Shown one piece after another: positions 1 through 33,770 of a stretch of DNA of 33,770 nt. Every line of letters starts with the position of its first letter. Position 1 is the first letter of the stretch. This DNA is from Sphingobacteriales bacterium (lineage in GTDB: Bacteria; Bacteroidota; Bacteroidia; Sphingobacteriales; Sphingobacteriaceae). The position numbers and the translations under genes were made by a program. The stretch is taken from contig JAAFJW010000019.1 of NCBI GenBank assembly GCA_013298995.1, forward strand, positions 1 to 33,770, written 5' to 3'. A model generated the notes under the pieces. That model was not told the DNA's origin, did no database searches, and saw only the letters and a list, made by a program, of their open reading frames with translations.

Positions 1-1196
1 AAATTGCACATATAGCCAAGCACATGACCTCCCATTTAGATGGTTACTTGGCCGCCACCCAGCTGGGTATAACCCTTGCTTCGCTAGGCTTAGGCTGGGT
101 GGGCGAATCGGTAATGTCGGCAGCGGTATTAAACTTTTTAGGGATGTTTAATCTCTCTCTCTCAGCGTCGGTAGCTACCAATATTGGTCATATACTTGCT
201 TTTACGATTATTACGGTATTGCATATCGTATTTGGCGAGTTAGCCCCAAAATCGTTTGCCATACAACGCCCCGTAAACACTACGCTTGCCATAGCCCTGC
301 CTTTACAGTTTTTTTATATCTTATTTAAGCCCTTTATTTGGCTATTAAATGGCTTTGCAAATTTTATTTTAAAATTGCTAGGCATTAGTACAGCTGGAGG
401 TCACGAGGCGATACACTCGTCGGAAGAGTTGCAATATTTGTTAGACCAAGGTAAAGAAAGCGGTGCCTTAGATAAAGCCGAACACGAATTGATAAAAAAC
501 GTATTCGATTTTAACGAACGTGTGGTAAAAAACATTATGGTACCACGTACCAAAATTTCGGGTATTGATGTAAGTGCTACACAAGAAGAATTGCTAGAGG
601 TAATTATTGCCGAAGGCTACTCACGCATACCTGTTTACGAAGAAACCATTGATAAAATTGTGGGTATTATACATGCCAAAGATATTTTATCATTAATAGT
701 ACGGCACCAACCTTTTGTGCTTAAAGATATATTGCGCAAGCCACTTTTTATACCCGAATCGCAAAAAATTAACGATTTGATGGCCGAGCTAAAACTAAAA
801 CGCATACAAATAGCGATTGTGTTGGACGAGTTTGGCGGTACGGCTGGTATGGTAACCTTAGAAGATATTGTGGAAGAACTGGTAGGCGATATACAAGACG
901 AATACGACGAAGAAAAACCGATTGTAGAAAAAATATCGGATAACGAATTTATTGTTACCGCATCGGCAACGGTGTATGATGTGAACGAGTTTTTGCCCCA
1001 CGACTTACCCGAAGACGAAGATTACGATACCATGGTAGGCCTAGTAAGCGAAATTTTTGGTAAAATACCCGATGTGGGCGATGTAAAAGAGTTTAACGGT
1101 TACCTGTTTACCATCTTAAAAAAAATAGAGCAAAATGTAGAATCGTTAAAGCTAGATTTACTGGTTAATGAAGCCGATAGGGTGGATATACACTAA
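1..1196 (+). CDS. CNNM/CorC-type hemolysin family membrane protein (5' partial)
   Basis: A membrane protein of the CNNM (DUF21) plus CBS-pair plus CorC_HlyC family, linked in other bacteria to divalent-cation or cobalt/magnesium handling. The reading frame is open from the first bases, and the residues before the first ATG (position 24) read IAHIAKH, which continues the usual family sequence, so the true start lies upstream and this copy is cut by the window edge. Counting from the ATG, residues 1-130 hold hydrophobic membrane segments with the TSHLDGYLAATQLG region. Residues 170-290 hold two CBS domains (VPRTKI and the DEFGGTAGMVTLEDIVEELVG block). Residues 305-385 form the acidic CorC_HlyC transporter-associated domain. 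It ends 28 bp from a convergent gene, with no obvious hairpin between them. Family assignment is firm; the transported ion is not known. Confidence 0.93.
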   Translation, partial: IAHIAKHMTSHLDGYLAATQLGITLASLGLGWVGESVMSAAVLNFLGMFNLSLSASVATNIGHILAFTIITVLHIVFGELAPKSFAIQRPVNTTLAIALPLQFFYILFKPFIWLLNGFANFILKLLGISTAGGHEAIHSSEELQYLLDQGKESGALDKAEHELIKNVFDFNERVVKNIMVPRTKISGIDVSATQEELLEVIIAEGYSRIPVYEETIDKIVGIIHAKDILSLIVRHQPFVLKDILRKPLFIPESQKINDLMAELKLKRIQIAIVLDEFGGTAGMVTLEDIVEELVGDIQDEYDEEKPIVEKISDNEFIVTASATVYDVNEFLPHDLPEDEDYDTMVGLVSEIFGKIPDVGDVKEFNGYLFTILKKIEQNVESLKLDLLVNEADRVDIH

Positions 1197-1224
1197 TTGT
1201 TAAATTTTTGTTGCCCTTATTTAT

Positions 1225-1947
1225 CTACACCATCCCACCGTTTACGGGTATATTGGCACCGTTAATGTACATGGCTTTATCTGATAATAAAAAACGTATC
1301 GTTTCTGCAATTTCGTGTGCTTGGCCATAGCGCTTAGCGGGTATCATTTCTAAATATTTTTGGCGATAGTTTTCGGGTATGGCAGCAGTCATATCGGTTT
1401 GGATAAAGCCTGGCGAAACACATAATACCCTTATTTGGTGTTCGTCATATAACATGCCTGCCTCTTTAGCCAGCGATTTAGAAAACGCCACCAAGCCCGC
1501 TTTTGTAGCCGCATATACCGCTTGGAAAGCATTGCCAGTTTCGCCCACGCTAGAGCTTAGGTTTATAATAACGCCACGTTTTTTAAGCCCAAATATTTTC
1601 ATCGCAACTTTTGATATCATGATAGGGGCTTTTAAATTAAGGGCCAACATTTTATCAATTTCGGCCTCGGGCTGAAAAATGATAGATTTATCTAAAGCAA
1701 TACCTGCATTGTTTATTACGGCATACAATAAATCGCCATGCTCGTTTTTTAAGCGTTTGCAAAAATTGTTCAGTTCGTTTTTGTCGGATAAATCGGCACA
1801 TAAAACATAATTACCTGGCGATGCTGGAGGCAAGTTTTCGGCTTTGGTGGCGTGTAAAATAAGGCTATAATCGGCAGCTAGTAACTCGGCCATAGCCAAA
1901 CCTAGGCCTTTGCTTGCGCCAGTAATTAATACTTTGGGGTTTTCCAT
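1225..1947 (-). CDS. SDR family NAD(P)-dependent oxidoreductase (FabG-like)
   Basis: A classical short-chain dehydrogenase/reductase of 240 residues, cytosolic. The Rossmann cofactor motif TGASKGLG is at residues 9-16, the NNAG structural motif at 79-82, the catalytic Ser in the SSS run at 131-133, and the YxxxK pair is Y145/K149. The C-terminal SPGFIQTDMT segment also fits the FabG-like clade. Substrate cannot be told from sequence: 3-oxoacyl-ACP reduction is possible, but no other fatty-acid synthesis genes are near, so this is more likely a stand-alone SDR. It is convergent with the CorC-type gene and 84 bp downstream of the ParA-type gene on the same strand. Start is the ATG at 1947; no Shine-Dalgarno sequence is evident, as is usual for Bacteroidota. 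Confidence 0.9.
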   Translation of the reverse strand: MENPKVLITGASKGLGLAMAELLAADYSLILHATKAENLPPASPGNYVLCADLSDKNELNNFCKRLKNEHGDLLYAVINNAGIALDKSIIFQPEAEIDKMLALNLKAPIMISKVAMKIFGLKKRGVIINLSSSVGETGNAFQAVYAATKAGLVAFSKSLAKEAGMLYDEHQIRVLCVSPGFIQTDMTAAIPENYRQKYLEMIPAKRYGQAHEIAETIRFLLSDKAMYINGANIPVNGGMV

Positions 1948-2031
1948 TTTTGGGAAGGATTTATTTTGGTTGGGTGCTTTGCAGCATATATCGGCAAAGT
2001 AGGGGGATTATACTGGTTAAATGTGGCTTCA

Positions 2032-3021
2032 TTAATTTTGTTGCTCATTTAATTTGGAAATAATTTTTTCGGTTAGTGTTTTAAAATCCATGTATGCGCT
2101 TCTAACAGCACCTAAATGAGCACCAATTGCACCATCGGAGGGTTTAAGCAAAAAAATAGGCTTTCTGGTTTCCATTGCCATAGGTATTAAACTATGATAA
2201 TGTTTTAGTAGCGATAAGCAGTTTTCATCATCTTCAACAGATTTATCTTTTATTATTTGACCTTTTAAAACAGCTTCAACAAAAACGCGAGGTATTCTAT
2301 TGGCCCATTTTAAATACGATTTTACTGGACGGCTTTCTTTGATACCATGTTGCATGATGACATATCCAAGTGGCTTTATAGCAGAATTTGGGAGTTTTAA
2401 ATCTTTATCCGGGTTTTCTGATTTCCTTTTATCCCACTCTTTTTTCCATTTATCCAATCTGATGCCTAAATTTTTGAGGCCTTGTAACGAAAATAAATCT
2501 GCTGCCATTGGTACCACTACAAAGTCGGCCGCAATAAGTGTTGCCCTATTTATTGCACCAAAATTGGGGCCAATATCAATTACACAGTAATCTGCATTCA
2601 TACGAATGCCAGCTTCATCAATCACTCTGTAAAAAGACGAAATAATCCTAAAAGCAGCCTCATCGCCATCGTTACATTTCCCCCAATTTTCACTTAGTTT
2701 ATCTTCAAACATGGATAGTTCTAAGTCGCCAGCTAGTAAGCCTATTTTATCTGATATGTTATGTATTGTTACTGGTTTAATATCACCAATACCTCTATCT
2801 AAAGGCTTTACAGCATCTAAAATTGTTGGTCTTTCGCTTTCGTTATCATAAATATCAGCAAGTTTATCATCTGTTAAAAACATAGAAGTTAAATTTGCTT
2901 GTGGGTCTAAATCAACAGCCAAACACCTATGGCCTAATTCTGCTAGCATATAAGAAAAATGATAAACCAAAGTTGTTTTGCCTACGCCACCTTTATTATT
3001 AAAAAATGCTATTGTTTTCAT
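2032..3021 (-). CDS. ParA/MinD-type P-loop ATPase
   Basis: A 329-residue deviant-Walker ATPase of the ParA family. The deviant Walker A KGGVGKTT is at residues 10-17 with the signature lysine, the DLDPQ motif at 37-41, and a Walker B-like VIDIG with D149. ParA proteins dimerise on ATP, bind DNA non-specifically and position cargo, and usually work with a ParB-like DNA-binding partner. Here there is no parB and no parS-like array. Instead the start codon overlaps the stop of an AlbA_2/ATPase gene by 4 nt (ATGA), so the two are almost certainly co-translated. It is longer than Soj-type ParA, with an insert rich in Lys and Asp around residues 190-215. This is probably not the main chromosomal parA. 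Role unknown: partition-like module, regulator or defence component are all possible. Confidence 0.88.
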   Translation of the reverse strand: MKTIAFFNNKGGVGKTTLVYHFSYMLAELGHRCLAVDLDPQANLTSMFLTDDKLADIYDNESERPTILDAVKPLDRGIGDIKPVTIHNISDKIGLLAGDLELSMFEDKLSENWGKCNDGDEAAFRIISSFYRVIDEAGIRMNADYCVIDIGPNFGAINRATLIAADFVVVPMAADLFSLQGLKNLGIRLDKWKKEWDKRKSENPDKDLKLPNSAIKPLGYVIMQHGIKESRPVKSYLKWANRIPRVFVEAVLKGQIIKDKSVEDDENCLSLLKHYHSLIPMAMETRKPIFLLKPSDGAIGAHLGAVRSAYMDFKTLTEKIISKLNEQQN

Positions 3022-4202
3022 CTTTGTTTTTTGTAAATGATTACCTCAAAATGGGTTGGTTGGTTAATTATAAAATCGGCGGGTAAGTTACCATTTTTTT
3101 CTAACGCCTTTTTTGCTTTCAAAATCCCAACATTAAAAGCATTCATATAACCTAAATTTTTAACCGCTTCGGCTAATACTGGATTTCTATAATCGTTTTT
3201 AAAAGGAAAGTTTTCTTGCGTTACAGAACCATAAAGCCCACCAGGATTGCTAATTTCAACCCTATCATCAAATTCGTAAAATTTAATTGGGGCATTAGAT
3301 TGATAATCTTTGTGTATTATGGCATTAACTAGCAACTCTTTAAATACAGTATGGGGATAGTTGTACACATAATCACCACCTAATTCGGGCAAAACCATTT
3401 TTACTACTTGTGTTTTAGCAAATTCGTCGATTACTTTTAATTGAGTAGTTAAGTCTCCTTCAAATTTTCTTTCAAAATCAAAATCACTTGTAATATCGGG
3501 TCCTTGGAATTTTACATACTGAACATAAGCACCAGAAATAAAAAATCGAGGATTAGTACCAAACATCAATATAGCAGCATTAGTAGGGCAATCGGCCTTT
3601 AAATCATAAAATTTTAAGGAGGCTAACTGCTCTTTGATTTCTCGGCCATTGGCTAATAATGTATCCTCGTCAATGGCTGTAGGCAAATAAATAAGTTTAA
3701 AAATTTCAATACTCATATCATTTAAGTTGCTACCATAACAAGGTAAGGTATCCCAAGATGAAGCAAAAGAACTTCTTTTTTCGCTCAATATCCGTTCTTC
3801 AACATCGGTGGCATAGCCTTTTCGGGGGCCAATTCTTATACACACTTTTCCTTTAAACCTTGCTGGTGGCAAAAAACTAGGCTGCACCTCTGCTACCGCT
3901 ACATAACCATCAGGGTATTCAAAACCTGATACTACAATAACTGGCGGCGGCACTATTCGGCCATCGGTTCTAAAATCCATTAGCGTTTGCAATATTCTTT
4001 CGTCTCTAGCCAATCCACACCTGCTTCCATCATCATTTACTCCTACAATTAAATAGCCTGGTTTGTTGTGGGCAGGAAAATCATTACAAAACGAGCAGAT
4101 TGCTTCGCCAAATTTGGTAGCATCATTGGTAGAAATTGTTTTTTCTACGCTATCCTGCTCTGTATCTGCTAATAATTTATCTAATTCCTGTTTCGCTATC
4201 AT
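3018..4202 (-). CDS. AlbA_2 (Schlafen-type) domain plus HATPase_c_4 protein
   Basis: A 394-residue protein often named 'ATP-binding protein' or 'RecG-like C-terminal domain protein', although it has no helicase motor. Residues about 15-125 form an AlbA_2/Schlafen-like nucleic-acid-binding fold, including the YLIVGVNDDG strand-turn and the VCIRIG strand. Residues about 285-390 form a GHKL/HATPase_c_4 domain: the N-box is NAIIHKDY at 293-300 and the glycine-rich ATP lid follows at EISNPGGL, 316-323. Proteins of this build occur as regulators and in phage-defence neighbourhoods; the function is inferred, not known. It is the first gene of a two-gene unit with the ParA-type ATPase (4-nt overlap). 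A 175-bp gap separates it from the upstream thioesterase, suggesting its own promoter (see 4207-4214). Confidence 0.85.
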   Translation of the reverse strand: MIAKQELDKLLADTEQDSVEKTISTNDATKFGEAICSFCNDFPAHNKPGYLIVGVNDDGSRCGLARDERILQTLMDFRTDGRIVPPPVIVVSGFEYPDGYVAVAEVQPSFLPPARFKGKVCIRIGPRKGYATDVEERILSEKRSSFASSWDTLPCYGSNLNDMSIEIFKLIYLPTAIDEDTLLANGREIKEQLASLKFYDLKADCPTNAAILMFGTNPRFFISGAYVQYVKFQGPDITSDFDFERKFEGDLTTQLKVIDEFAKTQVVKMVLPELGGDYVYNYPHTVFKELLVNAIIHKDYQSNAPIKFYEFDDRVEISNPGGLYGSVTQENFPFKNDYRNPVLAEAVKNLGYMNAFNVGILKAKKALEKNGNLPADFIINQPTHFEVIIYKKQR

Positions 4203-4206
4203 GTTA

Positions 4207-4214
4207 CAAAGTTA
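4207..4214 (-). promoter_or_regulatory. possible -7 box (TAACTTTG) for the AlbA_2/ParA unit
   Basis: On the minus strand the sequence reads TAACTTTG, matching the Bacteroidota -7 consensus TAnnTTTG, with only TAAC between it and the ATG at 4202. Transcription would then start at or next to the start codon, giving a leaderless message. No convincing -33 TTTG lies about 19-21 bp upstream. In AT-rich DNA such matches arise by chance, so this is tentative. Confidence 0.3.
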
Positions 4215-4377
4215 ATTTCTATTTCCGCTTCTTTTTTATCTTTTTATGCAAGTACAATTTTATTTTGAAAATAGATAAGCGCAAAGCAATTTTAATATTT
4301 TAGCACTTTGTTTTATTTACAAAACCATTATTCAACTACGCCTTTTGTATCTTCATCGGATTTTAGGCCAATACGGC

Positions 4378-4773
4378 TTAATCTTTAAACCTATCGGCCG
4401 AGTAAGTGATTTCGGTTTTAAAATGTGGCGTTGGTTTGCCTTTTTCGTCTAGGTTTACAAATACCATTTTTTCGATGGTAAGTATTTTTTGGCGATTTAG
4501 CTTATTACGCACCTCGCAAGTTAAGGTAATAGATGTAGTGCCAAAATGGGTTGCCAGTATTCCCATTTCGATAATATCGCCTTGCCTAGCCGAACTTACA
4601 AAATTAATTTCGGATAAGTATTTGGTAACAATACTTTTATTATCTAACTGGCAAACGGCGTAAATGGCCGCTTCTTCATCAACCCATTTTAATAATACAC
4701 CGCCAAATAGTGTTCCGTTGGGGTTTAGGTCTTCGGGTTTTACCCATTTTCGGGTATGGAAATTCATGTTCAT
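4378..4773 (-). CDS. acyl-CoA thioesterase, hotdog fold
   Basis: A 131-residue single-hotdog-domain thioesterase of the YciA/cytosolic acyl-CoA hydrolase type, which cleaves acyl-CoA to free acid and CoA. The family block NPNGTLFGG followed by WVDEEAA is at residues 17-36, with D32/E33 in the position of the catalytic acid. The later SARQGDIIE and SITLTCEVRN strands complete the fold. Two candidate starts (codons 1 and 3, both ATG) differ by two residues; the first is used here. It follows yraN by 34 bp on the same strand and probably ends the dnaG-yraN-thioesterase transcript. The substrate range is not readable from sequence. Confidence 0.88.
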   Translation of the reverse strand: MNMNFHTRKWVKPEDLNPNGTLFGGVLLKWVDEEAAIYAVCQLDNKSIVTKYLSEINFVSSARQGDIIEMGILATHFGTTSITLTCEVRNKLNRQKILTIEKMVFVNLDEKGKPTPHFKTEITYSADRFKD

Positions 4774-4807
4774 AACTTCAATATTTTATTAATTTAAGAT
4801 TAGCCTA

Positions 4808-5176
4808 TTAAATGCCATAATCCCAAAAAGCATCTTCAATATGGTTAAGTTTATACTCGGTAGCATTGGTAAACAAAACGCTAATAATATCGAACCTAAT
4901 TTCGCCTTTATGGTCCATTAAATGTATGTACTCGCCAGCGGCTTGGGTTAATAATTGTTGTTTTTTATCGTCCACAAAATCTTCGGGCTGGCCAAAGGTA
5001 TCGCCTGTACGGGTTTTTACTTCTATAAAAATTATGGTGCTATCTAGGTAAGCAATTAAATCAACTTCGGCTTTTTTATAGCACCAGTTTTGGTCCAGTA
5101 TTTCGTAGCCTTTGCGTTCCAAATAGGCTTTGGCAATAGCCTCGCCATTATAACCTGTATTGTTGTGTTGTGCCAT
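4808..5176 (-). CDS. yraN: YraN family (UPF0102) endonuclease-fold protein
   Basis: A 122-residue member of UPF0102, a restriction-endonuclease-like (PD-(D/E)XK) fold predicted to act on DNA; biochemical function is poorly defined. The conserved GE at residues 11-12, the EVD at 37-39 and the EVKTR core at 52-56 form the expected nuclease-like motif with D39, E52 and K54. Length is normal for the family. The start is fixed by context: its ATG shares one base with the TAA stop of dnaG (TAATG), so it is translationally coupled to dnaG. Location next to the primase fits a housekeeping DNA-transaction role, but that is inference. Confidence 0.9.
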   Translation of the reverse strand: MAQHNNTGYNGEAIAKAYLERKGYEILDQNWCYKKAEVDLIAYLDSTIIFIEVKTRTGDTFGQPEDFVDDKKQQLLTQAAGEYIHLMDHKGEIRFDIISVLFTNATEYKLNHIEDAFWDYGI

Positions 5177-7170
5177 TATTTAATAATTACCGAGCCTAAA
5201 TAATTGGAAATATATTTTTCTACCTCTTTTAATTGTAGGTATTCTTTCATTAACTGCAGTTCTTGTTCGTTGCTGTTATCTGCTTGTAATTGTTTTTGTT
5301 TGGTGGCAATCATTGTGGCAATTTTTTTCTTTTTTAAGTGAAAAATGGCTCCCATAATGGTAGCTTTTAGGTTTACTTTTTCGTCGGGTACGTTTATATG
5401 GTGCATATCGTACCAATTGGCACTTAGCATATAAGGCGATGATATTAAGCTTATTACTAAATCTTTGAGTTCTTTATCGGGATGCTGAATCAACGTTTTT
5501 TCGGTGGGCATAATGCCTTTATCTAACTCATCGTGGTAATAAGTGATAATGCGTTCGCACAATTTATCGTTAAAGCTAATATCGCTAAGGTTGGTAATAA
5601 TATAAGGGCCTATGTAGGTATCGGTCATCCCATCCCAGTTTACCAGTTGGTCGCCATAGCTTATCAAAACCCGTATTAATTCCCGCTCTTGGTATTCATC
5701 TGTTATTGGGCTTCGGGCTTCGGGCTGTGGGCTATCGGGCTCTATTGCTGCGGGCAGCGGGCTGTCGGGCAACGGGCTATCGGGCAACGGGCTGTCGAGC
5801 TGTGGGCTATCAGGCAACGGGCTGTCGGGCTGCGGGCTACGGGTTGCGTTATAAACTTTTTTGGCTTTTGTTAATTTTATGTTGTTGAGTTCGGCTATTA
5901 AAATGCGTTCTTCAACGTTAAGCAAGGCACTACACTCTCGCACAAAAACCGAAGCTTTTATGGCATCGGGTATTTTAGCAATGCTTTCGATAATATCCCT
6001 AATTACAGCTGCTTTTTTAATTGGGTCGTTGGTGGCTTCCTTTAGCAGGATTTGGGTTTTAAAAAAAATAAAATCTTGTTGATGTAATTCGATATGGGTT
6101 TTAAATGCCGCCGAACCTAGTTTTTGTATGTACGAATCGGGGTCGTGGCCTTCGGGAAAAAGTACTACTTTGGCATTTAAGCCTTCCTCCAAAATCATAT
6201 CTAAACCCCGCAACGATGCTTTTATGCCCGCCGCATCGCCATCAAACAGTATGGTTACGTTTTTGGTAACCCTAGCCATTATCCTCACATGCTCGGGAGT
6301 AAGCGATGTGCCCGATGCCGCCACCACGTTTTCAACACCTGCCTGATGTACCGATAACACATCGGCATAGCCTTCTACTAGGTAGCAATTATCTACATCA
6401 CGAATCGCTTTTTTGGCCTGAAACAAGCCGTACAGTACGTTTGATTTATTGTAAATATCGCTTTGGGGCGAGTTTACATATTTGGGTACGTTTTTATCGG
6501 TTTTTAGGGTGCGGCCACCAAAACCAATAATCCTACCTGTAAAATTATGTATCGGAAACATTACCCGCCCTCTAAACCTATCGTAAACTTTGCCACTATC
6601 GTTTTTTACGCTTAGGCCAGTTTCTTCCAAAAACTCGGGGCGGTAACCATCGGCAATGGCTTTATCTTGTAAAGCTGTCCACTCATCGGGCGAGTAACCG
6701 AGTTCAAATTTTTTGATAATATCATCCCTAAAACCACGCTCTCTAAAATAACTTAGGCCAATAGTTTGCCCGCTTGGGCTGCCCCACATGGTTGTTTCAA
6801 AAAACTTGGCGGCATAGTTGGTAATAATGTATAGGCTTTCTCGCCTATCTACTTGGGCTTGGTATTCGGGTGTGATTTCGCTTTCTTCAATCTCAATATT
6901 GTATTTTTGGGCTAAGTATTTTAGGGCTTCGGGGTACGCATATTTTTCGTGTTCCATTACAAAGCTAATGCTATCGCCACCTTTACCACAGCCAAAACAT
7001 TTATAAATACCCTTGCTGGGCGATACATTAAACGAAGGCGATTTTTCGTTATGGAAGGGGCAAAGCCCTATCATACTTGTTCCTCGTTTTTTTAGTTGTA
7101 CAAAATCGCCCACAACCTCCTCTATTAAAGCGGTTTCTACAATACGGTCGATGGTTTCTTTCTTAATCAT
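5176..7170 (-). CDS. dnaG: DNA primase DnaG, with a repeat-filled linker
   Basis: Replication primase of 664 residues that makes RNA primers and contacts the replicative helicase through its C-terminal domain. The CHC2 zinc finger has C37, H40, C58 and C61. The primase core contains the RGRVMFPI and IIGFGGR blocks at 200-220. The TOPRIM domain has E266 (VEGYAD) and D310/D312 (LFDGDAAG). Residues 444-488, between the catalytic core and the C-terminal helicase-binding domain, are a run of PDSPLPDSP-type units encoded by a GC-rich 15-nt minisatellite (5707-5841). The repeat keeps frame, so the enzyme should be functional. It is the first gene of a minus-strand run with yraN and a thioesterase. 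The ATG at 7170 sits just before KKETIDRIVE, the normal N terminus. Confidence 0.97.
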   Translation of the reverse strand: MIKKETIDRIVETALIEEVVGDFVQLKKRGTSMIGLCPFHNEKSPSFNVSPSKGIYKCFGCGKGGDSISFVMEHEKYAYPEALKYLAQKYNIEIEESEITPEYQAQVDRRESLYIITNYAAKFFETTMWGSPSGQTIGLSYFRERGFRDDIIKKFELGYSPDEWTALQDKAIADGYRPEFLEETGLSVKNDSGKVYDRFRGRVMFPIHNFTGRIIGFGGRTLKTDKNVPKYVNSPQSDIYNKSNVLYGLFQAKKAIRDVDNCYLVEGYADVLSVHQAGVENVVAASGTSLTPEHVRIMARVTKNVTILFDGDAAGIKASLRGLDMILEEGLNAKVVLFPEGHDPDSYIQKLGSAAFKTHIELHQQDFIFFKTQILLKEATNDPIKKAAVIRDIIESIAKIPDAIKASVFVRECSALLNVEERILIAELNNIKLTKAKKVYNATRSPQPDSPLPDSPQLDSPLPDSPLPDSPLPAAIEPDSPQPEARSPITDEYQERELIRVLISYGDQLVNWDGMTDTYIGPYIITNLSDISFNDKLCERIITYYHDELDKGIMPTEKTLIQHPDKELKDLVISLISSPYMLSANWYDMHHINVPDEKVNLKATIMGAIFHLKKKKIATMIATKQKQLQADNSNEQELQLMKEYLQLKEVEKYISNYLGSVIIK
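5707..5841. repeat. 15-nt minisatellite inside dnaG
   Basis: About 135 bp of degenerate tandem repeat. The plus strand shows reiterated CGGGCTGTCGGGCAA and CGGGCTATCGGGCAA units, encoding (L/Q)P(D)SP pentapeptides on the minus strand. Unit variants keep the reading frame, and GC content is clearly above the surrounding sequence. It breaks down into less regular GGGCTTC and GGGCTGT units at the low-coordinate end. Confidence 0.85.
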
Positions 7171-7549
7171 ACCTAAAAAACAAATTTGCTAAAAAATAAA
7201 GCGGTAGGCAACTATTTTGTGTGAGATAATATGGCTAGGCCAATTTTGTGCCGTTGGTTAATAGCTTGTTTTATGCTAATTTTTTAAACCAAAATGCCTT
7301 AAAACTATTTGATGCTGATAAGCTATGCACCAATACAAAATAGTTTTTTTTTGAATTAGTTTACCCCGGGAATTACGAAAAAAACACATTAATATCCATT
7401 TTTGGGTATATTTGCCCCTGCGTATTACAAATATGTAGCTCGGATGAGGCAATAAGTTGTAGTTTAACTTTACAATAATTTTACTTTTTATATAAATAGT
7501 ATTACCTTACTTTGGCTTTGGGCATTTTAAACATTTACTATCATTACAA
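7171..7549. other. divergent intergenic region between dnaG and the ABC exporter operon
   Basis: 379 bp without a supportable gene. It must hold the promoters of dnaG (minus) and of the ABC-HlyD-TolC operon (plus). A TATATTTG box lies at 7407-7414. The 11-mer AACTATTTTGT near 7210 recurs in inverted orientation near 7340, about 120 bp apart, with no evident function. No RNA gene was recognised. Confidence 0.6.
7407..7414 (+). promoter_or_regulatory. candidate -7 promoter box TATATTTG for the ABC-HlyD-TolC operon
   Basis: TATATTTG fits the Bacteroidota TAnnTTTG -7 element and would give a leader of about 130 nt before the ATG at 7550. No well-spaced -33 TTTG was seen, so this is a moderate guess. 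Confidence 0.35.
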
Positions 7550-9223
7550 ATGGCAGAAACCACAGATTATAATTTAAAAGGAGCATTAAAAAAACTGTTT
7601 CAATTAATTAATATTGAGCGCAAAGAAATTACAAATATTTACTTTTTCGCCATTGTTTCGGGCTTAATACAGTTATCGTTACCGCTAGGCATACAGGCTA
7701 TTGTGGGTTTATTATTTGGCGGTTTGGTTTCGGCATCGCTGGTGGTGCTTATTAGCTTTGTGGTAGTGGGTGTGTTATTTAACGGTGTATTTCAGATTAT
7801 GCAAATGCGTGTAACCGAGCGCATACAGCAGCGTATTTTTACACGTTTAACTTTTTTATACGCCCAGCGTATCCCTAAGTTAGATTTATTAGGGGTTGAT
7901 AATTATTACCTCCCCGAACTTGTAAACCGTTTTTTTGATACAGCAAGTTTGCAAAAAGGTTTATCTAAGCTGTTGCTCGATTTCCCGGCGGCTACCATTC
8001 AAATTATTTTTGGTTTGATATTGCTTAGCTTTTACCACCCCGTGTTTATCGTTTTTGGTATTGCTTTGCTTACTATGGTATCTATGATATTGTATTTAAG
8101 CAGCCCATCGGGTTTTAAAACCAGCATGCAAGAAAGCGACTATAAGTATAAAGTGGCGCATTGGTTGGAAGAGATTTCTCGGGCCATTAAAACGTTTAAA
8201 TTTTCGCAAAAAAATCAAATGCACTTACACAAAACCGACGAACTTACGTATGGATATTTAACATCACGGTCGGCACATTTTAATATATTGGTGTTTCAAT
8301 ACCGCATTATGATAGCCTTTAAGGTTTTAATAACGGCGGCTATGCTTATTATAGGCACTTATTTATTGGTAAACCAGCAAATTAATTTAGGCCAATTTAT
8401 AGCCTCCGAAATCGTTATTATAGCTATATTAAGCTCGGTCGAAAAAATAATTGTAAGCCTCGAAACCATTTACGATGTGCTTACATCTATCGAAAAAGTA
8501 GATAAACTATTGCAAAAACCTAAAGATAACTTAGCCAACACCAACCTAATAAGTACATTTGATTACAACAAACCTTTTTCTATAACTACCAATAATTTAA
8601 GTTTTAGCTACCCCAATAGCGGTGCTATACTTAGTCAAATAAACCTAAGCATACATGCAGGCGAAAAAATATGTTTAAAAGGCGATGAAGGCTCGGGAAA
8701 AACCACTTTATTGCGTGTATTAACGGGTGCTTACAGTGCTTACTCTGGCAATATATCCATTAATAACATACCCCTACAAAATATTAATGCAGATAAATTA
8801 AGGGCCAATATAGCCGTGTTTTTTGCCCAAGAAGAACTGTTTAATGGCACCCTTTGGGATAACCTTACCCTAGGCGATAAAACCCTAGATTTTGATGAAG
8901 TAATAAAAACCTGCGAAATGGTGGGGCTTAAACCATTTTTAGAACAAAAGCAAGACGGCTTTAATACCATGTTAGATTCGCAAGGCCGAAAACTAGCCAA
9001 CAGTACCGTTCAAAAAATATTATTGGCAAGGTGCTTTTTGTATCACCCATCATTACTGCTATTAGAAAACGGATGGAGCGGTATAGAGAGCGAATACCGC
9101 CAAAAAATCATCAAAAAGCTAATAGAGGATAAAAGTTTTACCCTAATAGCAGTTTCTGATTTAAACGATTTTAGCGCACAATGCGATAAAATAATTACAC
9201 TAAGTAAAGGTAAAGTTGTATAA
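7550..9223 (+). CDS. ABC transporter, membrane domain fused to a degenerate ATPase (type I secretion-like)
   Basis: A 557-residue half transporter in the layout of HlyB/LapB-type exporters but without an N-terminal C39 peptidase. Residues 25-310 are the ABC transmembrane domain with about six hydrophobic segments. Residues 340-557 are the nucleotide-binding domain. Walker A is intact (GDEGSGKT, 378-385) and the Q-loop has Q427. The other motifs have diverged: the signature LSGGQ is LANST (482-486), the Walker B Asp is E506, the catalytic Glu is N507, the D-loop is SGIE, and the switch His is D537. It may bind ATP but hydrolyse it poorly, or need a partner NBD. It lies 3 bp upstream of an HlyD gene, followed by a TolC gene, so the three probably form one trans-envelope exporter. 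Substrate unknown. Confidence 0.9.
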   Translation: MAETTDYNLKGALKKLFQLINIERKEITNIYFFAIVSGLIQLSLPLGIQAIVGLLFGGLVSASLVVLISFVVVGVLFNGVFQIMQMRVTERIQQRIFTRLTFLYAQRIPKLDLLGVDNYYLPELVNRFFDTASLQKGLSKLLLDFPAATIQIIFGLILLSFYHPVFIVFGIALLTMVSMILYLSSPSGFKTSMQESDYKYKVAHWLEEISRAIKTFKFSQKNQMHLHKTDELTYGYLTSRSAHFNILVFQYRIMIAFKVLITAAMLIIGTYLLVNQQINLGQFIASEIVIIAILSSVEKIIVSLETIYDVLTSIEKVDKLLQKPKDNLANTNLISTFDYNKPFSITTNNLSFSYPNSGAILSQINLSIHAGEKICLKGDEGSGKTTLLRVLTGAYSAYSGNISINNIPLQNINADKLRANIAVFFAQEELFNGTLWDNLTLGDKTLDFDEVIKTCEMVGLKPFLEQKQDGFNTMLDSQGRKLANSTVQKILLARCFLYHPSLLLLENGWSGIESEYRQKIIKKLIEDKSFTLIAVSDLNDFSAQCDKIITLSKGKVV

Positions 9224-9226
9224 TTT

Positions 9227-10576
9227 ATGTTCTCCAAAGATAATATAGAAACAGATAATTGTGATGCGTTTAAATCGTTTCGTAAAACGATGGAACCAAG
9301 CCATCATACAAAAAAAATAAAATGGATTTTGGGCGTGTTTATAGGCATTATATGCACCCTATTTTTACCGTGGACACAAAATATACAATCCCGAGGCGAA
9401 GTATCAACCCTAAATCCCGAGCAACGCCAGCAAGAAATAAACTCCATTATAGCTGGCCGAATTGTAAAATGGTATGTGCAAGATGGCGACATGGTAAATA
9501 AAGGCGATACCATTTTACAAATTACCGAAATTAAAGACGACTATCTGGACCCGCAACTTACCCAGCGTACCGCCGAGCAGTTAAAAGCCAAAGCCAATGC
9601 CACCCAATTTTATAAAGATAAAGTAGGCCAAGCCGATAAACAACTTGTGGCAATGACGCAAAGCCTGAACCTTAAAATGGAGCAGCTACGCAACAAGGTA
9701 AAGCAATATACCCTGCAAGTACAATCGGATAGTATGGCCATGATAGCAGCCAATAACCAACTAAAAATTGCCAACGAACAGCTAAAACGCCAAAAAGAAA
9801 TGTTTGATGCTGGCCTAAAATCGCTTACCGAATTTGAGCAACGCCAGCAATTGTTTCAAGAAAGCTTGGCAAAAAAAATAGCTTCCGAAAACAAATTTTA
9901 CAACGGCAAAAACGAACTCCTAAACATAAAAATAGACCTATCAGCAACTACACAGGACTATGCCGAAAAAATATCGAAAACCACTGGCGATAAATTTACA
10001 GCACAATCACAAGCCGCAACAGGCGAAAGCGAAGTAGCCAAACTTAACAATCAACTGGCTAATTATAAGCTACGTAAAGGCTTTTATTTTATACTAGCCC
10101 CACAAAATGGCCAAGTATTACAAACCATAAAAGCAGGTATTGGCGAAACCGTAAAAGATGGCGAAAAACTACTCGCCATTGTACCCCTTAACTTTAGTAA
10201 AGCCATAGAAATATATGTAAACCCCATTGATTTACCCCTAATAAGTAAAGGCGAGCATGTACAAATACAATTTGATGGTTTCCCGGCCATTGTTTTTTCG
10301 GGCTGGCCACAAGCATCGTACGGTTTATTTACAGGCACAATAGCCGCCATTGATAATAATATTGATGCCACAGGTAAGTTTAAGGTATGGGTTAAACCCG
10401 ATTTTAGTACCAAAGCTTGGCCATCGTCACTTAAACTAGGCACAGGTTGCCAAACCATAGCCCTGCTAAACAACGTACCTATATGGTACGAAATGTGGCG
10501 ACAACTTAATGGTTTCCCGCCTGATTTCTACGGAAGTAAAACCAAAGATACCAAGCCAGCAAAAGATAAAAAATGA
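9227..10576 (+). CDS. HlyD family periplasmic adaptor (membrane fusion protein)
   Basis: A 449-residue adaptor linking the inner-membrane ABC protein to the TolC channel. A short cytoplasmic N terminus is followed by one membrane helix at about 32-50. Then comes the first half of a lipoyl/barrel-sandwich domain (GRIVKWYVQDGDMVNKGD), a long coiled coil at roughly 110-275 rich in Lys, Gln and Glu, and the second lipoyl half (LAPQNGQVLQTIKAGIGETVKDGE). A beta-barrel region and a Trp-rich tail (WYEMWRQLNGFPPDFYG) complete it. The start is 3 bp after the ABC stop codon and the stop overlaps the tolC-like start by 4 nt (ATGA), so the genes are translationally coupled. Family is certain; the cargo is not. 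Confidence 0.93.
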   Translation: MFSKDNIETDNCDAFKSFRKTMEPSHHTKKIKWILGVFIGIICTLFLPWTQNIQSRGEVSTLNPEQRQQEINSIIAGRIVKWYVQDGDMVNKGDTILQITEIKDDYLDPQLTQRTAEQLKAKANATQFYKDKVGQADKQLVAMTQSLNLKMEQLRNKVKQYTLQVQSDSMAMIAANNQLKIANEQLKRQKEMFDAGLKSLTEFEQRQQLFQESLAKKIASENKFYNGKNELLNIKIDLSATTQDYAEKISKTTGDKFTAQSQAATGESEVAKLNNQLANYKLRKGFYFILAPQNGQVLQTIKAGIGETVKDGEKLLAIVPLNFSKAIEIYVNPIDLPLISKGEHVQIQFDGFPAIVFSGWPQASYGLFTGTIAAIDNNIDATGKFKVWVKPDFSTKAWPSSLKLGTGCQTIALLNNVPIWYEMWRQLNGFPPDFYGSKTKDTKPAKDKK

Positions 10577-11967
10577 AAAAATTAATCCTCGTTTTGTTTC
10601 TTTGTACCGCTTATTTTGTTTCGCTTTCGCAAGATAAAACCCTATCGCTAGATGAATATTTGGGAATTGTACAACAATATCACCCCATAGCCAAGCAAGC
10701 ATTTTTGTTTAACGATAAAGCAAAACTAAACCGCCGTATGGCTTTAGGCGGATTCGACCCAAAACTAAGTGCCAATAAAGAACGTAAAATTTTTGATGGC
10801 ACAACCTATTACAACTACTTTACACCCGAAATTAAACTACCACTTTGGTATGGTATTGATTTAAAAGGCAGCTATACCGAGTACGAAGGTGCTTTTGTAA
10901 GCCCAGAAAACAAGGTACCCAAAACAGGGCTAAGTTACCTAGGTTTAAATGTGCCTGTGGGCCGAGGCCTGTTTATCGACGACCGCCGAGCCGCCCTAAA
11001 ACAAGCCCGCATTTACCAATCGGTAGCCCGCAACGAGCAACAAATTATGCTTAACGATTTGTTTTTAGATGCCACCCAAAGCTATACACAATGGTTAAAT
11101 GCGTACCAAAATGTAAAGGTTTACACCAATGCTGTACGCCTAGCCCAAATACGTTTTGATGGCACCAAGCAATTATTTACCAATGGCGATAAACCCGCTA
11201 TTGATACCCTAGAAGCCCTTATTTTATTGCAAACAAGGCAGTTTAAGCTAAACGAATATCAACAGCAATTAAACAATAGCAAAAACGCTTTAACCGCATT
11301 TTTATGGTTGGATAACAACCAAGCAATCGACCCCGAAAAATTACAAATAAACCCCGATTCGCTTGTGTTTGAAACACCTGCCCCAGCGCAATTGCTACAA
11401 ACATTGCCTGCCACCATTGCCCAGCAAAACCCCGAGGTACAAGCCTACGTATTTAAACTGCAAGAACTAGATATAGAACGCCGCCTAAAACTCGAGGAAA
11501 TAAAACCAACTTTAAATTTTAATCTCGGTATATTAAATGCGGGCAGAGATGGGTTTCAAAACTTTAATACACCATATTTAAACAATAACCAAAAATTTGG
11601 CTTTTCGTTTTCCATGCCACTAACCTTTACCAAACAGCGGGCAGCATACAGTTTAAGTAAAATTAAAATACAAGATGCAACCTTTATACTTAACGATAAG
11701 CAAAACCAAATAGCCAATAAATGGCGCAATTACCTAAACGATTATTACACCTTTACCAATCAAATTGCACTTTTTGAGCAAACCCAAGCCAATAACAAAG
11801 CTTTGCTAAGTGGCGAAGAAACCAAATTCAGATTTGGCGATAGCTCATTGTTTCTTATCAACTCTAGGGAACAAAAAGTATTAGAAACCCAAGAAAAAAT
11901 AAACGAACTAAAAGCCAAACGCTTAAAAACCATACAGGTATTAAAGTATTTAAGCAATAGTTTTTAG
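10573..11967 (+). CDS. TolC family outer membrane efflux protein
   Basis: A 464-residue outer-membrane channel subunit of the TolC/OEP family. It starts with a signal peptide (MKKLILVLFLCTAYFVSLSQ) and continues with long amphipathic helices typical of the trimeric alpha-barrel, including the LFLDATQSYTQWLNAYQN and TRQFKLNEYQQQLNNSKNAL stretches. A later KIKIQDATFILNDKQNQIANK repeat matches the family's internal duplication. It is the last gene of the exporter operon and its ATG overlaps the HlyD stop. It would be the exit duct for whatever the ABC/HlyD pair moves. It is followed by a 17-bp AT-rich inverted repeat that may end transcription. Confidence 0.9.
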   Translation: MKKLILVLFLCTAYFVSLSQDKTLSLDEYLGIVQQYHPIAKQAFLFNDKAKLNRRMALGGFDPKLSANKERKIFDGTTYYNYFTPEIKLPLWYGIDLKGSYTEYEGAFVSPENKVPKTGLSYLGLNVPVGRGLFIDDRRAALKQARIYQSVARNEQQIMLNDLFLDATQSYTQWLNAYQNVKVYTNAVRLAQIRFDGTKQLFTNGDKPAIDTLEALILLQTRQFKLNEYQQQLNNSKNALTAFLWLDNNQAIDPEKLQINPDSLVFETPAPAQLLQTLPATIAQQNPEVQAYVFKLQELDIERRLKLEEIKPTLNFNLGILNAGRDGFQNFNTPYLNNNQKFGFSFSMPLTFTKQRAAYSLSKIKIQDATFILNDKQNQIANKWRNYLNDYYTFTNQIALFEQTQANNKALLSGEETKFRFGDSSLFLINSREQKVLETQEKINELKAKRLKTIQVLKYLSNSF

Positions 11968-11981
11968 ATAACAAAACCAAC

Positions 11982-12030
11982 AATCGATAAAAACTATAAA
12001 CATTTTAAAACCTTATAGATTTTATCGATT
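11982..12030 (+). terminator. inverted repeat downstream of the TolC gene, possible terminator
   Basis: Two 17-nt arms (11982-11998 and 12014-12030) pair with one mismatch around a 15-nt loop; arm core ATCGATAAAA / TTTTATCGAT. It starts 14 bp after the TolC stop. No clean T-run follows, so it may be a weak terminator or a mRNA 3'-end stabiliser. Confidence 0.45.
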
Positions 12031-12099
12031 ATTAAATTATAGTATAATTTGCTGTAAATCAATGTTTTTTACGATTTTAAAGCGTTAACGACGATAGTG

Positions 12100-12186
12100 G
12101 CCTGCTCAGGCAGGCATCTTTTCCCCTATCCCTCCCTTTGTAAGGGTAAACTCCAAGCGTGTTTTCTGCCTGCGCAGGCAGAAAAC
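12100..12186. repeat. cluster of three palindromes (REP/MITE-like)
   Basis: Within 87 bp lie three hairpins. The first is GCCTGC-TCAG-GCAGGC at 12100-12115. The second is CCCTT-TGT-AAGGG at 12134-12146. The third is a perfect 26-bp palindrome at 12161-12186 centred on TGCCTGCGCAGGCA with TTTTC/GAAAA flanks. The first and third share the GCCTGCnCAGGCA core. GC content is well above the surrounding AT-rich sequence, between two convergent genes. This fits a REP-type or MITE-type dispersed element. Confidence 0.7.
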
Positions 12187-12201
12187 GCCCTAATCATCAC
12201 G

Positions 12202-12232
12202 AAAACAATATTTATTAATCGAACTCGGGTTA
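12202..12232 (+). repeat. dispersed repeat, copy A (inverted relative to copy B at 27932-27962)
   Basis: Positions 12209-12232 (24 bp, core TTAATCGAACTCGGGTTA) occur exactly, as the reverse complement, at 27932-27955. Allowing one mismatch the match is 31 bp (12202-12232 with 27932-27962). Both copies are intergenic and close to palindromes or IS debris. Confidence 0.8.
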
Positions 12233-12256
12233 TTAGGTAGTTTTTATAGCATAGTG

Positions 12257-15200
12257 TTATTTTTCAAAAACCATTAACCTATCGTTATTACGAGCAACAA
12301 TAATGATGCTTTTGTTTTTTAGTTTTATTTCTTTTGCGTCTCTTACTTCGCCGGTAACAAATAATCCGCTTTGTTTTGGTTTTAAATAGGTAAATAAATG
12401 GTTTTTTAATCCCAAATAAGTTTGCCCATAGCAGGCATCGTAACGTCCTACTTCGGGTTTTAAACCATAAAAATTACCGCCCAAAAACATATCGGGTATT
12501 TTATCCTTATTCACATCCGAAACCAAAATGGCATAAACGGGCGATAATTGTGCCTGCATAGGTAAGGGCTGTTTTACAAAATTTCCTTTGCCCGTATTTT
12601 TAAATATACAAGTGCGGGTTTCATCTACTGTTAATAGCAGCGAGGTGCTTAATTCTTCTTCGCTAAACACTTCTTCCACGGCCTTGCCCGCATAGGCATC
12701 GTAGCGTAAAAATTTCTTTTTTAAATAGGGGAGCTGCGCTACCAAATCAGACCTAAGGTTAAAGGGGTAAGCCTTACCATCGGTTTTGTAGTAAACGGCT
12801 ATGGGCTCGGTTTGGCCATTTTTATCAAAATCATTGGTGTACAACCTAGCGGGATGCTTGGTATCGGCTTTTATTTTAGAATTTAAGCCCAAGTTACCTG
12901 CTATTAAATCTAATTTACCATCGCCATCTATATCGCTTACGTTTAAGCAATTCCACCAGCCCGATGAGTTGGCTATGGTTGTAACCAGTTGGAGTTTTTT
13001 GTTTTGGTATTTTAAAATACTAATGGGCATCCAATCGCCTACAACAATTAATTCGTTTTTGCCATCTTGGTCAATATCGGCCCATTGAGCGTCGCTTACC
13101 ATGCCTAGTTTTAATAATTGGGGCGCAATTGCTGATGTAACATCATCAAAGCCGCCTTTACCATCGTTTTGTAACAATACACTTTGGGGGCTAATTCCGT
13201 AAAATCCAGGAACGCTTCGGGCACCTATAAACACATCTATATCGCCATCGCTATCAAAATCATTAACCCTAGCACAGGCTGCATTTATGCTTAAAAAAGG
13301 TATGGCCGAGGCTCGTGTAAAATTACCTTTACCATCGTTTAAAAATAATTTGGGTATGAGGGATAGGCTACCTACTTTATCTTCGTTGCCACCATATACC
13401 AATAATAAATCTTTATCGCCATCATTATCGCAATCAAAAAATAGGGCATCGCTATTATCGCTTGGGTTGGGTATTTGTAAAGCTACTGGTGTGGCTTGGC
13501 TAAAACCTTTGCCATTGGGCAAAGCCAAAAAAAGTTTGTTTATATCGCCCTTGGCTGCACCCATAAAAAAATCATCAAAGCCATCGCCATTTACATCGGC
13601 TGTGGCTAACTTGGGGCCATCGGCCGATAGCATTTTGGGTATTAGCCGCTCGATATTAAAATCAATAAAGTTATTTTCTTTATGGAGTGTATTACCTGTA
13701 ATAAAGCTAGGCGAAACAGGTTTATATAACGGTTTTACTAAATTATTTTGTATAACCATACTTTTACTTGCTTGGGCTTGGTTTAAGGTAATGGTTTTAT
13801 TGGCCGCAATATGATACAAGGTTTGCGTTTTCATGGTAGGCCAGCACACCTGCAGGCTATCTATTGTATTTATTTTACCCAGGCCAAAATTAAGTACAGG
13901 TTCTACGGAGCTTTCGAACCCACGGCTAGGCATTTGCTGTAATACTTGCAAGCCATTTTGGGTATAGATGCTTACCTTTGCACCGTAGCCAAATGTATTG
14001 GGTGCTAGGCCTTTTAGTTTAATTTTTAAATAGTTGGTTTTTAGTGTTTCGGTTGCTGTATTTTGATATACAAAAGCTTCGGCGTTTTCGTTATTTACCA
14101 CTAGGTCAAGGTCGCCATCGTTATCTAAATCGCCATAAGCTGCACCATTGCTAAAACTTGGGGCATCAAAACCCATTTCAAGCGTAGCGTTTTTAAAGGT
14201 TAGGTTTTTTTGATTGATAAAACCGTAATTAAGTATTGGGTTCGATTTCATTTTGTTTAGCATTCCCTCAAAATCCACAATACCCGCCTTGGCATTATCC
14301 ATTACCACGCTGCTGCTAAAATAGTTTAAAAAATCTTGGTCGGTAAGGTCTTTGCTGATGCCATTGCTTACAAATAAATCTTTCCAGCCATCGTTATTAA
14401 AATCGAATGATAAGGCACCCCAGCTCCAGTCGGTAGCGTTTACCCCTGCGTAAGCTGCTACTTCGCTAAAGGTGCCATCTCCGTTGTTTAGCTGTAAACA
14501 ATTGGCTGCAAATTGATGGTGAAAATCGCTTCGTATTTTGGCATTTGATAGATTATAATCATCAAACACGGTGGTGGTTTTTAGCTTAACATCGGGTTCG
14601 GGCAACATATCGGTAGTAAAAATATCGAGGTAGCCATCGTTATTTACATCCATCATATCGGAGCCCATAGATGCTTGGCTTATATGCCCCATAGCATCGG
14701 CAATAACTTCTTTAAATGTGCCATTTTTTTGGTTGATGTAGAGGTAATCTTTCTCAAAAAAATCGTTCGATACATATATATCGTCCCAGCCATCGTTGTT
14801 TACATCACCAACGCTTAAACCTAGACCAAAGCCTATTTCGCTGCCGTAAATACCTGCCGTGGCACTTACATCTTTAAATTTCCCTTTATCGTTTCGGTAC
14901 AGCCTGTGGCCACCTTGGGCACTGCGTATATTACGAAGGTTTGCGCTAAAGCCAAAACTTTCGATAGGGCGATAACTATTATTTAACACGTAGCAATCCA
15001 AATCGCCATCGTGGTCGTAATCAAAAAATGCTGCATGGGTTGATAGGCCTTTATCGTCTAAACCATATTGCTGTGCCTCTTCTTTAAAAGTGCCGTTTTG
15101 TTGGTTAATATATAATTCGTTGGCTTTATCATCACCATTAATATCGCCACTATTACATACATAAATATCTAGCCAGCCATCGGCATTTATATCAACCATG

Positions 15201-15556
15201 CTTACGCCTGTATGCCATTGGTGAATGCCTTTTAAGCCTGCTTTTGCTGTAATATCTTCAAATTTCCAATGGCCTTTATTAAGGTATAGTTTATTGCTTT
15301 GCTGGTTGGCTGTAAAAAAAACATCGGCCAGGCCATCGTTGTTTATATCACCAATGGCCACCCCGCCACCATTATAAAAATTGCGGTATTTAAACACGTT
15401 AAAATCGTGGCTATAGTTTACGGTATTGATAAAGGTAATGCCTGTGGCGGAGCTAGGTAGCGTTTTAAAAAGAGGCTTGGTATTGGTTTTACTTTTGCAA
15501 CTTATAATGCAAAAGCTAGCAATAAATATAAGGCTGATAAAAAAGGAATGCTTCAT
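12257..15556 (-). CDS. FG-GAP/VCBS repeat lipoprotein with UnbV (ASPIC) domain
   Basis: A large (1099-residue) exported lipoprotein of the CRTAC1/UnbV type common beside SusC/SusD pairs in Bacteroidota. The signal sequence ends in a lipobox (IISC at residues 18-21 from the ATG), so it is lipid-anchored. About fourteen DxNxDGxxD-like motifs (for example DVNNDGWDDIYV, DYDHDGDLD, DIDGDGKLDLI) mark FG-GAP/VCBS blades with probable Ca2+ sites. An ASPIC/UnbV segment (GYGAKVSIYTQNG to FGLGKINTIDSLQVCWP) lies between two propeller groups. The ATG at 15556 is preferred; a further upstream in-frame start at 15565 would be TTG and adds only three residues. It is downstream of susD but separated by a terminator-like hairpin. 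It may bind substrate at the cell surface; substrate unknown. Confidence 0.88.
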   Translation of the reverse strand: MKHSFFISLIFIASFCIISCKSKTNTKPLFKTLPSSATGITFINTVNYSHDFNVFKYRNFYNGGGVAIGDINNDGLADVFFTANQQSNKLYLNKGHWKFEDITAKAGLKGIHQWHTGVSMVDINADGWLDIYVCNSGDINGDDKANELYINQQNGTFKEEAQQYGLDDKGLSTHAAFFDYDHDGDLDCYVLNNSYRPIESFGFSANLRNIRSAQGGHRLYRNDKGKFKDVSATAGIYGSEIGFGLGLSVGDVNNDGWDDIYVSNDFFEKDYLYINQKNGTFKEVIADAMGHISQASMGSDMMDVNNDGYLDIFTTDMLPEPDVKLKTTTVFDDYNLSNAKIRSDFHHQFAANCLQLNNGDGTFSEVAAYAGVNATDWSWGALSFDFNNDGWKDLFVSNGISKDLTDQDFLNYFSSSVVMDNAKAGIVDFEGMLNKMKSNPILNYGFINQKNLTFKNATLEMGFDAPSFSNGAAYGDLDNDGDLDLVVNNENAEAFVYQNTATETLKTNYLKIKLKGLAPNTFGYGAKVSIYTQNGLQVLQQMPSRGFESSVEPVLNFGLGKINTIDSLQVCWPTMKTQTLYHIAANKTITLNQAQASKSMVIQNNLVKPLYKPVSPSFITGNTLHKENNFIDFNIERLIPKMLSADGPKLATADVNGDGFDDFFMGAAKGDINKLFLALPNGKGFSQATPVALQIPNPSDNSDALFFDCDNDGDKDLLLVYGGNEDKVGSLSLIPKLFLNDGKGNFTRASAIPFLSINAACARVNDFDSDGDIDVFIGARSVPGFYGISPQSVLLQNDGKGGFDDVTSAIAPQLLKLGMVSDAQWADIDQDGKNELIVVGDWMPISILKYQNKKLQLVTTIANSSGWWNCLNVSDIDGDGKLDLIAGNLGLNSKIKADTKHPARLYTNDFDKNGQTEPIAVYYKTDGKAYPFNLRSDLVAQLPYLKKKFLRYDAYAGKAVEEVFSEEELSTSLLLTVDETRTCIFKNTGKGNFVKQPLPMQAQLSPVYAILVSDVNKDKIPDMFLGGNFYGLKPEVGRYDACYGQTYLGLKNHLFTYLKPKQSGLFVTGEVRDAKEIKLKNKSIIIVARNNDRLMVFEK

Positions 15557-15589
15557 ATTTAACAAACCTATGAAAAGGGATAGAAATAA

Positions 15590-15626
15590 AAAAAGGAAAA
15601 GTAATTTTAAGCTACTTTTCCTTTTT
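15590..15626 (-). terminator. strong hairpin between the SusD gene and the FG-GAP lipoprotein gene
   Basis: A 14-bp perfect stem (arms 15590-15603 and 15613-15626, AAAAAGGAAAAGTA / TACTTTTCCTTTTT) with a 9-nt loop. In the minus direction the stem is followed by T-rich sequence, so it can act as an intrinsic terminator for the SusC-SusD transcript. It sits 34 bp before the FG-GAP start codon. Confidence 0.7.
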
Positions 15627-15647
15627 GAAATAAAATTGGATTAGGTA

Positions 15648-17300
15648 TTAATAACCTGGGTTTTGGCGTAAGCGGGGGTTTAACAATAACTGCTCCCTTG
15701 GAATTGGGTATAACATATTGTTAAACCTACCTGGAGAAATTGCCCCAACATCTGCATTTGGCTTAAGAGGTCTAGCTTTAGACCAATATGGCGTTGATGG
15801 ATTTGCTACTTCAAATCTAATTTGATCGCGACGAGAGTGCCCCTCCCACATAAACTCTCTATACCTTTCATTATAAATATCATCAAGAGTAGGGTTTGCT
15901 ATATTGAAATTTTCATTGCCGTATGCTCTAGATGTTATTTTATCTAATTCTATTTTAGCAGCACCTGCGTTGCCTAATCTTAATAATGCCTCAGCTTTCA
16001 TTAAAATAACATCAGCATATCTAAAAAGAACATAATCATTGAATAAGTCTTCATTCTGTAAATTCACATTTTGTTTTGGGTAATATTTAACATTACGCAC
16101 ACCAACCATTCTTTCTATTTCGATATCGGCCTCTCTTGGATTTGTACTAGTCACTCCAAAGCGAGGCGTAGCTATACTATGATTTAAAACAACCATCGAA
16201 TCTATTGGTATTTTTGTATTTGGCCTCCGAACTTTGGTTTTAAACTTAATTAAATCACCTGTGTTAGGTACGCCATCAATAATACGTTCGCCATTAAGTG
16301 CTTTGCGCTGTGGCCCTACTAACCACATATTTCTCCTTTTATCATTAGAATTATAAATATTGTATGCGTCAGCCGACCCTACAAACGCAGACCAACCGAC
16401 CCCTTTTGTGCCAATCGCTTCTGCACCAGCCTCATGTAAACTCTCAAGAATAAAAGTATTGGGTTTTTTCACAAAACGAAAAGCCAATAACATATTTTCT
16501 GATGTAGCATTTTCCTCTTGGAAATTAGTAAAATAATTTGGTGTTAAGCTATATGGCCCATTGATTACACTATCGCATACTGGTACAACTTTGTCCCAAG
16601 CTGGCGTTCCTGTATATACTTGGGCATTCAAATACAGTTGCGCTAACAAAGCAAAACCAACATATTTATTCATTCGGTTTTTAGGGTTAGTTCTGGTATC
16701 TAAAAAAGGGATGTTTTCTCTTAGTTCTTTTTCAATAAAATTATAAACCTCAATTCTAGGATTAGTTTTAACCGTATTAGGGTCTGCACCAAATAACGTA
16801 TCTAATGGTATATTCCCAAAACAATCCATAGCCTGAAAAAAGAAATACGCCCTAGCTACTTTTATATCTGCAATAACTTTTCTAAGTTTTCCTGAACTAG
16901 ACTTTACAGATTGTAATTCAGATAAGGTTAGGTTAGCTTTGCCAATACCAGCGTAAAAGTCGCGAGCCCACATTAAATTCCAAGGTTGTTTTGGTAAATT
17001 TTTATCAAATATATGAAGATAGGCATCTTTCATATATGGTGACGAATTGTCTGCTTGTCGATTAAAAAGATTTAATAATTGCCCGCCTGATGCGTTAGAT
17101 AGTCTCATTTGCTCTCCATTACCCATTTCAGGTAATGCAATAGTAACTAAATCTTGGGCGTTGTCCACGGCTTTAGGATCTGAGAAAAATTCTTCAGTAG
17201 TTAAACGACTGAAAATTTTAGGCTCTAGTTTAGTACACGAACTTATGCCTAAAAGAGCGACAAAAAGCAAGGTGTAAATTTTTAAAATTAAAGATTTCAT
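15648..17300 (-). CDS. RagB/SusD family nutrient-uptake outer membrane lipoprotein
   Basis: A 550-residue SusD-type surface lipoprotein that forms the lid over a SusC-type TonB-dependent channel and binds oligosaccharide or other nutrient. It has a signal peptide with lipobox GISSC (Cys at residue 22), TPR-like helical segments in the N-terminal half (for example IADIKVARAYFFFQAMDCFGNIPLDTLFG), and the usual C-terminal RYADVILMKAEALLRLGNAGAAKIELDKI and GRFNNMLYPIPREQLLLNP signatures. It starts 24 bp after the SusC stop codon, so the pair is one operon. No glycoside hydrolase, peptidase or sulfatase is next to it, so the ligand cannot be inferred. Confidence 0.95.
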   Translation of the reverse strand: MKSLILKIYTLLFVALLGISSCTKLEPKIFSRLTTEEFFSDPKAVDNAQDLVTIALPEMGNGEQMRLSNASGGQLLNLFNRQADNSSPYMKDAYLHIFDKNLPKQPWNLMWARDFYAGIGKANLTLSELQSVKSSSGKLRKVIADIKVARAYFFFQAMDCFGNIPLDTLFGADPNTVKTNPRIEVYNFIEKELRENIPFLDTRTNPKNRMNKYVGFALLAQLYLNAQVYTGTPAWDKVVPVCDSVINGPYSLTPNYFTNFQEENATSENMLLAFRFVKKPNTFILESLHEAGAEAIGTKGVGWSAFVGSADAYNIYNSNDKRRNMWLVGPQRKALNGERIIDGVPNTGDLIKFKTKVRRPNTKIPIDSMVVLNHSIATPRFGVTSTNPREADIEIERMVGVRNVKYYPKQNVNLQNEDLFNDYVLFRYADVILMKAEALLRLGNAGAAKIELDKITSRAYGNENFNIANPTLDDIYNERYREFMWEGHSRRDQIRFEVANPSTPYWSKARPLKPNADVGAISPGRFNNMLYPIPREQLLLNPRLRQNPGY

Positions 17301-17324
17301 ATATTTATTATTAAAATTATATAT

Positions 17325-20249
17325 TTAGAATGAAGCATTTATACCAAAAGAAAACGAACGTGTTCTAGGTGTGCCCTCTTCGTTATTTAAATAGTTATTT
17401 GTAGCTCCTTGAGAAAAACTGCTTGCGTTTTGTACCTCAGGATCCAGTCCAGAAAATTTGGTAATAACAAATAAATTATTAGCAGCTACAAACAAACGTA
17501 GATTACTGATATTTTTTACTTTGTTAAAAGTATAACCAATAGTTGCATTATCTAACCTTAAAAATGAACCATTTTCAATCCAGCGACTAGATACTTTTGT
17601 AATATCATTTATATTAGCCTCTAAGCCAGCCTGCGTAGTGTTATGCCCCTCGCTAAACATTCGTTCTCGGGCATTAGTTTGATTGTTTTGCGCATTATTA
17701 TTATAAATTTTATTGCCAGAAACACCACGAACGAAAAAGCCTAAACTCCAATTTTTATAAGTAAAAGAATTATTTATACCATAATTAAACTTTGGAGAGG
17801 GGTCTATGTATAAAGAATCAGTGGCTATTAATTGTTTACCAGCACCATCTAACCCTTCAAAGGTGGAAACACGCATTACAAAAGGAACTTTTCCCTCACT
17901 TAAAAAAGTGATTTCCTCCCCAGTAAAATTTTGCTTACCTGCAACTATGTCACGTTTAGGTATGGTATATTTACCATTACCATCTACCAAACGCTCAACC
18001 TTTGTTCTTACACCCGATATTTGCCCGCCTATTGTCCACGTAAAATCTTTTTTCTCAACGGCTCTGAAATTTAAAGCTAATTCTAATCCTTTATTTGATA
18101 ACTCACCAACATTAGCCAATACATACTGTCCTGCGGGTCTGCCTCCATCTGCGGGTAAAGGCAATGCAAATGCGGTTTCGTATTCAAACAATAATTTTTT
18201 AGTAATATCATTAAAGTAATTTACATCACCACTTAAACGGCTATTAAAAAATGCAAAATCTAAACCTACGTTTCTACCTTTTCTGGTTTCCCACTGTACA
18301 TCGGCATTTTCATTTTGAGCAAGATCATAAATAATAGTTTCATCTGCTTGACCTGGGTTATTATTGCCTACCACTTTTCTTAACCTTTTTGATTGATATT
18401 CAGAGAGTGCATCTTGATTACCCGTTTCGCCGTAACCTACCCTTAACTTTAAATCATTAATCCATAAAATATCTTTCATGAAATTTTCTTGGGTAATACG
18501 CCAAGCCACATTGGTTGCAAAAAAATTAGCCCAACGATTATTAGGACCAAATTTGGAAGAGCCATCCCTTCTTATACTTGATGCGATGTAGTATTTGTTA
18601 TCGTAATTATAAGCAACCTTACCCAAAACAGAGATTATAAAATTTTCGGCTTTTTCCGAACTTAAATCACGGTTTAAAAAAGTACTTGCCTGTAGTACAT
18701 TATTGGCAAAAAAATCGTAAGTAATATTTCTTGCACTTGCATTGAAAGAACTATTTGTAAAATAATTGTATTCGTAAAGGGTTAAGGCACTAAGGTTATG
18801 TTTGCCAAAAGATTTGTCGTACGATGCATTAATTTCTCCTCTATAGCTGTCGCTAGCACTTGTATTTATCTTACCCTCATTTTGTGTAATATTATAAACA
18901 GGATTAAATATTTCTTGCTTTCTGTTAAAAAGTGTCATGGTACCAGCAACCCCCGTTTTAAATCCAGGTAACACTTCTAACTTTGCAGAGCCAAAGTATT
19001 GAGAATAATTTTCTTTTGCTTTATCTGTTCTCTCTGTTTGTTGTTGAAAAATGTTAGTTAATCCCTTTGAACCTACATTAAAAGAATTGTAATTACCATC
19101 TGGTTTAAAAATAGATAGTGCTGGGGACAGTTGGTTTACTTTTTGAGGCTCGCCGTTAGCATTTTTTCTTGTTGTTATAGAATTAGAGATGCTTAATTGC
19201 AAAGCTAATTTATCGTTTAATGCTTTTTGCTCGGCAAAAAAACGTATGCCTATTTGATCTCTACCGCCATTAATGATGATATTATCTTGACTGATATAGT
19301 TAATAGCACCTCTATATGTAAACCCTTTGTTGCCTCCCGAAAGAGCTACAGTATGGTTTTGGGTATACGCTTGTCTAACCATCGCTTTTTCCCAATTGGT
19401 ATTCCCTCCATCGTCAAACTGGGTGCCAGCACCTGGGTTTTCTTTTCGCCACTGATCTGCGCTTAACAATCCTCTAAACTTTGCTTGATTATCTACGGCA
19501 GCTAGGCCTTGGTATTCCAGTTTAGGTTCGCCCGATTTACCACGTTTGGTAGTAATAACTATTACACCATTAGCACCTCTACTTCCATAGATAGAAGTTG
19601 CAGAGGCATCTTTTAAAACATCATACGATGCAATGTCGCCTGGAGGGATGTTGTTTAGTTGGTCTGCCTTCTCTAACTGGACACCGTCAACTACTATTAA
19701 TGGGTTTTGGTTACCGTAAAGAGATGTTTGTCCACGCAAACGGATAGTCGGGTTATCGTTGGGGTTACCAGAAGATTGTACAATAGATAAACCTGCTACC
19801 TTCCCTTGTATTTGTAAAATAGAATTGGTTACGTTACCTTGGTTAAAGTCTTTAGACGAAATATTTGCTACCGCACTTGTAACATCTTTTTTCTTTTGTG
19901 CTTGGTAACCTGTTACTACCACGTCATCCAAAGTATTGCTTGCTGCTTTAAGTTTTACATTCATTGTTGCCGATATGGCTACCGATTTGCTATCGAAACC
20001 TATGTAAGAAAACTTTAGGTTTTTTGCTTTTGCAGGTACTACCAATTGGAAGTTACCATTTACATCAGTTCGGGTGCCACCTTGGCCACCGCTAATACCA
20101 ATGCTTACGCCTATAAGTGGTTCGTTGTTTTCATCAATAACAGTACCTTTAACAGTAAGGTTTTCTTGGGCGTAGGTTTGGTTAATTTGCGCTAAGCATA
20201 AAATTGTGAGCGCAAAACACCAAAGTAGTTTCTGTTTAAATTTATTCAT
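17325..20249 (-). CDS. SusC/RagA family TonB-linked outer membrane protein
   Basis: A 974-residue TonB-dependent transporter. A signal peptide ends near residue 27 (QTYAQ). A carboxypeptidase-D-like regulatory domain follows at about 30-110 (VKGTVIDENNEPLIGVSI). The plug domain has the family motifs VVVTGYQAQKKKDVTSAVA, VDGVQLEKADQLNNIPPGDI and KDASATSIYGSRGANGVIVI. The rest is a 22-strand barrel ending in a terminal Phe (SFSFGINASF), as required for BAM-mediated assembly. It lacks an STN domain, so direct control by an anti-sigma/ECF pair is not expected, and none is nearby. It is the first gene of the uptake operon with SusD downstream. Ligand unknown. Confidence 0.96.
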   Translation of the reverse strand: MNKFKQKLLWCFALTILCLAQINQTYAQENLTVKGTVIDENNEPLIGVSIGISGGQGGTRTDVNGNFQLVVPAKAKNLKFSYIGFDSKSVAISATMNVKLKAASNTLDDVVVTGYQAQKKKDVTSAVANISSKDFNQGNVTNSILQIQGKVAGLSIVQSSGNPNDNPTIRLRGQTSLYGNQNPLIVVDGVQLEKADQLNNIPPGDIASYDVLKDASATSIYGSRGANGVIVITTKRGKSGEPKLEYQGLAAVDNQAKFRGLLSADQWRKENPGAGTQFDDGGNTNWEKAMVRQAYTQNHTVALSGGNKGFTYRGAINYISQDNIIINGGRDQIGIRFFAEQKALNDKLALQLSISNSITTRKNANGEPQKVNQLSPALSIFKPDGNYNSFNVGSKGLTNIFQQQTERTDKAKENYSQYFGSAKLEVLPGFKTGVAGTMTLFNRKQEIFNPVYNITQNEGKINTSASDSYRGEINASYDKSFGKHNLSALTLYEYNYFTNSSFNASARNITYDFFANNVLQASTFLNRDLSSEKAENFIISVLGKVAYNYDNKYYIASSIRRDGSSKFGPNNRWANFFATNVAWRITQENFMKDILWINDLKLRVGYGETGNQDALSEYQSKRLRKVVGNNNPGQADETIIYDLAQNENADVQWETRKGRNVGLDFAFFNSRLSGDVNYFNDITKKLLFEYETAFALPLPADGGRPAGQYVLANVGELSNKGLELALNFRAVEKKDFTWTIGGQISGVRTKVERLVDGNGKYTIPKRDIVAGKQNFTGEEITFLSEGKVPFVMRVSTFEGLDGAGKQLIATDSLYIDPSPKFNYGINNSFTYKNWSLGFFVRGVSGNKIYNNNAQNNQTNARERMFSEGHNTTQAGLEANINDITKVSSRWIENGSFLRLDNATIGYTFNKVKNISNLRLFVAANNLFVITKFSGLDPEVQNASSFSQGATNNYLNNEEGTPRTRSFSFGINASF

Positions 20250-20623
20250 AAAGGTTTAATTTAAAAAATTTGGTTGGTTTGGTTATTTGTATAAACGCTG
20301 TAAAGTTAAAAAATGTTAAATGTATTTTAAAACAGTTACAAAACATTTATACAATTATGTAAAATTAGAAAGTTAGCTTTGGTTTAATTGTGTTTATATT
20401 GGCATTTTTTGGTACTTTATTAACATGTACATGATGCAAACGGGGCGTCTATGGAGCTGTTTTAGCCGTTTTTTTATATCTAAAGGCATAAAATAAAAAT
20501 GGCGTTTATGGTTATAATATCTATGTGTTGTAATAAGCATTTAAAGTTTCGGATGAAACTTTAGGTTATAATTTTATTGTAAGATATTAAATACATATAA
20601 TTTTTTCTGATTATTTTTGAGGT
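20250..20623. other. divergent intergenic region between the SusC gene and murF
   Basis: 374 bp, AT-rich. It should contain promoters for the SusC operon (minus) and murF (plus), but no complete -33/-7 pair stands out; only near-matches to TAnnTTTG were seen. A 9-bp-stem hairpin lies at 20542-20563. No small ORF or RNA gene could be supported. Confidence 0.5.
20542..20563. promoter_or_regulatory. hairpin upstream of murF
   Basis: A perfect 9-bp stem, TAAAGTTTC-GGAT-GAAACTTTA, ending 60 bp before the murF ATG. It is not followed by a T-run, so it is more likely an operator or mRNA leader structure than a terminator. Confidence 0.4.
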
Positions 20624-21922
20624 ATGATAATTGCACAACTTTACCAGCACTACCTTAAGCACCCAAAAATTTGTACCGATACCCGTAAAATAACTAAGGA
20701 CTGTATGTTTTTTGCCCTCAAGGGAGATAATTTTAACGGCAACACATTTGCAAGCCAAGCCTTGGCAATGGGTGCAAGTTTCGCCATTATAGATGAAGCC
20801 ATTGATGCCGAACCCGAAAAATGTATTTTAGTAAACAATGTACTTAATACCCTTCAGCAACTGGCAATTTACCATCGCCAACAATTAAATATCCCCGTAA
20901 TAGGCCTCACGGGATCCAATGGAAAAACCACCAGTAAAGAATTAATTAACGCCGTTTTATCACAAAAATTTAAAACATCGGCCACTATAGGCAACCTAAA
21001 TAACCATATAGGTGTACCACTAAGCATACTTTCTATACCCAGCAATGCGCAAATTGCCATAATCGAAATGGGAGCCAATCATCAAAAAGAAATAGAAATG
21101 TTAAGCAATATATGCCAACCTAGCCATGGCTTTATTACCAATGTTGGCAAAGCACATTTGGAAGGTTTTGGTGGCTTTGATGGTGTAAAAAAAGGAAAAG
21201 GCGAGTTATACACTTATTTAGAAAAAGCTGGCGCAACCTTATTTATTAACAACGATAACCCGCATTTGCTACAAATGATGGGCAATAAAGTTTTTAAAGA
21301 AACCATTACTTACGGCACAGGGAACAATAATTTTTTACAGGGCGAACTCTTGGCCAACAATCCATACCTAAAAGTAAAATGGCAAAGCGCCTTAGGCACA
21401 TCAACCGTACAATCACAACTTACAGGCTCTTATAATTTTGATAATATACTGGTAGCCATAGCCATAGGTTTATACTTTGGCTTGCAAGCCGATGAAATAA
21501 ATGCGGGCATACAAAATTACATGCCCGAAAACAACCGCTCGCAAATATTAAAAACCAGCAAAAACACCCTCATTTGCGATTATTACAACGCCAACCCCAG
21601 CAGCATGTTGGCCGCCATAAAAAACCTAAACGAACTAAACGCCACCAATAAAATTGCTATCCTAGGCGATATGTTCGAGCTAGGCGAAGATGCCGAAACC
21701 GAACATAAAAGCATTATTAATGCCACACTGGCTTGTAATTTCGACCAGTGTATTTTTATAGGAAACGAATTTTTAAAAGCCTCAAAAACATCAAAAGCTA
21801 TTTTTTTTGATACCACACTTGCAGCCCAAAACTATTTACAATCGCACCCTTTATCCAAATCTTTAATACTCATAAAAGGCTCCCGAAGCATGCGGCTCGA
21901 AACCTTAGTACAGTATTTATAA
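20624..21922 (+). CDS. murF: UDP-N-acetylmuramoyl-tripeptide--D-alanyl-D-alanine ligase
   Basis: A cytosolic Mur ligase of 432 residues that adds D-Ala-D-Ala to the UDP-MurNAc-tripeptide using ATP, the last cytosolic step of peptidoglycan precursor synthesis. The N-terminal substrate site has DTR at 19-21. The central domain has the ATP loop TGSNGKTT at 96-103, the NNHIGVP motif at 126-132 and EMGAN at 148-152. The C-terminal domain has YYNANPSSM and GDMFELGEDAETEH. The NNHIGVP and YNANP motifs separate MurF from MurC, MurD and MurE. It is not in a dcw-type cluster here; it stands alone between the uptake locus and sbtA, as in many Bacteroidota. Confidence 0.95.
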   Translation: MIIAQLYQHYLKHPKICTDTRKITKDCMFFALKGDNFNGNTFASQALAMGASFAIIDEAIDAEPEKCILVNNVLNTLQQLAIYHRQQLNIPVIGLTGSNGKTTSKELINAVLSQKFKTSATIGNLNNHIGVPLSILSIPSNAQIAIIEMGANHQKEIEMLSNICQPSHGFITNVGKAHLEGFGGFDGVKKGKGELYTYLEKAGATLFINNDNPHLLQMMGNKVFKETITYGTGNNNFLQGELLANNPYLKVKWQSALGTSTVQSQLTGSYNFDNILVAIAIGLYFGLQADEINAGIQNYMPENNRSQILKTSKNTLICDYYNANPSSMLAAIKNLNELNATNKIAILGDMFELGEDAETEHKSIINATLACNFDQCIFIGNEFLKASKTSKAIFFDTTLAAQNYLQSHPLSKSLILIKGSRSMRLETLVQYL

Positions 21923-22041
21923 CACTATTTAAAGGCTTTATTTGATATATCTAAATTTTTTAATCCTCCGAAACTTCAATTATTAAAAATCAACCAAAAT
22001 AGAAAAAAATCCCCACCCTACTATCAATAGGCATGCGAGCA

Positions 22042-22070
22042 ATAGTATAGCATAATGATAGTAATACTAT
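22042..22070. promoter_or_regulatory. inverted repeat upstream of sbtA
   Basis: ATAGTAT (22042-22048) and ATACTAT (22064-22070) form a 7-bp inverted repeat about 20 bp upstream of the candidate -7 box. It could be an operator but is short and AT-rich. Confidence 0.25.
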
Positions 22071-22088
22071 ACTTTTAAAAGGTATTTG

Positions 22089-22096
22089 TATATTTG
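22089..22096 (+). promoter_or_regulatory. candidate -7 promoter box TATATTTG for sbtA-icd
   Basis: Matches TAnnTTTG and lies 16 bp before the ATG at 22113, which would give a very short leader. No clear -33 TTTG was seen. Confidence 0.4.
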
Positions 22097-22112
22097 CCCA
22101 AATAAAACACAA

Positions 22113-23075
22113 ATGCAATCATTATTAGACCCCGTAATCTTATTTTTTATATTAGGTGCATTTGGCGGTTTAGTAAAATCCGATTTACGCATACCGCAAG
22201 CCTTTTACCACACCCTAAGTATTTATTTATTGCTATCTATTGGTATTAAAGGTGGTATCGAGTTGTATCATAACGATTTTTCTACCATCATTATACCAGC
22301 TGTTTCAACAGTTTTTTTAGGCGGTTTAATTACAGTAGTAGCTTTTTTAATTTTAAGCAAATTAGGCCGTTTCGATAAAACCAACGCCGTAGCCATAGCC
22401 ACGCATTACGGCTCGGTAAGTGCGGTAACTTTTGCGGTAGTATTAAATTACTTGGCCGATAGGCAAGTAAAGTACGAGCAGTATGTAACCGTATTATTGG
22501 TAATGCTAGAAATACCATCCATAGCAGTAGGTATTTTTTTAGCTAAATGGAATACCAGCAACAAAAAAATGAATTATAAGGCTCTGCTACACGAAATATT
22601 TTTAGGCAAAACCATTTTATTATTGGTGGGAGGATTGTTAATAGGTGTAGCCACGGCATATACCGGCAATAAACAAATCAATTTTTTCTTTTTTGATTTA
22701 TTTAAAGGGTTTCTAGCTATTTTTATGCTCGAAATGGGTGTAGTAGCATCACAACGCTTTGGCGATTTAAAAAAAGTGGGCCCATTTTTATTAGGATTTG
22801 GTATTATAATGCCCTTTATATCGGCAACACTGGGCATTGTGCTTGCCATGCTGATACACCTATCGGTAGGTGGTGCCATTGTACTGGCAACTATGGCCGC
22901 CAGCGCATCGTATATAGCAGCCCCTGCAGCTATGAAAATAGCATTACCCAATGCCAACCCAACTTTTTATTTAACCGCATCATTAGGCATAACTTTCCCT
23001 TTCAATATTATTTTTGGCATACCTATTTATTATTATATAGCACATTATTTATATCAAGTTTTTAACATTATTTAA
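22113..23075 (+). CDS. sbtA: SbtA-type sodium-dependent bicarbonate transporter
   Basis: A 320-residue inner-membrane permease with about ten hydrophobic segments, of the SbtA (formerly DUF897) family known for Na+-dependent bicarbonate uptake in cyanobacteria. Family-defining stretches are ATHYGSVSAVTFAVVLNYL in the first half and ASASYIAAPAAMKIALP followed by LTASLGITFPFN in the second, the inverted-repeat core sites. The start is placed at the ATG 22113 (MQSLLDPVILFF); extending upstream would need a TTG at 22086 and adds a non-family sequence. It is 10 bp upstream of icd and probably co-transcribed. The usual SbtB (PII-like) regulator is not next to it. Bicarbonate transport is inferred from the family. 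Confidence 0.88.
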   Translation: MQSLLDPVILFFILGAFGGLVKSDLRIPQAFYHTLSIYLLLSIGIKGGIELYHNDFSTIIIPAVSTVFLGGLITVVAFLILSKLGRFDKTNAVAIATHYGSVSAVTFAVVLNYLADRQVKYEQYVTVLLVMLEIPSIAVGIFLAKWNTSNKKMNYKALLHEIFLGKTILLLVGGLLIGVATAYTGNKQINFFFFDLFKGFLAIFMLEMGVVASQRFGDLKKVGPFLLGFGIIMPFISATLGIVLAMLIHLSVGGAIVLATMAASASYIAAPAAMKIALPNANPTFYLTASLGITFPFNIIFGIPIYYYIAHYLYQVFNII

Positions 23076-23085
23076 CCCCCCTAAA

Positions 23086-24546
23086 ATGAGAAATACCATT
23101 GCAGTAGCAAAAGGAGATGGCATAGGCCCCGAAATTATGGATGCAGTAATCAATATTTTTGATGCTGCCGCAGTCCCATTAGATTATACGTTTGTTGATA
23201 TGGGCAAGCACATTTTTGAACAAGGAAACTCAACCGGAATGACGCTTGATGCAAAAAACACCATCGAAAACTTAGGTATTTTGTTTAAAGGCCCCATGGA
23301 AACCCCAAAAGGTAAAGGCATGAAAAGCCTAAACGTAACCGCCCGTAAGGTGTGGAATACTTATGCCAATAAACGAACCTTTATAAGTTTAAACGGTGTA
23401 GATACCGTGTTTTCTAAAGCAGGCATACCCATTGATATTACCATAGTACGCGAAAATATTGAAGATACCTATGGCGGTATCGAACACATGCTTACGCCCG
23501 ATGTAGCCCTTTGCCGTAGGTTTATTACCCGCCCAGGGTCGTTACAAGTACATAAATACGCCTTTGATATGGCCCGTAAAAAAGGAGCTCGCAAAGTTAC
23601 TTGTGGCCACAAAGCCAATATTATGAAACTTACCGACGGCTTGTTTTTAGAATGTTTTTACGAAGTGGCCAAAGATTATCCCGAAATAGAAGTTAACGAT
23701 GTAATTGTGGATGACCTTGCAATGAAATTAGTGGTACGCCCTACTGATTTTGATGTAGTGGTGTTAACCAACCTACAAGGCGATATTATTTCGGATTTAT
23801 GCGCAGGCCTAGTAGGTGGCTTGGGCTTTGCTCCATCGGCCAATATTGGCGATAATATTTCGATTTTTGAAGCCGTACACGGTACCGCACCCGATATTAC
23901 AGGCATGAATATTGCCAACCCAACCTCGCTATTGCTAAGTGGTATAATGATGCTAAGGCATCTTGGGCATTTTAGCCAAGCCAACCAAATAGAAAACGCA
24001 TTACTTTACACCCTCGAGCAAGGTGCCCATACGGGCGATTTTGGGAGCAAGCAAACGCCTTCTTTAAGCACCACCCAGTTCGCACAAGAAATTATCAATA
24101 ATTTAGGAAACATCCCTGCCAAAGGTGCAAAAACAAATGTTATGCCTAACCAAGAGGTTTACACCAGCCCAGCTTTGCCTATGCAAAACAAAATGACGTA
24201 TAGTAGCCCACCCGAAACTACCGAAATTATGGGTGCCGATTTTTTTATCGAAAGTACAGAGCAACCAAAACAAATTGCCGCAAAAATAGACACCCTTTTA
24301 GGTACAGATTTTGCCCTATCAACCATGAGTAACCGTGGTACACAGGTATATCCAACAGGTTCGGTTTTTACCGAATGTATCAACCAATTTAGGGTAAGAT
24401 TAGAAAAAACAGGCAATCAACAACTTAGCCAAACGGATATTTTAAACCTATCGGCAAAAGTTGCCGAGCAATTTAAAATATGCTCGATAGAATGGTTAAT
24501 GGCCTACGATGGCAAAAAAGCATACTCGCTAGCACAAGGACAATAA
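23086..24546 (+). CDS. icd: NADP-dependent isocitrate dehydrogenase, Thermus-like long form
   Basis: Converts isocitrate to 2-oxoglutarate and CO2 with reduction of NADP, in the TCA cycle. The N-terminal GDGIGPEIM, the substrate motif IVRENIEDTYGGIEH, the metal-site region VDDLAMKLV, NLQGDIISDLCAGLVGGLG and the FEAVHGTAPDITGMNIANPT block identify the beta-decarboxylating dehydrogenase fold. Its 486 residues include a C-terminal extension of about 140 residues (from TNVMPNQE on), as in the Thermus thermophilus enzyme and unlike the shorter E. coli type. IMDH (leuB) is unlikely given this extension and the RENIEDTY motif. It follows sbtA by 10 bp and precedes a small helical protein by 20 bp. 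Confidence 0.9.
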   Translation: MRNTIAVAKGDGIGPEIMDAVINIFDAAAVPLDYTFVDMGKHIFEQGNSTGMTLDAKNTIENLGILFKGPMETPKGKGMKSLNVTARKVWNTYANKRTFISLNGVDTVFSKAGIPIDITIVRENIEDTYGGIEHMLTPDVALCRRFITRPGSLQVHKYAFDMARKKGARKVTCGHKANIMKLTDGLFLECFYEVAKDYPEIEVNDVIVDDLAMKLVVRPTDFDVVVLTNLQGDIISDLCAGLVGGLGFAPSANIGDNISIFEAVHGTAPDITGMNIANPTSLLLSGIMMLRHLGHFSQANQIENALLYTLEQGAHTGDFGSKQTPSLSTTQFAQEIINNLGNIPAKGAKTNVMPNQEVYTSPALPMQNKMTYSSPPETTEIMGADFFIESTEQPKQIAAKIDTLLGTDFALSTMSNRGTQVYPTGSVFTECINQFRVRLEKTGNQQLSQTDILNLSAKVAEQFKICSIEWLMAYDGKKAYSLAQGQ

Positions 24547-24566
24547 GCACATAAAAACAGCATATT

Positions 24567-24842
24567 ATGAACAATGCCCAAAAATACAAACTTATAAAAG
24601 GAAGGTTTGACGCCGAAGAGGCTATACCACTGGTAACATCGCTATACGAAGCCAAAATACAGTTTCATAACCGCCAATTGCTTACCATGAGCGAACGTAA
24701 CGAAGAAGATGTAGCGCATTGCGAAAAAAGAATTACCGATTTAGAAAAAACAAGGGGAAATATTATCAACCTATTAAAAAAAGCTACATTAGAAGACAAA
24801 AAAGTTGATATTGATGGTTTCTTAGCTATAGAAATAGTGTAA
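24567..24842 (+). CDS. small helical protein of unknown function
   Basis: A 91-residue hydrophilic protein not matched to a named family. It lacks a signal peptide and membrane segment. Most of it is strongly helical and charged: residues 5-35 contain DAEEAIPLVTSLYEAKIQFHN, and residues 40-75 form a coiled-coil-like stretch (MSERNEEDVAHCEKRITDLEK). The end, DIDGFLAIEIV, is more strand-like. It lies 20 bp after icd in the same direction and just before a strong terminator, so it is likely the last gene of the sbtA-icd transcript. It is not a PII-like SbtB by sequence. The codon pattern and operon position support a real gene; function is not assignable. Confidence 0.7.
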   Translation: MNNAQKYKLIKGRFDAEEAIPLVTSLYEAKIQFHNRQLLTMSERNEEDVAHCEKRITDLEKTRGNIINLLKKATLEDKKVDIDGFLAIEIV

Positions 24843-25143
24843 ACCCAATAAGCAATAGAGCCCTTTTGTTCGCCATTGTTTATGAACTTGTTTTGTTTGT
24901 AAAACACCCTTAGTAAACATTAACTGTTATTAAAAAAGCCTCCCTTTTTTATCCTTGGTTTGGGATAAAAAGGGAGGCTTTTTTTTGCATTACCCATGGT
25001 TGGTACCACACCAAGTATTAAAACTTTGTAGTTGGTGTGCCAACAACTACGGATGATTTTTTTTAACACTTAATTCGCATTTATAAATTTGATTTAATAA
25101 AACAAAGAACAATGACGGCATCCGTGGCATTTTATCGCCAAAA
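24843..25143. other. convergent intergenic region with a terminator
   Basis: 301 bp between the sbtA-icd operon and the convergent uncharacterised gene at 25144. It holds the strong hairpin at 24932-24986. It also has a second inverted repeat, CACACCAA at 25007-25014 with TTGGTGTG at 25032-25039, which overlaps a smaller GTTGG-TGTG-CCAAC hairpin. Nothing else was recognised. Confidence 0.6.
24932..24986. terminator. strong bidirectional intrinsic terminator
   Basis: A long stem (AAAAAAGCCTCCCTTTTT paired with the later ATAAAAAGGGAGGCTTTTTT, one bulged base) around a short TTGGTTT loop, ending in a run of eight T on the plus strand and the mirror image on the minus. It ends the sbtA-icd-small-protein transcript and could also stop the facing transcript. 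Confidence 0.9.
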
Positions 25144-25902
25144 TTACCTCACCTTTATTGGTTTAAGTAATAAAAAATCATCATAATAAGGATTCGTTTT
25201 AAACCTATTGTGAGCTGCTTTAATATAGCTCAACAGCTCATAGTCGCTAGCCCTTAGCGCAAAATAATACGAAGGGCGGTAGCTTATCAAAAAACGAAGC
25301 AATTGCTCGGCAACCAAGCCCGTTTCGCGTTGCACAACTTTGGCGTTAAACCGTTGGTCAATCACCTGGTTTTGATAATCACGTTCCATTATTTCCATCA
25401 GGTGGCGGGCATTACGCCCCTCGCGGCTAAGTGCACTCCATATTGCATCAATACTTATACCAGCACCAGTGGGGCCTACTGATAATATATCGTCATCGTT
25501 ACCCAATCTATACATTTTGTGAAACTCTTTTTTGGTGTTTTCGTATTTGGTTTTCGCCGATAACACCGTATCCCTTACCGTAACCTGTGCCAATGGGATA
25601 GCCAAGCGTTTTAAAAAAACAATAATAGATGTTTGGTTAGCCACCAAAAAAGTATCTGTTTTATATCCCTCCAAAGCGCAAATAATAATATCCCCCTTTT
25701 TTGCACCAATACTAAACTCGGCCTTTGTATTATTATAAACCGCTTGTTGCAACCTAGGATTATAAATATTTACACGGTTTAGCCTCGCCTTGGTATATTT
25801 ATCAAACACAATACCGTCCATTATTTTTTCTTGCGCATTTGCCAAAGCACAAAACAAAAATGGTATGGCCATAAAGCCAATAAATGCTTTACTAAACACC
25901 AC
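25144..25902 (-). CDS. secreted protein with carboxypeptidase-D-regulatory-like domain, uncharacterised
   Basis: A 252-residue exported protein. A hydrophobic signal peptide runs to about residue 23 (ALANAQ). Residues 25-95 (GIVFDKYTKARLNRVNIYNPRLQQAVYNN, then EFSIGAKKGDIIICALEGYKTDTF) resemble the carboxypeptidase-regulatory-like beta-sandwich common in Bacteroidota surface proteins. Residues 105-252 are mostly helical and not recognised. The start is a GTG (25902); the next internal ATG would shorten the signal peptide too much. It starts 19 bp after the LysM glucosaminidase stop and is probably the last gene of that operon. Periplasmic or surface location is inferred; no catalytic motif was seen. 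Confidence 0.8.
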   Translation of the reverse strand: MVFSKAFIGFMAIPFLFCALANAQEKIMDGIVFDKYTKARLNRVNIYNPRLQQAVYNNTKAEFSIGAKKGDIIICALEGYKTDTFLVANQTSIIVFLKRLAIPLAQVTVRDTVLSAKTKYENTKKEFHKMYRLGNDDDILSVGPTGAGISIDAIWSALSREGRNARHLMEIMERDYQNQVIDQRFNAKVVQRETGLVAEQLLRFLISYRPSYYFALRASDYELLSYIKAAHNRFKTNPYYDDFLLLKPIKVR

Positions 25903-25921
25903 GTTTAAACCCTCCGCATTA

Positions 25922-26746
25922 TTACTTCTTTACAATTAATATTTGCCCCATTTTTATATCGTTACCCTGCAAGCCATTAAGCGCAATTAATTCATCCACG
26001 CTAAGTGCAAAACGCTTAGAAATATTATAAAGCGTATCGCCTTTTTGTACCACATATTGGTTGGGTAATAAAACAGGAATAGCCTTGGCGGGTAAATTAG
26101 GCGTAATTACCGTATCGGCAGGCGTTACATAAGGTACATTTACGGGGCTTTGGCTATCAAAGGCTTGTAAATTATATTTTTCTATATAGCTAATTAAAAG
26201 TTGCGGATACTGCGGGTTAGTAGCATAGCCACATTGCTTTAAGCCAGCAGCCCAGCCTTTATAATCGTATTTATCAAGCACAAATAACGACGCATAACGA
26301 GGTCGTTTTAAAAACACCGAATGGTCTATAAACGATTGCTCGGCATTATCATACCACCTAAAGCACTCGTTCTCTTTATCATCATTTTTATAATAGGTTT
26401 TGCCCGCCCAGTTGGCATTACATTTTATACCAAAATGGTTATTGGCCACCATAGCCAAATCACTATTGCCCGACCCCGATTCCAATATCCCCTGCGCCAA
26501 AGTAATACTAGCTGGGATACCAAATTGGTTCATTTCTCGTATCGCAATAGTTTTATATTTTTCTATATACGCCAAAGTATTTATTCGTGGCCCTGTAGGG
26601 CCATTCCTTTCAGGTATTTTAGTACCGTTTTGTCTTCCAAAGGGAGTTCGTTCATCAATATTTTTTCGGTGTAATGCCTGTTTTTTGCTTGCGCAAGATG
26701 TTAAACTACCTGCCAAAAGCAGTAAAAAGAAAATTTTTTTTATCAT
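25922..26746 (-). CDS. glucosaminidase-LysM lipoprotein (peptidoglycan hydrolase)
   Basis: A 274-residue cell-wall lipoprotein. The signal peptide ends in lipobox LTSC (Cys 18). Residues about 60-205 form a glucosaminidase domain (PF01832 type), with ITLAQGILESGSGNSDLA carrying the likely catalytic Glu and NNHFGIKC following. Residues 228-273 form a LysM peptidoglycan-binding module (YVVQKGDTLYNISKRF to MGQILIVKK). It would cleave glycan strands of peptidoglycan, in remodelling or division. It follows the O-methyltransferase by 5 bp and precedes the uncharacterised secreted protein by 19 bp, all on the minus strand, so the three genes form an operon. Confidence 0.93.
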   Translation of the reverse strand: MIKKIFFLLLLAGSLTSCASKKQALHRKNIDERTPFGRQNGTKIPERNGPTGPRINTLAYIEKYKTIAIREMNQFGIPASITLAQGILESGSGNSDLAMVANNHFGIKCNANWAGKTYYKNDDKENECFRWYDNAEQSFIDHSVFLKRPRYASLFVLDKYDYKGWAAGLKQCGYATNPQYPQLLISYIEKYNLQAFDSQSPVNVPYVTPADTVITPNLPAKAIPVLLPNQYVVQKGDTLYNISKRFALSVDELIALNGLQGNDIKMGQILIVKK

Positions 26747-26751
26747 ATCAT

Positions 26752-27387
26752 TTATTTTTTTCGGATAATAAACAGCCCATCCCGTACAGGTAAAATTAAT
26801 TTTTCTACCCTTTTATCTGCACATATATAATCGTTAAAATGGCTAATATACGCCGTAGCCGCATCCGCCCTTTTATCTACCACCTTGCCACTCCATAGCA
26901 CATTATCTACTATAATAATTCCTCCAGGCCGTACTTTATCAAATACTAACTCATAATAAGCCAAATTATTTTTTTTATCTGCATCAATAAACACCAAGTC
27001 AAAAATAGTATCTATATCATTTAGTAAAGTTAAAGCATCCCCAATTCTATAATCAACCACATCTGTTAACCCCGCCAATGCGAAATAATTACGCACCCTT
27101 TCTTCCAGTTCTTCATTAATATCTAGGGTAATAATTTTACCGCCAGCGGCCAATCCTTCGGCAAAACACAATGTAGCATAACCTGTAAAAGTGCCTATTT
27201 CTAAAATTTTTTTTGGTGAGATGATTTTGCTCAGCATACTAAAAAGCCTCCCTTGGTAATGGCCCGATGCCATTCTGGGCATCAAAACCTTTAGCTGCGT
27301 TTCGCGATAAATTTGCGCAAGCAAGGCAGGCTCGGGTTCGCAAAAAGCCTCGAGGTATATTTTTAAAGCATCATCGGTTACATCCAT
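26752..27387 (-). CDS. class I SAM-dependent O-methyltransferase
   Basis: A 211-residue cytosolic methyltransferase of the Methyltransf_3/COMT-like family, which transfers methyl from S-adenosylmethionine to a hydroxyl, often with a divalent metal. The SAM-binding motif I EIGTFTGY is at 63-70, an acidic residue at the end of strand 2 is D89, and the metal-associated FIDADK (133-138) and DNVLWSG (161-167) are intact. Substrate is unknown; homologues act on caffeoyl-CoA-like, catechol or tRNA targets. It is the first gene of the operon with the glucosaminidase. The ATG at 27387 lies 91 bp from the divergent MazG-like gene, with a 14-bp palindrome in between. Confidence 0.92.
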   Translation of the reverse strand: MDVTDDALKIYLEAFCEPEPALLAQIYRETQLKVLMPRMASGHYQGRLFSMLSKIISPKKILEIGTFTGYATLCFAEGLAAGGKIITLDINEELEERVRNYFALAGLTDVVDYRIGDALTLLNDIDTIFDLVFIDADKKNNLAYYELVFDKVRPGGIIIVDNVLWSGKVVDKRADAATAYISHFNDYICADKRVEKLILPVRDGLFIIRKK

Positions 27388-27411
27388 GGCGGTAAATATA
27401 ACAAATGTGAT

Positions 27412-27425
27412 TTTACAATTGTAAA
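27412..27425. promoter_or_regulatory. perfect 14-bp palindrome, candidate operator
   Basis: TTTACAATTGTAAA is a perfect palindrome in the 91-bp divergent region between the O-methyltransferase (minus) and MazG-like (plus) genes, 25 bp upstream of the former. It has the form of a dimeric repressor site. No adjacent repressor gene was seen. Confidence 0.4.
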
Positions 27426-27478
27426 CCTCATATTAGTAGCCGCAAATAAATGTTTTTTTATCTTTAATTATTCCCATT

Positions 27479-27805
27479 ATGACCATAAAACAACTACAAC
27501 AAACCGTAGATAACTGGATAAATACCACAGGCATACGCTACTTTAACCCCCTCACCAATACCGCCATACTTATGGAAGAGGTAGGCGAAGTAGCCCGCAT
27601 AATGGCTCGCCAATACGGCGAACAATCTTTTAAAAAATCGGACGAAGGCATAAACCTAGCCGACGAAATGGCCGATGTTCTTTTTGTACTCGTATGCCTA
27701 GCCAACCAAACAGGCGTAGATTTAACCCAAGCATTTGAAAAAAACCTAGCCAAAAAAACAATTAGAGATACAGATAGACATCGGAATAATCAGAAATTGA
27801 AATAA
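27479..27805 (+). CDS. MazG-like nucleotide pyrophosphohydrolase
   Basis: A 108-residue all-alpha NTP pyrophosphohydrolase of the MazG-like superfamily, which removes pyrophosphate from (d)NTPs, often as housecleaning of non-canonical nucleotides. The metal-binding EEVGE at 33-37 (ExxE) and ADEMADVLF at 61-69 (ExxD) are both present. The C terminus (KKTIRDTDRHRNNQKLK) is basic. Single-domain length is normal for this subgroup. It is transcribed divergently from the O-methyltransferase; downstream is only IS debris, so it is monocistronic. Confidence 0.92.
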   Translation: MTIKQLQQTVDNWINTTGIRYFNPLTNTAILMEEVGEVARIMARQYGEQSFKKSDEGINLADEMADVLFVLVCLANQTGVDLTQAFEKNLAKKTIRDTDRHRNNQKLK

Positions 27806-27867
27806 GCCTCGGGCATTCACAACCGCGGGCATACAGGCTACGAGCCTTGGGCTTTCTTGTGTGTTGG

Positions 27868-27933
27868 TAATCAGATTTAGCTATCTTATAAATAAGCAAT
27901 TTTATTTTTTTAATATCGCAGTCTTGTGTACTA
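27868..27933. repeat. local direct repeat, copy 1
   Basis: Aligns with 28000-28063 at roughly 80 percent by eye, with an identical AAGCAATTTTATTTTTTT core and the same TTGTGTACTA end. Copy 2 overlaps the 3' end of the transposase remnant, so this is probably a duplicated IS end. Confidence 0.7.
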
Positions 27934-27962
27934 ACCCGAGTTCGATTAATAAATACTGTTTT
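27932..27962 (-). repeat. dispersed repeat, copy B (inverted relative to 12202-12232)
   Basis: 27932-27955 is the exact 24-bp reverse complement of 12209-12232; the match extends to 31 bp with one mismatch. It abuts the end of local repeat copy 1, so it may mark an element boundary. Confidence 0.8.
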
Positions 27963-27999
27963 TGTAATAATTAGTACGTTTTTAACCCACACTGCTTAC

Positions 28000-28063
28000 T
28001 AACCAGACCTAACTGACTTGTAAGTAAGCAATTTTATTTTTTTTAATGTCGGTTTGTGTACTA
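28000..28063. repeat. local direct repeat, copy 2
   Basis: Second copy of the repeat at 27868-27933, offset about 131 bp. Its last 14 bases also encode the SVVHKP end of the transposase remnant. Confidence 0.7.
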
Positions 28064-28426
28064 CAGATTTTACAGATTGTAATTTTTTGAATGGTTTACT
28101 TTTAATGTTTAAAGCTATTTGAATTTCCTTTAATTTTTCAGTAGGCTCGGAGCATTTTGTTATGCTTTTTTCCACCTCTGCTTTGTTTAATCCTGTTGTA
28201 GTGATTACTTGAAGGGGTGCATCTTATGGTATTTACTAGCCAATAAGCCAGCAATCCTAAATGAAGGTGTGCCATTGTAGCTCCACCTTTTTTATGATAA
28301 ATAGGCCTTAGCTCTGCCAGTGCGTTGGTGCACTTTATCTAATGATTTTGTGCCACTTTTTTTAGCTAAAGCAATACTTATTTTTTCTAAGTTTGCTTCA
28401 AACCTAGTTTCAAATTGTGTTTTCAT
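28050..28426 (-). pseudogene. decayed IS1634/IS4-type DDE transposase, C-terminal part only
   Basis: Three minus-strand pieces line up in order with the C-terminal part of an IS1634-family (IS4 superfamily) transposase. The first, 28426-28292, reads FETRFEANLEKISIALAKK and stops after AYLS. After a frameshift, the second reads HKKGGATMAHLHLGLLAYW and then LVNTIR (around 28295-28220). After a further shift and apparent deletion, 28208-28050 reads VITTTGLNKAEVEKSITKCS, continuing to KSVVHKP. The AHLHLGLLAYW and CSEPTEKL blocks are family hallmarks. The catalytic N-terminal half is missing. A 35-codon frame at 28539-28432 may be a further fragment but is not diagnostic. It is non-functional. Confidence 0.8.
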
Positions 28427-28566
28427 CCCCGTTATTTCAACGTTTTTGCTACACTGTTTACTTCTAAAAAATAATAGGTGTGTTTGGGGGATATAACCTT
28501 TTTTAAAACAATTTCTTTTTTTGATTTTGTCTTTGGCATTAAAGCAACAAACAGTAAATAAGCTAT

Positions 28567-31500
28567 TTATAGTTTTCGTTTTATTTCTACTTGTTCGTAG
28601 GCTTCTACAATATCGTTTACTTTAATATCGTTAAAGTTTTTGATGTTTAACCCACACTCGTAGCCTGTTAATACTTCTTTAACATCGTCTTTGAAACGTT
28701 TTAACGAATCTAACTCGCCAGTATAAACCACCACTCCTTCTCGTATAATTCTGATTTTGCTGTTGCGATTTATCTTACCATCTAATACCATACAACCTGC
28801 AATAGTGCCTACTTTGGTTATTTTAAATACATCACGAATTTCAACATTGGCCACAATTTTTTCTTCAAATTCTGGTGCCAACATGCCTTCCATGGCGGCT
28901 TTAATTTCGTCGATGGCTTTGTAAATAATGGAGTATAGGCGTACATCAATTTGCTCGGCTTCGGCTAGTTTGCGGGCACCTGCCGATGGCCTTACTTGGA
29001 AACCTATAATGATGGCATCGGATGCGGTAGCCAGCAATACATCCGATTCGGATATAGGGCCAACGGCTTTATGCACAATTTTAACGGCAATTTGCTCGGT
29101 TGATAGTTTTTGTAACGAATCGGACAGTGCCTCTACCGAGCCATCCACATCACCTTTTATAATAATGTTGAGTTCTTTAAAGTTACCAATAGCTAATCGG
29201 CGGCCAATTTCGTCGAGTGTAATGTGTTTTTGGGTGCGTAAGCCTTGTTCTCTTTGTAATTGTAGGCGTTTATTGGCAATTTCGCGGGCTTCGCTTTCGC
29301 TTTCTACACCGTTAAATTTATCGCCCGCTTGTGGTGCACCTTGGAAACCAAGTACTTGTACAGGTACTGCTGGGCCAGCTTGCTCTACCCTAGTTCCTCG
29401 TTCGTTATATAATGCTTTTACACGGCCACTGTACGAGCCAGCAAGTATAGGGTCGCCTATGCGTAAAGTTCCCGCTTCAACCAGTACGGTAGCTACGTAA
29501 CCACGGCCTTTATCTAGCTGGGCTTCGATAACTGTACCCACGGCTCGCTTATTAGGGTTGGCTTTTAGTTCTAATAATTCGGCTTCTAGTAAAACTTTTT
29601 CTAATAATTTATCAATGTTTAAGCCAGTTTTGGCCGATATTTCTTGGGTTTGATATTTACCGCCCCACTCTTCCACCAAAATATTCATGGCCGATAATTG
29701 TTCACGAATTTTATCAGGATTGGCACCTGGCTTATCCATTTTATTAAAGGCAAATACGATGGGTAAGTTGGCAGCCATGGCATGGTTTATGGCTTCGGTA
29801 GTTTGTGGCATTACGGTATCATCGGCAGCTATTACAATAATGGCTACATCGGTAACTTTGGCTCCACGGGCTCGCATGGCGGTAAATGCTTCGTGGCCAG
29901 GCGTATCAAGGAAGGTTATTTTTTTATCGCCATCAACAATTACTTCGTAGGCACCTATATGTTGGGTAATTCCTCCGGCTTCGCCCGATATTACGTTGGC
30001 TTTTCGTACAAAATCTAGTAGCGAAGTTTTACCATGATCTACGTGTCCCATTACGGTAACAATAGGCGAGCGAGGTACAATATCTTCTTCGTTATCTTGT
30101 TGTTCGAGGTTTACTTCTTCTTGCTCGGCACTTACAAATTGTACTTCGTAGCCAAACTCATCGGCTACAATGGTAAGCGTTTCGGCATCTAAGCGTTGGT
30201 TAATAGATACGAACATGCCAATACTCATACAGGTAGATATAATTTCGGTAACCGAAACATCCATCATGCTTGCCAGTTCGTTGGCCGTTACAAATTCGGT
30301 TACTTTTAAAACCTTGGCTTGCATTTCTTGATCCATTGCAGCTTCTTCAACCGAGGCTGCGTTACGGTCGCGTTTTTGTCCACGTAATTTGGATCGTTGT
30401 GCAAATTTGCTGGATTTACCGGCACCGCTTAATCGGGCTAGTGTTGCCTTTATTTGGTCTTGAATTTCTTTTTCGGTAGGCTCGGCTTTAGGCGTACTGG
30501 CGGGTAAAGGCATGCCTCTTTTGTGTGGTACCCTTGCACCGGAGGTTGGGGCTGCGTTGTTTCTGTTGCCTCCACCTTGGCCAGCTACATGCGGTGGCCT
30601 ATTACCCGAAGGTGTATTGCCCTGTGTGCCACCCGTAGAAGGTGCTGTAGCTGGGCGTGGTGTATTGTTATTGCCCGCAGCGTTTCCGCCTGGTGTGGGC
30701 TTACGTTTGCGTTTTTTTCGGCTATCGGCTGCATTAGGGTTCGATGATGACGCTACCGGTTGGTCTTTCTTTTTAAAAACGGGTAAATCTATTTTACCAA
30801 TAATTTTGGGACCGCTTAATTGTTTCGCTTTGGCTCTTATTACTTCATCGTCTTCTTCATCGGCTACTACAATTTCTTTTGTGGGCTCGATTGGGCTAAT
30901 GGGTGCTACATCAGGTATAACTATTGCTTCAACGGTAACCACTTTTTCGGGTACTATTTCTTTTGGTTCGTCAACTACGGCAGCAACTGGAGCAGGAGGC
31001 GTTTCTACCACAGGGGCAGCCGCTTTTACTTCGGGTACTACAATGATAGGTGCGGGTATTATCTCCTCTTTTATTTCTTTAACAGGGGGTATAATAACTT
31101 CGGCAGGCTTGTTTTCGATAATTTTTTTATCGGGACGAGTTTTAGAATTTAAGTTGTTTAAATCTATTTTACCTATTATTTTTACGCCTGTTGTGGCTTG
31201 TATAGCGGGGCTAATGGGTATAATTTCAACTGGTTTTGGCTCGGCAGGTATTTCTTTGGCTACATGCGGTAAAGCACTTCCTGTATTTTTAATCAAAATT
31301 TCTTCTGGTTCAAAATCAGGATGTATGGGTTTATCTAAGTCGGGTTTATCAAAAGAATGGTTGGCATCATCGCGACGAATTTTACCAATTATGATATTTT
31401 TAGCTTCTTCCCTAAGGTTTTTATCGCCTTGGTACTCTTTTAATAGGGCATTGTACATATCGTCGGATAATTTTGTGGTGGGTCGGGCTTCGATTTTAAA

Positions 31501-31593
31501 ACCTTTTCCATTCAAAAAATCTGCAATAGTAGTAATGCCTATATTCAGCTCTTTGGCCGCTTTAATTATTTTTATGCTTTTGTCGTCTGACAT
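28567..31593 (-). CDS. infB: translation initiation factor IF-2
   Basis: The GTPase that delivers initiator tRNA to the 30S subunit and promotes subunit joining. At 1008 residues it has the long Bacteroidota form. An IF2_N-type helical segment opens it ([20 protein letters not shown]). Residues 60-400 are a Pro/Ala/Val/Ile-rich linker, with a basic Gly/Asn-rich stretch ([13 protein letters not shown]). A second IF2_N-like domain precedes the G domain. The G domain has GHVDHGKT (near residue 515), the switch DTPGHEAF and NKMDKPG. Domains II-IV follow (for example [13 protein letters not shown]). It is the third gene of rimP-nusA-infB, 62 bp after nusA. A transposase remnant lies immediately downstream. 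Confidence 0.97.
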
Positions 31594-31655
31594 TAATTTT
31601 GTTCCCTCTAAGCTAAATTTCTACAAAAGTACGTTTAGTTAACGCAATTTAAAAA

Positions 31656-32891
31656 TTATTCGAATTCCGAACGTAAAATACTTAATACGTCTTCTACGGT
31701 TTCTTGTTCTAAATCAGTTCTTTTTACTAATTCAGTGGCGGTTAAAGCTAAAACACTTTTAGCAGTATCGAGGCCAATTTTTTTCAATTCATCAATTACC
31801 CAGCTTTCTATCTCGTCCGAAAACTCTTCTAAGTCCACATCTTCTTCCTCTTCGTTCGATTCGCGGTACACATCTATTTCGTAGCCTGTAAGTTTGCCGG
31901 CTAGTTTAATATTGTGCCCACCACGGCCAATGGCTAGCGATACTTGGTCGGGTTTAAGGTAAACGGCAGCCCGCATGGTATCGTCGTCCAGTTTTATCGA
32001 AGCAATTTTGGCTGGCGATAATGCCCGCTGTATGTATAAAGAAATGTTATTGGTAAAGTTAATTACATCAATGTTTTCGTTGCGCAGTTCTCGTACAATG
32101 CCGTGTATGCGTGAGCCTTTCATCCCCACACATGCTCCCACAGGGTCAATCCTATCATCGTACGATTCTACCGCTACTTTTGCTCTTTCGCCTGGTTCAC
32201 GTACTATTTTTTTAATGGTAATTAAGCCATCAAATATTTCGGGAACCTCTAATTCAAATAAGCGTTGTAAAAACTCGGGTGCTGTACGTGAAATAATAAT
32301 GCGGGGATTGCTATTTTGCATTTCCACCATCAATACTACGGCCCTTACGGTATCGCCTTTTTTGAAATAATCGGCAGGTATTTGTTCGGTTTTGGGTAAG
32401 ATGAGTTCGTTGCCGTCATCGTCTAATATCAAGGTTTCTTTTTTCCACACTTGGTACACCTCGCCTGTTACAATTTCGCCAATACGGTCTTTATAATTTT
32501 TAAAAATTTCGTCTTTTTCTAGCTCTAATATTTTAGAAACTAGGGTTTGCCTTGCAGCCAATATGGCTCTTCGGCCAAAACTTTCTAAAGTTATTTGTTC
32601 GATAAAATCGTCGCCTACTTCTAGTTCGGGGTCTATTTTTTGTACGTCGGCTAGTTCAATTTCTAAATCATCATCTTCCGAAAAACCGTCTTCCATTACC
32701 GTACGGGTACGCCAAATTTCTAAATCGCCATTATCGGGGTTTACAATTACATCGCAATTTTCGTCGGTATTAAACCGCTTGCGCAACATGCTTCTAAATA
32801 CTTCTTCTAAAACACTTATAACTGTAGGTCTATCAATGTTTTTAAAGTCTTTAAACTCTTGAAACGAATCAATTAAATTAATGCTTTCCAT
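31656..32891 (-). CDS. nusA: transcription termination/antitermination factor NusA
   Basis: RNA-polymerase-associated factor in pausing, termination and antitermination. The 411 residues comprise an N-terminal RNAP-binding domain (INLIDSFQEFKDF to about 125), an S1 domain (about 130-200, GEIVTGEVYQVWKKETLIL), and two KH domains (GACVGMKGSRIHGIVREL and VSLAIGRGGHNIKLAGKLTG). A short acidic linker and one C-terminal helix-hairpin-helix-like repeat (DELKKIGLDTAKSVLALT) follow. E. coli NusA has two such C-terminal repeats, so this is the shorter form common outside proteobacteria. It is 23 bp after rimP and 62 bp before infB on the same strand. Confidence 0.97.
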   Translation of the reverse strand: MESINLIDSFQEFKDFKNIDRPTVISVLEEVFRSMLRKRFNTDENCDVIVNPDNGDLEIWRTRTVMEDGFSEDDDLEIELADVQKIDPELEVGDDFIEQITLESFGRRAILAARQTLVSKILELEKDEIFKNYKDRIGEIVTGEVYQVWKKETLILDDDGNELILPKTEQIPADYFKKGDTVRAVVLMVEMQNSNPRIIISRTAPEFLQRLFELEVPEIFDGLITIKKIVREPGERAKVAVESYDDRIDPVGACVGMKGSRIHGIVRELRNENIDVINFTNNISLYIQRALSPAKIASIKLDDDTMRAAVYLKPDQVSLAIGRGGHNIKLAGKLTGYEIDVYRESNEEEEDVDLEEFSDEIESWVIDELKKIGLDTAKSVLALTATELVKRTDLEQETVEDVLSILRSEFE

Positions 32892-32914
32892 TTTCTTTTT
32901 TATATAAACTGTTA

Positions 32915-33379
32915 TTATTTGAACGATACTTGCACAATGGCTTCTGCAATATCGCTGTTAGCTATGGTTCGGTTTTCGTTGCTTAATTTTTTTCCTTTTT
33001 CTTTGGTGCTGATGTTAAGCGTAATCTCGGCATCAGTAACTGCTTTTAAAATCCCTTCTAGTTTTTCGCCCGATTTTAATTTTATTGCCAATGTACGTTC
33101 GATATTTTTTTGATATTGCCTTTGCATTACCAGTGGCGAACCTACACCTGCCGAACTCACTTCGAGCGTGTAAGCATCGGAAACAGCGTTTTCTTCTTCT
33201 AAACAAAAACCAACATGGCGGCTCACCATAGCACAATCATGTATGCCTAAGCCATTATCGCCATCGAGCAAAATGGTTACATTTGCGTTATTGGTAATTT
33301 TAATGCTTACGATAAAAAGGTCGGACCTGTCTACAAGTTTTTCTGTTACCAACTCGCGAACCCTATTTTCTAAATTCAT
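32915..33379 (-). CDS. rimP: ribosome maturation factor RimP
   Basis: A 154-residue cytosolic factor for maturation of the 30S ribosomal subunit. The N-terminal domain has the ILLDGDNGLGIHDCAMVSRHVGF strand-helix region that corresponds to the family's D-x-D/C-x-x-x-S block, followed by YTLEVSSAGVGSPL, the hallmark of RimP. A C-terminal small beta-barrel covers residues 90-154. First gene of the conserved rimP-nusA-infB operon. The ATG at 33379 lies 22 nt after a leader hairpin (33402-33430) and about 60 nt after a TATATTTG -7 box, so its expression may depend on that leader. Confidence 0.95.
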   Translation of the reverse strand: MNLENRVRELVTEKLVDRSDLFIVSIKITNNANVTILLDGDNGLGIHDCAMVSRHVGFCLEEENAVSDAYTLEVSSAGVGSPLVMQRQYQKNIERTLAIKLKSGEKLEGILKAVTDAEITLNISTKEKGKKLSNENRTIANSDIAEAIVQVSFK

Positions 33380-33401
33380 TTTACTGTTTTTTACTAAAAC
33401 A

Positions 33402-33430
33402 AAAGAGGGGACTAAAACCGCCCCCTCTTT
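33402..33430 (-). promoter_or_regulatory. leader hairpin of the rimP-nusA-infB operon (attenuator-like)
   Basis: A 9-bp stem, AAAGAGGGG (33402-33410) and CCCCTCTTT (33422-33430), with an 11-nt loop. In the minus direction it is followed by TGTTTTAG, an interrupted U-rich tail, and then the rimP ATG 22 nt later. It lies between the candidate -7 box and the gene, so it is in the transcript leader. Confidence 0.6.
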
Positions 33431-33441
33431 CGAATTGTGTG

Positions 33442-33449
33442 CAAATATA
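33442..33449 (-). promoter_or_regulatory. candidate -7 box TATATTTG of the rimP operon
   Basis: The minus strand reads TATATTTG, a match to TAnnTTTG. TTTG-containing sequence (TTTTTTGTTTG) lies upstream but at about 11-15 bp rather than the usual 19-21. Transcription would start near 33436, so the hairpin would be close to the 5' end. Confidence 0.45.
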
Positions 33450-33498
33450 TAAATAATTTACAAACAAAAAACTATGAATGCCTAATAGAAAATGTTTT

Positions 33499-33535
33499 CT
33501 TTGCGGTTAAAATAATTTTACGCTTTACCGCAAAG
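33499..33535. repeat. palindromic intergenic element (CTTTGCGGT type)
   Basis: Arms CTTTGCGGT (33499-33507) and ACCGCAAAG (33527-33535) enclose the smaller palindrome TAAAATAATTTTA. The related CACAAAGATTTACGGC follows directly. Similar TTTGCGGT-type palindromes recur between genes in many bacteria, so it is probably a dispersed REP-like element. Confidence 0.6.
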
Positions 33536-33740
33536 CACACAAAGATTTACGGCGTAATGGACATTTGTGGTGTTTTTTTTGAGACGTTAGTTCCATGTGG
33601 ACAAAAATGGTGGTGTAAATTTAGTAGGATTTTGTTGGGATAAAAAATCTATCGATATTTATAAAGTCAAGTGAAACGGAAACTAGCTCTGCTGGAGAGC
33701 AAAGGTTAGGGATAGCTTAGATGACCGACAAAAATGTCAA

Positions 33741-33770
33741 TCAATGGGCGAGATATTAACTGCCCATTGA
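33741..33770. repeat. inverted repeat at the window end
   Basis: TCAATGGGC (33741-33749) and GCCCATTGA (33762-33770) form a perfect 9-bp stem with a 12-nt loop. The element may continue past the window edge. Confidence 0.55.

Follow-up and report, generated by a model that had tools for sequence, protein, structure and literature searches.

A Bacteroidota family of tripartite ABC-type exporters with a degenerate, and in one lineage deleted, nucleotide-binding domain

ABC exporters are defined by their ATPase, whose catalytic set comprises the Q-loop glutamine, the LSGGQ signature, the Walker B Asp-Glu pair and the switch histidine. An ABC-like transmembrane domain (TMD) without a nucleotide-binding domain (NBD) is found in the SbmA/BacA peptide transporters, which are driven by the proton gradient and are the nearest precedent for some of the proteins described below. 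The degenerate-site exporters TmrAB, TM287/288, BmrCD and ABCB11 have lost catalytic residues in a site and retain one active site, as outlined in the pertinent part of PMC7756269. A review of tripartite systems treats ABC, RND and MFS engines; in EmrAB-TolC, one such system, an adaptor and TolC are combined with an inner-membrane protein from a class of proton-driven transporters (PMC8277102). The fold of that protein (MFS) is unrelated to that of the family described here. Among the matches listed in the open-licence literature, none dealt with this family, with a homodimeric exporter whose two sites are both dead, or with a tripartite exporter that lacks the NBD.

The window, the whole stretch of 33,770 nucleotides analysed here, encodes an ABC-exporter-derived inner-membrane subunit of 557 amino acids (7550..9223, + strand), which consists of a strongly conserved TMD (approximately aa 1-343; 7550..8578, +) and a degenerate NBD (approximately aa 345-557; 8582..9220, +). 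Both PF00664 (ABC_membrane, 45.3 bits) and PF00005 (ABC_tran, 73.1 bits) are matched above their Pfam gathering scores. The gene is followed by those for a HlyD-type periplasmic adaptor (449 aa; 9227..10576, +; Pfam HlyD_3 and Biotin_lipoyl_2) and a TolC-type outer-membrane factor (464 aa; 10573..11967, +; Pfam OEP), so that the three components characteristic of type I secretion are found in one operon. A gap of 3 nt separates the stop of the ABC gene from hlyD, while hlyD and tolC overlap by 4 nt, in keeping with the original prediction that the partners are intact and translationally coupled. Its view that the operon is not decaying also stands, since dN/dS is low for the ABC gene (see below), for HlyD (0.012-0.064) and for TolC (0.064-0.091; three pairs each, the window against its three nearest relatives), and hlyD adjoins the ABC gene in all 93 core loci of the family. 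Two different G+C-rich palindromes occur 3' of tolC, at window positions 12100-12115 (GCCTGCTCAGGCAGGC) and 12162-12185 (TTTTCTGCCTGCGCAGGCAGAAAA), and are possibly terminators or dispersed repeats. On the other side, the operon is adjoined by a gene (5176-7170, - strand) whose product reads as primase-like and contains a linker of repeated PDSPLPDSP-type units.

The window protein shares its fold and the ABC-HlyD-TolC operon with the type I secretion/PCAT exporters (HlyB, LssB/LapB, PCAT1, ComA). An AlphaFold2 model (pLDDT 90.0) has the exporter fold, with PCAT1 as the best structural match (8voz_A, Z 30.2, 545 residues, rmsd 2.4), although TmrAB (Z 30.0) and HlyB (Z 29.3) are to be read as ties, given that Z differences below 1 do not discriminate; members that still have an NBD are thus predicted to retain the exporter fold. 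Unlike these exporters, the window protein has lost the residues of hydrolysis and begins at the TMD, with no N-terminal domain, and some of its relatives have no NBD. It also scores below the cut-offs of the NCBIfam models for type I secretion ABC proteins (TIGR03375, the best-scoring model, 190.8 bits against 693.1; TIGR01846, 142.2 against 725.55). Descent and fold place the protein among the ABC exporters, whereas its mechanism-defining features do not. An extra N-terminal stretch of approximately 150-200 aa is present in L097, L102, L106, L107, L108, L111, L204-L207, L210-L212 and 15 of the 19 deep-branching members of the family, with no Pfam match in the eight members tested. In the deep-branching members it may be a C39-like domain, since the full model of one of them, L122, matches HlyB over 733 alignment columns, N-terminal part included; a second structural look barely covered this part.

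Within the NBD, the Walker A motif GDEGSGKT is intact (aa 378-385; 8681..8704, +), as had been predicted. The same prediction held the Q-loop to be kept, which is incorrect: in the alignment to canonical exporters the glutamine position is occupied by Ala426, and Gln427 is the next residue (8825..8830, +). The remaining substitutions are located as claimed, with LANST in place of the LSGGQ signature (aa 482-486; 8993..9007, +), a Walker B motif LLLLEN (aa 502-507; 9053-9070, +) that ends in E506-N507 rather than Asp-Glu (9065..9070, +), SGIE in place of a SALD-type D-loop (aa 510-513; 9077..9088, +) and Asp537 at the position of the switch histidine (9158..9160, +). In Walker B, E506 stands for the Mg-binding Asp and N507 for the catalytic Glu. 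Ala, LANST, E-N and Asp therefore occupy all four elements of the exporter catalytic set.

Close homologues with canonical motifs, which would have marked the loss as recent, were sought and none was found; the nearest relatives, L001-L003 (82-98% identical to the window protein), lack both LSGGQ and the switch histidine. A scan of contigs yielded 18 loci, all with Bacteroidota titles and with best-segment identities of 46-98% to the window protein, and each of the 18 lacks these two motifs. Profile searches (E <= 1e-100) identified the family in 29 of the 101 genomes covered from the window's bacterial family and, across the phylum, in no fewer than 92 of 395, the phylum-wide counts being lower bounds with three candidates scored per genome; 40 of the 63 phylum-search matches without a locus were fetched as sequence. 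The window gene evidently belongs to a widespread Bacteroidota family. Motifs were scored in 112 members (93 core, 15 and 4 in two deep-branching groups) and 20 canonical exporters, with L001 (98% identical to the window protein), L067 (partial) and L133 (NBD-less) set aside from the counts.

Among the 93 core sequences, the switch histidine is retained in none, the second glycine of the signature in one, the Walker B Asp in three, the Q-loop Gln in 11 and the Walker B Glu in 21, while the Walker A Lys is retained in 92 and the A-loop aromatic residue in 76. The position of the Walker B Asp is occupied by Glu in 77. Both deep-branching groups (15 and 4 sequences) retain the Walker B Asp throughout and the switch histidine in 11 and 4, respectively, and neither has a Q-loop Gln in any member; all six scored catalytic residues are present in 19 of the 20 canonical exporters. 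A tree built from TMD columns only (a quick search with SH-aLRT support and no bootstrap, and with no NBD motif in the columns) unites the core in one group (SH-aLRT 100) and requires a minimum of four changes for the switch histidine, three for the Walker B Asp and one for the Walker A Lys. Because the core forms a single clade with so few changes, the catalytic loss is old and was largely inherited once. One full-length core member, L115 (genome G144; ORF 4018-5673, - strand), has also lost Walker A (aligned YEHPLFVRT) and, judged by this motif, is an intermediate between a dead and a deleted NBD.

Selection on the family falls more heavily on the TMD than on the NBD. TMD identity exceeds that of the NBD in every one of the 4278 core pairs (medians 0.48 and 0.32), against a fraction of 0.05 of 435 pairs among 30 orthologues of a canonical exporter of the window genome and 0.07 of 105 pairs among 15 mixed PCAT/T1SS-type exporters, the pairs in such comparisons not being independent. 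In simple Nei-Gojobori counts, dN/dS is 0.014-0.056 for the TMD (12 of 14 family pairs usable, two not) and 0.033-0.132 for the NBD (10 of 14 usable, four not), with the NBD value the higher in all 10. The NBD is thus constrained, but less so than the TMD, and the catalytic loss in the core is maintained under purifying selection. Twelve TMD residues are family-specific, namely K136, K140, S196, K199, Y200, R240, H243, K258, E287, E298, K299 and K316. K258 aside, they are present in 90-93 of the 93 core and 15-19 of the 19 deep-branching sequences and absent from the 20 canonical exporters, save for S196 in one. Q151 is core-specific and N279 nearly so. Two of the charges lie in the membrane: K258 in the hydrophobic part of TM5, as placed by hydropathy and the model helices (8321..8323, +; Lys in 90 of 93 core members, Arg or Lys in all 19 deep-branching ones), and E287 in TM6 (8408..8410, +; Glu in 92 of 93 core, 18 of 19 deep-branching and none of the 20 canonical sequences). 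These residues mark a conserved function of the TMD that is common to members with and without catalysis. That they form a proton pathway gained when catalysis was lost is unsupported, because E287 and the basic residue at 258 also occur in deep-branching members, which retain the Walker B Asp-Glu pair and usually the switch histidine.

The phylum-wide profile search also returned a first match, L133, that ends where the NBD would begin. It encodes a TMD protein of 332 aa, with Pfam matches to the ABC transmembrane region alone, followed by a stop, by hlyD 66 bases on and then by tolC, with a tetR gene upstream. Matches occur in 76 of the 81 genomes searched of the bacterial family of L133, and in 26 of the 81, from eight genera, the frame is 334-424 aa long and likewise ends at the NBD boundary; two of the 26 (G514 and G546) carry a second, full-length copy as well. 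Twenty-five of the 26 were viewed as loci (22 aligned and three more) and G533 as a table row. In the 22 aligned forms, 16 of the 19 family TMD positions have the window's residue without exception; of the remaining three, position 250 has Phe or Ile in place of Gln, position 298 is Glu in 13 and Asp in 9, and position 308 is Phe in 17 and Tyr in 5. HlyD and TolC follow in all 21 of the longer NBD-less loci, with tetR near in 15, and dN/dS values of 0.004-0.068 (six pairs) indicate purifying selection. Twenty-six genomes in which no NBD sequence lies between the two genes are hard to attribute to a frameshift or an assembly error, and a TMD tree of 41 rows places the deletion as one change. 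Eight full-length kin aligned from the same bacterial family have lost the Ser/Thr of Walker A (Asn or Asp in seven, His in one).

A split or relocated NBD was rejected at the sensitivity of a profile of the kin NBD, which detected no relocated family NBD in the 24 NBD-less genomes covered (G515 and G549 of the 26 were left out) and was positive in all six controls. The full-length control genomes scored 355-422 bits, and in four of the 24 the profile gave weak matches (126.6-131.7 bits), which fall within ORFs of 594-1011 aa. Although the NBD-less members resemble SbmA/BacA in having an ABC-type membrane domain without an NBD, they differ in that they sit in a HlyD-TolC operon. Three NBD-less members gave no match to the Pfam model SbmA_BacA (PF05992) with a limit of E 1, where the HMMER filters drop most matches above E of about 0.1, and the window protein gave none at E 0.001; nor did SbmA appear in a PDB sequence search with a limit of E 10. 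Related genera have deleted the NBD and kept the TMD, HlyD and TolC under purifying selection, so that hydrolysis by an NBD of its own appears to be dispensable in this exporter lineage.

As an overall explanation, we consider it probable that the window protein is the inner-membrane subunit of a tripartite exporter of type I secretion/PCAT descent whose own NBD has ceased to power it by hydrolysing ATP. The TMD dimer itself would be the working part, and the substrate would pass through a TMD-HlyD-TolC conduit by a drive other than ATP; the window protein would not hydrolyse ATP. That ATP hydrolysis of its own is not needed is the part of this explanation held with high confidence. The first-choice drive would be the proton-motive force or the gradient of the substrate itself, the former being put forward tentatively, and K258 and E287 would be candidates for coupling or for substrate contact. 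The tetR gene that often adjoins the operon in the core clade points to a small molecule or lipid that is sensed, rather than a dedicated protein, as the exported substrate. The sequence of events, in which the TMD of an ABC exporter was turned into an ATP-independent (secondary or gated) engine, with catalysis lost first and the NBD deleted later in one lineage, is a proposition on which we are evenly divided. The original prediction had offered an exporter powered otherwise, a gated channel or a heterodimer with a hidden active NBD; the first two are preferred, given that in sister genera the NBD is gone and the remainder retained, and the heterodimer is not supported.

In the window's own lineage the NBD, with Walker A kept, would bind nucleotide without hydrolysing it and serve a structural or regulatory role. 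Nucleotide probably still matters where the NBD survives, since Walker A is retained in 92 of 93 core sequences and the Asp-to-Glu exchange in Walker B is itself conserved. The foremost competing explanation is an ATP-gated channel or binding-only cycle, in which the conduit would open or close on nucleotide binding, with no hydrolysis, and be reset by dissociation. Retention of the Walker A Lys and A-loop aromatic residue in a core that has lost the residues of hydrolysis agrees with such a cycle, as does the observation that ATP binding drives one translocation event in TmrAB, reported in PMC7205462. Yet a lineage devoid of nucleotide sites, the NBD-less one, is itself conserved, and the signature motif that closes the ATP sandwich is lost in the core, so that a binding-only cycle is possible but unlikely for the family, although it could still hold in the window's own sub-lineage. 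It overlaps with the preferred explanation, neither involving hydrolysis, and the two likelihoods are not to be added.

A heterodimer or borrowed motor, in which an active NBD or half-exporter from another locus would serve as the partner, is improbable. Exporters with one degenerate site are common, accounting for 21 of 29 human non-homodimeric ABC transporters in the survey passage of PMC7756269, and the window protein resembles TmrAB, TM287/288, BmrCD and ABCB11 in combining lost catalytic residues with a predicted retention of nucleotide binding. It differs from them in being encoded by a lone gene without a linked active partner, so that a homodimer would have two dead sites. No second canonical half-exporter lies beside the gene in the window's neighbourhood, and among 51 loci with at least 3 kb of flank on both sides another exporter-like ABC gene is near only one. 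LSGGQ neighbours occur in four of the 51 (L096, L128, L130 and L015), of which only the one at L096 is a genuine half-exporter; the neighbours at L128 and L130 read as UvrA-like, L134 (shorter flank) has a similar one, and that of L015 is an ATPase-type ORF of 368 aa. A linked second ABC gene was rejected on these grounds. Further half-exporters are present in the window genome, and five of them were compared, with a sixth (L022, cut by a contig end) left out. They occur in 57, 60, 60, 55 and 51 of 61 sampled genomes, whereas the window-type gene occurs in 16 of the same 61, so they are evidently housekeeping genes, none of which tracks the window-type gene. One of them, L024, was not found in three genomes that carry the window-type gene (G008 and G043, both 76% complete, and G050, 99% complete). 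In the NBD-less loci, another ABC ATPase match lies downstream in two of 21 (L213, +3014 bp; L214, +4511 bp), a point against the preferred explanation. The 24 NBD-less genomes searched contain no matching NBD. A generic NBD acting in trans is possible.

Equally doubtful is a non-transporting scaffold, in which the TMD does no more than anchor and order the HlyD hexamer, or report on its state, while HlyD-TolC is supplied by another transporter. The stronger constraint on TMD and HlyD than on the NBD would fit, as would the three HlyB dimers found with six HlyD in type I secretion according to PMC11026475. Against this, the full exporter fold is predicted, the membrane Lys/Arg and Glu are kept even where there is no NBD, and, apart from the ABC gene, HlyD, TolC and TetR, no gene family occurs in more than five of 59 neighbourhoods (ORFs >= 60 aa). 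The same count bears on a linked protein substrate of the type I secretion kind. HlyD is next to the gene in all 93 core loci and in 12 of 14 and four of four deep-branching loci with enough sequence, L131 being counted as lacking it although a 432-aa ORF sits there; TolC is next in 38 of 38 core, 12 of 13 and three of four deep-branching loci. The deep-branching L119 and L121 have no adjacent HlyD in the available sequence, which in L121 ends soon after the gene, and in L123 (G365) the tolC that lies downstream of the ABC gene is seen as two distinct open frames. A tetR gene lies directly upstream in 49 of 91 core loci, in none of the 19 deep-branching loci and not at the window.

Residual or altered ATP hydrolysis by swapped Walker B acids is very improbable. 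The pair is E-D in 43 and E-E in 20 core sequences (63 of 93), which speaks for such a mechanism, but the window has E-N, the core has no switch histidine and a single second glycine of the signature, and the NBD could be deleted in relatives. The residue exchanged in the HlyB mutant H622A is presumably the H-loop histidine. This His-to-Ala mutant, numbered as printed, shows no ATP hydrolysis in the experiment described in PMC6558041, a result in favour of an inactive core clade. Recent decay or an assembly artefact, for which the fragmented state of the assembly (211 contigs) might speak, was rejected as hardly credible, the loss being common to all 18 loci from other records with dN/dS far below 1.

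Relatives of the window gene occur in seven plasmid records, five of which annotate the gene as 'ABC transporter ATP-binding protein', with no annotation there in the other two; this name probably misstates the energy source. One relative, L181 (NZ_CP081938.1, Riemerella anatipestifer), is in a record labelled as a plasmid that may be a piece of chromosome, since rplU, murB, fabG and rsmI adjoin the operon. Taken along the family, the exporters form a natural series that runs from near-canonical through catalytically dead but conserved to NBD-deleted, with the same kind of TMD and mostly the same HlyD and TolC partners, and this series makes it testable which functions remain to an exporter TMD that has no motor, and what purpose a dead NBD still serves. 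There is a fair chance that the family represents a new class of energisation. If so, an ATP-independent tripartite class would stand beside the ATP-driven ABC, the RND and the MFS tripartite pumps.
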